This document shows positions 1 through 64,000 of a DNA stretch of 64,000 bases, piece after piece. The notes beneath the pieces were generated by a model. The model did not search any database. It had not been told where the DNA came from and saw nothing but the letters and a program-made list of their open reading frames with translations. A program made the translations under genes and the position numbers. This stretch comes from Bifidobacterium eulemuris (GTDB lineage: Bacteria; Actinomycetota; Actinomycetes; Actinomycetales; Bifidobacteriaceae), in NCBI RefSeq assembly GCF_014898155.1, contig NZ_CP062938.1:2728001-2792000 (forward strand), given 5' to 3'. Position 1 is the first letter of the stretch. Each line of letters opens with the position of its first letter.

Positions 1-1
1 A

Positions 2-3000
2 TGCGTGAAGGCCAACGTCAAGCCGATTCTCGGCATCGAGGCGTATGTGACGCCTGAGACCGCGCGTCAGGATCCCACCCGCGTGAGCTGGGACACCACA
101 TGGGACAAAACCCTGCATGGCGGCAAGCGCAACCCCGACGACGTCTCCGGTGGCGGTCTGATCACCCATCTCACCCTGTGGGCGGAGAACGACCAAGGTC
201 TGGTCAATCTGCTCAAGGCGTCTTCGGTGGCCAACCTCGAAGGTCGTGTGCAGCGCTACCCGCGTATGGACAAGGAAGTGCTCTCCACCTACTCCAAAGG
301 CGTGATCTGCGGATCGGGCTGTCCCTCGGGCATCATCCAGACCCGTCTGGCGCTCGGCCAATTCGACGAGGCGCTGCGCGCAGCCGGCGAAATGCAGGAT
401 ATCTTCGGACGCGATAATTTCTTCATCGAGATCATGGACCATAACCTGACGATCGAGCGTCGCAACGTGCCCGGCCTGTTGGAGATCGCGAAGAAGCTCA
501 ACGCGCCGCTGCTCGCCACGAACGACGCGCATTACGTGCTGGAATCGGGCGCCGAGGCGCAGGACGCCATGCTGTGCATCAACTCCGGCTCCAGGCTCGA
601 CGAGCCGGGACGGTTCAAATTCGACGGCTCCGGCTACTACATCAAATCGGCCCAGGAGATGCGCGAGCTGTTCAAGGAATTCCCCGGCGCCTGCGACAAC
701 ACGCTGGCGATCGCCGAACGCTGCAATGTGATCTTCGACGACAACGAGGACGGCGCGTTCATGCCGCAGTTCCCCTGCCCCGAAGGCTGGGACGAGACCA
801 GCCTGTTTTTGAAGCAGGTGGAGGAGGGCCTCGAGCGCCGCTACGACGGCAATGTGCCGCTCGATGTGCTTCAGCAGGCGGACTACGAATGCGGCGTGAT
901 CTGCCAGATGCAGTTCTGCGGATACTTCCTTGTGGTGGCCGACTACATCCAGTGGGCCAAGGACCACGGCATCATGGTGGGGCCGGGCCGTGGCTCGGCC
1001 GCAGGTTCGATGGTCGCCTACGCGATGGGCATCACCGAGCTCGACCCGTTGCAGCATGGTCTGATCTTCGAGAGGTTCCTCAACCCCGAACGAGTCTCTC
1101 TGCCGGATATCGACGTGGACTTCGATCCCGAGGGCCGTATGCGCGTCATCGAATACTGCGGCGAGAAATACGGCCATGACAAGGTGGCCCAATGCGTGAT
1201 CTACGGCACCATCAAAACCAAGCAGGCATTGAAGGATTCCGCCCGCATCATGGGATACGAGTATTCCATGGGCGAGCAGATCACCAAGGCGCTGCCGCCG
1301 AGCAAGAACGGCAAGGACGCGAGCCTAAGCGAGATCTTCGACCCGACCTCCAAGCGATACGCGGAGGCGCGCGAGTTCCGCGAGTTCTACGATTCGAATC
1401 CGGACGCCAAGAAGATCACCGAGAAGGCGAAGGGCATCGAAGGACTGATCCGCCAGACCGGTGTGCACGCATGCGCCACCATCATGGGTTCGGCGCCCAT
1501 CACCGACACCTCGCCGTTGCTGGAACGCGTCGACGGCACCATCACCACCACCTTCGAATACCACACCTGCGAAACGCTGGGTCTGGTGAAGATGGACTTC
1601 CTCGGGCTTTCCAACTTGACGGTGATCCACGACACCTTGAAGAACATCGAGGCGAACGGCAAGCCGGCGATCGACTACACGAAGATCCCGCTGGACGACA
1701 AGGAGACCTACCAGCTGCTGTCGCGCGGCGACACCTTAGGTGTGTTCCAGCTCGATTCCGACGGCATGCGCGCGCTGCTGCGTACCTTGCGCCCCGACAA
1801 CTTCAACGACATCTCCGCTCTGATCGCGCTCTACCGACCGGGCCCGATGGATATGGATTCGCACAACAACTACGCGAAGCGCAAGAACGGCCTGCAGAAG
1901 ATCGAGCCGATCCATCCCGAACTCGAGGAACCGTTGAAGGAGATCCTCGATGAGACCTACGGTCTGATCGTCTACCAGGAGCAGGTGCAGGCCGCCGCGC
2001 GAAAACTCGCCGGCTATTCGCTGGGCAAGGCCGACGTGCTGCGCCGAGCCATGGGCAAGAAGAAGCCCGAAGTGCTGGCCAAAGAGAAGATCCCGTTCTT
2101 CGAGGGCATGAAGAAGCACGGCTATTCGGAGGAATCCGCGCAGGCCGTGTGGGACGTGCTCGTGCCGTTCTCCGGATACGCGTTCAACAAAGCGCATTCC
2201 GCCGCGTACGGACTGATCTCCTATTGGACCGCCTATCTCAAAACCCACTATCCGGTGGAGTTTATGGCCGCCCTGCTGCAAGGCACCAAGGATAACAAGG
2301 ACAAAACGGCCCTGTATCTGGGAGAGGCGCGCCGCATGGGCATCCAGGTGCTCTCTCCGGATGTGAACGAATCCGTGTACGAGTATTCCGCCGTCGGTGA
2401 CGTCGTGCGCTTCGGCATGGGCGCCATCCGCAACGTGGGAGACAAGGCCGTGGCCGATATCATCGCCGAACGCAACGGCGAGCGGGGCAGGTTCGTGAAC
2501 TTCATGGACTACATCCGCCGCGTGCCGCTGACCGCGCTCAACCGGCGGTTGGTGGAATCCCTGATCAAAGCGGGCGCCTTCGATTCGATCGACCCCAACC
2601 GCCGCGCCCTGCTCACCGTGCATGAGGCCGCCATCGAATCGGTGGTGGGGCTGAAGCGCAAGCAGGCGGAGGGACAATTCGACCTGTTCTCCGACGTGGA
2701 CGACGGCGGCGGAGAGGATATGGGCGACGCGTCGGTGAACGTGCCCGACTTGGAGGAGTGGGATAAGAGCACCAAGCTCAACTTCGAGCGCGAGATGCTG
2801 GGCCTGTACGTCTCCGACCATCCGCTCTCCGGCATGCAGTCGGTGCTGGCGAGCCTGCGCGAGGTGTCCATCGCGCAGCTGATCGACCGCGCGAAAACCA
2901 TGGGGGATAGGCAGCAGGTGACCCTCGCCGGACTGGTCACAGGCGTGGACCGGCGCGTCTCCAAAAAAGGCAATGCGTGGGCCATCGTCACCATCGAGGA

Positions 3001-3406
3001 TTTGGAAAGCTCCATCCAATGCATGTTCTTCGGCAAGGTGTATGAGTCGAACGCCGAGAATCTGGTGCTTGACAAGGTGGTGCAGATCCGCGGACAGGTG
3101 GAGTTGCGCGACGAGACGGTGAGCCTGCGCGCCACCGAAATGCAGGTGCCCACCTTGGAGGCCGAGGACGAGCGTCCGCTGGTGCTCACCCTGCCGGTGG
3201 GCGCGCTCGACCGCAATCATATGATGCAGTTGGGGCAGGTGCTCACCAGCCATCCCGGCTACTGCGAGGTCAAGCTGGCGGTTCTGGACGACAAAGGCAA
3301 CGCCAAGGTGCTCACCTTCGGCGACCGGTTCCGCGTCAAACGCGACACCTCGCTGTTCGCCGAAATCAAAATCCTGTTCGGACCGAGCTGTCTGCCGGCC
3401 GCGTAG
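2..3406 (+). CDS. dnaE: DNA polymerase III subunit alpha (5' end cut by window edge)
   Basis: Catalytic subunit of the replicative DNA polymerase (C-family). The reading frame is open from base 2 with no credible start, so the N-terminus of the PHP domain (roughly 50 residues judging from the usual length near 1,180) lies upstream. About 1,133 residues are visible. The remaining PHP domain is followed by the palm with GPGRGSAAGS (near residue 327) and the catalytic aspartates in PDIDVDFDPEGR (near 367). After these come the fingers/beta-binding region (GYAFNKAHSAAYG) and a C-terminal OB-fold (VTLAGLVTGVDRRVSKKG, near 975). This is the DnaE1 type with no proofreading domain in the polypeptide, as in other actinobacteria. 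It ends with TAG at 3404-3406, 124 bases before the next gene on the same strand. Identity is not in doubt; only the 5' end is missing. Confidence 0.97.
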   Translation, partial: CVKANVKPILGIEAYVTPETARQDPTRVSWDTTWDKTLHGGKRNPDDVSGGGLITHLTLWAENDQGLVNLLKASSVANLEGRVQRYPRMDKEVLSTYSKGVICGSGCPSGIIQTRLALGQFDEALRAAGEMQDIFGRDNFFIEIMDHNLTIERRNVPGLLEIAKKLNAPLLATNDAHYVLESGAEAQDAMLCINSGSRLDEPGRFKFDGSGYYIKSAQEMRELFKEFPGACDNTLAIAERCNVIFDDNEDGAFMPQFPCPEGWDETSLFLKQVEEGLERRYDGNVPLDVLQQADYECGVICQMQFCGYFLVVADYIQWAKDHGIMVGPGRGSAAGSMVAYAMGITELDPLQHGLIFERFLNPERVSLPDIDVDFDPEGRMRVIEYCGEKYGHDKVAQCVIYGTIKTKQALKDSARIMGYEYSMGEQITKALPPSKNGKDASLSEIFDPTSKRYAEAREFREFYDSNPDAKKITEKAKGIEGLIRQTGVHACATIMGSAPITDTSPLLERVDGTITTTFEYHTCETLGLVKMDFLGLSNLTVIHDTLKNIEANGKPAIDYTKIPLDDKETYQLLSRGDTLGVFQLDSDGMRALLRTLRPDNFNDISALIALYRPGPMDMDSHNNYAKRKNGLQKIEPIHPELEEPLKEILDETYGLIVYQEQVQAAARKLAGYSLGKADVLRRAMGKKKPEVLAKEKIPFFEGMKKHGYSEESAQAVWDVLVPFSGYAFNKAHSAAYGLISYWTAYLKTHYPVEFMAALLQGTKDNKDKTALYLGEARRMGIQVLSPDVNESVYEYSAVGDVVRFGMGAIRNVGDKAVADIIAERNGERGRFVNFMDYIRRVPLTALNRRLVESLIKAGAFDSIDPNRRALLTVHEAAIESVVGLKRKQAEGQFDLFSDVDDGGGEDMGDASVNVPDLEEWDKSTKLNFEREMLGLYVSDHPLSGMQSVLASLREVSIAQLIDRAKTMGDRQQVTLAGLVTGVDRRVSKKGNAWAIVTIEDLESSIQCMFFGKVYESNAENLVLDKVVQIRGQVELRDETVSLRATEMQVPTLEAEDERPLVLTLPVGALDRNHMMQLGQVLTSHPGYCEVKLAVLDDKGNAKVLTFGDRFRVKRDTSLFAEIKILFGPSCLPAA

Positions 3407-3530
3407 TCGTTGGTAAGCGATACTTGCGGTGTGAATTCCATTCATATGGTGTTCATATCGCGCGCAAGACAGGTGTATCGATTTCCCAAATGGTGCATAA
3501 TGATGATGTCACTTCACCGAAGGAGGGACT

Positions 3531-4520
3531 GTGGAAGAACAGTCTGAACGGGTTATCGTCAACTGCCTGCCGTTGGACGAGGCGGAACGCGCGCGGTTCG
3601 TCGAGGCCGCGGGCGGTATGCGTCAGGAATTCGTCGGGGATATCGCGCAGCGCGGCGACATGGGATGGCGGGCGTGCGTTCCGGAACCGCTGAAGGCGCG
3701 GGCTACGGCGGTGATCGGCAATATCGCGCCGGAGGATTGCGCGCGCTATCCGCGGTTGGAATGGCTGCAGACATGGAGCGCGGGCGTCGACCAATATTTG
3801 GCAGACGGCGTGCTGGGAGCGAACGTCCGCCTCTCGAACGCGACGGGTGCCTATGGGCAGACGGTAGCCGAGCATATGTTCGCCATGATGTGGTCGCTGA
3901 TGAAGAACCTGCCCGCCTACACGCGCAACCAATCCGCGCGTCGATGGCATGACGAGGGACGTGCGTTGTCCCCCGACGGAGCGACCGTCGTGGTGGTCGG
4001 CACCGGCGACATCGGCTCACGGTTCGCCGGACTCGCCAAAGCAGTGGGTATGCGCACCATTGGTGTGCGCCGTGACCCCTCCCGCACCGCCGAACACATC
4101 GACCGCATGGTCGGATTCGATGACCTCGATACGGTGCTGCCGCAAGCCGATGTGGTGGCCATGAGCGTGCCGTCCACGCCGCAGACCCATCATCTGCTGG
4201 ACGCGCATCGGTTGGAGATGCTCAAGCCCACCGCCATCGTGCTCAATGCAGGCCGTGGCGACGCCATCGATCCGGACGCGCTATTCGACGCGTTGTGCTC
4301 CTCGCGGTTGCGTGGAGCGGGACTGGACGTCACCGAACCCGAGCCGTTGCCGGCCGACAGTCCGCTATGGAACGAGCCGCGATGCCTGATCACGCCGCAT
4401 GTGGCGGGCGGCAACCATCTGGCCGCCACCGAGGAGCGCATCATCGCCATCGCATTGCAGAACGTGCGTCGGTACGCGGCGGGCGAGCCGCTGCGCAACC
4501 AGGTGCGTCGAATAGCCTAA
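3531..4520 (+). CDS. D-isomer-specific 2-hydroxyacid dehydrogenase family protein
   Basis: A 329-residue NAD(P)-dependent oxidoreductase of the D-2-hydroxyacid dehydrogenase superfamily. The Rossmann nucleotide loop is VGTGDIGSRFAG (near residue 155). The catalytic Arg lies in NAGRGDAID (near 241), the Glu in the VTEPEPLP region and the His in ITPHVAGGNH (near 289). The GTG start at 3531 is chosen because a strong AGGAGG ribosome site sits at 3521-3526. The lack of a C-terminal ACT domain and the variant N-terminal half distinguish it from the serA product at 36947-38146. The substrate cannot be read from the sequence: glyoxylate/hydroxypyruvate reductase-like or D-lactate dehydrogenase-like activities are both possible. 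It is transcribed in the same direction as the aldo/keto reductase 106 bases downstream. Confidence 0.88.
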   Translation: MEEQSERVIVNCLPLDEAERARFVEAAGGMRQEFVGDIAQRGDMGWRACVPEPLKARATAVIGNIAPEDCARYPRLEWLQTWSAGVDQYLADGVLGANVRLSNATGAYGQTVAEHMFAMMWSLMKNLPAYTRNQSARRWHDEGRALSPDGATVVVVGTGDIGSRFAGLAKAVGMRTIGVRRDPSRTAEHIDRMVGFDDLDTVLPQADVVAMSVPSTPQTHHLLDAHRLEMLKPTAIVLNAGRGDAIDPDALFDALCSSRLRGAGLDVTEPEPLPADSPLWNEPRCLITPHVAGGNHLAATEERIIAIALQNVRRYAAGEPLRNQVRRIA

Positions 4521-4626
4521 CCGCACGCCATGCGTGAGCCGATTCGGCTGGAAGGCGAATGGCGGCCGATATGGTCTAAGCTTCAATCACCACCACACAT
4601 CACTCGCACCACAAAGGAGAACGTCA

Positions 4627-5517
4627 ATGAACAGTCAGCAACAAACGATGCGTTCGCCGGAACTGACATTGGGCGACAATGCCCGCACCGTCATCCCGCA
4701 GATCGGATTCGGCGTGTTCCAGATTCCGCCGGAGGACACGCAGCGCGCGGTCGAGGAGGCGCTGGAGATCGGATACCGCCATATCGACACCGCGGCCGCC
4801 TACTACAACGAGGAACAGGTCGGCGCGGCATTGAAGGCGACCGGCATGGCGGATCAGGTGTTCGTCACCGGCAAGGTGCGCAACTGCGACCAGGGCTATG
4901 CGGCCACCCAGGTGGCGTTCGAGGAGTCGCGGCGCAAACTCGGCGTGGATGTGATGGGCATGTATCTGATCCACTGGCCTGTCCCCGCCGTGGATCTCTA
5001 CCGCGAGACATGGCGCGCCCTGCTCAAACTACGCGACGAGGGCGCGATCCGCGTGGCCGGCGTGAGCAACTTCCTGCCCGAACATCTGGAGGCGGTCATC
5101 GCCGACAGCGGGCAGACGCCGACCGTCAACCAGATCGAGGCCCATCCGCGCTACCATCAGCCCGATACCCTCGCCTATTGCGCGGCGCACGGCATCACGG
5201 TCGAAGCGTACAGCCCCCTCGGGCACGGATCCGACATGGACTCCGAGCCGGTGGTCGCCGCCGCGGCCGCGCACGGCGTGACGCCCGCGCAAGTGGTGCT
5301 GCGCTGGCATACGCAGGAGGGGCGCATCGTCATCCCCAAGTCGAAGCATGCGGAACGTATGCGCGCCAATCTCGATGTCTCGGGTTTCTCGCTCACCGAG
5401 GCGGAACTTGCCGCCATCGACGCGTTGCACGATCCCGCCGGGCGGGTCAGCGCCGACCCGGCCGTGTACGTGCAGTCGCAGTCGTGGGCCGACCAGCGCG
5501 CCCGCGGCAACATCTAA
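4627..5517 (+). CDS. Aldo/keto reductase (2,5-diketo-D-gluconate reductase-like)
   Basis: A 296-residue NADPH-dependent carbonyl reductase of the AKR superfamily, cytoplasmic. The catalytic tetrad can be placed: Asp54 and Tyr59 in the segment RHIDTAAAYYNE, Lys83 in VTGKVRN and His116 in YLIHWP. The C-terminal cofactor motif IVIPKSKHAERMRAN is typical of AKR5-like enzymes that take NADPH. ATG at 4627 is preferred over in-frame upstream codons because AAAGGAGA lies 7-14 bases before it. The gene follows the 2-hydroxyacid dehydrogenase on the same strand and is closed by a long inverted repeat at 5528-5593. The physiological substrate is unknown; small keto-acids or aldehydes are likely by family. 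Confidence 0.9.
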   Translation: MNSQQQTMRSPELTLGDNARTVIPQIGFGVFQIPPEDTQRAVEEALEIGYRHIDTAAAYYNEEQVGAALKATGMADQVFVTGKVRNCDQGYAATQVAFEESRRKLGVDVMGMYLIHWPVPAVDLYRETWRALLKLRDEGAIRVAGVSNFLPEHLEAVIADSGQTPTVNQIEAHPRYHQPDTLAYCAAHGITVEAYSPLGHGSDMDSEPVVAAAAAHGVTPAQVVLRWHTQEGRIVIPKSKHAERMRANLDVSGFSLTEAELAAIDALHDPAGRVSADPAVYVQSQSWADQRARGNI

Positions 5518-5527
5518 TCGTCTCGCA

Positions 5528-5593
5528 AACGGCGGTTCGCCCGCCCGTCTTGTCGCGTTTCATGCACACGACAAGACAGGCGGGCGAGCCGTT
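5528..5593. terminator. Long inverted repeat between convergent genes, probable bidirectional terminator
   Basis: The left arm at 5536-5555 pairs with the right arm at 5569-5588 with one mismatch, extended by AACGG/CCGTT at the base. The loop is about 13 bases. It sits exactly between the aldo/keto reductase (plus strand) and the ABC ATPase (minus strand). U-runs are weak on both sides, so termination may be less efficient than a classical intrinsic site. Confidence 0.7.
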
Positions 5594-5624
5594 ATTCGTA
5601 TGGCTGGGCCTGTTTTCCGTTCCG

Positions 5625-6527
5625 TTATCTCGCCGGCGCGGAACCGGCGCGGTTCGTCCGTTGCGCGCCGGCCGGCTTCGCCTGCGACCAGCCTTGGGAT
5701 TTGGGGCGTGCGGCCCGGCGCAACGGTTTGAGTTCGAACACCGTGTCGGACTGGTCGGCGACGGCGGGACTATGTGTGACGATGATCACGCATTTGCCTT
5801 CCCTCTGCGCCAGATCGCGGAAAATCGCCATGATGTCGTCCTGCGTGGCCATATCGAGATTGCCGGTCGGCTCGTCGGCGAGAATGATCTGCGGCTCGTA
5901 GCTCAAAGCCCTGGCGATGGCCACACGCTGCTGTTCGCCGCCCGACAGGTGCAGGATGCGCTCGTTCGCGTACTCTTCGGGCAGGCGAACCTTGTCGAGC
6001 AGTTCGACCACCAGCTCGTGCTTGGGACGGTCGAAGCGTTTGCCGCTCGCCTCCATCGACAGCACGATGTTCTCCTCCACCGTGAGCGCGGGTAGCAGGT
6101 TGAAGCTTTGGAAGATCACGCCGATGTCATGGCTGCGGAAGTGATACCGGTCGGATTTCGCCAGATCGGTGCCGTCGTACAGGATGCGTCCGGACGTGGG
6201 GGAGGTGAGTCCGGAAAGCAGGGAGAGCACGGTGGTTTTGCCCGCGCCCGAGGGGCCGGTGATGGCGGTCACCTCGCCGGCCCGGAACGCGTGGGTGAGA
6301 TCGCTCACCACTTTCTTGCCGCCTTTGGTATAGGAGTAGGAGACCTTCTCCATGGCGAGAATCGGCGGTTGGGCGGTTGTGTTGACGGCGTCGCCTTGTG
6401 CGGGGCTTTCGGCCGTTGTGCCCGCGTTCGGAGTATTCGAATCGGTGAGGGCGCCGTTCGTTGCGGGAGCGTCGGTGGCGACGGTCGTGTCGATGACCGG
6501 GATGTCCGGAGTGGGGTTCTGTGTCAT
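5625..6527 (-). CDS. ABC transporter ATP-binding protein (MacB/LolD-type)
   Basis: A 300-residue nucleotide-binding subunit. Walker A is GPSGAGKTT at residues 91-99, the ABC signature is LSGGEQQRVAIARAL, and Walker B is ILADEPTGNLD followed by the H-loop VTHS. This is the MacB/FtsE/LolD subgroup that works with FtsX-fold permeases. The first ~55 residues are a Thr/Ala/Pro/Asp-rich low-complexity extension absent from most relatives, and the C-terminus has a basic Ala/Arg tail. The ATG at 6527 has AAAGGAAAG upstream, which supports the long start; ATG at 6353 (MEKVSYSY) is the alternative. The permease gene ends 52 bases upstream on the same strand, so the two are probably one operon. Substrate unknown. 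Confidence 0.92.
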   Translation of the reverse strand: MTQNPTPDIPVIDTTVATDAPATNGALTDSNTPNAGTTAESPAQGDAVNTTAQPPILAMEKVSYSYTKGGKKVVSDLTHAFRAGEVTAITGPSGAGKTTVLSLLSGLTSPTSGRILYDGTDLAKSDRYHFRSHDIGVIFQSFNLLPALTVEENIVLSMEASGKRFDRPKHELVVELLDKVRLPEEYANERILHLSGGEQQRVAIARALSYEPQIILADEPTGNLDMATQDDIMAIFRDLAQREGKCVIIVTHSPAVADQSDTVFELKPLRRAARPKSQGWSQAKPAGAQRTNRAGSAPAR

Positions 6528-6579
6528 GATGTTGTCTTTCCTTTGTCGGGGCGTCTGCTGATTGCGCGGGTGTCGCCGC

Positions 6580-8364
6580 TCAGGATCGGTCGGCCAGGAT
6601 CTGCAAGGGCTCGTAACGGATGATGGACACCACCGCGGCCAATGCGGAGATGACGGTCAGCGCCAGGCCGATCAGCACCAGCTGGCCGATGACCTTAAGG
6701 TTCACCGTGGCGTCGATGTCGCTCACATAGTCGACGGCCTGCGAGAATCCGCCGAATCCGCCGCCGGGCGCATCAGACGGTTGACCCTCGGCGCCGGCCG
6801 TCGCGTCGGAACCGGATTCGGAGGAATCGGTGTCGGAATCGGCCGCGTCATCCGACGCGGAATCGGATGAATCCGGTCCGCCTTGGCCACCGGGCGCGCC
6901 GGGCATGTCGGCGTCGCGGCCGAATTGGGCCTGCTGGCTGGTCGCCTCGGACTCCTGCGCGGAGACCTGCTGGGCGAGCAGCTGGTTCGCCACCGGCACC
7001 GAAGCCACCGCGCCGCCGGCCACGCCGAGCGCGATGCCGATCATGGTGACGATTAGCAGCTCGAGCACGAACTGGGCCGCCACCTTGGACTTTCTGATGC
7101 CGATGGCCGTGAGCACGCCCACCTCGTATTTGCGTTCGCGCACGTTGAACAGGTTGAGCACGATCAGCACCACCGCGCCCACGGCGAGCACGATCAGCAG
7201 CAGGGTGAGCGCGAAGCTGGCCAGATTGTCCAACGGCACGAGGCTGGACTCGTATTCCTCCACATCGGCCGAAGAGACGGTGTATTCGTCGGACAGGCCG
7301 GCCGCCTTCGCATCCGCGGCGAAGGTCTCGTAGTCGTCCTTGCTGGACAGCACGTAGGTATAGCTCAACTGGGTGGCGCTTGCGGAGCTGGTCGAGCTGG
7401 TGTCGGTCGAATCCGTGTCGGATGAGTCCTCATCGGTGGATGAGGCGGCCGATTCGGTGGACAGTCCCAGCGATTCCAGGGTGGAGACCGAGGTGTAGAT
7501 CGCGTTGTCCGGATCCTGGCTGGTGCCGCCCATCGGGCCGTTCGCCCCGGTGTTGGAGGTCGTCGCGTTCTTGTAGATGCCCACGATGGTCAGCTCGTAG
7601 GTGGTGCCGTCGTCCGAGGTGTCGGCCACGCTGATCGTGTCGCCCACCTCGAGGCCGTTGAAGTCGGCCAGTGCCTTCGGGATGATCACATCGCCGTCGC
7701 TGCTTTCGTCATAGCCGAACACCTCGCCGTCGGACATGGTGAAGCTGCCGTTGGAGGCGTTCGCCACCGCCGTGTCCGAGGAGAAGCCGGTCAGGGAGAA
7801 GTCGCCGCTGGACATGCCGCCCATCATGCCGCCCATATCGCCGCCGGGCATGCTGGGCATGGTGCCGTCGGACGAGTCGGAGGATGCGTCATCGGAGGAA
7901 TCCTCGGTTGAGGAGTTATCGGAGGAATCAGACGAGTCGGCATCGGCGGAACTGGAGGATTCGACCGGCTGGAACGCGTCGGTGCCGTTCACCGACGTGG
8001 ATTCGGTGTAGTACGTGCTCACCGGCACGCTGGACGCCTCGGCATAGGCGTCGTACTCGTCGAGCGTGAGCGCGTCCTGGTCGAGCGCCGAACGCAGCGA
8101 ATCGAAGTCCGGCTGGCCGCCCTCCTCCATCTCACTGGGATCGAAGTCCTCGGTGGCCTGGCTGATCACCTGCTCGCGGTCCATGCCGATCGTGGCGGTG
8201 ACGGTGGTGGAGCTCAGTCCCTCCTCGCGGGCCGTTTCGGCCGCGTTGCGGATGGCGAGTCCGATGGTCGCCGCGGCGGCGATAATCGCGACGATGATGA
8301 CGATAAGAATATTGCGCCCCTTGTTGCGGGTCACCGATCGCCATGCGTTCTTGAGGATAAACAT
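6580..8364 (-). CDS. ABC transporter permease, FtsX/MacB type with acidic Ser/Asp-rich insertions
   Basis: A 594-residue membrane protein. It has an N-terminal transmembrane helix (ILIVIIVAIIAAAATIGLAI, near residues 19-38), a large extracytoplasmic domain and three C-terminal helices of the FtsX fold (near 385-410, 435-460, 560-585). Three low-complexity stretches rich in Ser and Asp interrupt the chain: near 135-168, near 300-327, and between the second and third FtsX helices near 505-545. A Gly/Met-rich stretch is also present. The family (mechanotransmission-type exporters) moves peptides, lipids or antibiotics, or signals across the membrane without transport. The partner ATPase follows directly. 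No sensor kinase or regulator is adjacent. The acidic tracts could bind cations or the cell wall; that is inference. Confidence 0.9.
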   Translation of the reverse strand: MFILKNAWRSVTRNKGRNILIVIIVAIIAAAATIGLAIRNAAETAREEGLSSTTVTATIGMDREQVISQATEDFDPSEMEEGGQPDFDSLRSALDQDALTLDEYDAYAEASSVPVSTYYTESTSVNGTDAFQPVESSSSADADSSDSSDNSSTEDSSDDASSDSSDGTMPSMPGGDMGGMMGGMSSGDFSLTGFSSDTAVANASNGSFTMSDGEVFGYDESSDGDVIIPKALADFNGLEVGDTISVADTSDDGTTYELTIVGIYKNATTSNTGANGPMGGTSQDPDNAIYTSVSTLESLGLSTESAASSTDEDSSDTDSTDTSSTSSASATQLSYTYVLSSKDDYETFAADAKAAGLSDEYTVSSADVEEYESSLVPLDNLASFALTLLLIVLAVGAVVLIVLNLFNVRERKYEVGVLTAIGIRKSKVAAQFVLELLIVTMIGIALGVAGGAVASVPVANQLLAQQVSAQESEATSQQAQFGRDADMPGAPGGQGGPDSSDSASDDAADSDTDSSESGSDATAGAEGQPSDAPGGGFGGFSQAVDYVSDIDATVNLKVIGQLVLIGLALTVISALAAVVSIIRYEPLQILADRS

Positions 8365-8672
8365 GGTGTTCCTTTACGAAAAGAGGGGTTTTACCCTCCC
8401 AGCATGGAACACGGCGGTTGATGGGCGCTCCATGCCGGCTGGCAGCGGGAAGGCGAAACGGTGGACGTCTCCACCAAACTTCCTGAACGCTCGCTGGATG
8501 CGTATATTGCGGTCACCATCGGACCGTAGCAATGAAAGAACCCCCAGGTTTGAGCACTGCGAGTAGGCTTAGGGGGCTGCTGTTGACGTTCATTATTGCA
8601 CTATCTGCGTGATAAATCATGTCATGCGGCGCGCTGCCGTCATCGTGAACTGGACGATTGGGAGAGGGGACT

Positions 8673-9068
8673 ATGGTGGAGTGCGTGGATGAGTCGGAGC
8701 GATATTGGTTGGGCGAGACGCTGGTTAGGCTGTCGCGTTCGGCGTTCCGAGCGAAATTCGTGCTGTCGGACAAGGATCGTGCATACGCTCGCGCCAAAGG
8801 CAAAGTCATCATTGACCGGCATGCGCGTGAGATGTTGCGCTCGCGGGTGGGGGAGTCACTGCCGAAGAATGACGGCAAGCAGACACCATGGCGAGGCCAC
8901 CCGGTGTTCACCGCGCAGCACGCCACGGCCACCTGTTGCCGAGGCTGCATCGAGAAATGGCACCATATCCCCAAAGGCCGAGAATTGACCGATGACGAGA
9001 TCAACCGCCTGTCCGACCTCGTCATGGCCTGGATCGAACGCGACCTCGTCAACCATCCCGTCGGGTAA
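8673..9068 (+). CDS. DUF4186-type small protein
   Basis: A 131-residue soluble protein that I assign to the DUF4186 family from the pattern FRAKFVLSDKDRAYARAKG followed by ARVGESLPKNDGKQTPWRGHPVF-like sequence and a CCRGCIEKWHHIPKGRELT motif. The conserved Cys/His cluster (CCRGC...WHHIPKG) could coordinate a metal. Function is unknown in the family. ATG at 8673 is chosen because GGAGAGGGGA ends two to three bases before it; a TTG at 8658 is in frame but overlaps that purine tract. The gene stands alone between the divergent ABC permease and the next small gene 35 bases downstream. Confidence 0.75.
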   Translation: MVECVDESERYWLGETLVRLSRSAFRAKFVLSDKDRAYARAKGKVIIDRHAREMLRSRVGESLPKNDGKQTPWRGHPVFTAQHATATCCRGCIEKWHHIPKGRELTDDEINRLSDLVMAWIERDLVNHPVG

Positions 9069-9103
9069 ACTACGGGTGTCACTTGGCGTGCGAAGGAGAT
9101 CGG

Positions 9104-9502
9104 ATGCGGGAACTGACCGGGGTGATCGTGTTGTGCGTGGCGGTGATGATACCGATCGTCATCATCACCATTGTAGTGCTGTTCGGCAATCCGGGCAGAA
9201 AAGGCAGGATCCGTTCGATGACCGCGCAATGCCCGGGCTTGGTACTCAGCGTCAAAACCCACGGAATCGACACTCCGTGGCGTATCCGCGTGCGCTACGA
9301 GGTGGACGGCATCGCATACGAGGTCGTCGAATCGCTCGCTCTGAAGTCGTCCGTGATCAAGGCCGGTCCCATCCCCATCGGGCAACGCAAGACCCCGGTG
9401 ATGGGGCTCGTCCGCGAAGGCGACACCGTCACCGTGATCTACAATCCCGATAAGCCATCGAAGTCCCACATCCAACACAACGACGGTTGGATCAATAACT
9501 GA
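9104..9502 (+). CDS. Single-pass membrane protein of unknown function (DUF3592-like)
   Basis: A 132-residue protein with one N-terminal transmembrane segment (TGVIVLCVAVMIPIVIITIVVLF, about residues 5-27). A short beta-rich soluble domain follows that contains PWRIRVRYEVDGIAYEV and ends with EGDTVTVIYNPDKPSKS. The pattern of 'convert value / Y-x-V-x-G / V-x-V-x-Y-x-P-x-x-P' resembles DUF3592 proteins, but the match is from memory. The ATG at 9104 follows AAGGAG at 9093-9098 and an upstream in-frame start lacks one. It lies between the DUF4186 gene and hisD on the same strand, with no clear functional link to either. Confidence 0.75.
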   Translation: MRELTGVIVLCVAVMIPIVIITIVVLFGNPGRKGRIRSMTAQCPGLVLSVKTHGIDTPWRIRVRYEVDGIAYEVVESLALKSSVIKAGPIPIGQRKTPVMGLVREGDTVTVIYNPDKPSKSHIQHNDGWINN

Positions 9503-9590
9503 ACGCCAATCGCAGGCCCTATCCCACCAATCGGACGCAGATGGACGTTTCGGGGTGTGCGGTTACATCGTGGCGCTACCATGGGGAGCT

Positions 9591-10988
9591 ATGAGCGAGA
9601 ACATCATGCGAATCATCGACCTTCGTGGTAAGAACCTGACCCGTGCCGAACTGCTGGACGCGATGCCCCGCGCCGAGATGGGCACCTCCGAGGCCACCGA
9701 TCTGGTGCGCCCCATCCTCGACGACGTCAAGGCCCGCGGTGCCGCCGCGCTGCGCGACTTCGGCGAGAAGTTCGACGGCGTGCGCGTCGAGAACCTGCGC
9801 GTGCCGGTCGAGGCGATGCGTCAGGCCCTCGAAGAGCTCGACCCCGAAGTGCGCTCCGCCATCGAGGAGTCGGTGAAGCGCTCCCGCGCCGTGGCCGCCA
9901 GCCAGGTGCCGCATGACTTCCACACCGATCTGGCTCCCGGCGCGCGCGTCGCCGAACGTTGGATCCCGGTGCAGCGCGTCGGCCTGTACGTGCCCGGCGG
10001 CAAGGCCGTGTATCCCTCGTCCGTGATCATGAACGCCGTGCCCGCCCAAGCCGCCGGCGTCGAGTCCCTCGCCATCGCCACCCCACCGTCCAAGGACGAT
10101 CCGCAGGGGCTGCCCAACAAGACCATCCTCGCCACCTGCGCCATCCTCGGCGTGGACGAGGTGTACGCGGTCGGCGGCGCCCAGGCCATCGCCATGTTCG
10201 CCTACGGCGCCAAGGGCTCTGAGCCGCAGGACGGCGACGTGCTGTGCGATCCGGTCGACAAGATCACCGGCCCCGGCAACATCTTCGTGGCCACCGCCAA
10301 GTCGCTCGTCTCCGCCTTCGTGGGCATCGACGCGGTCGCCGGCCCCACCGAGATCGGCATCATCGCCGACGCCCAGGCCAACCCCAAGTTCCTCGCCGCC
10401 GATCTGATCGGCCAGGCCGAGCATGACGAACTCGCCGGCTCCGTGCTGTTCACCGACTCCACCGACATTGCCGACGCCGTGCAGGCCGAACTGCTCGAGC
10501 GCGTGCCGCGCACCAAGCACGCCGAACGCGTGCGCACGTCGCTGTCCGGCCGCCAGTCCGCCATCGTGCTCACCGACGGACTCGACCAGTCCATCGACGC
10601 GGCCAACGCCTACGCCGCCGAACACCTGGAGATCCAGACCGTCGACGCGGACGCCGTGGTGGGGCGCGTCAGGAACGCCGGCGCCATCTTCCGCGGCCCC
10701 TATTCGCCGGTGCCGCTGGGCGACTACATGTCCGGATCCAACCACGTGCTGCCCACGGGCGGCACCGCCCGCTTCGCCGCCGGCCTCGGCGTGCACACCT
10801 TCATGAAGCCCGTCGAGGTCATCGAATACGACGAGCAGGGCCTGAAGGAGCTCGCCGCCCGCGTCAACGCCTTCGCCGTCTCCGAGGACCTTCCGGGGCA
10901 TGGTGAATGCGTGCTCACCCGCTTCGTCGACGACCCGTACGACAAGGCCACGCTGAACGATCAGGAAACCAAGGCGGGCCTCAAGTGA
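9591..10988 (+). CDS. hisD: Histidinol dehydrogenase
   Basis: Zn- and NAD-dependent enzyme for the last two oxidations of histidine biosynthesis (L-histidinol to L-histidine), about 465 residues. Family landmarks are ERWIPVQRVGLYVPGG, DKITGPGNIFVATAK, the GPTEIGIIAD segment, the QAEHDE motif with catalytic Glu/His, the later AEHLEIQT histidine, and GGTARFAAGLGVHTF near the C-terminus. The start is uncertain: ATG at 9591 has GGGGAG only two bases upstream, while ATG at 9606 (MRIIDLRG) is 15 bases further and less well served. It is the first gene of a tight operon; its stop overlaps the hisC start. No attenuator or T-box was seen in the 88-base upstream gap. Confidence 0.95.
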   Translation: MSENIMRIIDLRGKNLTRAELLDAMPRAEMGTSEATDLVRPILDDVKARGAAALRDFGEKFDGVRVENLRVPVEAMRQALEELDPEVRSAIEESVKRSRAVAASQVPHDFHTDLAPGARVAERWIPVQRVGLYVPGGKAVYPSSVIMNAVPAQAAGVESLAIATPPSKDDPQGLPNKTILATCAILGVDEVYAVGGAQAIAMFAYGAKGSEPQDGDVLCDPVDKITGPGNIFVATAKSLVSAFVGIDAVAGPTEIGIIADAQANPKFLAADLIGQAEHDELAGSVLFTDSTDIADAVQAELLERVPRTKHAERVRTSLSGRQSAIVLTDGLDQSIDAANAYAAEHLEIQTVDADAVVGRVRNAGAIFRGPYSPVPLGDYMSGSNHVLPTGGTARFAAGLGVHTFMKPVEVIEYDEQGLKELAARVNAFAVSEDLPGHGECVLTRFVDDPYDKATLNDQETKAGLK

Positions 10989-12160
10989 GCGACACAACCA
11001 GCAACGTCATACCGGCGAATCTGCCGCTGCGCAACGATCTGATCGGGGAGGAGCCGTACGGCGCGCCCCAGCTCGACGTGCCGGTGTGCCTGAACGTCAA
11101 CGAGAACCCGTACGCGCCCGATCCGGCCGTGTGCGAGACCATCGCCGAACGCGTCAAGGCCATCGCCCCCACGCTCAACCGGTATCCGGACCGCGAGCAT
11201 GTCGAACTGCGCCAGGCGTTCTCCGATTACCTCGCCCGCGAATCCGGCGTTCGTCTCGACGTGGACGAACTGTGGGGCGCGAACGGTTCCAACGAGATCA
11301 TGCTCCAGCTGTTCCAGGCCTTCGGAGGACCGGGACGCACCGCGCTCGGCGCCGACCCCACGTATTCCATGTATCCCGAATACGCGCGCGACACGTTCAC
11401 CGGCTGGGAGCTCGCCCACCGCAACGACGACTTCACGCTGAACGTCGACCGTCTCATCGAACGGATCGAGGCCGTCAAACCCTCCATGGTGCTGCTCACC
11501 AGCCCGAACAACCCCACCGGCACCCCGCTGGCGCATGAGGACATCGAACGTGTGCTCGCCGTATGCGAGACGGCCGAGGTCGCGGGCGCGCGCGAAGGCG
11601 TGCACCCGATCGTCGTCATCGACGAGGCCTATATCGAATTCCGCGACCCGGGCGTGCCCAGCGCCGTCGAACTCATCAAAACGCACGCGAACCTGGCCGT
11701 CAGCCGCACCATGAGCAAGGCCTTCGCCTTCGCTGGCGCGCGCGTCGGCTATCTCGCCGCAAGCAAGGGCATCATCGACTGCGTGCGCATCGTGCGCATG
11801 CCCTACCATCTGAGCGCCGTCACCCAGGCCGCGGCCCTCGCCGCGTTCGAGCACACCGACGAACAGCTCAGCCGCGTGAACCACCTGCGTGAGACGCGCA
11901 ACGCCACCGCCGCATGGCTCAAACAGCTGACCTACAAGGGCCAGGCGCTCGACGTGGCCGACTCCCAGTCGAACTTCCTGCTCTTCGGCGGGCATCTCGA
12001 CAACCGCGAGGCGATTTTCGAAGGACTGCTCGAGCGCGGCGTGCTCATCCGCGTGGTCGGCCCAGCCGGCTGGCTGCGCGTGTGCATGGGCACCGACGAA
12101 GAGATGGAGGCCTTCCGCACCGCATTGACGGAAGTTCTCAACGAACTGGACAAGGAGTAG
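10985..12160 (+). CDS. hisC: Histidinol-phosphate aminotransferase
   Basis: PLP-dependent class I/II aminotransferase (391 residues) converting imidazole-acetol phosphate to histidinol phosphate. Visible motifs are CLNVNENPY at the N-terminus, ANGSNEIM, TSPNNPTGTP, the VVIDEAYIEF strand with the PLP-pyridine Asp, and SRTMSKAFAFAGARVGY, whose Lys is the Schiff-base residue. The GTG at 10985 overlaps the hisD TGA (10986-10988), implying translational coupling; this start gives the usual family length. hisB begins three bases after its stop. Confidence 0.95.
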   Translation: MSDTTSNVIPANLPLRNDLIGEEPYGAPQLDVPVCLNVNENPYAPDPAVCETIAERVKAIAPTLNRYPDREHVELRQAFSDYLARESGVRLDVDELWGANGSNEIMLQLFQAFGGPGRTALGADPTYSMYPEYARDTFTGWELAHRNDDFTLNVDRLIERIEAVKPSMVLLTSPNNPTGTPLAHEDIERVLAVCETAEVAGAREGVHPIVVIDEAYIEFRDPGVPSAVELIKTHANLAVSRTMSKAFAFAGARVGYLAASKGIIDCVRIVRMPYHLSAVTQAAALAAFEHTDEQLSRVNHLRETRNATAAWLKQLTYKGQALDVADSQSNFLLFGGHLDNREAIFEGLLERGVLIRVVGPAGWLRVCMGTDEEMEAFRTALTEVLNELDKE

Positions 12161-12163
12161 GCA

Positions 12164-12763
12164 ATGGCACGCACCGCGCATATCGTCCGCGAAACCAGCG
12201 AATCGCGCATCGAACTGACGTTGGACCTCGACGGCACCGGCAAAACCGACATCGACACGTCCGTGCCGTTCTACAACCATATGATGACGGCCCTCGGCAA
12301 GCATTCGCTGATCGACCTGACCATCAAGGCCAGCGGCGACACCGACATCGACGTGCATCACACCGTCGAAGACACGGCCATCGTGTTCGGCGAGGCGCTG
12401 CGCGAGGCGTTGGGCGACAAGCGCGGCATCCGCCGTTTCGCCGACGCCACCGTGCCGCTGGACGAGGCGCTGGCCAAGGCTGTGGTCGACGTGTCCGGCC
12501 GACCGTATGTGGTGTGCTCCGGAGAGCCGGAAGGCTACGAATACTGCATGATGGGCGGGCATTTCACCGGCTCCCTCGTGCGCCACGTGATGGAATCCAT
12601 CGCCCTGCACGCCGGCATCTGCCTGCATCTCGAGGTGCTTGCCGGCCGCGACCCGCACCATATCGCCGAAGCCGAATTCAAGGCCTTCGCACGCGCCCTG
12701 CGTTTCGCCATCGAACCCGATCCGCGCGTGGACGGCATCCCCAGCACGAAAGGCGCGTTGTGA
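12164..12763 (+). CDS. hisB: Imidazoleglycerol-phosphate dehydratase
   Basis: A monofunctional 199-residue dehydratase, the usual actinobacterial form without the phosphatase domain found in enterobacteria. The two metal-binding histidine clusters are visible: [17 protein letters not shown] near residues 64-80 and [17 protein letters not shown] near 163-180. It also has the N-terminal repeat-like segment [15 protein letters not shown]. The start ATG lies three bases after hisC. Its TGA shares one base with the ATG of the following unknown gene (A at 12763), so the two are almost certainly co-translated. Confidence 0.96.
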
Positions 12764-13494
12764 TGGCGGACGATCAGGAACCACATTTCTCCGACGAGGA
12801 GCTTGAAGCCGCACTGGCCGGATTCGAAAAGGAATTCGCACAGGAGCGGGAAACGGCGTCCCCGGTCGATCAACCCACGGCGGGCGCGGACGGCGCGGCC
12901 GACGCGGATAAGAAGAACGAGACGGATGCGGGTTTGGATCCCGCCTCCATCGAGATTCCCGACGATGCCGCCGAACTGGACCCCTCCGTGGGATTCGACG
13001 CGGAACTGGCCGGACTGCTTGGCAACCGCGCGAAAATCGCGGTGGTGGTCACACGCATCGCCGACGCCGACCTTTTGGCCGCGTTCTGCCAGCTGGCGGA
13101 CATCTCCGCCGACTGCATCGGCTCCAACCAGGGCGCCGTCGCCGTGCTGCGCAACCTCGACGGCGATTCGCCCGAGGCCGCGGCCCGCGACCTGACCACC
13201 GTGGTGGCCGGCATGACCGTGATCCTCGCCGTCAACCGCGCCGACAAGCTCGAAGTCACCCTATACGTGCAGGGCGAGGCCGCGCGGACCTTCGCGCCGC
13301 CGATGCTGTTCACCTCCACCGCCCGATTCGTGGAGGACCTGCTGCTCGGCATCACCACGGTGAACGCGCTTCGCGAGCAGGGCTTCGAAATCGAGGATTC
13401 CGCCGACTTCGACCACAAGCGCGCCATGGCCACCATCGCCAAGCACACCAAATTCGGGCGCGGAGGCTCCACCAAAGGCTCCAGCATCAACTAG
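12763..13494 (+). CDS. Conserved protein of unknown function inside the histidine operon
   Basis: A 243-residue soluble protein. The first ~80 residues are acidic, low-complexity and probably disordered (many Asp, Glu and Ala). The rest looks like a compact alpha/beta domain: NRAKIAVVVTRIADADLLAAF, then VAVLRNLDGD, then TTVVAGMTVILAVNRADKLEVTLYV and a basic C-terminus (HTKFGRGGSTKG). No catalytic motif is recognisable and I do not know the family. The start is fixed by a one-base overlap with the hisB stop, and hisH follows 58 bases later, so it is expressed with the pathway. A regulatory or assembly role for the pathway is possible but only from position. Confidence 0.8.
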   Translation: MADDQEPHFSDEELEAALAGFEKEFAQERETASPVDQPTAGADGAADADKKNETDAGLDPASIEIPDDAAELDPSVGFDAELAGLLGNRAKIAVVVTRIADADLLAAFCQLADISADCIGSNQGAVAVLRNLDGDSPEAAARDLTTVVAGMTVILAVNRADKLEVTLYVQGEAARTFAPPMLFTSTARFVEDLLLGITTVNALREQGFEIEDSADFDHKRAMATIAKHTKFGRGGSTKGSSIN

Positions 13495-13552
13495 CGCCAG
13501 CTAGCACATTTAAGCATCCACCGAACAGAACAGCACAAGGGGAACAGCAACG

Positions 13553-14200
13553 ATGAGCACTGCAGTCGTGTTCGACTATGGCTTCGGCAACGTCCGCTCC
13601 ATGGTTCGCGCGCTCGCCAATCTGGGCGTCGACACCACGCTCACCTCCGACTACCGTCAGGCGCTTGAGGCCGACGGTCTGGTGGTGCCCGGAGTCGGCG
13701 CGTTCGCCGCCTGCATGGACGGATTGAAACGCGTCGGCGGCGATCGCGTGATCACCGACCGCATCCGCGCGGGCCGCCCGACGCTCGGCGTATGCGTCGG
13801 CGAGCAGATCATGTTCGAGCAGGGACTCGAACACGGCGTGCGCACCGACGGCATCGGCCTGATCGGCGGCACGGTCGAACTGTTGGACGCGGATGTGGTA
13901 CCGCATATGGGCTGGGACACCGTCGAAGCGGCCGAAGGTTCGCAACTGCTGCGCGGCGTGGAACAGGAACGTTTCTACTTCGTGCACTCCTACGCGGCCA
14001 CCGCCGTGAGCCAAGCCGACACCTCGCGCTACGACATCGACTTCGGCGAAGCTCCGGCGCGCGTGACATGGTGCGAATACGGGCGCAGCCGTTTCGTCGC
14101 CGCCTACGAACGCGGCACCCTGTCCGTCACGCAGTTCCACCCCGAAAAGTCCGGCGACGCCGGCGCGCAACTGCTGAAGAACTGGATCGAAACCTTCTGA
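13553..14200 (+). CDS. hisH: Imidazole glycerol phosphate synthase, glutamine amidotransferase subunit
   Basis: Class I glutamine amidotransferase (215 residues) that supplies ammonia to HisF. The oxyanion/P-loop-like VVPGVGAFAACM, the nucleophilic Cys in TLGVCVGEQIMFEQG (near residue 82) and the His-Glu pair in VTQFHPEKSGDAG are all present. The usual LGICLGMQ is here LGVCVGEQ. ATG at 13553 follows AAGGGGAAC. The synthase partner hisF is not in this window, so it must lie elsewhere, as must hisI, hisG and hisE. Confidence 0.95.
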   Translation: MSTAVVFDYGFGNVRSMVRALANLGVDTTLTSDYRQALEADGLVVPGVGAFAACMDGLKRVGGDRVITDRIRAGRPTLGVCVGEQIMFEQGLEHGVRTDGIGLIGGTVELLDADVVPHMGWDTVEAAEGSQLLRGVEQERFYFVHSYAATAVSQADTSRYDIDFGEAPARVTWCEYGRSRFVAAYERGTLSVTQFHPEKSGDAGAQLLKNWIETF

Positions 14201-14284
14201 ACCACAATCAGATGGTGCCGCCGTGCGAAGGGCATGTTTTCCGCCCGCACGGATGGTGCGACATCCCTAGGAAAGGAACCTGCT

Positions 14285-15010
14285 ATGTCCCTCACGCTGC
14301 TTCCCGCGGTCGACGTTCGCGACGGCAAGGCCGTGCGTCTGCGCCAAGGCGAGTCCGGCTCGGAAACCGATTACGGCTCCCCGCTTGAGGCCGCCCGCAC
14401 CTGGGTTCAGGCCGGAGCGGAATGGATCCATCTGGTCGACCTCGACGCCGCCTTCGGCACCGGCGACAACCGCGCCCAGCTGCGCGAGATCGTGCGCGAA
14501 CTCGGCGACCAGGTCAACATCGAGATGAGCGGCGGCGTGCGTGACGACGCCTCGCTGGAATCCGCGCTGGAAGCCGGCGCGGCCCGCGTGAACATCGGCA
14601 CCGCCGCGCTGGAGAACCCCGAATGGACCAAGCGGATCATCGCCAAGTACGGCGACAAGGTCGCCGTCGGCCTCGACGTGCGCGGCCATACGCTGGCCGC
14701 CCGCGGCTGGACCCGCGAGGGCGGTGACCTGTTCGAGACGATGGCGATGCTCGACGACGCAGGCTGCACCCGCTACGTGGTCACCGACGTGGCCAAAGAC
14801 GGCATGATGAGCGGCCCGAACCTCACCCTGCTCAAAGAGGTCGCCGAACGCACCAACGCCAAGGTGACGGCCTCTGGCGGCATCGCCAAACTCGACGATC
14901 TCAAAGCCATCAAGGAACTGGCCGAAATCGGCGTGGACTCCGCCATCCTCGGCAAATCCCTCTACGCGCGCGCCTTCACCCTCGAAGAGGCGCTCGAAGT
15001 CGCCCGCTGA
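14285..15010 (+). CDS. hisA: Phosphoribosyl isomerase A (HisA, probably PriA type)
   Basis: A 241-residue TIM barrel that isomerises ProFAR to PRFAR. The N-terminal [19 protein letters not shown] with the catalytic Asp, the half-barrel repeats ([31 protein letters not shown]), the two phosphate sites and [14 protein letters not shown] with the second Asp are visible. The sequence style ([31 protein letters not shown]) matches actinobacterial PriA, which also carries the TrpF reaction in several genera; that dual role is inference here. ATG at 14285 has AAAGGA at 14272-14277. It ends the operon before a strong hairpin. Confidence 0.93.
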
Positions 15011-15046
15011 AACGCTCCCCGCTCAAGGGAAGCTTGCGGAAAGCAT

Positions 15047-15104
15047 AATCCCGCCTGACCGGTATGGCCTTCAAAGGAGGTAGGCCTGCCGGTCATGCGG
15101 GATT
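15047..15104. terminator. Strong hairpin between hisA and the DUF2252 gene
   Basis: A perfect or near-perfect stem of about 16 bp joins 15047-15062 to 15089-15104 (one mismatch), with an inner GGCCT/AGGCC pairing. It lies between two convergent genes and can end both transcripts; T-richness on the flanks is modest. Confidence 0.75.
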
Positions 15105-15121
15105 CGTTGTAAAGCGACGGA

Positions 15122-16564
15122 TCAGGCGCAGGGCAGTTCGCCGGATTCGATGAGCTTCTTGAACACGGCGTAATCCTCGTCGTTCTGCTCCGCATAGGAG
15201 ACCGCGAATGTGGCGATGGCCTGGTCGAACTCGTCCGAACCGCCCAGATAGTTCGCGATGGCGATCGAATCGCCGGTGCGCGCGTGCGCATGCGCCAGGC
15301 AGCGGGCGCACATGCGGCCCAGATCGCTTAATTCCATCTCGTTGAGATCGTCGATGTCGATCGAACCTTTGCCGTTCCACAGCTGACGCACGTAATAGTC
15401 GCGTTTGCGGCCATCCTCGGCGATGAAGCTCGACCATCCCAGCAGCACGTCGGCCGTGGACTGGATCAGTTTCTGCCCCTGCACCACGCGCTCGCCATGC
15501 GTGGCGTACGGCGAAGCGCCGCAATAATGCTCCAACACCGAATAGGTGGCCTCCTTCATCTGCAACATCAACGGATCGTCGATGTCCCGCCCGGTGAAGA
15601 CGGCCACCCATGCGCGCTGGCCCACGGAGCCGACGCCCACCACCTTGCGGGCCGAATCATGGTAGCGGTAATGGTCGAACACATGACGGCGATCCTCATA
15701 CAACGAATGCCGGTAGTGCCCCAGCAGCGTGTCGATGCGCGCCTGCAACGCCTCAATATCCGCATAATCCTGCAATTCGTTGATGGGCGCCAATTCCGGC
15801 GGATCGGAACGGAACCGCAGCTTGCCGCCCTCGAGATACGTCAGTTTGGCGGCCGCCGCGTCGGAGTCCCGAACCGCGGCCTTCGCCGCCGCGTCGCGCA
15901 GCGTGCGGTTGCGCTTGCCGCTCTGCGTCTTCTCGAAACGATCCAGCGTCTCGGTCACATCGATATGGTCGTACCATGCGTCGAGATAATCCATTTCGGA
16001 GAACTGTTTGATGCGCTCGCGGTACGTGTGCACGCAACGCATCACCGCGGCCCGCCTCGCCTTCTCCTTGATGCCGTTCGCACGTCCGCAAATCTCCACC
16101 GACACGGCCAGGCGTTTGAGGTCCCACTCCCACGGGCCGATCGCCGTCTCGTCGAAATCGTTGATGTCGAACACCAGACGCGCCGAGGGGGAGCGGAACA
16201 TGCCGAAATTGCCGATATGCGCGTCGCCCACGCATTGCACCGGAATGCCCGTCACCGGCGTGGTCACCAGATCGTTGGTCATGATCAGCGCGGTGCCGCG
16301 GTAGAACGTGAACGCGCTGGCGCTCATGCGCTTGTACCGCAGCGGCACCAGATCGGGCACGCGGGTGGCCGACTGCTCCTCAAGCAGCGCGATCGCCTCG
16401 CGACGCCCCTCACGCACCCGCCAGACCGCATGACTGCTCAACGGCGCTTTGTCGCGCGCCGTAAAGCCCGCGCACGCGCGTTCACGCGGAGTGTCGGCCT
16501 GCCGCCAACTCGTCATATCGATGGGAGGATTGGCGGCCGGTGTCAGATGGTCTTCTTCGCTCAT
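15122..16564 (-). CDS. DUF2252 family protein (kinase-like fold)
   Basis: A 480-residue cytoplasmic protein of the DUF2252 family. The key motifs are VGDAHIGNFG (a HxGD...N-like loop) and VFDINDFDETAIGPWEWDLKRLA, which together resemble the catalytic and metal-binding loops of aminoglycoside-phosphotransferase-like kinases. Others are GVGSVGQRAWVAVFTG and a C-terminal AHARTGDSIAIANYLGGSD. The phosphotransfer substrate is unknown for the family. ATG at 16564 (MSEEDHL) is used because the upstream in-frame ATG at 16630 falls inside the inverted-repeat region; neither has a strong ribosome site. It is convergent with hisA and divergent from glnA. Confidence 0.85.
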   Translation of the reverse strand: MSEEDHLTPAANPPIDMTSWRQADTPRERACAGFTARDKAPLSSHAVWRVREGRREAIALLEEQSATRVPDLVPLRYKRMSASAFTFYRGTALIMTNDLVTTPVTGIPVQCVGDAHIGNFGMFRSPSARLVFDINDFDETAIGPWEWDLKRLAVSVEICGRANGIKEKARRAAVMRCVHTYRERIKQFSEMDYLDAWYDHIDVTETLDRFEKTQSGKRNRTLRDAAAKAAVRDSDAAAAKLTYLEGGKLRFRSDPPELAPINELQDYADIEALQARIDTLLGHYRHSLYEDRRHVFDHYRYHDSARKVVGVGSVGQRAWVAVFTGRDIDDPLMLQMKEATYSVLEHYCGASPYATHGERVVQGQKLIQSTADVLLGWSSFIAEDGRKRDYYVRQLWNGKGSIDIDDLNEMELSDLGRMCARCLAHAHARTGDSIAIANYLGGSDEFDQAIATFAVSYAEQNDEDYAVFKKLIESGELPCA

Positions 16565-16602
16565 ACGCACCACTGTAACGCGTGGAATGTGACGGCGAAG
16601 CC

Positions 16603-16672
16603 CCATGGTGCGGTACTTTCCATGGTGCAATGCCTCGGAAACGTTGCAATATCAACCCACCGCACCATGGAA
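16603..16672. promoter_or_regulatory. Nested inverted repeats upstream of glnA
   Basis: CCATGGTGCGGT at 16603-16614 is the exact reverse complement of 16659-16670. TTCCATGGTGC at 16618-16628 is the exact reverse complement of 16662-16672. The two left arms therefore compete for one right arm. The element lies in the 193-base divergent gap between the DUF2252 gene and glnA. Whether it acts as DNA operator or as an RNA switch cannot be decided here. Confidence 0.5.
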
Positions 16673-16757
16673 TCACCGCATCATGGACACCATCGTAGAT
16701 GTGGGGAACGCGCGTGTTAACGCGGGTCGTAACACGGGTGTGGAACGATAGGCGGTT

Positions 16758-18095
16758 ATGGATAAGCAGCAGGAGTTCGCACTGCGCACGGTCGAGGAAC
16801 GAGACGTGCGCTTTATTCGCTTATGGTTCACGGATGTGCTGGGAACCTTGAAATCCGTGGCCATCGCGCCGGCGGAGTTGGAGGCGGCGTTCGAGGAGGG
16901 GCTCGGATTCGACGGCTCCGCGATCGAAGGCATGACGCGCGTGTCCGAGGACGATATGATCGTCCAGCCGGATCCCTCCACCTTCCAGATTCTGCCGTGG
17001 CGAGGCGGACCGCAGGGCACGGCGCGCATGTTCTGCGACGTGCTCACCCCGGATGGCGAACCCAGCCTGGGCGACCCGCGCTACGTGCTCAAGCGCGCGC
17101 TGGCCAAGGCCAAGGAGAAGGGCTTCACCTTCTACGTGCATCCGGAGATTGAGTTCTACCTGTTCGAAAGCCAGGACGACTGGTCCAAGCCTCCGGTGCC
17201 GATCGATGAGGGCGGCTACTTCGACCATGTGCCGCGCAGTCCCGGCATGGACTTCCGCCGCGCCACCGTGAACATGCTCGAACAGATGGGCATTTCGGTG
17301 GAATACTCGCATCACGAGGGCGGCCCCGGTCAGAACGAGATCGACCTGCGCTACGCGGACGCGCTCACCACGGCCGACAACATCATGACCTTCCGCACCG
17401 TGGTCAAGGAGATCTCCTTGGAGCGCGGCATCCACGCGAGCTTCATGCCCAAGCCAATCGCCGACGCGCCCGGTTCCGGCATGCACACGCACCTAAGCCT
17501 GTTCGAGGGGGACTCCAACGCCTTCTACGAGGCTGGCCAGGAGTTCAACATGTCGCTCACCGCGCGCCAGTTCGCCGCCGGCATTCTGGCCCATGCGGCG
17601 GAGATCTGCGCCGTCACCGACCAGTACGTCAACTCGTACAAGCGTCTGTGGGGCGGCAATGAGGCGCCGAGCTACATCTGCTGGGGCCACAACAACCGTT
17701 CCGCGCTGCTGCGCATCCCGCAGTACAAGCCCGGCAAGGGCAATTCCGCGCGTATGGAGTTCCGCGGTCTCGACCCGGTCGCCAACCCGTACCTCGCTTA
17801 CTCCGTGCTGCTGGCCGCCGGCCTCGACGGCATCGAGAAGCAGATGACGCTCGGCGAGCCGACCAGCGACGACGTGTGGGAGCTCACCGATGCCGAACGT
17901 CAGGCGATGGGCATCGAACCGCTGCCCACCTCGCTGGGCGCCGCGCTGCGCGTGATGGAGAAATCCGACTTCGTGGCCGATGTGCTCGGCGAGCATGTGT
18001 TCGAGTACTTCCTGCGCAACAAGCGCCACGAATGGGAGGAATACAACCGTCAGGTCACCCCCTTCGAACTTAAGAAGTACCTGCCCAAGCTGTAA
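16758..18095 (+). CDS. glnA: Glutamine synthetase, type I (short GSI-alpha/GlnA2-like form)
   Basis: A 445-residue ATP-dependent ligase forming glutamine from glutamate and ammonia. Recognisable segments are FTDVLGTLKSVAI, LGFDGSAIEGM, the metal-site YSHHEGGPGQNEIDLRYADALTTADN, the GSGMHTHLSL signature, ATP-site KRLWGGNEAPSYICWG and RMEFRGLDPVANPYLAYS. The tyrosine-containing NLYxLPPE adenylylation motif of longer GSI-beta enzymes is absent. This enzyme is therefore unlikely to be regulated by GlnE and may instead respond to feedback inhibition. It has its own strong terminator at 18131-18163. The start codon ATG at 16758 has only a weak GGCGG upstream. Confidence 0.95.
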   Translation: MDKQQEFALRTVEERDVRFIRLWFTDVLGTLKSVAIAPAELEAAFEEGLGFDGSAIEGMTRVSEDDMIVQPDPSTFQILPWRGGPQGTARMFCDVLTPDGEPSLGDPRYVLKRALAKAKEKGFTFYVHPEIEFYLFESQDDWSKPPVPIDEGGYFDHVPRSPGMDFRRATVNMLEQMGISVEYSHHEGGPGQNEIDLRYADALTTADNIMTFRTVVKEISLERGIHASFMPKPIADAPGSGMHTHLSLFEGDSNAFYEAGQEFNMSLTARQFAAGILAHAAEICAVTDQYVNSYKRLWGGNEAPSYICWGHNNRSALLRIPQYKPGKGNSARMEFRGLDPVANPYLAYSVLLAAGLDGIEKQMTLGEPTSDDVWELTDAERQAMGIEPLPTSLGAALRVMEKSDFVADVLGEHVFEYFLRNKRHEWEEYNRQVTPFELKKYLPKL

Positions 18096-18110
18096 GCGAG
18101 CAATCACGCA

Positions 18111-19328
18111 GTGAACAACGCAACGGTATCCGATCGGGCGACATCCTCGCCCGATCGTTTTTTCACGCTTCCCGTCATGGTGCTGATCGCCGCGAGCTTC
18201 ATGCTCGGCATGAGCGAATTCGTCGTCGTGGGCATTCTGCCCGATATCGCGCGCGGCCTGAACGTCACCGAGGTGACGGTCGGTAACTTGGTGTCGGTGT
18301 TCGCGTTCTTCTACGCGCCCTGCACGCCGCTCGGCTCCGCCATCACCGCGCGATTCCCGCGATTCGCCACGCATATGACGCTGATGGCGGTGTTCCTCGC
18401 AGGCAATGTGCTATGCGCGTTCGCGCCGAACTATCCGGTGCTGCTGGTCGCCCGACTGCTGATCGCCGCCGTCTCCGGCACGCTGGTCGCGATCGCCATG
18501 ACCTACGCGAACGACGTGACGCAGGAGAAATTCCGCACACAGTTCATCGCCTGGGTGTTCTCCGGCTTCTCCATCGCCTCCGTGGTGGGCGTGCCGGCGG
18601 GAACCTGGATCGCCGACTCCTTTGGATGGCGCTGGACCTTCCATCTGATCTCCCTGCTCACCGCCGTGCTGCTGGTGGTGATGGTGATCGTGCTGCCGCG
18701 CAACTCGCATCCGGTGAAAGTGGGATTCCTCAGCCAGTTCCGTCTGTTCTTCGACCGCCGCATCCAGCTGGGTGTGATCGACGTGGTGTTCGGCGCGGCC
18801 GCCAGCTACGTGTTCTACACGTATCTCACGCCGATCATGCGCGACGAGATCGGCGTGCCGACCCAATATCTCAGCCTCGGTCTGGTGGTGTTCGGCGTGG
18901 CCTGTCTATGGAGCAACCTGTATGGCGGCAAACTCGCCAACCGTGGCAGGGGAGTGGAGCCGCTGGCCCGCGTCCGGCCGATCTACTGCGTGCAGGCCGT
19001 ATGCCTGTGCCTGCTGGCGTTCGCCTCATGGGTGCCCGGTGCCGGCGCGCTGCTGCTGGTGGCGCTCGGCATGCTTATGTACTTGCAGAACGCCTCCTCG
19101 CAGGTGCTGTACATGGATGTGGCCGCGCAATCGCATCCCGGCTCGCTGAACCTGGCCGCATCGCTCAACTCCATGAGCTTCAACATCGGCATCGCGGTCG
19201 GTTCGGCCGTGGGCGGCGTGGTCAATGACATGTTGGGACTGGCGTGGTTGGGTCCGGTCGGTGCGGTGTTCGCCCTGCTCGCCGCCGGCACCGCCACCAT
19301 GCTGCGCCCGTTCATCGAACGCAAGTAG
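18111..19328 (+). CDS. MFS transporter (AraJ/sugar-efflux-like)
   Basis: A major facilitator of about 405 residues with twelve predicted helices, beginning VMVLIAASFMLGMSEFVVVGILPDIARGL. That pattern is typical of the AraJ/YdhP arabinose- or drug-efflux branch. The usual loop motif after TM2 appears as PLGSAITARFPR. The start is doubtful. GTG at 18111 has no convincing ribosome site, and the codons for residues 7-18 form the glnA terminator. ATG at 18177 would place the start just before TM1 and outside the hairpin, but it too lacks a clear ribosome site. Substrate unknown. The gene is followed by an intergenic repeat. Confidence 0.85.
   Translation: MNNATVSDRATSSPDRFFTLPVMVLIAASFMLGMSEFVVVGILPDIARGLNVTEVTVGNLVSVFAFFYAPCTPLGSAITARFPRFATHMTLMAVFLAGNVLCAFAPNYPVLLVARLLIAAVSGTLVAIAMTYANDVTQEKFRTQFIAWVFSGFSIASVVGVPAGTWIADSFGWRWTFHLISLLTAVLLVVMVIVLPRNSHPVKVGFLSQFRLFFDRRIQLGVIDVVFGAAASYVFYTYLTPIMRDEIGVPTQYLSLGLVVFGVACLWSNLYGGKLANRGRGVEPLARVRPIYCVQAVCLCLLAFASWVPGAGALLLVALGMLMYLQNASSQVLYMDVAAQSHPGSLNLAASLNSMSFNIGIAVGSAVGGVVNDMLGLAWLGPVGAVFALLAAGTATMLRPFIERK
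18131..18163 (+). terminator. Intrinsic terminator of glnA
   Basis: An 11-bp perfect stem, CGATCGGGCGA (18131-18141) with TCGCCCGATCG (18147-18157), has a 5-base loop and is followed by six T residues (18158-18163). It is textbook in form and 36 bases after the glnA stop. It lies inside the 5' end of the following MFS reading frame if that frame starts at 18111. Confidence 0.92.
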
Positions 19329-19335
19329 CTTCGCT

Positions 19336-19515
19336 GAGATCCTTCGACTCCGCTACGCTCCGCTCAGGATGACGGAAAAGGACTTCGCTCCGCTCAGAGG
19401 ATGACGTTAGTGGTTATGTCGTCATGTCGAGCGAAGTCGAGACATCTCTATCAGATTGTCCGGTTCTATACTGTCATCCTGAGCGGAGGCCGTCAGGCCG
19501 GAGTCGAAGGATCTC
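19336..19515. repeat. Intergenic repeat element with inverted ends
   Basis: GAGATCCTTCGACTCCG (19336-19352) and CTCCGCTCAGGATGAC (19358-19373) recur as exact reverse complements at 19499-19515 and 19473-19488. Between them are partial copies of the same words (CTTCGCTCCGCTCAGAGGATGACG and a CATGTCGAGCGAAGTCGAGACAT-like segment, each quoted in part). A diverged half-copy occurs at 35012-35049. It behaves like a non-coding dispersed repeat and fills the gap between convergent genes. Confidence 0.75.
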
Positions 19516-19527
19516 TACACCAGACTT

Positions 19528-20454
19528 CTATTCTCGCGGATTGCCGAACCAGTTCTCGTAGATGAGGGAGAAGTTGCGGTTGCCGTAGCTGGAGCAGGAG
19601 TCGCCCACGCCGTCGCCCGCCGCCAATGCGGCCTCGTTCGGCTGGTAGGGCGTGTAGATGTACAGCAGCGCGGTCGCGCGGTTCTCGATATAGATGGTGG
19701 AGCCGCCGCATGAGGCATCGGGATGATACTGCACGTAGTTGAGCGCATACGCCTGATAGTTGTACCGGTCGGCGTGGGCCAGATAGTACTGGTAGCGTTT
19801 CGCCGCGCCGTACACCTGCAGGAAGAATCCCGCGTACGCCGGATCGCAGCTCGCGTCGTCCGGACAGCTCAACCCCATCGCCGCTTTGAGCTGGAAATCC
19901 GTGGGGTCGGTGGCGGTGACCAGATGCTGCTCCTTCTGCAGCATGGTGAGCAGCACCTTTTGGCTGATTCCGCACGCCTGCGCCGACTTGGTGATGATCG
20001 CCGCCGCCGTCTCGCCCGTCACGCCCGTATAGTCCTCGCACAGGCCCTCGCCCGACTGGTCGGTGGTATCGAAGGTCATGGAGGCGATCGCCCCGCCCCG
20101 CTCGTCGAGGAACGACTGCACTTCGGCCTGGCTCATGGCGTTGCCGTTGAAGAACTGTCCGTCCGAGATGATGTCGCCCGGATCGAATCCATACTCCTGC
20201 GCCAAAGCCAGCTGCGTGCGCTCCGCGTCGCGAACCTCGCCACGCCATTGGACGAAACGCACCAGGCCCATCGCCAACGCCACCACGCAGACGATCGCCA
20301 CCAGCATCGTGAACAGCATGCCGGTCCGTTGCATCAGACCGCCCCGCTTCCACGTCCGCTTGAGTTTCAGTATGCGCGCCTTGAGCGTAGAGGTCTTCAC
20401 ACGGGAACGGCCGCGGCTGCGTTTCGTGCGTTTCGTTTGTCGTTTCGTGCTCAT
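19528..20454 (-). CDS. Membrane-anchored extracellular protein of unknown function
   Basis: A 308-residue protein with a very basic N-terminus (KRQTKRTKRSRGRSRVK), one transmembrane helix (GMLFTMLVAIVCVVALAMGLVRF, near residues 45-67) and an extracytoplasmic domain. Inside it, ISQKVLLTMLQKEQHLVTATDPTDFQLKAAMG resembles the 'catalytic Glu in a helix' pattern of lysozyme/transglycosylase-like proteins. Four or more Cys (LCEDY, QACGI, LSCPDDASCDP, SCGG, DSCSS) could form disulphides. It ends with an aromatic-rich segment. I know it only as a conserved actinobacterial hypothetical type; a cell-wall role is inference. Downstream is the intergenic repeat. Confidence 0.8.
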   Translation of the reverse strand: MSTKRQTKRTKRSRGRSRVKTSTLKARILKLKRTWKRGGLMQRTGMLFTMLVAIVCVVALAMGLVRFVQWRGEVRDAERTQLALAQEYGFDPGDIISDGQFFNGNAMSQAEVQSFLDERGGAIASMTFDTTDQSGEGLCEDYTGVTGETAAAIITKSAQACGISQKVLLTMLQKEQHLVTATDPTDFQLKAAMGLSCPDDASCDPAYAGFFLQVYGAAKRYQYYLAHADRYNYQAYALNYVQYHPDASCGGSTIYIENRATALLYIYTPYQPNEAALAAGDGVGDSCSSYGNRNFSLIYENWFGNPRE

Positions 20455-20498
20455 CGCAAGCCATTGTAACGGCGGCGGCTGAGCGCGCGGTGAACACG

Positions 20499-22040
20499 CT
20501 ATTCGAGGGAGAGCGTGCTTTCCATGTCGTCAAAGGATGAATAGGCGTTGAACGACGCGTCGAAGGAATCGTCATCGCCGGTGGGCGTATAACAGATGTC
20601 GACGCTCATCGGCACGCCGGGCATGACCAAGCGATACATCGCAGCCTCGTCATACCCCTGTGAGAGGTCATCGCTGATATAGGCTCGGCTCAGCTCGTGG
20701 CCGTCTTGCGCAAGGTCGACCGCGCCGAGATCCGCAAGCGAATACGGCCTGTCGGTTTCATTGATCCACGTGAGGGTGAGCATCACCGTGTCGTTGCCGT
20801 CGTAATCCTGTGGACCCTGCCGCACCGAGTCGAACCGCAAGGAGATGCGCGACAGCCCGTCATAGTCGACCATCGTGGTCATGCCTTCCCGTTCGGCCTC
20901 GCCGGCCTGTGGGGGAGTCTCCATATCGGCGGCGTCGATCTGCGTGAGCGGGCCGGTTGATTGGCCGTCAGCGAATACGAACGCGGACTGGACTGCCTCG
21001 TTGACTCCGGACACGTACACCAGAATCGGCGAGGAAACATCGGTGGGATTGAACGCCATCGTCACCGTCTGCGTCTGGCCGGATTCGATGTCGTCGCCGC
21101 CGTCGGCGTCGGCGAATCCAAGCTGGCGGGTTGCGGCGTTGTTCTCGAAACCGTACGCCTGATCCAGTCCGACGCCGTTCTGCAGCACGTCGACATACGC
21201 CATGGAATTCAGCGACCACGCCTCATCGGCGTTGTTGGTCACGGTGAAGGAGACGATCAGCTGGGGATTGCCGTCGTAATCGTCGGTCAATCCGTAGGCC
21301 GCCTGATCGATGGTGATGTCGTAGGTTTGCCCGTTATAGTCGCGTACCGTGCCGGAATGGTCCGCGACGGTGAACGGCTCGTCGGACGCCTCGTATCCGT
21401 CGTAGTCGGTGACGAGTCCGGAAGACGTCAAGGATATGTCGCTATGGGATACGTTCTTCACAATCAGTATCGCCGTCTGCATGGCGAGCATGACGACGGC
21501 GAGCACCAGCGCGGCAACCGCCATCACTCGCCCCGACTTCCGGGAACGCGCGTCGGTCCGGAAGATGGCGACGATGGCCAACGCCAGGGCCACGATGGTG
21601 AGGACTATGGAGGAGGTCTCACCGAAGCTGATCACCGCGACGGCGGCGACGGCCAACGCGGCGATGGCATATCCGGAACGTTTGCCTTGGGAAGTCTTGG
21701 CATCGGAGCCGTATGCTTGATCGCGTTGCATGGATCGCGCCGACGCATGCGGTTGCGATTGTCGTTTGGACTGCCATACGGGCCAATGATTCGCTCGGTT
21801 GATGGGCTTCGTCGCTTGACGGATGGACGTCTGGACGTCGCGCGCCATATCCGCCGGGTTGGGCCGAGGCGATGCCGCGTCCTGAAGCTTGCGCATCCTG
21901 GCGATATGCTCGCGTTGATCCTGCTCGGCATCAACCTGCTGACTGATGCGCGCCGCCTCGACATCCGGGTTGACATAGTCCGGAGCGTCATCGGTGTCGA
22001 ACGGCGATACATAATCGTCATGCTCGGCGAACAAAACCAT
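20499..22040 (-). CDS. Membrane protein with two DUF5067-like extracellular domains
   Basis: A 513-residue protein. A charged cytoplasmic N-terminal region (about 1-118, Gln/Arg/Asp-rich) is followed by three hydrophobic helices (near 121-140, 146-163, 172-195) and then an extracytoplasmic part. That part holds two related beta domains, around 215-365 and 385-510, each with a VTNNADEAWSLNS / TWINETDRPYSLAD pattern. This is the DUF5067/DUF4352 theme of secreted beta-sandwich proteins common in bifidobacteria. A DYDG or DYNG tetrapeptide recurs five times in it. The start at 22040 has AGAGG upstream. It lies 44 bases upstream of the previous membrane protein on the same strand and may be co-transcribed with it. 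Function unknown. Confidence 0.8.
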   Translation of the reverse strand: MVLFAEHDDYVSPFDTDDAPDYVNPDVEAARISQQVDAEQDQREHIARMRKLQDAASPRPNPADMARDVQTSIRQATKPINRANHWPVWQSKRQSQPHASARSMQRDQAYGSDAKTSQGKRSGYAIAALAVAAVAVISFGETSSIVLTIVALALAIVAIFRTDARSRKSGRVMAVAALVLAVVMLAMQTAILIVKNVSHSDISLTSSGLVTDYDGYEASDEPFTVADHSGTVRDYNGQTYDITIDQAAYGLTDDYDGNPQLIVSFTVTNNADEAWSLNSMAYVDVLQNGVGLDQAYGFENNAATRQLGFADADGGDDIESGQTQTVTMAFNPTDVSSPILVYVSGVNEAVQSAFVFADGQSTGPLTQIDAADMETPPQAGEAEREGMTTMVDYDGLSRISLRFDSVRQGPQDYDGNDTVMLTLTWINETDRPYSLADLGAVDLAQDGHELSRAYISDDLSQGYDEAAMYRLVMPGVPMSVDICYTPTGDDDSFDASFNAYSSFDDMESTLSLE

Positions 22041-22135
22041 GGCAAACCTCTTCGTTCTCAGTCCTTAACGTCCATTCTACGGGTCTTCCCGGTTTGTTCT
22101 TGTCATCGTAATCGTGGGCTGGCTCATCGCATCAA

Positions 22136-22906
22136 TTACAGTTGCCTCTTGTTGACGATCGGAATGCTTGCGGCAACGCATGCCATGCACAAGAACGTGG
22201 CAATAACAATAGCTTGCGCATATGCGTCTATTCCCTTCGCGCCCGTCAACAGCGAATTGGCATTCATCAACATAGTGGGCGAATAAGCCTTCACCTTCGG
22301 TATGATGCTCAATACATATGCCACCAGCACCGTCCCGCCGACGCACAGGATGACACCTGTGTTGTTCTGCAAGAGTGCTGAGAAGAGGATCATCAGGCAT
22401 ATGGCCCATACGCCGAACAACCACCATAGAGCTGCCGAGAGGAATAGGTCGTTCGCGATACTGTTATCCCAAAAATAAGCGTTGTATCCATAGGTGATGG
22501 CGAAGCATATTCCATAGCCGACCGTCCAAAGCGACAGCAACAGCATGGTTTTCGCAAGCACGACCTTGTATCTTGACAGGCCTTTTGTCAATACAAGCAG
22601 CAGCGTTCCAGATTTGTATTCTTTGGTGAATATATCGCTGAAGATCAGTACGAAAGCGATAAGCGCCATAGGAATGTTTTTGAAAAACTGCGTCCATGAA
22701 GTCATGGCGTCCACTTGAATATCCGTGACCACCAATCCGCTCTCCGCCATGGTATTGGACAGTATTTCCATCATCCATGGCGTCAGCTTCGCGATTGCGG
22801 GGTTCATAATGCCGAATAGCACAAACAAGAGCGCGAGAATAATGATCTTGCCTGTTCGTGCAGCTTCAAGCCATTCCTTTGCTATAAAGGTGAGTAAAGA
22901 TTTCAT
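22136..22906 (-). CDS. ABC-2 type transporter permease
   Basis: A 256-residue integral membrane protein with about six helices in the ABC-2 arrangement. The first is near residues 20-40, followed by an extracellular loop, and there are helices near 75-95, 115-135, 155-185 and 225-245. The EYKSGTLLLVLTKGLSRYKVVLAK segment (quoted in part, after the second helix) is the usual coupling-helix region of ABC-2 permeases. The ATG at 22904-22906 overlaps the ATPase TGA in an ATGA junction and is preceded by GGAGGTGG, so the two subunits are translationally coupled. Base composition is visibly more AT-rich than the surrounding genes, suggesting transfer from a low-GC donor. Substrate unknown. Confidence 0.88.
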   Translation of the reverse strand: MKSLLTFIAKEWLEAARTGKIIILALLFVLFGIMNPAIAKLTPWMMEILSNTMAESGLVVTDIQVDAMTSWTQFFKNIPMALIAFVLIFSDIFTKEYKSGTLLLVLTKGLSRYKVVLAKTMLLLSLWTVGYGICFAITYGYNAYFWDNSIANDLFLSAALWWLFGVWAICLMILFSALLQNNTGVILCVGGTVLVAYVLSIIPKVKAYSPTMLMNANSLLTGAKGIDAYAQAIVIATFLCMACVAASIPIVNKRQL

Positions 22907-23799
22907 GTTGCCACCTCCAAAAACAGCGATTCCAGCGTTGGCTCCATTCGCTCAATTTTCTGTACGGGTATTCTGTTTTCGGTGATATATCGCATGATGG
23001 CGAAGAAGCAATCCTCGCCGCCATGAAACATAAGTGCGTTTTGCTCTGCGCGTTGGAGATCGCCGAATACTTGCATAAGCGTGTCGGCATCTTCTTTGCG
23101 CTCCGTTTCGACGATGAATTCGTCGGACGACCGCCTGCTTCGCAGTTGGGCGATAGTCCCTTGCATGGCGATGCTGCCATCATGCAAAAAAGCGGCTTCT
23201 GTGCAGATACGCTCCACATCCGAAAGGATGTGCGTGGAAAACAGCACCGTGGTCTGCTCCCTTGCCGCAAGAAGTACATCCAAAATTTCCTTGCGCCCTA
23301 CGGGATCGAGCGCCGATGTCGGTTCGTCGCAGATCAGAAGTTTTGGACGGTTGAGAAGAGCCTGTGCGATTCCCAACCGTTGCTTCATTCCCCTTGAGAA
23401 ACCTTTGATACGGTGGCGCTCCTGGCCAAGGCCGACCAGATACAACAGTTCCTTGCCTCTCGTCGCAATGTCGGCTTCGTCCATCCCGCAGATGTTTCCG
23501 CAAAAAGTCAGATACTCATACGGTGTCATATAGGAATAAAACTCCGGCACGTCGGGCAGATAGCCTATGTGCCGGTTGGTGGAGGTCTGTCCAAAACGCA
23601 CCTTCTCACCCATAACGTGGATCTCGCCGCAGTCCACCTTGAGAAGCCCGAGAATCGTTTTCATCGTCGTTGTTTTTCCGGCGCCGTTTTTTCCGATGAA
23701 ACCGAAGATGCTGTGTTCGGGAACGGACATAGCAATCCCGCGAAGCACCTCTTTGCCGCCGAAATTCTTTCTCAGGTTGTGTATCGACAGCACATCCAT
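22903..23799 (-). CDS. ABC transporter ATP-binding protein (bacitracin/antibiotic-type)
   Basis: A 298-residue nucleotide-binding subunit. Walker A is GKNGAGKTTTMKT, the signature is FSRGMKQRLGIAQAL (a diverged LSGGQ seen in antibiotic-resistance exporters), Walker B is LLICDEPTSALDPVGR and the H-loop is STHIL. A C-terminal ~80-residue extension is typical of the ABC-2/BcrA family. The start at 23799 follows AAGGAGGATTGAT, which lies inside the 3' end of the preceding small gene, only one base away. It is part of the AT-rich MerR operon and pairs with the permease that overlaps its stop. Confidence 0.92.
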   Translation of the reverse strand: MDVLSIHNLRKNFGGKEVLRGIAMSVPEHSIFGFIGKNGAGKTTTMKTILGLLKVDCGEIHVMGEKVRFGQTSTNRHIGYLPDVPEFYSYMTPYEYLTFCGNICGMDEADIATRGKELLYLVGLGQERHRIKGFSRGMKQRLGIAQALLNRPKLLICDEPTSALDPVGRKEILDVLLAAREQTTVLFSTHILSDVERICTEAAFLHDGSIAMQGTIAQLRSRRSSDEFIVETERKEDADTLMQVFGDLQRAEQNALMFHGGEDCFFAIMRYITENRIPVQKIERMEPTLESLFLEVAT

Positions 23800-23800
23800 A

Positions 23801-24004
23801 TCAATCCTCCTTGCCAAGCAGGAAGTAGAGGATCGGACCGATGAACTCCATACCGATAATGGCGACAACGAGCCACAAAGTACGATTGCCTCTCCTGTAA
23901 TTGCTATGGGTTAGGATGTGATAGAGGGTATAACCCAGCAAAGCGAACTGGACGATTGCCAGCGGGATCAAAAACGGAAGAAATTCCTCCATAACGTTAT
24001 CCAT
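23801..24004 (-). CDS. Small membrane protein with PLDc_N domain
   Basis: A 67-residue protein with two hydrophobic helices (FLPFLIPLAIVQFALLGYTLYHIL-like, and LWLVVAIIGMEFIGPILYFLLG). The GN-R-TLWLVV-I--MEFIGPILYFLLGK pattern is characteristic of the PLDc_N (phospholipase D/cardiolipin synthase N-terminal) membrane module found free-standing in many Gram-positive operons. ATG at 24004 overlaps the 3' end of the MerR gene by eight bases, and the ATPase starts one base after its stop. Its role is probably accessory to the transporter, by position only. Confidence 0.8.
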   Translation of the reverse strand: MDNVMEEFLPFLIPLAIVQFALLGYTLYHILTHSNYRRGNRTLWLVVAIIGMEFIGPILYFLLGKED

Positions 24005-24734
24005 GTTCTTTTCCTTCCTCTCCATAGGTTTCCACGCAAAAGCCTTTATATCCGCAGCCGGTGCAGGTCAGTTTTCTGAGTGTGAGCGTGTGCCTTGCGA
24101 ACATGGCCTCTTTGCGTCGAGGCTTGAACACCTCATGACATTGCGGGCAGATATAGGCGATCCTGTTGAAATAGAATGCTATGACCCAAATCGCATATGG
24201 AACGGCCACCAGAACGTAAAGAGCGAACAGCCACCATATTCCTGAGGCAATCCAGAAAACGATGGATGCCCACTGAATGATGCCGATGGGAATGGCGGTA
24301 ATCAGCAGGATGGCGTGTAGCCGTCTCATGTTCTTTTTGTTTTCCATCGCATACGCTATATCGCCGATAGATTCGATGGAGAAAAAATCATCCACGCTCT
24401 TCAGCCCTCGCCTAATCCCCTCGAGCATATCGAGCTTTGCTTGTCTTTCGCGCACTTCCTTACGAAGCAGCTGCTCCTGCTGTTCAAGCAAAACGGAAAT
24501 GACGCTGCCGGGATCATCCTCGGACAGCAATGCTCCTATGCTGTTGATCGAAATGTCGGTGTCCCGAAGGAAGCATATGATCTTCAGGCGCTTCACATCA
24601 TCTTCTGAATAAAGACGCCTGCCGCCCTCCGTGAGCTCACTGGGCGTAAGAATGCCGCGAGTATCGTAATACTGCACTGTTCTAACGGATACGCCACAGA
24701 GCTTCGCGATTTCTCCAGTCGTGTATTTTGACAT
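23997..24734 (-). CDS. MerR-family regulator with transmembrane pair and C-terminal zinc ribbon
   Basis: A 245-residue protein. Residues 1-70 are a MerR winged helix (YTTGEIAKLCGVSVRTVQYYDTRGIL, then GGRRLYSEDDVKRLK). Residues ~75-115 form the dimerisation coiled coil (LLEQQEQLLRKEVRERQAKLDML). Two hydrophobic helices lie near 140-162 and 166-188. The C-terminus holds a four-cysteine ribbon, CPQC at ~200 and CTGC at ~228. This implies a membrane-tethered regulator or a fused sensor. ATG at 24734 is served by AGGAGG at an ideal distance; GTG at 24743 is in frame but overlaps it. It heads the operon of PLDc_N protein, ABC ATPase and permease, which it most likely controls in response to a transported compound. 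Confidence 0.88.
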   Translation of the reverse strand: MSKYTTGEIAKLCGVSVRTVQYYDTRGILTPSELTEGGRRLYSEDDVKRLKIICFLRDTDISINSIGALLSEDDPGSVISVLLEQQEQLLRKEVRERQAKLDMLEGIRRGLKSVDDFFSIESIGDIAYAMENKKNMRRLHAILLITAIPIGIIQWASIVFWIASGIWWLFALYVLVAVPYAIWVIAFYFNRIAYICPQCHEVFKPRRKEAMFARHTLTLRKLTCTGCGYKGFCVETYGEEGKEHG

Positions 24735-24983
24735 AGCTTTCACCTCCTTTCACCCTTATTTAACTTCATTACGCAACGTCATGAGCAACACGTTACGCAG
24801 GGGGATTTTTTGGGAATTCGGGCGTTATCGTTTTCGGCAAGCCTCTTTCAAAGCTTCTCCAGCAAAGCACATGGAGCAAAGAAGTCCAAGACAAACTGAA
24901 ATCGCCAGACTTCACCAACCAGTTTTCGACCAATCTGCAAGGTGACCGGCTTATCACGTTGATCTTGCGTTTGTACGATTGGA

Positions 24984-25700
24984 TTATGGGCGCGGATTGG
25001 ACTGCAGGAATGTTTCGACAGATGTCGGTGCGTTAGGATCGAAAACATCTGCTAATGGCAGAAGCTGGCGGAATAATGATATGACAGATTTATCAATTGC
25101 GGTTGGGGATGCTGCTTGTCTGACACAGTGAAATAGTGGTTCATGGTGTGCTATCCGGTTTCGGCATTCGTTGATGAGCTTGATTTTTGCATTCAAATCA
25201 GCTCTGTTCGTTCCGGCAGGCCATGCATGGTGAAGGCAGGGAATCCATAGGGCGCGTTCATGTGCCTTGTCCGTTAAATGCGCCCAAAAGCCGAAGGAAA
25301 GGTTGGCGATGATCCTTCCGGGCTGTGAGAGTTCCTTGTGAATGGAGGTCGCACTGTGAATGCTTGCTCGATTCAATGCGTTGGCATCGAACATTTTGCC
25401 GGAGCTGCTACGCCGAAGTATGGGAATGTTGACCGGAGAGGAGCCATCAAGCAGCCATGGCTCGGGTCCCTTCCAACGCGAACTGATTGCACGGTCATAG
25501 GCGTTTCGCAAGGCTACTTCGAAGAACGCGATGTCTTTCATCAGCACTTGACCGAGATCGATGTTCCACTCATAGAGACGAAGCGCGCGAGTCATATTGT
25601 TTTCGGAGGCATCGAGGTAGGTTCGGAATCGAGGCGTGGATAGCCAGTCGTAAACCCAGGTTTTATCGGGCGCAAGGTTTTGGCGTAGAGCGTTGATCAT
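24984..25700 (-). CDS. Abi family protein (HEPN-like)
   Basis: A 238-residue soluble protein. The N-terminal WVYDWLSTPRFRTYLDASEN and the LYEWNIDLGQVLMKDIAFFEVALRNAYDRAI helix (partial quotes), FGFWAHLTDKAHERALW and INECRNRIAHHEPLF match the Abi-like family. Its R-x4-H motif (RNRIAH) is the catalytic signature of HEPN ribonucleases used in abortive infection and toxin systems. ATG at 25700 is chosen because AAGGAGG lies 5 bases upstream; an open extension toward 25934 lacks such a site. No obvious antitoxin is adjacent. It is AT-richer than the core genes and sits next to the MerR island, consistent with an accessory insertion before hrpA. Confidence 0.75.
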   Translation of the reverse strand: MINALRQNLAPDKTWVYDWLSTPRFRTYLDASENNMTRALRLYEWNIDLGQVLMKDIAFFEVALRNAYDRAISSRWKGPEPWLLDGSSPVNIPILRRSSSGKMFDANALNRASIHSATSIHKELSQPGRIIANLSFGFWAHLTDKAHERALWIPCLHHAWPAGTNRADLNAKIKLINECRNRIAHHEPLFHCVRQAASPTAIDKSVISLFRQLLPLADVFDPNAPTSVETFLQSNPRP

Positions 25701-25941
25701 CTGGGCCTCCTTGCCTTGCGGGTAATGCAATGCCCCGGTGACTTGGAAACCAGCGGTCAACACGGGGCTTGTATTCGTAATTGTAAATGCAATCTGTGAC
25801 TTTGCGTTGAGCAGAAACTGGTGTACATGGTAAGCGTCTAATCCGGGCGTTATCAGATTGCATGCTATTTGTGATTCGGTGGTAGACACCATCAAATGTC
25901 TGTCACCTGATCGCGATGGAAAAGATTCACGCACGTAGCGC

Positions 25942-25979
25942 AGGAGCCGGCCCCATGATGCACAGGGAATCCGGCTCCT
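25942..25979 (-). terminator. Hairpin downstream of hrpA in the 355-base gap
   Basis: AGGAGCCGG (25942-25950) and CCGGCTCCT (25971-25979) are exact reverse complements with a 20-base loop. The site is 77 bases beyond the hrpA stop on the minus strand, so it may terminate hrpA; there is no T-run. The rest of the gap 25701-26055 shows no gene that I can support. Confidence 0.4.
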
Positions 25980-26055
25980 ACTTCCATTTCCTCCTCGGAG
26001 GTTGGCTTACTGGGCGGCGTAACGCATTCTTGCGACTGAATTCTTTCCTGATTAA

Positions 26056-29000
26056 TCAGGCCAAGGCTTTGCGCAGGCGTTGGATGCTGATGGGTTTGGG
26101 GGTGCCGAGTTCTTGTGCCCACAGGGAGACGTAGAACTCCTCGAGCATCCAGCGGGCCTCGTCGGCTTGCTTAGTCAGCGCCTCGTGGCGAGGTCCGGCC
26201 GGTTCGCGCTTGGCGCGGTCCAGGGCCTTGTCCACGAGTTGTTTGGCTTCGTCGGCCTCCCATGCCCAGCGCACGTCGCGGTTCTTATCGGTTTTCGCCT
26301 TGGTCAGGCGCGCGAGGTCGGCCCTCAGATACCGTTCGATATGGCGCAGCGAATACGGGGGAGCGGCGCCGATGAAGCCGGGGAACACCAGCGTGGCGAT
26401 ATGCTCGCGAATCGACTGCAACACCGAGAGCATCGGCAGGTCCGCCTTGCCGGACACCGCTTTGTCGACCTCGGCGTAGCGAGTCAGAATCGCAATCACG
26501 TCATGCGCCACCGCGTACACGGTATCCTCATACACCTGCTGCACGTCGAGCACGGCGTTCGCCAACGCCTCATCGTCGGGCAGCTTGTCCACCTCGGGCA
26601 GGAGACGCTTGACCGTGGCCAACTGCAGATCCTCCACCAACGCCTTGGTGGACTGGTACGGCGCGGAGGCGAGCATCAGCGCCTCGCCGCCCAGCCAACG
26701 CGAGGAGACGCGGTCGGCCGGCAGCCGCAGCGCGTCGAGCGCGCCCTTCCACAGCATCGCGGCGCGCGACTCGGTGGTCGCGCCCGCCTTGTGCAGCAGA
26801 TTCGCCTGCTCGACCAGCTTGCCTTGGGTGGCTGCCTGATCGGCCTGACGTTGGACCATCTGGCGGGCCGACGCTTCGGCCTGCGCGGCGAACTCGCGTT
26901 GCAGGGCGACCAGATCCTTGCCCATGCCCATCACCTTCACCGGCCCGCGCGCGCGACGGCGGCCGCGCTGGTTGCGGCTGGGCGGCAACGTCTGCTCCAC
27001 CGAGAACGTCATACGCAGATACGGGGCGAGCTTGTCCCACAATTCGCCGGTCAGCACCTCCGGATGGATCTGCGCGCCGACCACCTGGATGGCGGCCTGC
27101 GTGAACACATGCGCGAAATCAGGCCAACGCGCGGCCTCGCCGTCGGCCGGCAGGGGCGGCAGATTCGGCTTGCCCTGCGAGCCGGAGCCGGGCAGGTCGG
27201 GGTAGTGTTCGTCGATCCAGTCGCGCAGTTTGGCGGCCGTGTCCGGAGCGGGCACGAACTGCACGCGCAGCTGCTTGGGCAGGGATTTGATCATGGCGAG
27301 CAGCAGCTCGTCCAACAGGCCCGGCACATTCCATGTGAACTGTTCGGGAGAGACGCGCGAAAGCGCCTTGATCGGCACATGCACGGTCACGCCGTCGTGC
27401 GGATCGTGCGGGTCGTACACGTAGCTGAGCCGCAGATCGATGGGGCGTCCGTCGGAACCCAAGGTATGCCAATGGTCGGGATAGTCGTCGAGACTTACCG
27501 ACTCGCTGTCGGCCAAGCGTTCCACCTTCGTCGGATCGAAATCCAACAAGGTGGGATGCTCGTCGTGTTCGACCTTCCACCATTTCGCCAAGTCGGCCAC
27601 GCAGGTCACCTCGTGGGGGATCACCGCGTTGTAGAAGTCGAACAGATCCTCGTCGGAGACCGTGTCGGCGATCTGGCGTGTGCGGCTCGCGTCCTCGGCC
27701 GCCTCCTCAAGCACGTCGCGGTTCTTCGCCACGAACTCGTCATAGCTGAAGCGCTGCTGGATGTCGCCTTCGACCAAGCCCTGGCGGATCAGGAAGTCTC
27801 GCGCCTCCAACGGGTTGATGCGGCCCCACTGCACGGTGCGGTCCTGCACGATCGGCAGACCGTACAGCAGCACTTTGGACGTGGCCACCGCAGAACCGCG
27901 CGAACCCGACCAATGCGGTTCGGCGTAGGTGGTGCGGGTGAGCGAGCCCGCCAACGGTTCGGCCCACGCCGGGTCGATCGCGGCGGAATAGCGCGCCCAC
28001 AGGCGGCTCGTCTCCACCAGCTCCGTGCTCATCACCCAAGCCGGCGTGGCCTTGGCCACCGCGGAGGCAGGGAAGAGGGCGAAATGCGTGCCGCGCGCGC
28101 CCTGATAATCGTTCTTCGACTGCTTCTGCGCGCGCTTCATGGCACGCGCCCGAGCCGCGCCGGAAAGCCCCGCGAAATCGGAGGCCTTGGGCTCTCGCAC
28201 CACCTGCATGCCCATCATGGAAAGAAGCCCCGCCAGCATCGACCTGTGGATGCCTTCGGCGTCCCACGCGCAGCACAGGGAATGTGCGGCCTGCTGGTTG
28301 ATCGGCAGTTGGCGGATCTCCAAGCCGGCGCGCGAGGAGGGAAGCGGCTCACCCACCTTGAACTTCATCTCGCGGCACATCTCACGCAGCTGCGAGACCA
28401 GATCCTTCCACTGGCGCATACGCAGCCAGTTGAGATATTCGGCTTTGCAGATCCGGCGCAGCGCGTTGTTGCTCGGCTCGCCGTCCGCTTGGAACACACG
28501 GTCCCAGATGTTCAACGCGGTGAGGAAATCGCTGGTCGGATCGGCGTAGCGGTTGTGGATGCGGTCCGCTTCGTCGCGCGCCTCGTCCGGGCGTTCGCGC
28601 GGATCCTGCAGGCTCAGGAACGCCACGACCACCAGCATGGCGGCCAACGTGTTCGGCGACGTGGACTTCGCCGCCTCGATCACCATACGGCCCAAACGCA
28701 CGTCAATCGGAATGCGCGCCAGCTGGCGGCCGATATGCGTGAGCGTCACCTCGCCGCGCTTGCGGCCGATGGCCTTCAACTCGGTCAGCTCGTTGAAACC
28801 GTCAGAGACGGCCTTCATATCCGGCGGGTCGATGAAGCCGAAATTCGTCACATCCTCGGCAGTGCGCGCCACACCCACCGACAGCATATGCAACACCACC
28901 GCGCCCAGCGAGGTGCGCAGGATCTCCGGCTCGGTGAAGCGCGGACGCGTCTCGTAATCCTCACGCGCGTACAGGCGGATGGCGATGCCGTCGGCGATAC

Positions 29001-30120
29001 GGCCGCATCGGCCGGAACGCTGGTCGGCGCTCGCCTGGCTGATCGGCTCGATCGGCAGACGCTGCACTTTCGCCGTCTTCGAATAGCGCGAGATGCGCGC
29101 CATACCCGGATCCACCACATAGCGGATGCCCGGCACGGTCAGCGACGTCTCGGCCACATTCGTGGCGATGACGATGCGCTGGTGCGTATGCGGCTCGAAC
29201 ACGCGATGCTGCTCCTTAGCGGACAGCCTCGCGAACAGTGGCATGATCTCGATCGCGTCGGGGCGGCGCATATCCGCCGCGCGCGGGCCGTAATGGTGGC
29301 GCAGCGCGGCCTCGAACTCGTGGATGTCGCGCTCGCCGGACGCGAACACGAGAATGTCGCGGGCGCCGCGTTCATGGCTTGAATGGATGATGAGTTCGGC
29401 GCAGGCGCGGGCCACGGCGGTGGGCATATCGGTGATGCCCGCGTCGAGGTCGTCGTCGCCGGGACGCGCGCCGGTGGCGAAACCCGGCACCTCATGCATC
29501 AGCGCGGGCGCGGCGCCGAGCGGCTCGTAGGCGATCCGCACCGGATAGGTGCGTCCCGACACCTCGATCACCGGCACCGACGTGCCCAAAGCGCGTTCGA
29601 AATGCTCCTGGAACTTCACCGAATCGATGGTGGCGGAGGTGATCACCAGCTTCAGGTCGCGTCGCTGGGGGAGCAGGGCGGTCAGATAGCCGAGCAGAAA
29701 GTCGATGTTGAGGCTGCGTTCGTGCGCCTCGTCGATCACGATCGTGTCGTATTTCATCAGCTTGGGGTCGCGTTGGATCTGCGCGAGCAGAATACCGTCG
29801 GTGACCACGCGCAGACGCGTGTTCGGCGAGCTTTCGTCGGTGAACCGCACCTGATAGCCGATCTCGTCGCCCAGTCGCACGCCCATCTCGCTGGCGATGC
29901 GCTCCGCCACCGTGCGCGCGGCGATACGGCGCGGCTGCGTATGTACGATCTGCCGGCCGTGCGTGCCGCGGCCCAACTCGAGCAGAATCTTCGGCAGCTG
30001 TGTGGTTTTGCCGGAGCCCGTCTGTCCGGAGACGATCACCACCTGGCTGGAACGCACGGCCTCGGCGATCTCGCCGCGCGCGGCCGACACCGGCAGTTCA
30101 GATGGATACTCGTACTTCAT
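26056..30120 (-). CDS. hrpA: ATP-dependent RNA helicase HrpA (DEAH-box)
   Basis: A 1,354-residue SF2 helicase. Motif I is SGQTGSGKTTQLPKI near residue 35, motif II is DEAHERSLN, motif III is ITSATID, motif VI is QRSGRCGR. Helicase-associated and OB domains follow, then a long C-terminal DUF3418 region, the standard HrpA architecture (about 1,300 residues). HrpA relieves stalled or collided ribosomes in E. coli; the same role here is by family. ATG at 30120 is preceded by GGAG. It lies downstream of the RsmC-like methyltransferase on the same strand (67-base gap). Confidence 0.95.
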   Translation of the reverse strand: MKYEYPSELPVSAARGEIAEAVRSSQVVIVSGQTGSGKTTQLPKILLELGRGTHGRQIVHTQPRRIAARTVAERIASEMGVRLGDEIGYQVRFTDESSPNTRLRVVTDGILLAQIQRDPKLMKYDTIVIDEAHERSLNIDFLLGYLTALLPQRRDLKLVITSATIDSVKFQEHFERALGTSVPVIEVSGRTYPVRIAYEPLGAAPALMHEVPGFATGARPGDDDLDAGITDMPTAVARACAELIIHSSHERGARDILVFASGERDIHEFEAALRHHYGPRAADMRRPDAIEIMPLFARLSAKEQHRVFEPHTHQRIVIATNVAETSLTVPGIRYVVDPGMARISRYSKTAKVQRLPIEPISQASADQRSGRCGRIADGIAIRLYAREDYETRPRFTEPEILRTSLGAVVLHMLSVGVARTAEDVTNFGFIDPPDMKAVSDGFNELTELKAIGRKRGEVTLTHIGRQLARIPIDVRLGRMVIEAAKSTSPNTLAAMLVVVAFLSLQDPRERPDEARDEADRIHNRYADPTSDFLTALNIWDRVFQADGEPSNNALRRICKAEYLNWLRMRQWKDLVSQLREMCREMKFKVGEPLPSSRAGLEIRQLPINQQAAHSLCCAWDAEGIHRSMLAGLLSMMGMQVVREPKASDFAGLSGAARARAMKRAQKQSKNDYQGARGTHFALFPASAVAKATPAWVMSTELVETSRLWARYSAAIDPAWAEPLAGSLTRTTYAEPHWSGSRGSAVATSKVLLYGLPIVQDRTVQWGRINPLEARDFLIRQGLVEGDIQQRFSYDEFVAKNRDVLEEAAEDASRTRQIADTVSDEDLFDFYNAVIPHEVTCVADLAKWWKVEHDEHPTLLDFDPTKVERLADSESVSLDDYPDHWHTLGSDGRPIDLRLSYVYDPHDPHDGVTVHVPIKALSRVSPEQFTWNVPGLLDELLLAMIKSLPKQLRVQFVPAPDTAAKLRDWIDEHYPDLPGSGSQGKPNLPPLPADGEAARWPDFAHVFTQAAIQVVGAQIHPEVLTGELWDKLAPYLRMTFSVEQTLPPSRNQRGRRRARGPVKVMGMGKDLVALQREFAAQAEASARQMVQRQADQAATQGKLVEQANLLHKAGATTESRAAMLWKGALDALRLPADRVSSRWLGGEALMLASAPYQSTKALVEDLQLATVKRLLPEVDKLPDDEALANAVLDVQQVYEDTVYAVAHDVIAILTRYAEVDKAVSGKADLPMLSVLQSIREHIATLVFPGFIGAAPPYSLRHIERYLRADLARLTKAKTDKNRDVRWAWEADEAKQLVDKALDRAKREPAGPRHEALTKQADEARWMLEEFYVSLWAQELGTPKPISIQRLRKALA

Positions 30121-30187
30121 ATGCTCCGTCCTTGCCCTTGCCGTCGATGGACAGCGCTCTACGCGGCGGTGTCTTGGGACGGCGCGG

Positions 30188-30856
30188 CTAGTTGTTACGC
30201 AAAACCTCTATGATACGGAATCCCTTGGAACTGGCGTATTTGTCCACCGCATACTCATCGCCGAGCGCTTCGTCCAACCATGGGATCAGCGAGTCCGCGC
30301 CGAGGTTTCTCTGCACCACCAGATAGGCCGCGCCGCCCTGCTTCAGCCGCGGCAGCCACGTCAGCAGCAGCGTGTGCAGCGCCTCCTTGCCGATGCGGAT
30401 CGGCGGATTCGACCAGATCACATCGAAACGCAGGTCGTCGGGCAGAATCTCGCACGTCAGCGCATCGGATACGGGCTGATCGGCCAACGGCACGCCATCG
30501 GCACCGGTCTGCGACACATGCACGTTGACGCAGCCGTTGGCCTTCGCGTTCGCGGCGGTCAGCTCCAACGCGCGCTCGTTCACATCCACGGCCCACACGT
30601 CGGCCTGCGGCGACTCAAAGGCCAGCGACAGGGCGACCGGCCCCCAACCGCAACCCAAATCCAGCAACGCGCCTTGACTCGGCGGTTCGGGCGCCTGACG
30701 CAGCAGCACCGACGTGCCGAGATCCAGCCGGGAACCGGAGAACACGCCGTTCGACACCTGCACCGTGGCGTCGTTGCCGCGCAGCGACACCTTCAGCGTG
30801 CGGCGCACATCCTTCGACGCGGGCTCCGCCGCGAAATACTGTTCGGCCATCGTCAT
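30188..30856 (-). CDS. Class I SAM-dependent methyltransferase, RsmC-like
   Basis: About 222 residues. The SAM-binding loop is LLDLGCGWGPVALSLAF, the acidic residue closing strand 2 is VWAVDVNERALEL, and the catalytic NPPI motif of N2-guanine/adenine methyltransferases is WSNPPIRIGKEALH. The RsmC/RlmG half with FSGSRLDLGTSVLL at the front is present, but the N-terminal duplicated domain of E. coli RsmC is missing, as in most Gram-positive homologues. The target is probably a 16S rRNA guanine. Two ATGs (30856 and 30850) are equally plausible, both with GAGG-rich sequence upstream. It is divergent from hflX with a ~100-base gap. Confidence 0.87.
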   Translation of the reverse strand: MTMAEQYFAAEPASKDVRRTLKVSLRGNDATVQVSNGVFSGSRLDLGTSVLLRQAPEPPSQGALLDLGCGWGPVALSLAFESPQADVWAVDVNERALELTAANAKANGCVNVHVSQTGADGVPLADQPVSDALTCEILPDDLRFDVIWSNPPIRIGKEALHTLLLTWLPRLKQGGAAYLVVQRNLGADSLIPWLDEALGDEYAVDKYASSKGFRIIEVLRNN

Positions 30857-30955
30857 CCTCGCTTCCTCGAATCCGACTTCCAATCCGACTTCCTCGGTCG
30901 GCTTACGTCATGTCTGCTCACACGATGATAATAAAGACGATAGTTCAACCGTGTG

Positions 30956-32527
30956 ATGCGAGAGCAGAAGAAGGTGGCATTGAGCCTGGAGACCCAATCC
31001 GAGCGGACGGAATCGTTCGAGACAAGCGCCGTTGACGGCACTGCAACCACCGAAGCCGACCGTTCCTCCGAAGTAGACGCCGGCGTGCTCTCCGGACGTT
31101 CCGAAGTCCTGCTGGATGGCCATTCCGGCGTATCCGCGTTCGATGAGGCGGGCGACCAGGAATGGGAGGAGCGAGAATCCCGCAACGCGCTCAAGCATGT
31201 CGTGGGCATGGGCGAACTGCAGGACGTCACCGAAGTCGAATACCGCAAGGTACGACTCGAACGCGTGGTACTGGTCGGCGTATGGTCATCGCAGAACAGC
31301 ACCGCCGCCAAAGCCGAGGAATCCCTACGCGAGCTGGCGGCGCTCGCCGAAACCGCGGGCGCGGTGGTGTGCGACGGTCTGCTGCAGCATCGTTCCCGCC
31401 CGGACGCCGCCACCTACGTGGGCTCGGGCAAGGCCAAGGAGATCGCCGACATCGTGGCGCGCGAGGAGGCCGACACCATCATCGTGGACGATGATCTGCC
31501 ACCCTCGCAGCGTCGCGCGCTCGAGGACGCCACCAAAGTGAAGGTGGTGGACCGTACCGCCGTGATCCTCGACATCTTCGCCCAGCACGCCACCAGCCGT
31601 GAAGGCAAGGCGCAGGTGGAGCTCGCCCAGTTGCAGTACATGCTGCCGCGACTGCGCGGCTGGGGCGCCTCCCTGTCGCGTCAGGCCGGCGGTCGTGCCG
31701 CGGGCGCGGACGGCGGCATCGGCTCGCGAGGCCCCGGCGAGACGAAAATCGAAATGGACCGTCGTGTGATCCGCACGCGCATCGCGCGCCTGCGCCAGCA
31801 GATCCGCCAGATGGCGCCGGCCCGCGAAATCAAGCGTGGTTCGCGACGCCGCTTCGGACTGCCGACCATCGCCGTGGTGGGGTATACGAACGCGGGCAAA
31901 TCCTCGCTGACCAACCGGCTGACCGGTTCGACGGAACTTGTGGAGAACGCGCTGTTCGCCACGCTGGACACCGCCGTGCGCCGCGCCAAAGCCAAGGACG
32001 GCCGCCTGTACGCCTATGTGGACACGGTTGGATTCGTGCGGCGCTTGCCCACCCAATTGGTCGAGGCGTTCAAATCGACGTTGGAGGAGGTGGCCGAGGC
32101 CGACGTGATCCTGCACGTGGTCGACGGCTCGCATCCCGACCCGTTCTCGCAGATCGACGCGGTGAACGACGTGCTCGCCGACATCGAGGGAACCGCTTCG
32201 ATTCCGCGTCTGCTGGTGTTCAACAAAATCGATCTGGTCGACGAAAGCGTGCGCGAGCGTCTGCGCAATCTGGAATCCGACGCCCATCTCGTCTCCGCCT
32301 ATTCGGGCGAGGGATTGGACGAGCTGCGCGCCGCCGTCGAAGCGTTGCTGCCGGTGCCGCATGTGCATGTGAACGCGCTGCTGCCCTATACGGCCGGCGC
32401 GCTGCTGTCTCGCGTGCGCGAATACGGCAATGTGATCGCTTTGGACTACCGCGACGACGGCGTGATGCTTGAGGCGGACGTCGACAGCCATCTGGCCGCG
32501 CAGATCGTCGAACAGGCCATCGACTGA
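30956..32527 (+). CDS. hflX: GTPase HflX
   Basis: A 523-residue ribosome-splitting GTPase. After an acidic ~60-residue N-terminal extension comes the HflX N-terminal domain (DAATYVGSGKAKEIADIV, DDLPPSQRRALED, VDRTAVILDIFAQHA). Next is the glycine-rich GIGSRGPGETKIEMDRR linker, then the G domain with G1 GYTNAGKSSLTN, G3 DTVGFVRRLP and G4 FNKIDLVD. HflX rescues stalled ribosomes under heat and antibiotic stress in other bacteria. There is no ribosome site before ATG 30956 (or the adjoining GTG 30953), so the message may be nearly leaderless. It is followed by ldh after 197 bases. Confidence 0.95.
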   Translation: MREQKKVALSLETQSERTESFETSAVDGTATTEADRSSEVDAGVLSGRSEVLLDGHSGVSAFDEAGDQEWEERESRNALKHVVGMGELQDVTEVEYRKVRLERVVLVGVWSSQNSTAAKAEESLRELAALAETAGAVVCDGLLQHRSRPDAATYVGSGKAKEIADIVAREEADTIIVDDDLPPSQRRALEDATKVKVVDRTAVILDIFAQHATSREGKAQVELAQLQYMLPRLRGWGASLSRQAGGRAAGADGGIGSRGPGETKIEMDRRVIRTRIARLRQQIRQMAPAREIKRGSRRRFGLPTIAVVGYTNAGKSSLTNRLTGSTELVENALFATLDTAVRRAKAKDGRLYAYVDTVGFVRRLPTQLVEAFKSTLEEVAEADVILHVVDGSHPDPFSQIDAVNDVLADIEGTASIPRLLVFNKIDLVDESVRERLRNLESDAHLVSAYSGEGLDELRAAVEALLPVPHVHVNALLPYTAGALLSRVREYGNVIALDYRDDGVMLEADVDSHLAAQIVEQAID

Positions 32528-32584
32528 TCGGGTCCGCGGCGGATGGCGGGCGTGTGAGCTTGCTCACGTGTGTTATAGCAGGAA

Positions 32585-32598
32585 TGTTAGCGATAACA
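32585..32598. promoter_or_regulatory. LacI-family operator upstream of ldh
   Basis: TGTTAGCGATAACA is a near-perfect palindrome (TGTTA/TAACA arms around a CG centre) that fits the LacI-family consensus TGnnAnCGnTnnCA. It is 127 bases before the ldh start. In bifidobacteria, central carbon genes, including lactate dehydrogenase, are reported targets of LacI-type global regulators such as AraQ; assigning this site to AraQ is inference. Confidence 0.65.
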
Positions 32599-32712
32599 AT
32601 CCAGTGGTTCCAGCTGTTTTTGAAAAACTTTTTCGTGGTGAAACGTCATAGCGGACGAGTAGAGTGAAGACGTTGTTTGGATGGAATCCCGCCAAAAAAC
32701 GGGAAGTGATAG

Positions 32713-33687
<975 letters not shown>

Positions 33688-33688
33688 C

Positions 33689-33793
33689 AAATCCCGCACC
33701 GATGGAGCGCCTTCGGTGTTGCTCGGAACTCGACGTACCTTTGTACGCCTTCGTTCCGTGCGCCTTGGGGTCGCACGCATCGGTGCGGGATTT
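33689..33793 (+). terminator. Long-range hairpin after ldh formed with repeat copy 1
   Basis: AAATCCCGCACCGATG (33689-33704) is the exact reverse complement of 33778-33793, and a smaller stem CGGAAC/GTTCCG lies inside. The right arm is followed by TGTGTTTTGG. It likely ends the ldh transcript. Confidence 0.6.
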
Positions 33794-33900
33794 TGTGTTT
33801 TGGTACCGGTGGGGCGTCTCCGTCGTTGCTCGGAACTCGACGTACCTTTGTACGCCTTCGTTCCGTGCGCCTAGGGGTCGCACGCATCGGTGCGGGATTT
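33718..33900. repeat. Two 76-bp direct repeats
   Basis: The unit at 33718-33793 recurs at 33825-33900 with a single difference (CCTTGGGG versus CCTAGGGG), offset by 107 bases. Each unit has internal short palindromes (GTACCTTTGTAC; CGGAAC...GTTCCG). No reading frame is supported in the 365-base gap between ldh and the CDF gene apart from these repeats and a terminator. Confidence 0.9.
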
Positions 33901-33954
33901 CACGTAGCGTGATGGGCCCCATGCGGCGTGTGCTATGGTGAAAACGGTGATGAG

Positions 33955-33978
33955 ACCCCGGCTTCGGCCGGGGTTTCG
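33955..33978 (+). terminator. Small GC-rich terminator hairpin
   Basis: ACCCCGGC (33955-33962), a TTCG tetraloop and GCCGGGGT (33967-33974) form a perfect 8-bp stem followed by TTTCG. It lies 75 bases before the CDF gene and may protect it from read-through. Confidence 0.7.
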
Positions 33979-34052
33979 TCGTATTGGAACGTAACTGCAA
34001 ATGGTATTGAGAAGCGGTTTCACTAGGAACGGGACGAGGGGAGCGGACGACG

Positions 34053-34988
34053 ATGGCGCATGATCACACGCATGCAAGCGCGGGAGGCGATTCGGCGGAG
34101 CATCAGCGGCGGCTGATACTGACGTTGACGTTGACCGGAACGGTGTTTCTTGCGGAGGTCGTCGGCGCGGCCCTCACCGAATCGTTGGCCCTGCTGGTCG
34201 ACGCCGGGCATATGCTCACCGACATGTCCGTGCTCATCGCCTCCACGGTCACCGCCATGCTGATGCGCCGCAAACCCGACAGCACCCGCACCTGGGGTTG
34301 GGCCAGACTGGAGGTCATCACCGCCGCGGGCGGCGCCCTTGTGCTGTTCGGTGTCGGCGCGTACGCGTTGATCGAAGCCGGATTGCGTCTGTTCGGAGAG
34401 TCGGCGGATGACGTGCATGACGCCCGTCTGCTGCTCGCATTCGGCATCCTCGGACTCGCCGCCAACATCGGGTCCATAGTGATTCTCGCCTCGCAGCGCG
34501 GCGACAACATGAATATGAAGGCCGCGTTCCTCGAAGTGTTGAACGACGCGCTCGGATCGGTGGCCGTGGTGCTGTCCGCCGTGGTGATGATGGCGACCAG
34601 CTGGGCGGGATTCGACGCGGTCGCCGGCGGCCTGATCGCCCTGATGATGATTCCCCGCGCCGTCACCCTGCTGCGCAACGCGGTGCGAGTGCTGTTGGAG
34701 GAGACGCCGGAAGGTCTCGACCTCGACGCGGTGCGCGAGCATCTCGAAGGGGTGCCGCATGTGGTCGCCGTTCACGACCTGCATGCCAGCACCGTATCCA
34801 CCGGCATGCCGATACTCATGGCCCATGTGGTGGTGGAGCGGGGTCTGAGCATGGAACAGGCGGAGGGGATTCTGCAGCAGCTTCAGGACTGCCTGCGCGA
34901 GCACTTTCCGGTGTCGGTGCCCCACACCACGTTCCAACTCGAACCGGAGGGGTACACCACCCCGTCCGCCGAACAGCTGCATATGTGA
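34053..34988 (+). CDS. Cation diffusion facilitator (Zn/Co/Cd exporter, CzcD-like)
   Basis: A 311-residue membrane transporter that expels divalent metals by proton antiport. The His-rich N-terminus MAHDHTHAS, six predicted helices, the metal-site LLVDAGHMLTDMSV (HxxxD) in TM2 and the second site near TM5 (FLEVLNDALGS, with Asp) are all present. A cytoplasmic C-terminal ferredoxin-like domain (VHDLHASTVSTGMPILMAHVVVE) follows. ATG at 34053 has AGGGGAGCGG upstream. No metal-responsive regulator is adjacent. It is followed by a half-copy of the dispersed intergenic repeat. Confidence 0.93.
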   Translation: MAHDHTHASAGGDSAEHQRRLILTLTLTGTVFLAEVVGAALTESLALLVDAGHMLTDMSVLIASTVTAMLMRRKPDSTRTWGWARLEVITAAGGALVLFGVGAYALIEAGLRLFGESADDVHDARLLLAFGILGLAANIGSIVILASQRGDNMNMKAAFLEVLNDALGSVAVVLSAVVMMATSWAGFDAVAGGLIALMMIPRAVTLLRNAVRVLLEETPEGLDLDAVREHLEGVPHVVAVHDLHASTVSTGMPILMAHVVVERGLSMEQAEGILQQLQDCLREHFPVSVPHTTFQLEPEGYTTPSAEQLHM

Positions 34989-35011
34989 CGAGGGAACACG
35001 TTGGACGGAGG

Positions 35012-35049
35012 AGATCCTTGCGTCTCGCTGCGCTCCGCTCGGGATGACG
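35012..35049. repeat. Half-copy of the dispersed intergenic repeat
   Basis: The words GAGATCCTT and GCTCCGCTC-GGATGACGG seen at 19336-19374 reappear here in the same order with a few substitutions, between the CDF gene and lexA. The inverted second half found at 19473-19515 is missing. Confidence 0.6.
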
Positions 35050-35081
35050 GAAGAAGTTTATCCGTTTGGGGGCGTGGGATA

Positions 35082-35810
35082 TTAGAGTTTGCGCAGTACG
35101 GTGACGACTTTGCCCATGATCTGCGCGTGGGTGCCGTCGATGGGGGAGTAGGCGGGATTGTGCGGCATCAGCCACACATGGCCGTCCTGCTTGCGGAAGG
35201 TTTTCACGGTGGCCTCATCGTCGAGCAGCGCCGCCACGATATCGCCGTTCACCGCGGTGCTCTGCTCGCGCACCACCACGAAATCGCCGTCGCAGATGGC
35301 CGCGTCCACCATGGAATCGCCGTGCACCTCCAACATGAACAGGGTGCCGGTGCCGGTCAGGCGCTCCGGCAGACGCATCACATCATCCACATGCTGGTCC
35401 GCGGTGATGGGCACGCCGGCCGCGATGCGGCCCACCAGCGGCACGTCATGCGACTGCATCACCGACTCGCTTTCGGGGAAGGGGATGATGGTCGCCGTCG
35501 CGGCGGGGGCGTCGGGCTGTGCGGACTGGGCCGCAGACGTTGCCTCGTCGCCTTGCGGGGGTGCCACCACTTCGATGGCACGACCCTTGTTGGCGTTCAT
35601 GCGAATGAAGCCTTTGTCTTCCAGGGTCTGCAACTGGTGCTTCACCGACGAAGGGCTTTTCAGTCCGGCGTATTCGCCGATCTCGCGGAATGACGGGGCG
35701 AAGCCATGGGCGTCGATATGCGTGCGGATGGCCTCCAGCACCTTGCGTTGACGGTCGGTCAGCGCGCTGTCGGCTGATGATGGCTGCGGGGTCATGGCGA
35801 TGATGCTCAC
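35082..35810 (-). CDS. lexA: SOS repressor LexA
   Basis: A 242-residue repressor. The N-terminal winged helix (LTDRQRKVLEAIRTHIDAHG, SFREIGEYAGLKSPSSVKHQL) is joined by a long Ala/Pro/Thr-rich linker to the S24 peptidase domain. The self-cleavage Ala-Gly is in GRIAAGVPI, the catalytic Ser in HGDSMVDAAI and the Lys in EATVKTF. The GTG at 35810 (VSIIAMTP) is chosen because AAAGGAG lies 7 bases upstream. It is divergent from the LysM gene, and the shared gap contains two SOS boxes and a 13-bp inverted repeat, so both are probably autoregulated by LexA, as with lexA-yneA in Bacillus. Confidence 0.96.
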   Translation of the reverse strand: MSIIAMTPQPSSADSALTDRQRKVLEAIRTHIDAHGFAPSFREIGEYAGLKSPSSVKHQLQTLEDKGFIRMNANKGRAIEVVAPPQGDEATSAAQSAQPDAPAATATIIPFPESESVMQSHDVPLVGRIAAGVPITADQHVDDVMRLPERLTGTGTLFMLEVHGDSMVDAAICDGDFVVVREQSTAVNGDIVAALLDDEATVKTFRKQDGHVWLMPHNPAYSPIDGTHAQIMGKVVTVLRKL

Positions 35811-35868
35811 GTCGGGGCTCCTTTCGGGCGGCTGTGACCAGTGTATCGTGCAAATCATGTGAAATCAA

Positions 35869-35910
35869 ACATCTGTTCGACTCGTCGTGTTGACGTTGTC
35901 GAACAGATGT
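35869..35910. promoter_or_regulatory. 13-bp inverted repeat in the lexA control region
   Basis: ACATCTGTTCGAC (35869-35881) is the exact reverse complement of 35898-35910, with a 16-base spacer. Each arm contains a GTTCGA/TCGAAC SOS half-site. It is on the lexA side of the divergent gap. Confidence 0.6.
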
Positions 35911-35920
35911 GCCACAATCA

Positions 35921-35932
35921 GAACAAGTGTTC
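35921..35932. promoter_or_regulatory. SOS box 1 (LexA site)
   Basis: GAACAAGTGTTC, followed by GA, matches the Gram-positive LexA palindrome (CGAAC-n4-GTTCG). It lies between lexA and the LysM gene. Confidence 0.85.
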
Positions 35933-35936
35933 GATA

Positions 35937-35948
35937 GAACAGGTGTTC
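35937..35948. promoter_or_regulatory. SOS box 2 (LexA site)
   Basis: GAACAGGTGTTC, followed by GAAA, is a second perfect palindromic LexA site. It is 16 bases from the first and immediately before the LysM gene ribosome site. Confidence 0.85.
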
Positions 35949-35965
35949 GAAAGGATGTGGTTGCG

Positions 35966-36319
35966 ATGGCTGGAACCGCTGTGATGATGGGCAAAGGCAT
36001 GATGAGGGGTAGCGCCAAGCGATCCCATGGGACGATGCGTCTGACCACACGCGGCAAGCTGGTTGTGGCGCTGCTGGCAGCGGCTTTGACTTGGGCGGGA
36101 ATCAGTGTGGTTTCGCCGGTCCCCGCGCATTCGGAGGCAGGGGCGACCGCCGTGTCCAGCTATATCGTGCGTCCGGGGGACACGCTGTGGTCGTATGCGT
36201 CGAGCATCACTCCCGCGGGGCAGGACGTGTCGAACACGGTCGACGAACTGATCGAGCTGAACGATTTGGAATCCGGCGCATTGCAGGCCGGGCAGCGCAT
36301 CGTCGTGCCGCAACGTTGA
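35966..36319 (+). CDS. LysM-domain protein, probable SOS-induced division inhibitor (YneA-like)
   Basis: A 117-residue protein. It has a basic N-terminus, one transmembrane helix/signal anchor (KLVVALLAAALTWAGISVV, near residues 31-50), then a LysM peptidoglycan-binding domain (SYIVRPGDTLWSYASSITP ... LNDLESGALQAGQRIVVP). The arrangement of small anchor plus LysM, divergent from lexA with two SOS boxes in front and nrdR behind, is that of YneA/DivS-type inhibitors that pause division during DNA damage. Function is inferred from context and architecture. ATG at 35966 is 11 bases from AAAGGA; GTG at 35957 is an alternative. Confidence 0.85.
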   Translation: MAGTAVMMGKGMMRGSAKRSHGTMRLTTRGKLVVALLAAALTWAGISVVSPVPAHSEAGATAVSSYIVRPGDTLWSYASSITPAGQDVSNTVDELIELNDLESGALQAGQRIVVPQR

Positions 36320-36376
36320 TGTCGCGAAACTCCGATGTCTGGCGAACATACGCCACCGCACGGTATCCTTGGCGGA

Positions 36377-36823
36377 ATGCATTGTCCTTTCTGCCAGAAT
36401 TCCGATACCAAGGTGATTGATACGCGCATCAGCGAGGATGGCTATTCCATTCGTCGCCGGCGGCAGTGCCCCAAATGCGACAAGCGGTTCACCACCGTGG
36501 AAACCAGCATGCTGTTGGTCACCAAGCGCGGGGGCAACAGCGAGCCCTTCAATCGCGATAAGGTCGTCTCCGGTGTGCGCAAGGCGTGCCAAGGCCGTCC
36601 CGTCAAAGAAGAGGATCTGAAAATGCTCGGGCAGAAGGTCGAAGAGGATCTTCGCTCACGAGGGCTCGCCGAAATCACCTCGGATGAGGTCGGCAAAGCT
36701 ATTTTGAAGCCGTTGCGCGAATTGGACGAGGTCGCGTATCTGCGTTTCGCCAGCGTCTATCAGAATTTCGCCGGCCTTGCGGACTTCCAGCAGGCCATCG
36801 ACGATTTGCGGGACGGTCAATAA
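36377..36823 (+). CDS. nrdR: Transcriptional repressor NrdR
   Basis: A 148-residue repressor of ribonucleotide reductase genes. An N-terminal zinc ribbon with CPFC at residues 3-6 and CPKC near 31-34 is followed by an ATP-cone ([24 protein letters not shown] in part, then [19 protein letters not shown]). ATG at 36377 gives the standard start MHCPFC. A longer in-frame start at 36335 would add 14 residues not seen in the family. It follows the LysM gene by 57 bases, as in many Actinomycetota. Confidence 0.95.
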
Positions 36824-36864
36824 TCGATAATCGCGCGAAAATCGTCAGGCACATAAGAAAACCG

Positions 36865-36912
36865 AAGCGCCGGCCCATCGCATCTCGTAAAGGATGCGAT
36901 GGGCCGGCGCTT
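36865..36912. terminator. Very strong bidirectional terminator
   Basis: A perfect 20-bp stem joins 36865-36884 to 36893-36912 with an 8-base loop, ending in TTTTCG on the plus strand and TTCGGTTTTC on the minus strand. It separates the convergent nrdR and serA. Confidence 0.92.
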
Positions 36913-36946
36913 TTCGTTGGTGAAGTTTCGCGGCGTTCGTCGGGTC

Positions 36947-38146
36947 TCAGCTGATCACGCGCATGCGAATCGTGCCCTCGATGTCGCGCAGCGCCTGCAG
37001 GGTCGCGCTGCTCGGCGTCTTCGAGACGTCGGTGACCACATAGCCCAACTCGCCCTGCGTACCCAGCGACTGGGAGGAGATGTTGATATCCTCTTCGCCG
37101 AGCACTCGGTTGACGTGTGCGAGCACGCCGGGCAGATTCGCGTGCAGATGGGTGACGCGCGTGATGCCATTGCCGTCGCCGAGATTGATCTGCGGCAGAT
37201 TCACCGACAGTGAGGTCGAACCCTTGAACCAGTAGTCCTCAAGGCGCTGGGCGACGAAATGGCCGATGGCCTCCTGAGCCTCCAGCGTGGAACCGCCGAT
37301 ATGCGGGGTCAGGATCATATTGTCCTCATTCGCCAGCGAGGTTTCGAACGGGTCGCCCGACTTCTTCGGCTCGACGGGGAACACGTCGACCGCGGCACCG
37401 GAGACGTGTCCCGAGGCCAGATGCTGCTTCAGCGCGCCCAGATCGACCACGAAACCACGGGACAGGTTGATGAAGATCGCGCCGGGCTTCATATGGGAGA
37501 ACTGCTCCTCGCCGAAGAATCCGGTGTTCGACTTGCGGCCGTCGACATGCAAGGTCACCGCGTCGGATTGCTCGAGCAGTTCGTTCAGCGTCGCGCAGCG
37601 ATGCGCGTTGCCCAGAGCGAGCTTCTCCTCCAGATCGTAGAACACGACGCGCATGCCCAGGGCCTCCGCCAGCACGGACAGTTGCGAGCCGATATTGCCA
37701 TAGCCGATGATGCCCAGGGTCTTGCCGCGCACCTCATGCGAACCGCTGGCGGTTTTGTCCCACAGACCATGCTTGAGATGATGCGTGTGGGCGGGGATGC
37801 GGCGCATCAGGCAGATGATGTCGCAGATCACCAATTCGACCACGGAGCGCGTGTTCGAATACGGCGCGTTGAACACGGCGATGCCTCGGCGGCCGGCTTC
37901 TTCCAGATCGACCTGATTGGTGCCGATGCAGAAGCAGCCGATGGCGCTTAAGTGGGGACGGGCGGCCATGACGGCGGCGGTGACGTTGGTTTTCGAACGC
38001 ACGCCGAGCAAATCGACGCCATCCAACGCGTCGATGAGCTCGTCCTCGCCTAACGCGCCTTTGAGGGCTTCGACCTCAAAACCATGGTCGCGCAGCGATT
38101 GGACGGCGCAGGGATGAATGTTTTCCAGAAGTAACGCTTTGGGCAT
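36947..38146 (-). CDS. serA: D-3-phosphoglycerate dehydrogenase
   Basis: A 399-residue NAD-dependent enzyme starting serine biosynthesis. The substrate domain contains IGCFCIGTNQVDL, the Rossmann loop is IGYGNIGSQLSVLAEALGM, the catalytic Arg is in NLSRGFVVDL, and the Glu/His pair lies near DVFPVEP and LTPHIGGSTLEAQEAIG. A short C-terminal ACT domain (LPGVLAHVNRVLGEEDINI) gives possible serine feedback. This is the compact E. coli-like form without the intervening ASB domain of mycobacterial SerA. The ATG is preceded by GGTGGAG, and it starts nine bases after the helD stop, so co-transcription is likely. Confidence 0.95.
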   Translation of the reverse strand: MPKALLLENIHPCAVQSLRDHGFEVEALKGALGEDELIDALDGVDLLGVRSKTNVTAAVMAARPHLSAIGCFCIGTNQVDLEEAGRRGIAVFNAPYSNTRSVVELVICDIICLMRRIPAHTHHLKHGLWDKTASGSHEVRGKTLGIIGYGNIGSQLSVLAEALGMRVVFYDLEEKLALGNAHRCATLNELLEQSDAVTLHVDGRKSNTGFFGEEQFSHMKPGAIFINLSRGFVVDLGALKQHLASGHVSGAAVDVFPVEPKKSGDPFETSLANEDNMILTPHIGGSTLEAQEAIGHFVAQRLEDYWFKGSTSLSVNLPQINLGDGNGITRVTHLHANLPGVLAHVNRVLGEEDINISSQSLGTQGELGYVVTDVSKTPSSATLQALRDIEGTIRMRVIS

Positions 38147-38155
38147 GTCTCCACC

Positions 38156-40435
38156 TTAGAGGGTTAACGAGGATTCGTCAGCTTGTGTCCGAACTATAAC
38201 CAAACGCTGCGTCGGACGGGTCATGGCCACGTACAGGTCGGCCGCGGCCACCAGACGCGCGGGGGCGTCGTCCTCGATTTGGCCGGGTTGCGCCACGATG
38301 ACGGCGTCGTATTCCAGTCCCTTGACCTCTTCGGTGCCGCAGACGGCGACCTGGCGGTCCCAGTCGGGCTGGTCGGCCAGACGTGCGGCCTCGGCGGGCT
38401 CAAGCGCCGCCTCCAGCTGCCTCGACACCGCCTGGCGCATGGAATCGACCAGTTCGTCGGGAGCGATGATGGCCACACGGCCGCTACCGTCGGAGGAGAC
38501 GAAACGTCGTGTCAGTTCGACCGCCTCGCGCCCGACGGCCTCGGCCAGCGCTGCCTCGTCGCGCACCACCTGCGTGGACACGGATTCGGGCATGCTGCGC
38601 ACGGCGTTCACCGTGGAGATGTACAGGCCCTCCGCGGAGGCGAAGCGCGACGCCAGATCCGAAACCTCTTTGGGGTTGCGGTAATTGATCGTCAGCTCGT
38701 TGAGATCCCAATGCTCGGCGCCGAACAGCCTGTTCATCGTCTTGGGCCAGGATCGGGTGCCTCCCAGCGCGGAGGTCTGTGCCACATCGCCCACGATGGT
38801 GAACGAACGCGAAGGGCAGCGGCGCATCAGCATGCGCCAGTCCATATCGGTCAGCTCCTGCGCCTCGTCGACCACGATATGGCCGTACACCCATTCGCGG
38901 TCCGCCGCCGCGCGTTGGGCGGTGAGTTCCGCATCCTCGCCGTTGATATGGTCGAGCAGCATCTGGCTGGTCACCAGACCGGTGCCGATTCCCGCCTGCG
39001 CGAGGGTGTCGCGGGCGAACTGCTCCTCCTGCGCGCGCTGCGCGTCCTGCGCGGCCCGACGTGCGGAAGCCTTCGGGTCGGGGCCTAAAAGCTCCATGGC
39101 CTCGTCGAGCAGCGGAATGTCCGAACGGGTCAGCGGCGAGCCTTTGCGGCGGGTGAGCGTGCGCACGTCGTCGTCGCTCAGCCACGGCGCCATCGCACGC
39201 AGTTTGTCGGGACGGGAGAACAACTGGTCGATAAGCCATGGGGCCGTCATCGGCAGCCAGCACAGGTTCAGGGTTTTGCGCACCTTGTCGTTCATGCGCA
39301 GCAGCGAGGAGACCCGGCTCAGCTCGGCGGCATCCGGCGTGTAGTCGAGCTGTTCGACGTAACGCTCGCGCATGCTGCGCAGCATCTGCTGGATGAAGGT
39401 CTCGCGGGCCTTGTTGTGCGGCGCCCGTGTGCGGCGCGCGTCGTTCTGGGCCTGCTGGATGTCCACGGGCAGCATCGGCACGTTGACGCCGCTGATGTTC
39501 ACGGTCGGCAGATCGTCGGGGATGCGCACACGCGCGGCCACCGCGTTGGCGATCACCTGCGCCATGCGGCGGTCGCCTTTGAGCTTGGCCGCGTACGGGT
39601 CGTCGGTGATGTCGGTGGCGAATCCGGGCACCAGGTCGGCGATGGTGCGGCTGACCACACCGGTTTCGCCGAGGGAGGGGAGCACCTGGTCGATATAGTG
39701 CAGGAACGCGGAGCTGGGGCCGACGACCAGCACGCCGGATCGTTCCAGCATGCGGCGGTGCGTGTAGAGCAGATAGGCGGCGCGATGCAGCGCCACGGCG
39801 GTTTTGCCGGTGCCGGGGCCTCCCTGCACGACCACCGCATGCCCCATATCGGAACGGATGATGCGGTCCTGCTCGGCCTGGATGGTGGCCACGATATCGG
39901 TCATTTTGCCGGTGCGTCGGGAACTGAGCGACGCCAGCAGCGCGCCCTCGCCGGTGAGCGTGCCCGCGGACGAGGCCTTGTCCACCTGATCGGAGTGCAC
40001 GTCGAGCACCTCGTCTTCGATGCCGACGACCTCGCGGAAGCTCAGGGTGATATGGCGGCGCATCACGATGTCGCCGTGATTGGACGGGGTCGCCTCATAG
40101 AAAGGTCTGGCGGCTTCGGCGCGCCAATCGGTGAGGATCGGCTCGTGGGTTTCGCTGGACAGTCCGACGCGGCCGATATAGCGCCGCGCTCCCTGGACGT
40201 CGTCGAGACGGCCGAACACCAGACGATCCTCGACGGCGCGCAACTGGGTGAGGCGATCCTCGTACATCGTGGCGAAGGAGTCGCGTTCGGTGCGTTGCGT
40301 GGGGGAGCCGTGCGATCCCGCGGCCCTTACGGCGTCGAGCCGTGATCTCGTCTGCGCGCGCAATGCGTCCAATCGGCCGTACGCGCGGTCGACGGCCTGC
40401 TGTTCCTCATGCAGCTGGGAGGAGTAAGTCGACAT
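38156..40435 (-). CDS. HelD-type RNA polymerase-recycling helicase (UvrD-like ATPase)
   Basis: A 759-residue SF1 ATPase of the HelD family, which removes stalled RNA polymerase from DNA and can contribute to rifampicin tolerance in some actinobacteria. An N-terminal coiled coil (LHEEQQAVDRAYGRLDAL, residues ~8-60) is followed by YIGRVGL and DWRAEAARPFYEATP. Walker A is VQGGPGTGKTAVALHRAAYLLYTHR (in part), then VDEAQELTDMDW (Walker B), INYRNPKEV and a C-terminal AMTRPTQRL motif. ATG at 40435 (MSTYSSQ) fits the family start; the frame is open upstream to 40909 but overlaps mraZ and its promoter. It is divergent from the dcw cluster, with serA downstream. Confidence 0.9.
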   Translation of the reverse strand: MSTYSSQLHEEQQAVDRAYGRLDALRAQTRSRLDAVRAAGSHGSPTQRTERDSFATMYEDRLTQLRAVEDRLVFGRLDDVQGARRYIGRVGLSSETHEPILTDWRAEAARPFYEATPSNHGDIVMRRHITLSFREVVGIEDEVLDVHSDQVDKASSAGTLTGEGALLASLSSRRTGKMTDIVATIQAEQDRIIRSDMGHAVVVQGGPGTGKTAVALHRAAYLLYTHRRMLERSGVLVVGPSSAFLHYIDQVLPSLGETGVVSRTIADLVPGFATDITDDPYAAKLKGDRRMAQVIANAVAARVRIPDDLPTVNISGVNVPMLPVDIQQAQNDARRTRAPHNKARETFIQQMLRSMRERYVEQLDYTPDAAELSRVSSLLRMNDKVRKTLNLCWLPMTAPWLIDQLFSRPDKLRAMAPWLSDDDVRTLTRRKGSPLTRSDIPLLDEAMELLGPDPKASARRAAQDAQRAQEEQFARDTLAQAGIGTGLVTSQMLLDHINGEDAELTAQRAAADREWVYGHIVVDEAQELTDMDWRMLMRRCPSRSFTIVGDVAQTSALGGTRSWPKTMNRLFGAEHWDLNELTINYRNPKEVSDLASRFASAEGLYISTVNAVRSMPESVSTQVVRDEAALAEAVGREAVELTRRFVSSDGSGRVAIIAPDELVDSMRQAVSRQLEAALEPAEAARLADQPDWDRQVAVCGTEEVKGLEYDAVIVAQPGQIEDDAPARLVAAADLYVAMTRPTQRLVIVRTQADESSLTL

Positions 40436-40662
40436 GGTCGTCCGTTTCTCATGATGGCAACTTCGGGCAATCAAATGTAGCGCGTGCCCTATACGAATCG
40501 GCGGCCTTCGGGGCGGAAATGCGCGGGGGCCGGGCGTCATATCGGCGTGGGGCGAATCCGGGCCGTTCGCAAGACCCCAGCCCCAGGCTCGCGTCGGTCG
40601 CGGCGGCCGACACGCTCGATAAGGGTGCCGGGCCCTAAAAGATGCAAAGATTTGTGTTTCGG

Positions 40663-40698
40663 TGGTGAGAAATGGGGAGCAGTGGGGTAAAGTGGTGA
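40663..40698 (+). promoter_or_regulatory. MraZ box: four TGGkG repeats with 10-bp period
   Basis: TGGTGA, TGGGGA, TGGGGT and TGGTGA start at 40663, 40673, 40683 and 40693, exactly ten bases apart, 53 bases before the mraZ start. MraZ is known to bind TGGGN repeats with 5-base spacers upstream of its own gene. The gap 40436-40750 otherwise holds no supportable gene. Confidence 0.85.
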
Positions 40699-40750
40699 AC
40701 CAGTTGTGGCCGTAGTGTACCCGGATGCGTCCGTGGAAGGAGGTGGAGCC

Positions 40751-41269
40751 ATGGTCGATGAGCAGTCGCCAGCCGTGCATGGCTCCGCCGCGCCCACGGC
40801 CGGCGTGGCCGATCTGCTGGAGGGGCTTCCGCCGCTGCTGTTGGGCACCTACACGCCCAAAATCGACGCCAAGGGACGTATGGCGTTGCCTGCGAAATTC
40901 CGTTCCCAATTGGGACAGGGACTGGTGATGGCGCGCGGTCAGGAGCGATGCGTGTATCTGTTGCCGTTCGACGAGTTCCGCCGTATCGCCGGACAGATCC
41001 AGCGCACCTCCGTGGGCAACAAGGCCGCCCGTGAGTATCTGCGCGTGTTCCTTTCCGGCGCCGTGGACCAGCAGCCCGACAAGCAGGGCCGTGTGCTGGT
41101 GCCGCAGATGCTGCGCGATTACGCGGATCTGGGAAGCGATGTGGTGGTGATCGGCGTGGGAACGCGCGCCGAACTGTGGAATAAGGACGCTTGGGAGCGG
41201 TATCTGGCCGAGAAGGAAGAAGGCTATGCCGATATCGCCGACGATGTGCTGCCGGAGGTGGAATTCTGA
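40751..41269 (+). CDS. mraZ: Transcriptional regulator MraZ
   Basis: A 172-residue regulator of the dcw cluster, longer than the usual ~145 because of an Ala/Pro-rich N-terminal extension of about 28 residues. The two SpoVT/AbrB-like half-domains each carry the DxxGR signature: KIDAKGRMALPAKFR and DKQGRVLVPQMLRDYA. ATG at 40751 is preceded by AAGGAGGTGGAG. Its own box lies just upstream. The stop overlaps the rsmH start by one base. First gene of the cluster. Confidence 0.95.
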   Translation: MVDEQSPAVHGSAAPTAGVADLLEGLPPLLLGTYTPKIDAKGRMALPAKFRSQLGQGLVMARGQERCVYLLPFDEFRRIAGQIQRTSVGNKAAREYLRVFLSGAVDQQPDKQGRVLVPQMLRDYADLGSDVVVIGVGTRAELWNKDAWERYLAEKEEGYADIADDVLPEVEF

Positions 41270-42306
41270 TGACCGACCTGACCTCCATCCATCAGCCCGT
41301 GCTGCTTGACGATTGCGTGAGGCTGGTGTCTCCTGCCCTGCGTCGCGAGGGTTCCGTCGCGGTGGACTGCACGCTGGGTTTGGCCGGACACTCCACGGCC
41401 TTTCTCAAAGCGGCCCCCCAAGCGCGGCTGATCGGCATCGACCGCGACGCCGAGGCGCTGGCGATGGCCACCGAGCGTATGCGTCGCGAGGGACTGTCCG
41501 ACCGTTTCACTCCCGTGCACGCCGCCTTCGACGAATTGGACCGCGTGCTGGAGGACCAAGGCGTCGACGAGGTGGACGCGGTGTTCATGGATCTGGGGCT
41601 GTCCAGCCTGCAGATCGACGAAGCCGACCGCGGTTTCTCCTATTCCCATGACGCGCCGTTGGATATGCGCATGGACGTGACCCAGGAGCTGACCGCCGAA
41701 ACCATTCTCGCCACCTACGACGCGCGCCGGTTGACGCGCGTCTTCAAGGAATACGGAGAGGAGCGCTTCGCTCGTCAGATCGCCGGCCAGATCGTCGCCC
41801 GACGGGACCGGGAGCCGTTCGTCTCCACCGCGCAGCTCAACCGGTTGGTCGACGAGGTCGTGCCGCAGGCGCACCGTCCGGCGGGCAATCCCGCCAAGCG
41901 TGTGTTCCAGGCGTTGCGCATCGAGGTCAACGGGGAACTGGACAAACTGTCCTCGACCCTTCCCCAGGCCGCGAACCGTCTGTCGGTGGGAGGCCGCTTG
42001 GTGGTGGAGTCCTACCACTCGCTTGAAGACAAAACCGTCAAGGCGTTCATGGCGCAGGGGCTGCGCATCGACGCGCCCGTCGATATGCCGGTGGTGCCGC
42101 CGGACGCGCAACCGTTCTTCGCGGATCTGACCCGCGGGGCGATCAAAGCGGACGCCGACGAGATCGCCGCCAACCCACGCGCCTCATCGGTGCGGTTGCG
42201 CGCCGTGGAACTGACGCGGCGGATTCCCGACCGCTGGCGCCGTCGTTTCGCCGAAGGCCAGCAACACGACCATGCGACGAACCGTCGTCGATCCAGAAGG
42301 GGTTGA
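41269..42306 (+). CDS. rsmH: 16S rRNA (cytosine1402-N4)-methyltransferase
   Basis: A 345-residue SAM-dependent methyltransferase (MraW/RsmH). The segments HQPVLLDDCV, the SAM loop VDCTLGLAGHSTAFL, GIDRDAEAL, FMDLGLSSLQIDEADRGFSY and AKRVFQALRIEVNGEL, plus ESYHSLEDKTVK near the end, are all diagnostic. GLSS is the family form of the catalytic strand. ATG at 41269 overlaps the mraZ TGA. The C-terminus is basic and Arg-rich. ftsL begins three bases after its stop. Confidence 0.96.
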   Translation: MTDLTSIHQPVLLDDCVRLVSPALRREGSVAVDCTLGLAGHSTAFLKAAPQARLIGIDRDAEALAMATERMRREGLSDRFTPVHAAFDELDRVLEDQGVDEVDAVFMDLGLSSLQIDEADRGFSYSHDAPLDMRMDVTQELTAETILATYDARRLTRVFKEYGEERFARQIAGQIVARRDREPFVSTAQLNRLVDEVVPQAHRPAGNPAKRVFQALRIEVNGELDKLSSTLPQAANRLSVGGRLVVESYHSLEDKTVKAFMAQGLRIDAPVDMPVVPPDAQPFFADLTRGAIKADADEIAANPRASSVRLRAVELTRRIPDRWRRRFAEGQQHDHATNRRRSRRG

Positions 42307-42309
42307 ACC

Positions 42310-42774
42310 ATGTCGATGTCTTCGCCACGCAGTGTGCGTTCCCATGCCTCATCCGCGGCCAGCCGTCCCGCGGCCAAGCCTCGGGCCTCTCGTCCCGAAC
42401 TTCGCGTGATCACCGGACAGCGCTCCGAATCGGAGCGCGCCGGCGATACGATCGCCCGCGTGGTCGAATGGACGCGCACCCGCAGCGCTCCGCTGCTGCA
42501 CGTCGCCATCGCCGTGACTTTTCTGATGTGCACGTTGATCGGTTCGCTGATGCTGCGCACCCAGATGGTCGAAAACTCGTTCGAGGCCTCCGAGATCGAA
42601 CAACGCATCAGCCAGCTCACCCAGGACGTCGAAGACGATCAGGCCAAGCTCGACCAGTTGGTGGCGTCCCTGCCGAGCAAGGCCGAAGAGATGGGCATGG
42701 AGCCGCAGTCGGGCTCCACCTCCATCGACCTCAACGGATACCAGCCGAGTGAAAGTGAAAGCGCAGCTCAATGA
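42310..42774 (+). CDS. ftsL: Cell division protein FtsL-like
   Basis: A 154-residue bitopic membrane protein by architecture and position. A basic, Ser/Ala/Pro-rich cytoplasmic region (1-60) leads to one transmembrane helix (LLHVAIAVTFLMCTLIGSLML, near 62-82) and then a coiled-coil extracytoplasmic segment (EASEIEQRISQLTQDVEDDQAKLDQL). Sequence identity in this family is always weak, so the call rests on its place between rsmH and ftsI. Its stop overlaps the ftsI start by four bases. It is expected to complex with FtsQ and a DivIC homologue at midcell. Confidence 0.82.
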   Translation: MSMSSPRSVRSHASSAASRPAAKPRASRPELRVITGQRSESERAGDTIARVVEWTRTRSAPLLHVAIAVTFLMCTLIGSLMLRTQMVENSFEASEIEQRISQLTQDVEDDQAKLDQLVASLPSKAEEMGMEPQSGSTSIDLNGYQPSESESAAQ

Positions 42775-44567
42775 TCCATCGCATCCTCAATTTCGCCCGG
42801 GCGAAGAACTTCGCCTTCCGGTGCATCGCCATCGGTGTGGTCTTGGCATTGGTCGCAGCCGTCTGCCTGGCGCAGTTGGCTGCCACCCAGCTGATCGGCG
42901 GACGCCAGACCGCACTGGCCGCGACCCAAAGCCGCACGCTTTCCGTGCCGCTCAGCGCCAAACGAGGGCGCGTGCTCGACGCCAACGGCACCGTGCTGGC
43001 GCAAAGCGTGGACCGTTACACCATCGTGGCCAATCCCGAGGCGGCGCAGGATTTCGTTCCCATCACCTGCACCGGCGAAAACGACGACGAATGCCATGAG
43101 ATCGACGGCGAACCCGTGGGTGTGAAAGGCGCCGCCGCCGTGGCGCGCCTGCTCGCCTCCGTGCTGGATATGAACGCGATGGAGCTGGGCGCCTCCTTAA
43201 GCATCGACGGACAGTACGTGGTGCTCAAGAAGGACGTGACCCCGCAGGTCAAGCGCTCCATCGAGGATCTCAATCTCGGCGGCATCGTCTGGGGAGAGCT
43301 GAGCGATGAGCGCGTCTACGCCGACGACAACCTGTACGGCGCGCTGCTGGGCGGCGTCGACGCCGAAGGTGTGGGCGTGTCCGGCATCGAATTGATGGAG
43401 AACGAGCTGCTTACCGGCACCGACGGCAAAAAGGTGTACCAGCAGGGCAACGGCGGCGAGGAGATCCCCGGCACGGTGACCGAATCGACCGAAGCCGTGA
43501 ACGGCAGCGACGTGACGCTCACCATCGACAGCGACGTGCAGTGGTATGTCAAGAAGGTGCTGCGCGAGGCGCAGGAGAAGTACGGCTCCGACTGGGGCAT
43601 CGCCGTGGTGCAACGCGTCAGCGACGCCCAGATCGTGGCGTTGGCGGACAGCGACGAGATCTCCGCCGGCTCCGACGACGCCAAGCTGGGCACGTCGCGT
43701 GCCGTGAGCGAGGTGTTCGAACCGGGCTCCATCGGCAAGGTGATCTCGCTGGCCGGCTATCTGCAGACCGGGCAGCACAAGATCAGCGACCAATTCGAAG
43801 TGCCGGACAACTACACCCTGGACGGGCAGACCTATAAGGACTCCTTCACCCACGGCACCGAACACTGGACGCTGGCCGGCATTCTCGAACAGTCGTCGAA
43901 TGTGGGCATGATCCTCGCCGCCGAGAACTACACGGACGAGCAGCGCTACGAGTATCTGACCAAATTCGGCATCGGACAGGACAGCGGACTGGGTCTGCCC
44001 GGAGAATCCTCCGGTCTTCTGGCCTCGGCCTCCTCATGGGATACGCGTACCCGCAACACCGTGCTGTTCGGACAGGGCTACGCCACCAACATCCTGCAGC
44101 TGACGAACGCCATCGCGACCATCGGCAACAAAGGCGTCAAGCAGCAGCAGTCCATCATCAAGTCGGTGACCGACGCGGACGGCAAAACCACCGAAACCGA
44201 GACCTCGGGCGCCACCCGGGTCGTCGACGAGCAGGTGGCCGCCGACGTGATGAACGCCATGGAATCCGTGGCCGAGCACTACAGCACTTTCGTGAAAGTC
44301 GACGGCTACCGCATGGCCGCCAAAAGCGGCACCGCCGAGGTCGTGGGCAGTGACGGGACGATTTCCAGCATCATCAGCGACTATTCGGTGATCATTCCCG
44401 CCGACGATCCGCAGTATGTGGTGACCGTCGTGCTGAAGGATCCGCAGGGCTCCTACGGCGGTCTGACGGCGGGCCCGGTCGCCGCCGATATTTGTGCGTT
44501 CCTTATGCAGAAATATGAGGTGCCGGTGTCCTCCGCCCGCGAGGATGCTATTCCAGTCAATTGGTGA
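42771..44567 (+). CDS. ftsI: Septal peptidoglycan transpeptidase (class B PBP)
   Basis: A 598-residue PBP3/FtsI-type transpeptidase acting at the septum. One N-terminal transmembrane helix (near residues 14-34) is followed by the PBP dimerisation domain (LSAKRGRVLDANGTVLAQ, with the RGRI-like motif) and the transpeptidase domain. The active-site triad motifs are Ser320-x-x-Lys323 (PGSIGK), Ser375-Ser-Asn377 and Lys518-Ser-Gly-Thr521. There are no PASTA domains. The nucleophile tetrad is SIGK rather than the common STxK. Start ATG overlaps ftsL. It is followed 29 bases later by the degenerate murE gene. Confidence 0.95.
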   Translation: MIHRILNFARAKNFAFRCIAIGVVLALVAAVCLAQLAATQLIGGRQTALAATQSRTLSVPLSAKRGRVLDANGTVLAQSVDRYTIVANPEAAQDFVPITCTGENDDECHEIDGEPVGVKGAAAVARLLASVLDMNAMELGASLSIDGQYVVLKKDVTPQVKRSIEDLNLGGIVWGELSDERVYADDNLYGALLGGVDAEGVGVSGIELMENELLTGTDGKKVYQQGNGGEEIPGTVTESTEAVNGSDVTLTIDSDVQWYVKKVLREAQEKYGSDWGIAVVQRVSDAQIVALADSDEISAGSDDAKLGTSRAVSEVFEPGSIGKVISLAGYLQTGQHKISDQFEVPDNYTLDGQTYKDSFTHGTEHWTLAGILEQSSNVGMILAAENYTDEQRYEYLTKFGIGQDSGLGLPGESSGLLASASSWDTRTRNTVLFGQGYATNILQLTNAIATIGNKGVKQQQSIIKSVTDADGKTTETETSGATRVVDEQVAADVMNAMESVAEHYSTFVKVDGYRMAAKSGTAEVVGSDGTISSIISDYSVIIPADDPQYVVTVVLKDPQGSYGGLTAGPVAADICAFLMQKYEVPVSSAREDAIPVNW

Positions 44568-44596
44568 GATATTTCCGGATGGAAGGGCGTCAATCG

Positions 44597-45478
44597 ATGA
44601 GCGCAGTGAGCGAAGCTGGCAGTCAACGCTTGACATTGGGCGGTTTGGCGCAACGGTACGGGCTGGATATGGAGCCCGGGTTCATCGCGAATGTGACGAT
44701 CACCTCGATCGCCGACGACGTCGACTCGCTTTCTCCGGGCGCGCTGTTCATCGCGCGGACCCCGTCGGCCATCGCCGCGTTGCCCCGCGCCGCCCAAGCC
44801 GGCGCCTACGCGGCCCTGCTGCCGCGTTCGGCCCGGGGACGCGCGGAAACCGAAGGCGGTGAGTTGCCGTTGCTGTTCGGTTCGTTGGACGAACGCCGTC
44901 TGGGGGATCTCGCGTCGGCGATCGCGGGGAATCCGTCGAATTCCATGGCGGTGTTCGCCGTCGCTGGCGACGACCGGAGCGCCATCGAGGCGGATGTCGC
45001 CGCATTGTTCGATCTGCTGCATCTGCTGGGCAATCCGGTGGCCGTGATCAGCGCCGATGGGTCGCGCTCCATGGAACGATCCCTTGAACTGTCCTACCCG
45101 TTGGGGGTGCTTGACGTGCAGCGTGTGCTGTCGGTGTGCGCGGAGGACGGCGTCGCCGCGGTGATCATCGCGCTTGACGCGCATACCATCGCCGAGGCGG
45201 GACTGGAGTCGGTCACGATGGATGTGCTCGGCATCGAGCGGAACACCGGCCACGCATCCGTCGAAGGACTGCGATCGCGATACGGATTCGCCGTCGACGA
45301 GGATATGCGGCTGACCACACCCACATCGGAGGCGAGACAGCTTTCCTTGGAGTCGGCCATGTCCAGCGCGGAAGGCATCAGCGAGCCGCTGGCATTGGCC
45401 ATCTCCATGGTGTTGGCCGCCGGCGTGCGCCGCAACAACGTCAGAAGCGCCCTGAGGGTGTCCAGGGAATTGCGGTAG
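44597..45478 (+). CDS. Degenerate MurE-like protein without ATP-binding loop
   Basis: A 293-residue protein at the usual murE position between ftsI and murF. The first ~90 residues look like the Mur-ligase N-terminal domain (LTLGGLAQRYGLD, ITSIADDVDSLSPGALFIA). The following part preserves the spacing of a MurE central domain but has no GTNGKTTT loop: the equivalent position reads MAVFAVAGDDRSA. No NxxxDHLDYHG-like metal/ADP motif is seen (GIERNTGHASVEG stands near that place), and the C-terminal ligase domain is missing. It cannot be a working ligase; a full-length MurE must be elsewhere. The frame is intact, so a structural or regulatory role is possible. ATG at 44597 has GGAAGGG upstream. 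Confidence 0.72.
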   Translation: MSAVSEAGSQRLTLGGLAQRYGLDMEPGFIANVTITSIADDVDSLSPGALFIARTPSAIAALPRAAQAGAYAALLPRSARGRAETEGGELPLLFGSLDERRLGDLASAIAGNPSNSMAVFAVAGDDRSAIEADVAALFDLLHLLGNPVAVISADGSRSMERSLELSYPLGVLDVQRVLSVCAEDGVAAVIIALDAHTIAEAGLESVTMDVLGIERNTGHASVEGLRSRYGFAVDEDMRLTTPTSEARQLSLESAMSSAEGISEPLALAISMVLAAGVRRNNVRSALRVSRELR

Positions 45479-45525
45479 GCCTGGTTCGCGACGAATCAAG
45501 CCCGATATGTGAAGGAGAGACCACT

Positions 45526-47007
45526 ATGGTGCCGATGAGCGTTGAGACGATCGCGCAGGCGGTATCGGGGCGGCTGGTTCTGCCATCGTCGCAGGATGCG
45601 TCGGCGCTTGGCATCGCGGCGGTCAGCGATTCGCGGCAAATCAGCGAAGGCTCGGTATTCGTCGCGATCAAGGGCGAGAGGGTGGACGGCCATGATTTCG
45701 TGCCGTCCGTCGCCCAGGCTGGCGCCGTGGCGGCCATCGTCGACCATCCCGTCGACGGGGCGCGGGTGGCGCAGATCGTCGTCGACGACACGGTCGCCGC
45801 GCTGGGGGCCCTCGCCGCGCATAACATAGCCATGCGCAAGGCCATGGACGAGCCTTTCGACATCGTCGGCCTGACCGGATCGGTGGGCAAAACCACCACC
45901 AAGGATCTGCTCTCCGCGCTGCTGGAGCGTGTGGGGAAGACCGTGGCGCCGGTCGGTTCCTTCAACAACGAGATCGGCCTGCCGCTGACGGCTCTGAAGG
46001 TCGATCGCGACACGCGTTTCTTCGTGGCGGAGATGGGGGCCAACCATCTTGGCGAAATCGCCAATCTGACGCGCATCGCCCCGCCTGAGGTGGCCATCGT
46101 GCTCAAAGTGGGGGTCGCGCATCTGGGTGAATTCGGTTCGCGGCAGATCGTCGCGCAGGCGAAAAGCGAGATCGTGCGCGGTCTGGTGCCGGGAGGTATC
46201 GCCGTGCTCAACGCCGACGACGAGTATGCCGCCGCCATGGCGGATATCGCCCCGGGAGAGGTCCGTTGGTTCGGCATTGACCACACCGATGCGGCGCATA
46301 CGGTGAGCGCCACCGACATCACGATGGACGAACGCGACCGGGCCGGCTTCGTCATGCGCACGCCGGACGGCGAGACCCCGGTGCGTCTGGGGATCTCCGG
46401 ACGGCATAACGTGATGAACGCGTTGGCCGCGGCGAGCGTCGCCCTGCATTTCGGCATGAGCCCCGCAGAAATCGCCGAGACGTTGGGTACGCAGCGGCGC
46501 ATCAGCCCGCATCGCATGGCCGTCAGCCAGGTGACGCGAGGCGCGGCGGAGTTCACGCTGATCGACGATTCCTTCAACGCCAATCCCGACTCGATGAAGG
46601 CGGGATTGGACGGGCTCGCCTCGTGGGGCGCGGGCAAACCGTTGTACCGTGTCGCCGTGCTGGGCGCCATGCTCGAACTCGGCGACGATGGTCCGGATCT
46701 GCACGCCCAAGTGGGCTCGTACGCCGCCTCGCTGGGGGTGGACGCCCTCATCGCGGTCGGTGGGGCCGGCGACGGCGATCTCGACGCGTTGGCCGAGGCC
46801 TTGGCCAACGGGGCAAAAAAGGAACGCTCCGACGCGCGGGGCGGCAAGGGGTCGATAGACTTGGTTTCGGATATCGACCGGGCGGATCGGCTGGTGTCGG
46901 ATATGGCGGCCGCCCATCCGGACGTTGTGGTGCTGCTCAAGGGATCGCACGCGTCGGGATTGAGCGCCCTCGCCGAGCGCTGGACCGCCGGGACGAACAA
47001 CCGATAG
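45526..47007 (+). CDS. murF: UDP-MurNAc-tripeptide D-alanyl-D-alanine ligase
   Basis: A 493-residue ATP-dependent ligase adding D-Ala-D-Ala to the UDP-linked tripeptide, cytoplasmic. The N-terminal UDP-binding domain contains AAVSDSRQISEGSVFVAIKGERVDGHDF. The P-loop is LTGSVGKTTTKDLLSALL, FNNEIGLPLT and FVAEMGANHLGEIANL follow, and the C-terminal domain has LIDDSFNANPDSMKAGLDGL with LGAMLELGD. ATG at 45526 follows GAAGGAGAGACC. mraY begins 19 bases after its stop. Confidence 0.96.
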   Translation: MVPMSVETIAQAVSGRLVLPSSQDASALGIAAVSDSRQISEGSVFVAIKGERVDGHDFVPSVAQAGAVAAIVDHPVDGARVAQIVVDDTVAALGALAAHNIAMRKAMDEPFDIVGLTGSVGKTTTKDLLSALLERVGKTVAPVGSFNNEIGLPLTALKVDRDTRFFVAEMGANHLGEIANLTRIAPPEVAIVLKVGVAHLGEFGSRQIVAQAKSEIVRGLVPGGIAVLNADDEYAAAMADIAPGEVRWFGIDHTDAAHTVSATDITMDERDRAGFVMRTPDGETPVRLGISGRHNVMNALAAASVALHFGMSPAEIAETLGTQRRISPHRMAVSQVTRGAAEFTLIDDSFNANPDSMKAGLDGLASWGAGKPLYRVAVLGAMLELGDDGPDLHAQVGSYAASLGVDALIAVGGAGDGDLDALAEALANGAKKERSDARGGKGSIDLVSDIDRADRLVSDMAAAHPDVVVLLKGSHASGLSALAERWTAGTNNR

Positions 47008-47026
47008 AAGAGATGGAGAGCCTCAC

Positions 47027-48130
47027 GTGATTGCGCTGATCATTGGAATGCTGGTGTCGCTGGTCGTCACCATCGTCGGCACGCCGTTGCTGATTCGCTT
47101 GGTGAACCGTCTGCATTACGGCCAGTACATTCGTCAGGACGGGCCGCAATCCCATCAGGTCAAGCGCGGCACGCCGACGCTGGGCGGCGTGGTCATCAAC
47201 ATCGCCATCGTCGCCGGGTGGGGCGCTTCGGCGCTGTACCGGTGCCTGGCACGTGGCGAACAGATCTCATGGTCCGCCGTGCTGGTGCTGTTCGCCATGC
47301 TGTCGATGGGCGCGCTCGGCTTCATCGACGACTTCGCCAAGGTGCGCAAGAAGCAGAACGAGGGGCTGTCCGTGGCCGGCAAGTTCGCGGGCCAGTTCAT
47401 CCTCGGCACCATCTACGCGGTGCTGGCGCTGGTCGTCCCCACCAAGTCGGGGCTGCCCAGCGCACAGGCCGGTATGAGCTTCATCGAGCAGCCGTTCTTC
47501 AGTTTCGAATTCGCCGGGGATCTGGTGGCCACCGTCCTGTTCGTCATCTGGGTGAACTTCCTGATGACCGCGTGGACGAACGCGGTGAACCTCACCGACG
47601 GCCTTGACGGACTGGCGGCGGGATCCTCGATGATCGCCTTCGCCGGGTACGCGATGATCGCGTTCTGGGAAAGCTACCATCTCAAGGGCAGCGGCCATGA
47701 GGGATACACCTATGCCGTCTCCGATCCGCTCGATCTGACCATCATCGCGGTATGCGCGGCCGTGGCCTGCTTCGGTTTCCTGTGGTACAACTCCAATCCC
47801 GCATCCATCTTCATGGGCGATACCGGCTCGTTGGCGTTGGGCGGTCTGTTCGCGGCGCTTTCCATCGCCACGCATACCGAATTCCTGGCCGTGATCGTGG
47901 GCGGCCTGTATGTGATCGAGGCGATGAGCGACGTCATCCAGGTGGGGTATTTCAAGATGACGCATCGCCGTGTGTTCAAGATGGCGCCGATACACCATCA
48001 TTTCGAGCTGAAAGGATGGACCGAGACCAAGGTCGTGGTCCGTTTCTGGATGATCGAGCTGATGTTCGTGCTCGTCGGCGTGGTGGTCTTCTACGGCGAT
48101 TGGGTGGCCCGTTCCAATCTGCTTGGCTGA
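47027..48130 (+). CDS. mraY: Phospho-N-acetylmuramoyl-pentapeptide transferase
   Basis: A 367-residue polytopic membrane enzyme forming lipid I. About ten helices are predicted. Diagnostic sites are [28 protein letters not shown] (Asp pair), [35 protein letters not shown] and the HHH motif in [12 protein letters not shown]. The GTG start at 47027 follows GGAGAG. murD starts 59 bases after the stop on the same strand. Confidence 0.96.
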
Positions 48131-48189
48131 TGCCAAGGAAAGTCGATCGTCGGGAACGGCCGCCCCGCGCGGAACATAAGGAGAAACGT

Positions 48190-49632
48190 ATGGAATTGGC
48201 GAATGCGACCGTATTGATCGCAGGTCTGGGTGTTTCGGGGCGCAATCTCGCCTCCGTGCTGGCCACCCGCGCCGGTGGCGTCATCACCGTCGACGAGCAT
48301 CGTGAGGACGCCGATCTGCGCTCCTTCGACGAGGTGGATTGGGACCGCATCGACATGGTGATGAGCTCGCCGGCGTTCAGTCCGAGCGCGCCGTTCGTGC
48401 GCGAGGCCGAACGGCGCGGTATTCCCGTCTACAGCGAGGTGGAATTCGCCTGGATGCTGCGCGTCGACAACGCGCGCACCGGCGAGCCGGCGCCGTGGAT
48501 CGGCATCACCGGCACCAACGGCAAAACCTCCACCACCGAAATGGTTTCCGCCATGCTGACCGCTTGTGGGATGAACGCTCCCGTGGCGGGCAATATCGCG
48601 GCGGGCGACATCTCGCGCACGCTGTCGCATGCGGCGCTCAACCCCGATAACGACGTGCTGTGCGTGGAGCTCAGCTCATTCCAGATGCATTTCACCGACG
48701 ATGTCGCGCTGGAATGCGCGGCCATCACCAACATCGCCGACGACCACCTCGACTGGCATGGCGGACGCGAACGGTACGCCGCCGACAAAGCCAAAGTGTT
48801 CCGAGGAGCGCGCCGCGCGATCGTCTACAACGCGCAGGACGTCGTGGTGAGCGCGCTGGCCGCGCAGGCCCCCGTGGCCGAGGGATGCCGCAAGGTCGGC
48901 TTCACGTTGGAGACGCCGCGCGAGGGGGAACTGGGCGTGCGCGACGGTTGGATCGAGGACCGCAGCGGTCTGGTATCGGGGAACGGCGAGCCGGTTCGTC
49001 TGGCACCGGTGAGTCGGTTCACCCATCTGTGCGAGCCCGACGGCACCATCTACCCTCATCTGCTGGCGGACGCTCTGGCCGCCCTGGCGCTGGCCTTGGG
49101 ACTGGGCGCCGATGCGGAACGCTGTCTGGAGGCGCTGGAGTCCTTCGCTCCCGGCGGCCATCGCATCGCCACGGTCGCCACCGCGCATATGGAGGGCGGC
49201 GACATTCGTTTCGTCGACGATTCCAAAGCCACCAACGCCCACGCGGCCAAAGCCTCGTTGTCGAGTTTCGCGGACAAGTCGGTGGTATGGATCGCCGGAG
49301 GATTGGCCAAAGGCGGCCGGTTCGAGGATCTGGTGCGGGACCAGGCCCATACCATCAAAGCCGCCGTGATCATCGGCGTGGACCAGCAGACGATGCTGGA
49401 GGCCTTCCGCACCCAGGCTCCGGATATTCCCCTGACGGTGATCGATCCGGCCGACAACGACACGGTGATGGACCGCGCCCTCGAAGCCTGCGGCGCCTAC
49501 ATCCAGGCGGGGGATGTGGTGCTGATGGCACCGGCCTGCGCCTCCATGGACCAGTTCGTCTCCTATGCGGACCGCGGCGATCGTTTCGCCGAGGCGGCGC
49601 GGCAGTGGGTTCGGGCCAATGGCGTCGGGTAA
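48190..49632 (+). CDS. murD: UDP-MurNAc-L-alanine:D-glutamate ligase
   Basis: A 480-residue ligase adding D-Glu to UDP-MurNAc-L-Ala. The N-terminal Rossmann-like [19 protein letters not shown], the P-loop [19 protein letters not shown], the ELSSFQMHF motif, [14 protein letters not shown] and the C-terminal [20 protein letters not shown] (in part) are typical of MurD. ATG at 48190 follows AAGGAG. The reading frame continues upstream through mraY territory but without a start. It overlaps ftsW by 14 bases. Confidence 0.96.
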
Positions 49633-50857
49633 GACATCGGCGCCGCGCCGCGCATCCGGTGTCGGTAAGCCGTCCAAACCCTCGAAACACGATTCTTCCG
49701 TCAATGCGATCTATACGGGTTGGCGCGCTCTGCTCAACCCGCTGTGGTGCTATAACGGATTCCGCGTCGCCGTGGCGGCGTTGACCTGCTTCGGATTGAT
49801 CATGGTGTTCTCCAGCTCGACGGTCACCTCGACCTCGGCCGGCGAATCCCCGTTCTCCGAACTGATCAGCCAGGGACTGTACTGCGCCATCGGACTGATA
49901 TTCGGCTTCGTGACGATGATGATTCCGCTGAGGCTATGGCGACGTTTCAATGTGTTGGTGATGCTGGTGGCGCTGGTGCTGCAGGCCCTCACCTTCACCC
50001 CGTTGGGCGTCGACGCGTACGGCAACGTCGGTTGGATCAAACTGGGACCGGTGAATATGCAGCCCGCCGAGTTCATGAAATTCGCGATCTGCGTCTGGCT
50101 GCCCTCGGCGTTGCTGGCCTGCGGCAAACGGTATGCGAAGGAGGGGCTGAAAGCCTACGCGATGCCGATCGGTCTCTACGGTCTGGGATTGGCGCTGGTG
50201 CTGGGCGGCAAGGACCTCGGCACCGCCATGATCATCGTGTTCATCGGTGTGGCGGCGTTTCTGGTGTCCGGCTTTCCTCTCAAATGGATGGCCATCTTCG
50301 GCGGCGCGATGGCGGCGCTGGTGTTGGCGCTGGTCATCTCCAGCCCCAATCGCATGCGCCGCATCTTCGCCGCGTACGGCGACTGCAGCGCCGCGGACGC
50401 GCAAACCGTCTGCTACCAGTCCACGCACGCGCGGTACGCCATTGCCTCGGGCGGACTGCTGGGCGTGGGCATCGGCAATTCGCGCGAGAAATGGAACTAT
50501 CTGCCCGCCGCGCACAACGATTTCATCTTCGCCATCATCGGCGAGGAGACCGGCTTCGTGGGATGCACGATCGTCATCCTGTTCTTCGTGATCCTCGGCT
50601 GGTGCATGATCGTGGTGGCGTTGCAGGTTCGCAACCGGTACGTGTCGATTGTGCTGATGTGCGTGACCATGTGGCTGGTCGGCCAGGCGTTGGTGAATAT
50701 CGGCGTCGTCGTCGGCGTGTTCCCCGTGCTGGGCGTGCCCATGCCGTTCATCTCGTCGGGAGGCTCGTCCATGGTGATGTGTTTGGGCGCCGCCGGTTTG
50801 GTATGCGGACTGATGCGATCGCAGCCGCAGATCAGAAGCGCGTCCCAGCGCGCGTGA
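49619..50857 (+). CDS. ftsW: Septal peptidoglycan polymerase FtsW (SEDS)
   Basis: A 412-residue SEDS glycosyltransferase that partners FtsI. A ~45-residue basic N-terminal tail is followed by about ten helices. The conserved SEDS segments are [77 protein letters not shown] and the C-terminal [15 protein letters not shown]. The catalytic Asp lies in the AHNDF loop or nearby by family. ATG at 49619 overlaps the murD 3' end. A 64-base gap precedes murG. Confidence 0.95.
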
Positions 50858-50921
50858 AGTTGCTTTGCGGATATCGCGTCGCTTCCGATGTCGGCGCGGC
50901 GCTGAACTACACTCGATAAGC

Positions 50922-52109
50922 ATGACGCAAGGCAAACCCCATATCGTGCTCGCCGGCGGCGGTACAGCCGGCCACGTCAACCCGTTGCTCGCCGTGGCCG
51001 ACGCCATCCGCGAGATTCGCCCGGAAGCCGAAGTGAGCGTGATCGGCACATCGGTCGGTTTGGAACATGATCTGGTGCCGCAGGCCGGCTATGAGCTGGA
51101 CGCCATCGCCAAAGTGCCGTTCCCCAGACGCCCCGATATGGCGGCTCTGCGGTTCCCCGCCGCATGGCGCAGAGAGAACGCCAAGGTGCGTGCGATCCTC
51201 GAGAGGCGTGAAGCGCAGGTCGTCGTCGGATTCGGCGGCTACGCGTCGGCGCCCGTCTACTCCGCGGCGCATCGCATGGGCGTTCCGATCGTCGTGCACG
51301 AACAGAACGCCCGGGCCGGCATGGCCAACAAGCTGGGCGCGCGCTGGGCCGATTTCATCGGCACCGTATACGACGACACCGGTCTGAAACCCCGGAAAGG
51401 CGCGCGTATGGAACGTGTGGGTCTGCCCTTGCGGCCCGCCATCGCCGATCTCGCCGCGCGGCTGGAATCCGACCCGCGCGCGGCGCGCGTCGCCGCAGCC
51501 GAACGTTTGGGCGTGGACCCCGATCGTCCTGTGGTTCTGGTGACGGGAGGCTCCCTGGGCGCCGTCAGTCTCAATCGATCCGTGGCCGCCTGCGCCGGCG
51601 ACCTGCTGCGCCATGCCCAGATCATCCACCTGACCGGCCGCGGCAAAATCGACGAGGTGCGTATGCTGGTCGAACGATCCGCGGGCAGCCCGTCGATCGA
51701 CGAGCTGCGCGTCGACGATCTGTCGCTCCATCGCCCATCCGGCGTGGACTACCATGTGGCGGAATATCTGGAACGCATCGATCTGGCCTTCGCCTGCGCC
51801 GATCTGGTGATCTGCCGATCCGGCGCGGGATCGGTGTCGGAATTGGCCGCATTGGGATTGCCTGCCGTATACGTGCCGTTGCCGATCGGCAACGGCGAAC
51901 AGCGCTTCAACGCCGAACCCGTCGTGCGGGCGGGCGGCGGGCTGATGGTGGCCGACCGTGACTTCACCGAGGAATGGGTGCGGGGCACGGTGCCCGGTCT
52001 GCTTGCGCAGCCGGAGCGCCTGCACGAACTCGGACGCAAGGCGTGGGAGTACGGCATCCGCGACGCCGCCTCCACCATGGCGCGGCGTGTGCTTGAAATC
52101 GTCGAATAG
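50922..52109 (+). CDS. murG: UDP-GlcNAc:lipid I N-acetylglucosaminyltransferase
   Basis: A 395-residue GT28 enzyme making lipid II on the inner membrane face. The N-terminal glycine loop is [59 protein letters not shown] follows (in part), the second G-loop is [15 protein letters not shown], and the donor-sugar site is [34 protein letters not shown] at 50922 is used; no strong ribosome site is visible. The frame continues upstream to 50865 but that part overlaps the intergenic hydrophilic stretch. Confidence 0.96.
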
Positions 52110-52198
52110 CCAATCGGTGACACCTGTGCCGATGCCGCGCGGTTTGGGGGCGGCATCGGTCATAATGAACAATGCCCAGACATCCGAAGGAGCCATTC

Positions 52199-53749
52199 GT
52201 GTCGCAGACGCAACCCATCATCCTCGACCCCACACACGCCGCATTCACCGCAAACCAAAGCGTGGACGACCTGGGACGGACCCATTTCATCGGCATCGGC
52301 GGCGCGGGCATGAGCGTGCTCGCCGAAATGCTGCATGAGCGGGGTGTCGCGGTGTCCGGCTCCGATCGTGAGGCCAACGCCAAAACCGAACGTCTGCAGG
52401 CGTTGGGCATCACCGTGCATATCGGACAGCGCGCCGAGAACGTCGAGGGAGCGAACACGGTGGTGTACTCCAGCGCGATCAAACCCGACAATCCGGAGAT
52501 CGTCGCCGCCGTCGAAGCCGGCGCCCACGTGGTGCATCGCAGCGACATCCTCGCGCTGCTGATGAACGGCCGCAAGGCGGTGACCGTCGCAGGCGCGCAC
52601 GGCAAAACCACCACCAGTTCGATGCTCGCCCATATCCTGCTGCATGCGGGCACCGGCGCGCTGGCCGATCCCAGTTACGCGATCGGCGGCTCCATCCAAA
52701 GCCCCGACGCCCGTCCTCTCGACGGCGGCCATGCGGGGGCGGGAGAGGTCTTGGTGGCCGAAGCCGACGAATCCGATGGCAGCTTCGTCAAATACCGCCC
52801 GTATATCGCCGTCATCACCAACGCCGAGCCGGACCATCTCGACCATTACGGCGACGCCGAACGCTATCATGCCGCCTTCACGCGCCATGCCTCTGCGGCG
52901 ACGGGCCATGTGGTGCTGTGCGCCGACGATGCGGACGCGTTGTCCCTGCTCGCCGACCTCGACCCGCAGACCGCCGCCAAATCCGTGGTCTATGCGACCG
53001 GAGCGGCCGGATCCCTGCCCGATCTGCATGGCGCGCGCTATGTGGGCATCACGGCCGAGGGTGAGGATTCCGGCAGCGGCATGGAACGTTTCGTCATGAC
53101 CCTGCCGGCCGGTATGGCGGGGGAGGGGCCCGTCGAACTGCCTGTGTCGCTGCGGGTGCCGGGCGTGCACAACGCGCGCAACGCCGCCGCCGCCATCATC
53201 GCCGCGGTGCTATTGGGTATGGATCCACGCTCCGCGGCCGACGCCATCGGCTCGTTCCTTGGCGCCGCACGTCGTTTCCAGATCCGCGGCGTCGTCAAAC
53301 AGGTCACCGTCGTGGACGACTACGCGCATCATCCCACCGAAATCGAAGCGTTGCTGGACGCCGCGCGCCGGCGCTATCCGGACCGCGCGATTCGCGTGAT
53401 CTTCCAGCCGCATCTGTTCTCCCGCACGAAATTCTTCGCCACGCAGTTCGCCGAGGCGCTCTCGAAAGCCGACGATGTGATCGTCTCCGGAGTGTTCCCC
53501 GCCCGCGAGCGGCAGGAGGATTTTCCCGACGTGGGCGCCCGGACCATCGTCGACGCGGCCGCGGGGCTTGCGCATAAGCCGCAGGAGCGTTGGATCCAGG
53601 CGGTTGAGGATATGCATACCGCGGCGACGATGATGGTGATGCGCGCGCATCGCGGCGATGTGATCTTCACCGTGGGCGCCGGCGATATCACCGATATGGG
53701 GCCGGTGCTGGTGCACGCGCTCGAGGCGCATCGCGAAAGCTGCGTGTGA
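52199..53749 (+). CDS. murC: UDP-N-acetylmuramate:L-alanine ligase
   Basis: A 516-residue ligase for the first peptide addition. The N-terminal HFIGIGGAGMSVLAEMLHERG, the P-loop VAGAHGKTTTSSMLAHIL, EADESDGSFVKYRP, ITNAEPDHLDHYGD and the C-terminal DDYAHHPTEIEALLDAARRRYPDR with FQPHLFSRTKFF are all standard. GTG at 52199 is preferred: AAGGAG lies at 52187-52192, and an ATG at 52133 or 52172 region would add unconserved residues. The stop shares a base with ftsQ. Confidence 0.95.
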   Translation: MSQTQPIILDPTHAAFTANQSVDDLGRTHFIGIGGAGMSVLAEMLHERGVAVSGSDREANAKTERLQALGITVHIGQRAENVEGANTVVYSSAIKPDNPEIVAAVEAGAHVVHRSDILALLMNGRKAVTVAGAHGKTTTSSMLAHILLHAGTGALADPSYAIGGSIQSPDARPLDGGHAGAGEVLVAEADESDGSFVKYRPYIAVITNAEPDHLDHYGDAERYHAAFTRHASAATGHVVLCADDADALSLLADLDPQTAAKSVVYATGAAGSLPDLHGARYVGITAEGEDSGSGMERFVMTLPAGMAGEGPVELPVSLRVPGVHNARNAAAAIIAAVLLGMDPRSAADAIGSFLGAARRFQIRGVVKQVTVVDDYAHHPTEIEALLDAARRRYPDRAIRVIFQPHLFSRTKFFATQFAEALSKADDVIVSGVFPARERQEDFPDVGARTIVDAAAGLAHKPQERWIQAVEDMHTAATMMVMRAHRGDVIFTVGAGDITDMGPVLVHALEAHRESCV

Positions 53750-54933
53750 TGGCGGGACGGACGGTCAGCTCGGCGGATCCGAACGCGGCGGGAGCCTCAC
53801 GCGATGAGCCGCGAACCCGCAACGGCACACCGCAGGATGCGCAGGATGGACGCGTGTCGCGGCGTATGGTCGGTTCCGCAGGATCCAACGGCACCGGCGT
53901 CTCCGCTGGTTCCGGTGGCCCGCGTTCGTCACGTTCCGCCCGGTCCGAATCCGATGACGCGCGATCGCACGGCGTGGGGAGACGATCCGCGTCGTCCCGT
54001 ACCCGTTCGGCGCGTTCCGCGTCGTCCGATTTTGGGAAAGGCGACGCCTCGGAGGGAAAGAAGCCCAGTCGCAGCGCTTCGGGAGCGTTCGTCGACGCGC
54101 GCGCGTTGTCCAGCAAGGATTATGTCGCCTCGACGCTTGAGGAGAGCGCCGGTCCACTCGGCGTATCTTCCCGCCCCAAGGTCGTGGACTTCGTCCAGCG
54201 TTCCAAGGAGCGCCGCAAGGCGTCCCGCCGTGTGATCGCACTGCGGGTGCTGATCGCGGTGGCGGTGGTCTGCGCGGCGGTCGGATTGACCTGGCTGCTG
54301 TTCTTCTCATCGTTGTTGCAGCTGCGGACCTCCGATATCACAGTCGAAGGCGCCAATGAATGGGTCAGTGAATCCCAAGTGCTGCAGATCGCCGGCGAAC
54401 AGGCGGATAAATCGCTGCTGTTGGTGTCGTCCGATGAGGTCGTGTCCCAAATCAAGGAGATTCCCGGCGTGACATCCGCCACGGCGACGAAACGCTTCCC
54501 CCATGGGCTGCTTGTCGAGATCGAAGCGCAGAAACCCGTCGCCATGCTCAAGACGTCGGATGGGTCGATGACCGCGGTGGATAGTCAGGGTCGTGTGCTC
54601 AATTCGGTCGAGGACGTGAGCGTCGACGGCATTCCGGTGATTGAGGTGGAGGATGTGGAGGCGAGTCTGAACACGCAGGCGATCAAGGAGGCGTTGAAGA
54701 TTCTGGCCGCCTTGCCCGAATCGATGCGCCAGTCGGTCACTTCGGTGACCGCCGAGACGCGGGACTCCGTGACCACTACGCTGAACGATGGCGAACGGGT
54801 TATCGTGTGGGGCGATTCCTCGGATCTCGAGCTCAAAAAAGCGGTGGTCGACAAAATCATCAACGACCCCAACGTGATCGGCGACAAAAAGCAGGTCGAC
54901 GTCTCCGCGCCCCTCAAACCCATCATCAAATAG
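53749..54933 (+). CDS. ftsQ: Cell division protein FtsQ/DivIB
   Basis: A 394-residue bitopic membrane protein. A very long Ser/Arg/Gly-rich cytoplasmic tail (about 160 residues, low complexity) precedes one transmembrane helix (ALRVLIAVAVVCAAVGLTWLLFF, near 165-187), a POTRA domain (LRTSDITVEGANEWVSESQVLQIAG) and the FtsQ domain (KRFPHGLLVEIEAQKPVAML). The ATG at 53749 overlaps the murC TGA by one base; GTG at 53746 is an alternative. It is the last gene of the cluster; ftsZ does not follow. Weak inverted repeats lie downstream (54934-54973). Confidence 0.93.
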   Translation: MAGRTVSSADPNAAGASRDEPRTRNGTPQDAQDGRVSRRMVGSAGSNGTGVSAGSGGPRSSRSARSESDDARSHGVGRRSASSRTRSARSASSDFGKGDASEGKKPSRSASGAFVDARALSSKDYVASTLEESAGPLGVSSRPKVVDFVQRSKERRKASRRVIALRVLIAVAVVCAAVGLTWLLFFSSLLQLRTSDITVEGANEWVSESQVLQIAGEQADKSLLLVSSDEVVSQIKEIPGVTSATATKRFPHGLLVEIEAQKPVAMLKTSDGSMTAVDSQGRVLNSVEDVSVDGIPVIEVEDVEASLNTQAIKEALKILAALPESMRQSVTSVTAETRDSVTTTLNDGERVIVWGDSSDLELKKAVVDKIINDPNVIGDKKQVDVSAPLKPIIK

Positions 54934-55016
54934 CGTCTCCCGCCATCAGACGCATGTCGGATGCCGGGAGACGGCCCGCGTCCGCCGTGGCGGGCAGCGG
55001 ACGCGCGAGCCGCCAG

Positions 55017-55577
55017 CTATCGATTGAGCGCGTCCGCGATGACGGCGATGCTCGCGCCGGCGTGCGCGTATATCTCCTCGGGGCTTTCCGTCTGCCCATG
55101 CAGATGCCAGGTGTTCATCACGGCCGGGAGGATGTTCGTCAGGATGGAGACCAGATAATCGGATTCGGCGTCGGTCATCGTCGACGCGTCGGCGAAAATC
55201 CGCTTCATAAGCTCGCCGTTCCTCATATGCGTGTCGTAGATGATGCCCGTCAGATTGTTCTCGACCAGCGTGCTCACCAGCGTCCCATGGCCCAGCCATC
55301 GTTCGATGAAGACGAGGAGCAGGTCGCGGTTCGTCGCGAACCGTCGTTGGGACAGCTCGTCCGCCAGTTCCTGGAAGATCCGATCGCACCGGTAGGACAG
55401 CACATCGTCGATCGCGTCGAAAAGGCGGTAGAAGGTGGCCCGGCTGACATAGGATCGTTCACAGATGTCCCTGACGTGGATTTTCCGATATTCCTTTTCC
55501 CGCAGACATCGCTCGAGGCCGTCGCATATCAGTTCCGCGGATTGTCTGGCCCGTTTGTCGTTCGACACGTGATGCAT
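55017..55577 (-). CDS. TetR-family regulator
   Basis: A 186-residue regulator from ATG 55577 (MHHVSNDK). The N-terminal DNA-binding part reads RARQSAELICDGLERCL and IHVRDICERSYVSRATFYRLFDAIDDVL, the TetR helix-turn-helix. The ligand domain is unrelated to any I recognise. In-frame ATGs at 55586 and 55625 exist. The start at 55577 has AGGAG nine bases upstream and leaves the third TCTGAGACA copy upstream of the start; from 55625 that copy would be coding. It is divergent from the HXXEE gene with shared palindromic sites, so it probably represses both. Confidence 0.85.
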   Translation of the reverse strand: MHHVSNDKRARQSAELICDGLERCLREKEYRKIHVRDICERSYVSRATFYRLFDAIDDVLSYRCDRIFQELADELSQRRFATNRDLLLVFIERWLGHGTLVSTLVENNLTGIIYDTHMRNGELMKRIFADASTMTDAESDYLVSILTNILPAVMNTWHLHGQTESPEEIYAHAGASIAVIADALNR

Positions 55578-55593
55578 ATCCGCCATCTCCTGT

Positions 55594-55675
55594 TCTGAGA
55601 CATTCTTATTCGCTTTGTACAACATCTCTGAGACAAGTGTGTCACAACTTTGAGTTCTGATACGTTTGTCTCAGA
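55594..55675. promoter_or_regulatory. Three TCTGAGACA copies in the TetR/HXXEE divergent region
   Basis: TCTGAGACA occurs at 55594-55602 and 55627-55635, and inverted at 55667-55675. The last two extend to a 10-bp inverted repeat, TCTGAGACAA (55627-55636) and TTGTCTCAGA (55666-55675), 29 bases apart. Likely operators of the TetR-family regulator. Confidence 0.65.
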
Positions 55676-55690
55676 AAAGGAGGTATGGCA

Positions 55691-56368
55691 ATGAATAAAA
55701 CCGGATTGAGCTGGTGGAGCGACCGCGCGTGGTTGTGGTTCGGCTGGTGCGTCACCGCCGTCATCACCGTGCTGATTCTGCTGAATTGGAGGACGTGGTC
55801 GGCCGAGCTGAAACTCGTCGCGGCGATCGCCGCGCTGATTCCCGTCCACGCCACGGAGGAGTGGGTGTTTCCTGGAGGGTTCAACTTCCAATACAACACC
55901 TTCCTGTATCGGTCCGCGCGACCGGACCGATATCCGATGTGCCGGGCGTCCGACATGATCACGGTGCTGGGCGTCACGATCATGTACGCGGTTGTGGCTT
56001 TCGCGTATGCGGTCGGCGGCGGAGCGGTGCATGCCGGCGTGCTGATGAGCGCGATGGCGTTCTCAGCGCTCGAAGTGGTGTTCCACACGTACTGCGGTGT
56101 GCGGGCGTATCTCATGTACCGGAGCAAGGGAAAAACGACCATATACGGGCCCGGATCCATCACCGCCTATCTCGGCTTCGGCGTGCTGGGCGTCCTGATG
56201 TTCTACAGCCTGCGGGACATGTCGATCGGAGCGTCGGATTGGGGGCTGTGCGCGTTGATTCTGGCGGCCATCGTCTGCTTCTGTTTCATTCCGGAGCAGG
56301 CGTTCAAGAACAAGGTCGATTCATACTATTTCGAAACCAACGGTTACTACGACCGCTTTCTCAAATAA
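55691..56368 (+). CDS. HXXEE domain membrane protein
   Basis: A 225-residue membrane protein with about six helices. It carries the name-giving H-x-x-E-E motif (PVHATEEWVFPGGF near residue 55) of the HXXEE family, plus a later EVVFHTYCG motif that could complete a metal site. Function unknown. ATG at 55691 is chosen because AGGAGGT lies six bases before it; ATG at 55685 directly abuts the ribosome site. Regulated, by inference, by the divergent TetR protein. Downstream is the tmRNA terminator. Confidence 0.85.
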   Translation: MNKTGLSWWSDRAWLWFGWCVTAVITVLILLNWRTWSAELKLVAAIAALIPVHATEEWVFPGGFNFQYNTFLYRSARPDRYPMCRASDMITVLGVTIMYAVVAFAYAVGGGAVHAGVLMSAMAFSALEVVFHTYCGVRAYLMYRSKGKTTIYGPGSITAYLGFGVLGVLMFYSLRDMSIGASDWGLCALILAAIVCFCFIPEQAFKNKVDSYYFETNGYYDRFLK

Positions 56369-56417
56369 TGCGTCCTGAACCGCGGGCGGGGTTCTCTCTG
56401 CGTGTGAAGACAACAAA

Positions 56418-56445
56418 AACGCCACTGCCTTGCGGCAGTGGCGTT
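56418..56445 (-). terminator. Intrinsic terminator of tmRNA
   Basis: A 12-bp perfect stem (56418-56429 with 56434-56445) and a 4-base loop are followed on the minus strand by a T-rich run (TTTTTGTTG). It lies about ten bases after the tmRNA 3' end. Confidence 0.92.
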
Positions 56446-56455
56446 CTCATATCCG

Positions 56456-56849
56456 TGGAGCTGCGGGGAATTGAACCCCGGTCCGATGACCGTACCCTCA
56501 GTCTTCTACGTGCGTAGTCTGCTGGCCGTGCGGCGGTTTTTCTGCCCCCGTCTATGTCGCAGACGACGGACGGCGGGCATATCTGCAGTGAAAGTCCCTT
56601 GGCGGCCCTGAAGCTCAGCCGTCAAAGCAAGTCTTCTTAACGACGCTCAGCTTCTCCCCGAAGACGAAGGAGAGTGAACGGAGCGGCTGCTCACTGGTTA
56701 ATCCTGGCGCGAAGCTCAGGCAGCGAGAGCGAACTCAGTGCGGTTAGATTTAGCACTTATTCTTTTGCAGGGGACATCCACGAGCGGACCCTGCGTTCTC
56801 GGCACGCTTCCCTGCGACGAACAGGTCACCGTCGAAACCGATCAGCCCC
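56456..56849 (-). ncRNA. ssrA: Transfer-messenger RNA (tmRNA)
   Basis: About 394 nt. The 5' end GGGGCTG (56849-56843 on the minus strand) pairs with CAGCTCC at the 3' end, and the T-arm GGGTTCAATTCCC and the tRNA-Ala-like D-region GATCGGTTTCGACGG are present. The CCA is not encoded. The resume codon region encodes the degradation tag AKSNRTEFALAA followed by TGA (56754-56716 on the minus strand). It rescues ribosomes on broken messages with SmpB and tags the products for proteolysis. Confidence 0.97.
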
Positions 56850-56973
56850 AATCTTGAGTTATCAAGCCTCCGGCGCGAATGGCCGGACATTTTAATATAC
56901 ACCGATGGTCGGTTTCTCCCCAATCCAAGCGGGCGTGTTCCTCTGATGGCGTAAGCCCCACGCCTATGGCAAA

Positions 56974-57027
56974 GCGAATGCCGGCGCGCGAGCCGCCGTA
57001 TGGGCGGCGGTCACGGCCGGCATTCGC
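56974..57027 (-). terminator. Hairpin after the PfkB kinase gene
   Basis: GCGAATGCCGGC (56974-56985) is the exact reverse complement of 57016-57027, with an inner GCCGCC/GGCGGC pairing. Minus-strand flank begins TTTGCC. It lies 33 bases beyond the kinase stop. Confidence 0.7.
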
Positions 57028-57059
57028 CTGACGATGGACAGCGAGGGGACGGGCTCGGC

Positions 57060-57956
57060 TTACTTGCCGATCTCGGCGAGATAGTCGGGCATGGTGTCGG
57101 GGTACTCCGGCCACGCGCCGGCCTGGGTGCACACGTAGGCGGCGGTGTTGACCGCGCGGCGGTGGGCCTCGGTGAGGGGTTCGCCCGCGAGGATGTGCGC
57201 GGTGAAGGTTCCGGAGAAGGAATCGCCGGCGCCCACCGTGTCGGTGACCGTGACATGCGGGGTGTCCACGGTGGAGGACTCGCCCTTCTTGGACAGGATG
57301 GTGCTGTAGGCGCTGCCCGCGGTCAGGATCACGTAATCGAGGTCGAACTCCTCGATGAACCAGCGCCCAGCGTCCTCGCCGGAGGTGCCGCGGATGTCGA
57401 ACATGTCGCGCAGCAGCAGCAGTTCCTCGTCGTTGATCTTGAGCACGGTGGCGGCGTTGAGCAGCTCCTCGATAAGCTCCTTGGAATAGTGGTCGCCGCG
57501 CAGGTTGATGTCGAAGAACTTCATGGCGCCCGGCTTGGTGTGCTTGAGCAGCTCGGTGATGGTGTCGTGCGATTCGGGGGAGCGCAGGGCCAGGGTGCCG
57601 AAGCACACGGCGTCGGCCTTGGCGACCACGTCGATGAGCTCGCGGGTGTAGAGGATGTGGTCCCAAGCGACGCCCTTGACGATGGTGTATTCCGGAATGC
57701 CGTTCTTGAGCGACACCTCGACGGTGGAGGTCGGCCAGGCGTTGCGCTGGATGATGGTGTGGATGCCGGCCTTCTTGGCCTCCTCGAGCAGCTCGTCGCC
57801 GAGCTCATCCTCGCCGACCGCGCTGATGGAGTAGCCGTCCGCGCCGTTCTTCATGGCATGGTAGGCGAAGTTGACCGGCGCGCCGCCCGCGCGCTTGCCG
57901 GTGGGGAGCATGTCCCACAGGAGTTCGCCGAGGCTCAGGACGATGGGGGTGGACAT
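57060..57956 (-). CDS. PfkB-family carbohydrate kinase, probable fructokinase
   Basis: A 298-residue ribokinase-fold kinase. The N-terminal SLGELLWDMLPTGKRAGGAPVNFAYHAMKNG is the fructokinase-like sugar-binding entry, and the C-terminal TVTDTVGAGDSFSGTFTAHIL contains the catalytic Asp of GAGD. Fructose is the most likely substrate by family (a fructokinase gene stands next to a ROK regulator in bifidobacteria, as I recall), but amino-sugar kinases share the fold. ATG at 57956 has AAAGGAACC upstream. It lies downstream of a ROK regulator (66-base gap) and may be controlled by it. Confidence 0.88.
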   Translation of the reverse strand: MSTPIVLSLGELLWDMLPTGKRAGGAPVNFAYHAMKNGADGYSISAVGEDELGDELLEEAKKAGIHTIIQRNAWPTSTVEVSLKNGIPEYTIVKGVAWDHILYTRELIDVVAKADAVCFGTLALRSPESHDTITELLKHTKPGAMKFFDINLRGDHYSKELIEELLNAATVLKINDEELLLLRDMFDIRGTSGEDAGRWFIEEFDLDYVILTAGSAYSTILSKKGESSTVDTPHVTVTDTVGAGDSFSGTFTAHILAGEPLTEAHRRAVNTAAYVCTQAGAWPEYPDTMPDYLAEIGK

Positions 57957-58022
57957 GGTGGGTTCCTTTCTGTGGAGGGGAGGATGTTGGGTTGTGAGGT
58001 TGCTGCCGACGGACACCCGGGA

Positions 58023-59243
58023 TTAGGTGACGTCGAAGAACACCGAGGGGTGTTCCAAAAACTGGGTGATGGCCACCGCCGCGGCGCCCGCCACGGCGGC
58101 GTCGGTGGACAGTCCGGACAGGGTGATGGTGGTGGAGTCGTTGAGTTCGGAGATCACGCGTTCGTCCACCACGCGGCGCACCTCGTTCAGCAGCGGCGCG
58201 CCCGCCTCGGATACGATGTCGCCGAGGACGATGTGGCTGGGGTTGAACGCGTTGAAGATGGTCACGCAACCGTATCCGACGAAGCGCGCGACCTGCCTGA
58301 GCAGGTGGTTGGCCGTCGCGTCTCCGGCGTCGCAGAGGGCGAACAGCGCCCGGCACGCCTCGGCGTGCGACATATCCGCCGAGCCGGGGATCAGTCCGTC
58401 CGTGGCGTTGACGAGTTCGTGGATGGCGCTGGCCGAGCAGTAGCGTTCCAGGCATCCGACGTTGCCGCAGTCGCAGGGCCTGCCGTTGACGTCGATGCTG
58501 ACATGGCCGATCTCCGTGGCGGCGCCGAGCGCGCCGTTGATGAGGTGGCCGTTGTCGATAGCGCCGAGCCCCACGCCTTCGCCCACGAGATAGTAGGCGA
58601 GATTGTTCGCGGCGATGTCGGGGTCGAACAGGTATTCGGCGAGCGCACCGGCGCGGGCGTCCTGTTCGAGGAACACGGGGACGCGGAAGGCGTCGGCGAA
58701 TTCGCGCAGGAAGTTGACTTTGCGCCATTCCTGCATGGAGGAGACGACGGCGATGCGTCCGATTCCACGCAGGTAGGGGCCGGGCACGGCCATGCCGACG
58801 GCCATGATGCGTTTGTCGTTGGCGAGCAGGTCGTTGACTTTGGTGTGGATGGTGGCGATGGTGTCCCAGACGGTGTCGTTGGACACGGTGGGCAGGTTGT
58901 CCAGGGAGAGCCGGTTGCCGGCGAGGTCGAATACGCCGATCTGCACCAGGCTGCGTGCGAATTTGACGCCGATGACGCGGAAGTGCGAGGTGTCGAGTTT
59001 GAGTCCGATGGAACGGCGGTTTTTGCTGCCTTCGATATCGCCGGTCTCTTTGATCACACCGGCTTCGATCAGGCGCGCGGTGATTTTCGTGATGGCCGCG
59101 GGGGTGAGCTCCAGCGCTTTGGCGATTTGCGCCCGGGAGCTGACGCCGTGGTGGTAGAGGTGCTGCAGGATGCGGGAACGGTTGGATTCGGAGATGGATG
59201 CCTGTGAGGCCGTGGTGTTGGCGGGTGTTGTGGCGTTCACCAT
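58023..59243 (-). CDS. ROK-family transcriptional regulator
   Basis: A 406-residue NagC/XylR-type regulator. The N-terminal winged helix (RILQHLYHHGVSSRAQIAKALELTPAAITKITARLIEAG, in part) is followed by the ROK sugar-binding domain with the zinc-site CDCGNVGCLERY and GVGLGAIDNGHLINGALGAATEIGH. Free sugar or phospho-sugar is the usual ligand. ATG at 59243 has AAGGAGGTTC directly upstream, while the longer frame to 59342 would run through the palindromic operator. It is the first gene of a ROK-kinase unit and probably autoregulates. Confidence 0.93.
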   Translation of the reverse strand: MVNATTPANTTASQASISESNRSRILQHLYHHGVSSRAQIAKALELTPAAITKITARLIEAGVIKETGDIEGSKNRRSIGLKLDTSHFRVIGVKFARSLVQIGVFDLAGNRLSLDNLPTVSNDTVWDTIATIHTKVNDLLANDKRIMAVGMAVPGPYLRGIGRIAVVSSMQEWRKVNFLREFADAFRVPVFLEQDARAGALAEYLFDPDIAANNLAYYLVGEGVGLGAIDNGHLINGALGAATEIGHVSIDVNGRPCDCGNVGCLERYCSASAIHELVNATDGLIPGSADMSHAEACRALFALCDAGDATANHLLRQVARFVGYGCVTIFNAFNPSHIVLGDIVSEAGAPLLNEVRRVVDERVISELNDSTTITLSGLSTDAAVAGAAAVAITQFLEHPSVFFDVT

Positions 59244-59291
59244 GAACCTCCTTGCTCCGTCGCGGGTGTGCTCGTGTCTTGTCCGCTCATC

Positions 59292-59354
59292 TTTGAATCT
59301 GAACTTGATTTGAATATTAACGCAGTTAATCAATAAACGCAATTAAGATTCAAA
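59292..59354. promoter_or_regulatory. ROK-type operator region
   Basis: TTTGAATCT (59292-59300) and AGATTCAAA (59346-59354) are exact inverted repeats. Between them ATTAACGCAGTTAAT (59316-59330) is a perfect palindrome with odd spacer, and a related ATAAACGCAATTAA lies at 59333-59346. The core ACGCA recurs 17 bases apart. This AT-rich island is 73-111 bases upstream of the ROK regulator start. Confidence 0.65.
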
Positions 59355-59449
59355 ATCGGCGTGTCGCCTAGGATATGCGACGTCGAGGGTGCGGGTGATT
59401 CGTTGAGAATGTGTGGCACCTCCAAGGCCGCGGTTCGCGTCGTTTGGGG

Positions 59450-60583
59450 TCATAGGCGCTTGATGTGCCGGTAGATCACGGCGACGGCCTCGCCTTGTAT
59501 GGTGATGTCGTCGCCGCACTGTCCGCGACGCACCAGGGTTCGTTCCCGCCATGTCGAATCGGTGGTTTGGTCGAGGTGGCTTTGGAGCGCGTCGATGAAC
59601 CCGTCGTTGATGATGTCGGCGGGGCCGTACACGCATACGTCGCCCAGGTCGAACATGCCGATCGGCATCGCAAGCGCCTGTCCTAGCCGGCGCGCCGCCT
59701 CCGCCAGGATGTCGGCGTGCGCGTCCGGCGGGCTGTCGTGCAGCTGCGAGTAGATGACCGGCGCCGAGGTGAGCCGTTCCAGGCAGCCTCGTTTGCCGCA
59801 CGGACAGGGCGGTCCCTGCGGTTCGAGCGAGATGTGGGCGATCTCTCCGGCCGCGTGGTTCTCGCCGATCACGACGGTGTCGTCGACCAGGATGGCGGAT
59901 CCGATGCCTCTGCGCACGCGCACGAACAGAAGGTTGGGTCCTCCCTGTCCGAAGAACCGCTCCGCCATCATGGCGGCGATGGCGTCGTTGTCGACCGTCA
60001 CCGGCAGGTCGAAACGACGTTCTATCGGGGTTTTCAGGTCGAGATCGCGCCAGCCGAGATTGGTCGAGGCATGCACCACGCCGTCGTCGTCCACGATGCC
60101 CGGGGTGGCGATGCCGATGCCGATGATGCGGCCGTCGGGTTTCGGCAACGCCTCGATGGCCTCGCAGATGGTGTCGACGGTGATCTGCTGTCCGTCCAGC
60201 ACGGCGGCCTCCGCGTGGGCCAAGGGGCGGCCCAACAGATCGGTGACGGCGGCGCGGATGAGATGCGCCTGGGAGAGGTCGACGCTGATCGCGCGCAGCC
60301 GGTCGGCGTCGATGCTGAGCAGTGTGCCGCGTTTGCCTTTGGAATGGCTCGGCGCCTGGCCGACTTCGCGGATCAATCCTTCGTCGAGCATTTCGCTGAC
60401 CACGTCGGAGACGGCCACACGGCTCAGTCCGGTACGCCGTCCGATTTCGGCGCGGGAGAGCCTGCCGTCCGGGAAGAGCAGGGAGAAGATCAGCGTGCGG
60501 TTGTTGCGCCGCGCGTCGGCGGGCCCGGCTTTGGACGGCTTGCCGAAAGCGTAGCCGCTGAGCTCCGTGGTCGGTCGCTGCAT
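59450..60583 (-). CDS. ROK-family transcriptional regulator (second)
   Basis: A 377-residue protein of the same family. The winged helix (LIFSLLFPDGRLSRAEIGRRTGLSRVAVSDVVSEMLDEG, in part) and the ROK domain with CPCGKRGCLERL and NDAIAAMMAERFFGQGG are recognisable. Bifidobacterial nagB-nagA operons are commonly beside a NagR-type ROK regulator, so this may be that regulator. It is divergent from the GH136-like pair (194-base gap), making that operon a plausible target. It has GGGAG upstream of ATG 60583. Confidence 0.92.
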   Translation of the reverse strand: MQRPTTELSGYAFGKPSKAGPADARRNNRTLIFSLLFPDGRLSRAEIGRRTGLSRVAVSDVVSEMLDEGLIREVGQAPSHSKGKRGTLLSIDADRLRAISVDLSQAHLIRAAVTDLLGRPLAHAEAAVLDGQQITVDTICEAIEALPKPDGRIIGIGIATPGIVDDDGVVHASTNLGWRDLDLKTPIERRFDLPVTVDNDAIAAMMAERFFGQGGPNLLFVRVRRGIGSAILVDDTVVIGENHAAGEIAHISLEPQGPPCPCGKRGCLERLTSAPVIYSQLHDSPPDAHADILAEAARRLGQALAMPIGMFDLGDVCVYGPADIINDGFIDALQSHLDQTTDSTWRERTLVRRGQCGDDITIQGEAVAVIYRHIKRL

Positions 60584-60777
60584 GGAATCGTCGCTCCCTC
60601 CGCTGTGTTGGACGCCGCGATGCGTCCCGAGCGTTCCTCGTATCGGTGACGGTGGCTCAAGTCTACTGGCAAAACCGTCGCGGCATACCGATGGCGGCGT
60701 GACGCGCGGGATATCGGCCCGGTTAGGATGGGGATGCCCGTCGAAGGCGAGGATATGCGAAGGTCAAGGAGGATGCG

Positions 60778-61515
60778 GTGGCTGATGAGGGTGTGATGGC
60801 CGAATCGGCTGCATGGCCGGGTTCGCAAGGCGGCCGTGCGGCGCTGTTCGCTCTGGGAGGGCGTGTGGTGGGGGAGGAGGAGTTCCTGTTCGCTCTGGGG
60901 CGCGAACGCCATGCGACGCAGGCCTATTTCCGACGCCGGTATGACGCCGATCTGGGGTATGGATTCTGGCGGGCGTCCTTTGGCGGGGAGTCGGTCGCGC
61001 AGTATGCGGCCCGTCGCGCCGTGGACCGGTTGCGCCATCTGCACGCGTTCTATGAGGTGGCCGCCGGCGCGCGTTTGGTGGACGGGGTCGATTTCGCGTC
61101 CGCCAAGCGGCGCTGGGCGGCGTGCAACGTGCGGCTGGAACGTGCCGTGCGGGCGGGGGAGCCGGTGTATGGACTGTCCCGATATGATTTCGCCACGTAC
61201 CTGACGCATGAGATGGCGGCTCTTGAGGAACGCTACTGCTCCGATCCCTCGCTGTCGGGCATGGCGGTCGGGGACGACGAGGCCGAGCGTTTCTTCCGAA
61301 GCGGGTCGTGGACGGTCGACGGGCGTGGGGCGGGGTTCGCCGAAGTGCGCGCGCATGTCGTGGCGGAATTGAGAAAACAGAAATTTGTGAATATAGTTAA
61401 CAATTGTGCGGACGCCATCGTCGTCGAAGGCGTCCGGTGGCGTGCGCTGCAAGCGCTCGTCGAGCGGACCGCCATGGCCTCCACGAAGGGAGGCCGATCC
61501 CAGCCAGCCAAGTAG
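60778..61515 (+). CDS. Probable GH136 chaperone-like subunit (LnbY/GH136-I-like)
   Basis: A 245-residue, predicted mostly helical, cytoplasmic protein with no signal peptide. It is Arg/Ala-rich with AHLHAFYEVAAGA-like helices, a YDFATYLTHEMAALEERYC segment and a C-terminal FAEVRAHVVAELRKQKFVNIVNN, vaguely similar to SurA/parvulin-type chaperone helices. Alone it would be 'unknown'. The reason for the call is its size and place: eight bases before a beta-helix enzyme gene, as in GH136 lacto-N-biosidases, which need a dedicated ~225-residue chaperone subunit. The GTG start has AAGGAGG at 60766-60772. The region from about 61380 is AT-richer. Confidence in the gene is high, in the function moderate. 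Confidence 0.6.
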   Translation: MADEGVMAESAAWPGSQGGRAALFALGGRVVGEEEFLFALGRERHATQAYFRRRYDADLGYGFWRASFGGESVAQYAARRAVDRLRHLHAFYEVAAGARLVDGVDFASAKRRWAACNVRLERAVRAGEPVYGLSRYDFATYLTHEMAALEERYCSDPSLSGMAVGDDEAERFFRSGSWTVDGRGAGFAEVRAHVVAELRKQKFVNIVNNCADAIVVEGVRWRALQALVERTAMASTKGGRSQPAK

Positions 61516-61523
61516 GAGAGCAC

Positions 61524-63194
61524 ATGTTGTATTACGTCTCGTCCGATGTCGACCCCGATGCGACCAACGACGGTCTGAGCGAAGACGCCCCGTTCGGCAG
61601 CCTTGAACGCATCGGCGACATCGAGCTCGGTCCCGGAGACCAGGTGTTGCTCAAGCGTGGGTCGATATTCAATGACCAGGCGCTGCACATCAAAGAGGGC
61701 AGTTCGGGCAGCGAGGACGCCCCGATCCGCATCGCCGCCTACGGCGAGGGCGCCGCCCCCGTCATCAACGCCAATGGGCGCGGCCAGTGGCTTGAGGACT
61801 ACAACACCACCGAAATCGGCGGGCATCGGTACCGTGCCGTCATCTCCACGGCGCTGCTGCTCAAGGACGTGCGCTACGTCGAGGTGGAAGGGCTGGAGAT
61901 CACCAACAGCCGCGAGCTGGGCAATCCCGATGGACTGGCCTACAACGACCGCGACGCCATGAACCGCACCGGCGTGGCCGTGATCGCCGAAAACGCGGGA
62001 ACGCTGCGGCATATCGTGCTCACCGGACTGAATATCCACGACGTGACCGGCAATGTCTACGACAAGCATCTGGCCAACGGCGGCGTGTACTTCATCGCGC
62101 ACTACCCCAAGGATCCCTCGCGTAGGGAGACGTCCATCGCCCGCTTCGACGACGTGCGCATCGTCGGCAACCGGCTGGACACCGTGGGCCGCTGGGGCAT
62201 CGCCGTGGGATACACCGCCTACCTCAACGAGCTGGACGCCGACGACTACGGCGACGGCACCATCGACGACGCGGCGATCGCGCGGTATGGCCACACCAAT
62301 GTGCTCGTCGAGAACAACTACGTCAAGGACGCCGGCGGCGACGCCATCACCGTGATGTACTGCGACCGTCCGCTGGTGCAATACAACGTGGCCCAAGGGG
62401 CGGCGAGGCAGGTGAACGACGCCGACTACACCGCCACCGACTTCGGCAAGGTGGCCGCCGGCATCTGGCCATGGCGCTGCAAGAACGCCCTGTTCCAATA
62501 CAATGAGGTGTTCCATATGCGCAACGGCGCGCACGGCAACGACGACGGCCAGGCGTGGGACGCCGACTACGGCGACGGCACGCTGTACCAGTACAACTAT
62601 TCGCACGGCAACACCGGCGGCACGGTGATGTTCTGCATGGGCAAATCCGTGAACAACACCTTCCGCTACAACATCGCGCAGGGCGATCTCAAAGGCGCCA
62701 TCGACATCCCGGACAATCCCGACGCGCATGTGTACCAGAACACCTTCGTCATCCCCGAAGGCGGCACGGTTGTCCGCGACAACCACGTCGGCGGGCACGC
62801 CGTCGTGGAGAACAACATCTTCTACAACGCGCAGGACCATGCCGTCGAGGGCAATTGGACGCAGGGCGGTTCGCCGGTGACCTACTCGAACAACCTCTAC
62901 TACCATTTCGCCGACATGCCGGACGATCCGGACGGCATCGCCGTGCCGCAGGGCGTGGCGGTGCTGCGCGACCCGGGCAGCGCGCCGACGTCCCCCGATC
63001 CGAGCGGCTTGGTCCGCCCGCACGGCGATCCCGAGACCCGCACCGTGTTCGAGGGCTACCGACCGGTCGCGCAGGGGCCCGCCATGGGTGTGGCGAAGCG
63101 AATCGTCGACCACAACGGCTTCGCGCCGGACAAGGATTTCCTCGGCAACGAGGCGGCCGGGGGCAATGCCGTCGGCGCCATCGTCGTGCCGTAG
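61524..63194 (+). CDS. Right-handed parallel beta-helix enzyme, probable cytoplasmic GH136-like glycosidase
   Basis: A 556-residue protein made of repeated beta-helix coils (NILVENNYVKDAGGDAI-, VQYNVAQGAA-, FQYNEVFHMRNGAHG-, YQYNYSHGNTGG-like turns). It starts MLYYVSSDVDPDATNDG with no signal peptide or anchor. The motif DDGQAWDAD gives Asp341 and Asp348, seven residues apart, matching the Asp pair of GH136 lacto-N-biosidase (Asp411/Asp418 in LnbX, as I recall). Size and gene order (chaperone-like gene just upstream) also fit. If right, it cleaves lacto-N-biose- or GlcNAc-containing oligosaccharides inside the cell, upstream of nagB. Alternatives are a pectate-lyase-like lyase or another beta-helix hydrolase. 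GGAG precedes the ATG. Confidence 0.65.
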   Translation: MLYYVSSDVDPDATNDGLSEDAPFGSLERIGDIELGPGDQVLLKRGSIFNDQALHIKEGSSGSEDAPIRIAAYGEGAAPVINANGRGQWLEDYNTTEIGGHRYRAVISTALLLKDVRYVEVEGLEITNSRELGNPDGLAYNDRDAMNRTGVAVIAENAGTLRHIVLTGLNIHDVTGNVYDKHLANGGVYFIAHYPKDPSRRETSIARFDDVRIVGNRLDTVGRWGIAVGYTAYLNELDADDYGDGTIDDAAIARYGHTNVLVENNYVKDAGGDAITVMYCDRPLVQYNVAQGAARQVNDADYTATDFGKVAAGIWPWRCKNALFQYNEVFHMRNGAHGNDDGQAWDADYGDGTLYQYNYSHGNTGGTVMFCMGKSVNNTFRYNIAQGDLKGAIDIPDNPDAHVYQNTFVIPEGGTVVRDNHVGGHAVVENNIFYNAQDHAVEGNWTQGGSPVTYSNNLYYHFADMPDDPDGIAVPQGVAVLRDPGSAPTSPDPSGLVRPHGDPETRTVFEGYRPVAQGPAMGVAKRIVDHNGFAPDKDFLGNEAAGGNAVGAIVVP

Positions 63195-63323
63195 CGACGC
63201 GGTGCCGCGTGGGCCGTCGCGTGGGCGGCGTGCGATGGTCCATGGTGGGCGTATACTCGAATATGACAAGGAAGTTAACGAAAAAAGAGGCTCCTGTTCG
63301 GGCACCTCTTGAAAGGGTAGAAC

Positions 63324-64000
63324 ATGCCAGAAGTCATTATTGTCAAGAACGAAGCCGAAGCCGGCGAGATCTACGCCCGGGCGGTGGCCGACCTCATCAA
63401 ATCCAAGCCGGACGCCGTGCTGGGCCTGGCCACCGGATCGAGCCCCCTGGCCGCCTATCAGGCGTTGGCCAAAACGGTGAAGGACGAGGCCATCGATATG
63501 AGCCGCGTGCGCGGTTTCGCGCTCGACGAGTATATCGGCCTGCCGCTGAGCCATCCGGAGTCCTACCACAGCACCATCCACCGCACGGTGGTCGAGCCGC
63601 TGGGAATGAACCCCGATCTGGTGCATGTGCCGGGCGACGTGCTGGACGGCGCGCCGCTTGAGGACGGCGACAAGCTCGCCCACGCCGGTGCCGACTACGA
63701 CGCCGCGATCGAAGCCGCCGGCGGCATCGACGTGCAGATCCTGGGCATCGGCACCGACGGCCATGTGGGATTCAACGAGCCCGGCTCGTCGCTGGCCTCC
63801 GGCACGCGCATCAAAACGCTGGTCGAGCAGACCCGCGTCGACAACGCCCGCTTCTTCGACGACGATATCGACCAGGTGCCCACGCACTGCATCACCCAGG
63901 GCATCGGCACGATCATGCGCGCCCGTCATCTGGTGCTGCTCGCGTTCGGCGCGGGCAAGGCCGAGGCCGTCGCGCAGACCTGCGAGGGCGGCGTGAGCGC
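63324..64000 (+). CDS. nagB: Glucosamine-6-phosphate deaminase (3' end cut by window edge)
   Basis: The N-terminal ~225 residues of the isomerase/deaminase that converts glucosamine 6-phosphate to fructose 6-phosphate and ammonia. LGLATGSSPLAAYQALA (phosphate loop), FALDEYIGLPLSHPESY with the catalytic Asp and LGIGTDGHVGFNEPGSSLAS with the catalytic His are present. The frame is open to the end of the window; about 45 residues are missing. ATG at 63324 has GAAAGGG upstream. It follows the GH136-like gene by 129 bases on the same strand, so read-through from that operon is possible. nagA is expected to follow. Confidence 0.96.
   Translation, partial: MPEVIIVKNEAEAGEIYARAVADLIKSKPDAVLGLATGSSPLAAYQALAKTVKDEAIDMSRVRGFALDEYIGLPLSHPESYHSTIHRTVVEPLGMNPDLVHVPGDVLDGAPLEDGDKLAHAGADYDAAIEAAGGIDVQILGIGTDGHVGFNEPGSSLASGTRIKTLVEQTRVDNARFFDDDIDQVPTHCITQGIGTIMRARHLVLLAFGAGKAEAVAQTCEGGVS

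Follow-up and report, generated by a model that had tools for sequence, protein, structure and literature searches.

Several GH136 enzymes have been described. According to the available text of PMC7335108, the RhLnb136I and RhLnb136II proteins of Roseburia hominis have neither a signal peptide nor a transmembrane domain and are active only on co-expression, and their locus also contains an ABC transporter, regulators, and GH112. The enzyme of Eubacterium ramulus, ErLnb136 (6kqs/6kqt), has its GH136-I and GH136-II parts fused in one chain. The LnbX/LnbY proteins of Bifidobacterium longum (5gqc) and BsaX of B. saguini (7v6i) are long and carry signal-like segments, and LnbY has a membrane segment. 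The PDB entry of TnX from Tyzzerella nexilis (7v6m) labels the molecule as a fibronectin type III domain-containing protein, which suggests a larger multidomain protein. In a comparison with B. breve and B. infantis, lnbX homologues were called absent in other Bifidobacterium species in the available part of the review PMC10629584.

Here we analyzed a window of 64,000 bases from Bifidobacterium eulemuris (bases 2728001-2792000 of one 2,920,839-base contig) that contains an lnbY-like and an lnbX-like gene (Table 1). The pair represents the same kind of system as RhLnb136, with a host lineage and a gene context that are new. The likeness rests on the published description of RhLnb136 and not on sequence comparison: both consist of two separate chains encoded by adjacent genes and without an export signal, with an ABC transporter and regulators nearby and a GH112 gene in the genome. 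However, GH112 belongs to the locus in R. hominis, whereas the neighbors in B. eulemuris are nagB-nagA and GH20, and GH112 is found in a separate lnp-type cluster. The preliminary description of this DNA regarded an intracellular pair as a distinct system, a view that cannot be kept because RhLnb136I/II is already such a system (PMC7335108, available text). The pair resembles ErLnb136 in having GH136-I and GH136-II parts but differs from it in that the parts are not fused, and the catalytic part of ErLnb136 lacks the last ~120 residues of the large chain. Unlike 5gqc and 7v6i, the pair comprises the catalytic domain only, has no signal-like or membrane segments, and falls into a separate group in the tree. 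The identity of the large chain to TnX is 48%.

Gene arrangement and regulation

Table 1. Features of the lnbY-lnbX region, in positions of the window
Feature	Position	Strand	Detail
Second ROK-family regulator, start codon uncertain	58023..59342	-	PF00480, E 4e-53
Divergent ROK-family regulator, NagC/NagR-like, 377 aa	59450..60583	-	PF00480, E 3.4e-36
lnbY-like gene, GH136-I/chaperone-type subunit	60778..61515	+	245 aa, GTG start at 60778
Promoter-like site in the 3' end of lnbY, could serve lnbX	61369..61397	+	10/12 matches
lnbX-like gene, GH136 catalytic beta-helix subunit, catalytic domain only	61524..63194	+	556 aa, ATG start
W317 codon, aligned with the ErLnb136 Trp that stacks the LNB galactose	62472..62474	+	Trp in 52/52 rows
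Codon of D341, which aligns with D568, the acid/base of ErLnb136	62544..62546	+	Asp in 52/52 rows
Codon of D348, which aligns with D575, the nucleophile of ErLnb136	62565..62567	+	Asp in 52/52 rows
nagB, continues beyond the window end	63324..64000	+	PRK00443.1-4, 331 bits (cut-off 326)

The coordinates agree with the reported arrangement of two adjacent genes for 245 and 556 residues, with eight bases between the stop codon of the first and the ATG of the second. An AAGGAGG-type site precedes the GTG start of the smaller one. Chance is excluded for the pair by the family E-values of 1e-43 and 2e-171 and by the same gene order in B. lemurum.

The amino-sugar context that had been described was borne out by the divergent ROK gene and nagB. 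Against the NagC model NF047937, the 377-residue regulator scored 135 bits and did not reach the cut-off of 650. The complete nagB occupies 3324-4136 of locus L002, in which it is followed by nagA, a lipoprotein solute-binding protein (SBP) gene (5763-7082), two permease genes, a ROK gene, and a GH20 gene. On the other side, the minus strand carries a row of three genes, two for ROK regulators and one for a PfkB-type sugar kinase (window positions 57060-60583), and this row is kept in B. lemurum.

With a threshold of E 0.001, the SBP of the cluster matched 513 sequences in the PDB, and none was distinctive among the best 60 of these 513. The SBP is similar to many proteins that bind sugars, and the GNB/LNB-binding protein 2z8d was one of the weaker matches. 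Relatives of the SBP were found in 32 of 112 Bifidobacterium genomes, and the pair is absent in 30 of those 32. A transporter specific for lacto-N-tetraose (LNT) in the lnbY-lnbX cluster is not supported by these undiscriminating PDB matches and the occurrence of SBP relatives in 32 genomes.

Within 2.9 kb scanned on both strands, two promoter-like sites were detected, compared with 0.3 in shuffled sequences. The one within lnbY is only a lead as a putative promoter of lnbX itself. It is overlapped by a GTTAAC palindrome at 61396; the same palindrome occurs before nagB (63274) and before the SBP gene of the lnp-type cluster, and the sites at 61396 and 63274 are both kept in B. lemurum. GTTAAC occurs four times in the window, whereas a zero-order model predicts 7.3 occurrences, and as a candidate regulatory site it is likewise only a lead. 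Regulation of the NagR kind by ROK proteins is described in the available part of PMC9599254. When 15 promoter regions were scanned for palindromes as candidate NagR operators, none was common to them; the sole palindrome found to be shared was that of the SBP promoters of the two sister genomes.

Catalytic subunit

The 556-residue chain matched the NCBIfam LnbX model NF047897 with an E-value of 2e-171, and its 572.8 bits are below the equivalog cut-off of 2500 bits of a model that represents the full secreted protein with 1498 positions, of which the chain covers positions 46-637. In sequence searches, TnX was matched at E 4.1e-165, and residues 20-595 of LnbX (5gqc) aligned to residues 3-553 at E 1.1e-156, and the similarity to GH136 spans the whole catalytic domain. 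The right-handed beta-helix superposes on LnbX. The nearest solved structures share ~48% identity with the chain. Since Pfam returned generic beta-helix families only (PF13229, E 6.6e-6), the chain could be taken for a beta-helix polysaccharide lyase or epimerase, an outcome for which the preliminary description had allowed. Nevertheless, this identity is contradicted by the GH136 sequence matches and by the structure comparison, in which the GH136 fold scored far above the lyases; we consider it ruled out, with a negligible residual probability.

The sequence DDGQAWDAD corresponds to residues 340-348 and contains the two aspartates, seven residues apart, that had been likened to the Asp pair used by GH136 enzymes. 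This assignment is corroborated by their alignment with the acid/base and nucleophile of ErLnb136, the active-site residues of which are named in the available text of PMC7335108. Residues W315, W317, D341, W345, D346, and D348 are identical in all 52 aligned rows, and Q343 is present in 51. The ErLnb136 counterpart of W317 is W548 according to the numbering offset as we read it. The chain is a member of GH136 by sequence, fold, and catalytic residues, and it is predicted to hydrolyze a GlcNAc-beta-1,3-Gal bond and so to liberate lacto-N-biose or a fucosylated form of it.

LnbY-like subunit

The 245-residue chain matched the NCBIfam LnbY model NF047894 over residues 24-226 (E 1.1e-43), under the equivalog cut-off (149.9 versus 400 bits). 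Its predicted model is mostly helical, with a fold like that of the GH136-I domain of ErLnb136. This protein was the best match in Foldseek, on its GH136-I part, and the superposition gave 2.2 A over 130 residues. Both results agree with the earlier view of the small chain as a helical relative of LnbY and GH136-I, and the Foldseek match speaks against the opposite case, a chain structurally unrelated to GH136-I. In VIA-align, the chain fitted the Eubacterium GH136-I no better than SurA-type chaperones. The sequence match to the Eubacterium domain is weak (E 0.052), and in this alignment ErLnb136 Y145, the GH136-I tyrosine that extends into the active site, has no clear counterpart.

Localization

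Localization was assessed by hydropathy only and not by a trained signal-peptide predictor. The best 15-residue Kyte-Doolittle means in the first 60 residues were 0.88 for the 245-residue chain and 0.26 for the 556-residue chain, compared with 2.15-3.43 near the N termini of six secreted LnbX/LnbY homologues. By this measure, no signal-like or transmembrane segment was found in the small chain, and the large chain, which ends with the catalytic domain, has no signal-like segment, anchor, or extra domain; it lacks the signal peptide and surface anchoring of the secreted bifidobacterial LnbX. These values support the prediction of a cytosolic pair made in the preliminary description.

An extracellular pair, exported by an unrecognized route or from an upstream start codon, would be in line with the seven long bifidobacterial LnbX rows of the tree, which come from open frames of >1600 residues and of which the three tested all showed signal-like segments (their N termini were read from unverified starts, and the test was therefore used only to tell whether a hydrophobic segment is present). 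We consider export of the B. eulemuris pair very unlikely, because not only its own two chains but also five other chains of the lemur group (P0003, P0004, P0124, P0125, and P0126; 0.45-1.43 in the same test) are below the secreted proteins with at least 2.15, because there is no anchor or extra domain, and because the alternative TTG start upstream of the lnbX-like gene falls within lnbY and would extend the chain by no more than 40 residues, most of them polar.

Possible LNT metabolism and substrate

The host genome has one GH112 gene, which is part of the separate lnp-type cluster composed of genes for an SBP, two permeases, and GH112, followed by nahK-, lnpC-, and galE-like genes (the names other than GH112 are our reading of the proteins). 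The preliminary description also had the pair feeding nagBA. Its amino-sugar context stands, as shown above, but a direct supply of GlcNAc does not, because phosphorolysis by GH112 would be needed first and GH112 is encoded elsewhere.

Five GH42 genes are present in the host genome. The product of one of them (L111) was compared with the PDB and scored 1365-1370 bits against the solved beta-galactosidases 8ibr, 8ibt, and 8ibs, which we take to be BiBga42A. Because the genome carries a BiBga42A-like GH42, an alternative cytosolic route for LNT exists, and the pair is therefore not needed to explain the use of LNT. Homologues of BiBga42A in B. eulemuris and B. lemurum are tabulated in the available part of PMC10688820.

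The substrate of a cytosolic GH136 pair might also be other than LNT, such as fucosylated type-1 chains or the type-1 chains of mucin or glycolipids. The family includes an enzyme specific for Lewis a/b, RiLea/b136 (PMC7335108, available text), and the lemur group is a lineage separate from LnbX, with ~48% identity to its nearest solved relatives. However, the Gal-stacking Trp and the catalytic motif are retained, and two loops, the shortening of which has been linked to Lewis specificity (PMC7335108, available text), are within 1-2 residues of their lengths in ErLnb136 in an alignment inspected by eye, a comparison made with ErLnb136 and not with the sequence of the Roseburia Lewis enzyme. 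Such a substrate therefore appears rather unlikely to us.

Conservation and distribution

B. lemurum is the closest genome seen. All 12 genes used as queries from the cluster and the adjoining flank were found there in the same order (L044), with the arrangement ROK/lnbY-lnbX-nagB-nagA-SBP-permeases-ROK-GH20. The identities between the two species are 84% for LnbY, 95% for LnbX, 99% for nagB, 98% for nagA, and 99% for the SBP. The pair is under purifying selection, with dN/dS values of 0.15 for lnbX and 0.37 for lnbY; those of the five neighbors compared are 0.016-0.13. The value for lnbY is the highest of the seven genes and might indicate a decaying relic, an LnbX-like pair that has lost its function in the two species, just as LnbX/LnbY of B. 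bifidum are thought to be nonfunctional with their signal peptides missing (PMC11206791, available part). We find a relic highly improbable, considering that both frames are open in two species, that close relatives are known from other sources, that the dN/dS of lnbX is as low as stated, and that the catalytic residues are retained.

A GH136-like match, weak ones included, was obtained in 31 of 112 Bifidobacterium genomes, and an LnbY match in nine, namely, seven with a long LnbX, the genome of the window, and B. lemurum. In an unrooted tree of 52 rows, the long LnbX proteins (7 rows, 100/99) stand beside a Coriobacteriaceae protein and are separate from the lemur group (4 rows, 100/100), which does not group with the B. 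longum-type LnbX and joins a Varibaculum/Tissierella group weakly (82/87). A further group of 13 rows (100/100) is formed by short proteins linked to lnp genes. The interrupted long gene of B. oedipodis (L073) was excluded; L089, L091, and P0035 are long branches, and nine rows, several of them lnp-linked, have an odd composition. On the basis of the tree, Bifidobacterium has three separate GH136 groups: secreted LnbX, the lemur pair, and the lnp-linked short proteins. The idea that the lemur pair arose from bifidobacterial LnbX and lost its signal peptide is unsupported, given the separation of the two groups (100/100 versus 100/99).

Some further relatives were observed. In B. leontopitheci (G042), positions 4634-11679 of L116 hold an operon-like row of genes for an SBP, permeases, an LnbY-like protein (344 aa, weak match, with a membrane-like segment), a protein of 1148 aa, and GH112; the 1148-aa protein is secreted-looking and ~29% identical to the window GH136 and may represent a family that is sister to GH136. 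Long proteins of L023-L026 and L030, 35-38% identical to the window GH136 in the matched stretch, carry D-x6-D motifs (for example, DGTAWDFD or DGEAFDID) and possibly represent a further GH136-like family. In B. oedipodis (L050/L073), the long lnbX-type gene is broken by a stop codon; LnbY was not found in this genome, and the lnp-linked short GH136 is present. Varibaculum cambriense has a ~570-aa GH136 directly 3' of an N-acetylhexosamine kinase-like gene (L062, assigned by eye) with no LnbY found within 8 kb, and a second copy (L074) with an adjacent LnbY.

GH136 genes linked to lnp clusters

In each of 13 loci, which come from 11 Bifidobacterium species and two Alloscardovia, a short GH136 gene adjoins the GH112 and SBP genes of the lnp operon (L045-L048, L051-L055, L088, L091, L094, and L095). 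The encoded proteins are mostly of about 484-505 residues, those of B. choloepi and B. dolichotidis being longer and several starts being unsure. They share the catalytic motif with the window GH136, to which they are 51-58% identical among the nine aligned and 44-55% in the best segments of all 13 loci, and the six tested all have no signal-like segment (0.17-1.27 by hydropathy). Unlike the window GH136, the aligned proteins are shorter by about 85 residues at the C terminus, and LnbY was undetected. The LnbY profile, which could miss a partner as divergent as that of Eubacterium, found none within about 8 kb in the 13 loci and none in the 11 whole Bifidobacterium genomes (best chance matches, E 0.056 and 0.23); for the two Alloscardovia, the search covered the loci within about 8 kb. 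As a control, the profile was positive in 20 of 24 other loci, as far as Helcococcus. The four loci that it missed were L062 (Varibaculum copy 1), L073 with its interrupted gene, and the short contigs L089 and L093.

A search with the L111 enzyme gave GH42 proteins of 68-83% identity in three of the lnp-linked genomes (G053, G056, and G103), of 62% in three (G018, G022, and G038), and of 47-49% at best in two (G023 and G044); none was obtained at E 1e-200 in G027, G029, and G061. Across the 11 Bifidobacterium genomes, the idea that the lnp-linked GH136 takes the place of GH42 holds only in part.

We give an even chance to the suggestion that these ~490-residue proteins are a third lineage that has dispensed with LnbY and is active alone on imported LNT beside the phosphorylase that uses up the product. 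If true, GH136 activity would be possible without the partner needed by the GH136 enzymes characterized so far in the literature examined. A literature search that lay mostly outside subscription journals found no description of either the lemur pair or the lnp-linked group, and the partner-less group is the stronger novelty of the two. Because this group has the same active site and seems to lack the need for LnbY, the role of LnbY becomes directly testable.

Proposed function of the pair

Established for the pair are its family, fold, catalytic residues, and partner chain, the lack of signal-like segments, and the conserved gene order, together with the lnp-type cluster with GH112 in the same genome. 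For complex formation, substrate, transporter, and regulation, we infer a mechanism from the sequences. In our opinion, the pair is likely to be a cytosolic two-chain GH136 lacto-N-biosidase, in which the LnbX-type beta-helix chain would carry a retaining Asp/Asp active site and the helical LnbY/GH136-I-type chain would be needed for the folding of the former and would probably remain bound. The ABC transporter of either the lnbY-lnbX cluster or the lnp cluster would import LNT or another type-1 chain related to it. Cleavage of LNT by the pair would yield lactose and lacto-N-biose, the latter of which would be converted to Gal-1-P and GlcNAc by the phosphorylase GH112 encoded in the lnp cluster, and the amino sugar entering as GlcNAc-6-P would be handed to the adjacent nagA and nagB. 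A NagR-type ROK regulator probably keeps the genes repressed as long as GlcNAc compounds are absent.

As a small two-chain GH136 that naturally has no signal or anchor, the pair should be expressed and investigated as a complex more easily than the secreted bifidobacterial pair. If the proposed function is right, lemur bifidobacteria digest type-1 milk or mucin chains by a "selfish" cytosolic lacto-N-biosidase, and lacto-N-biosidase in Bifidobacterium would therefore not be solely an extracellular tool of the B. longum type.
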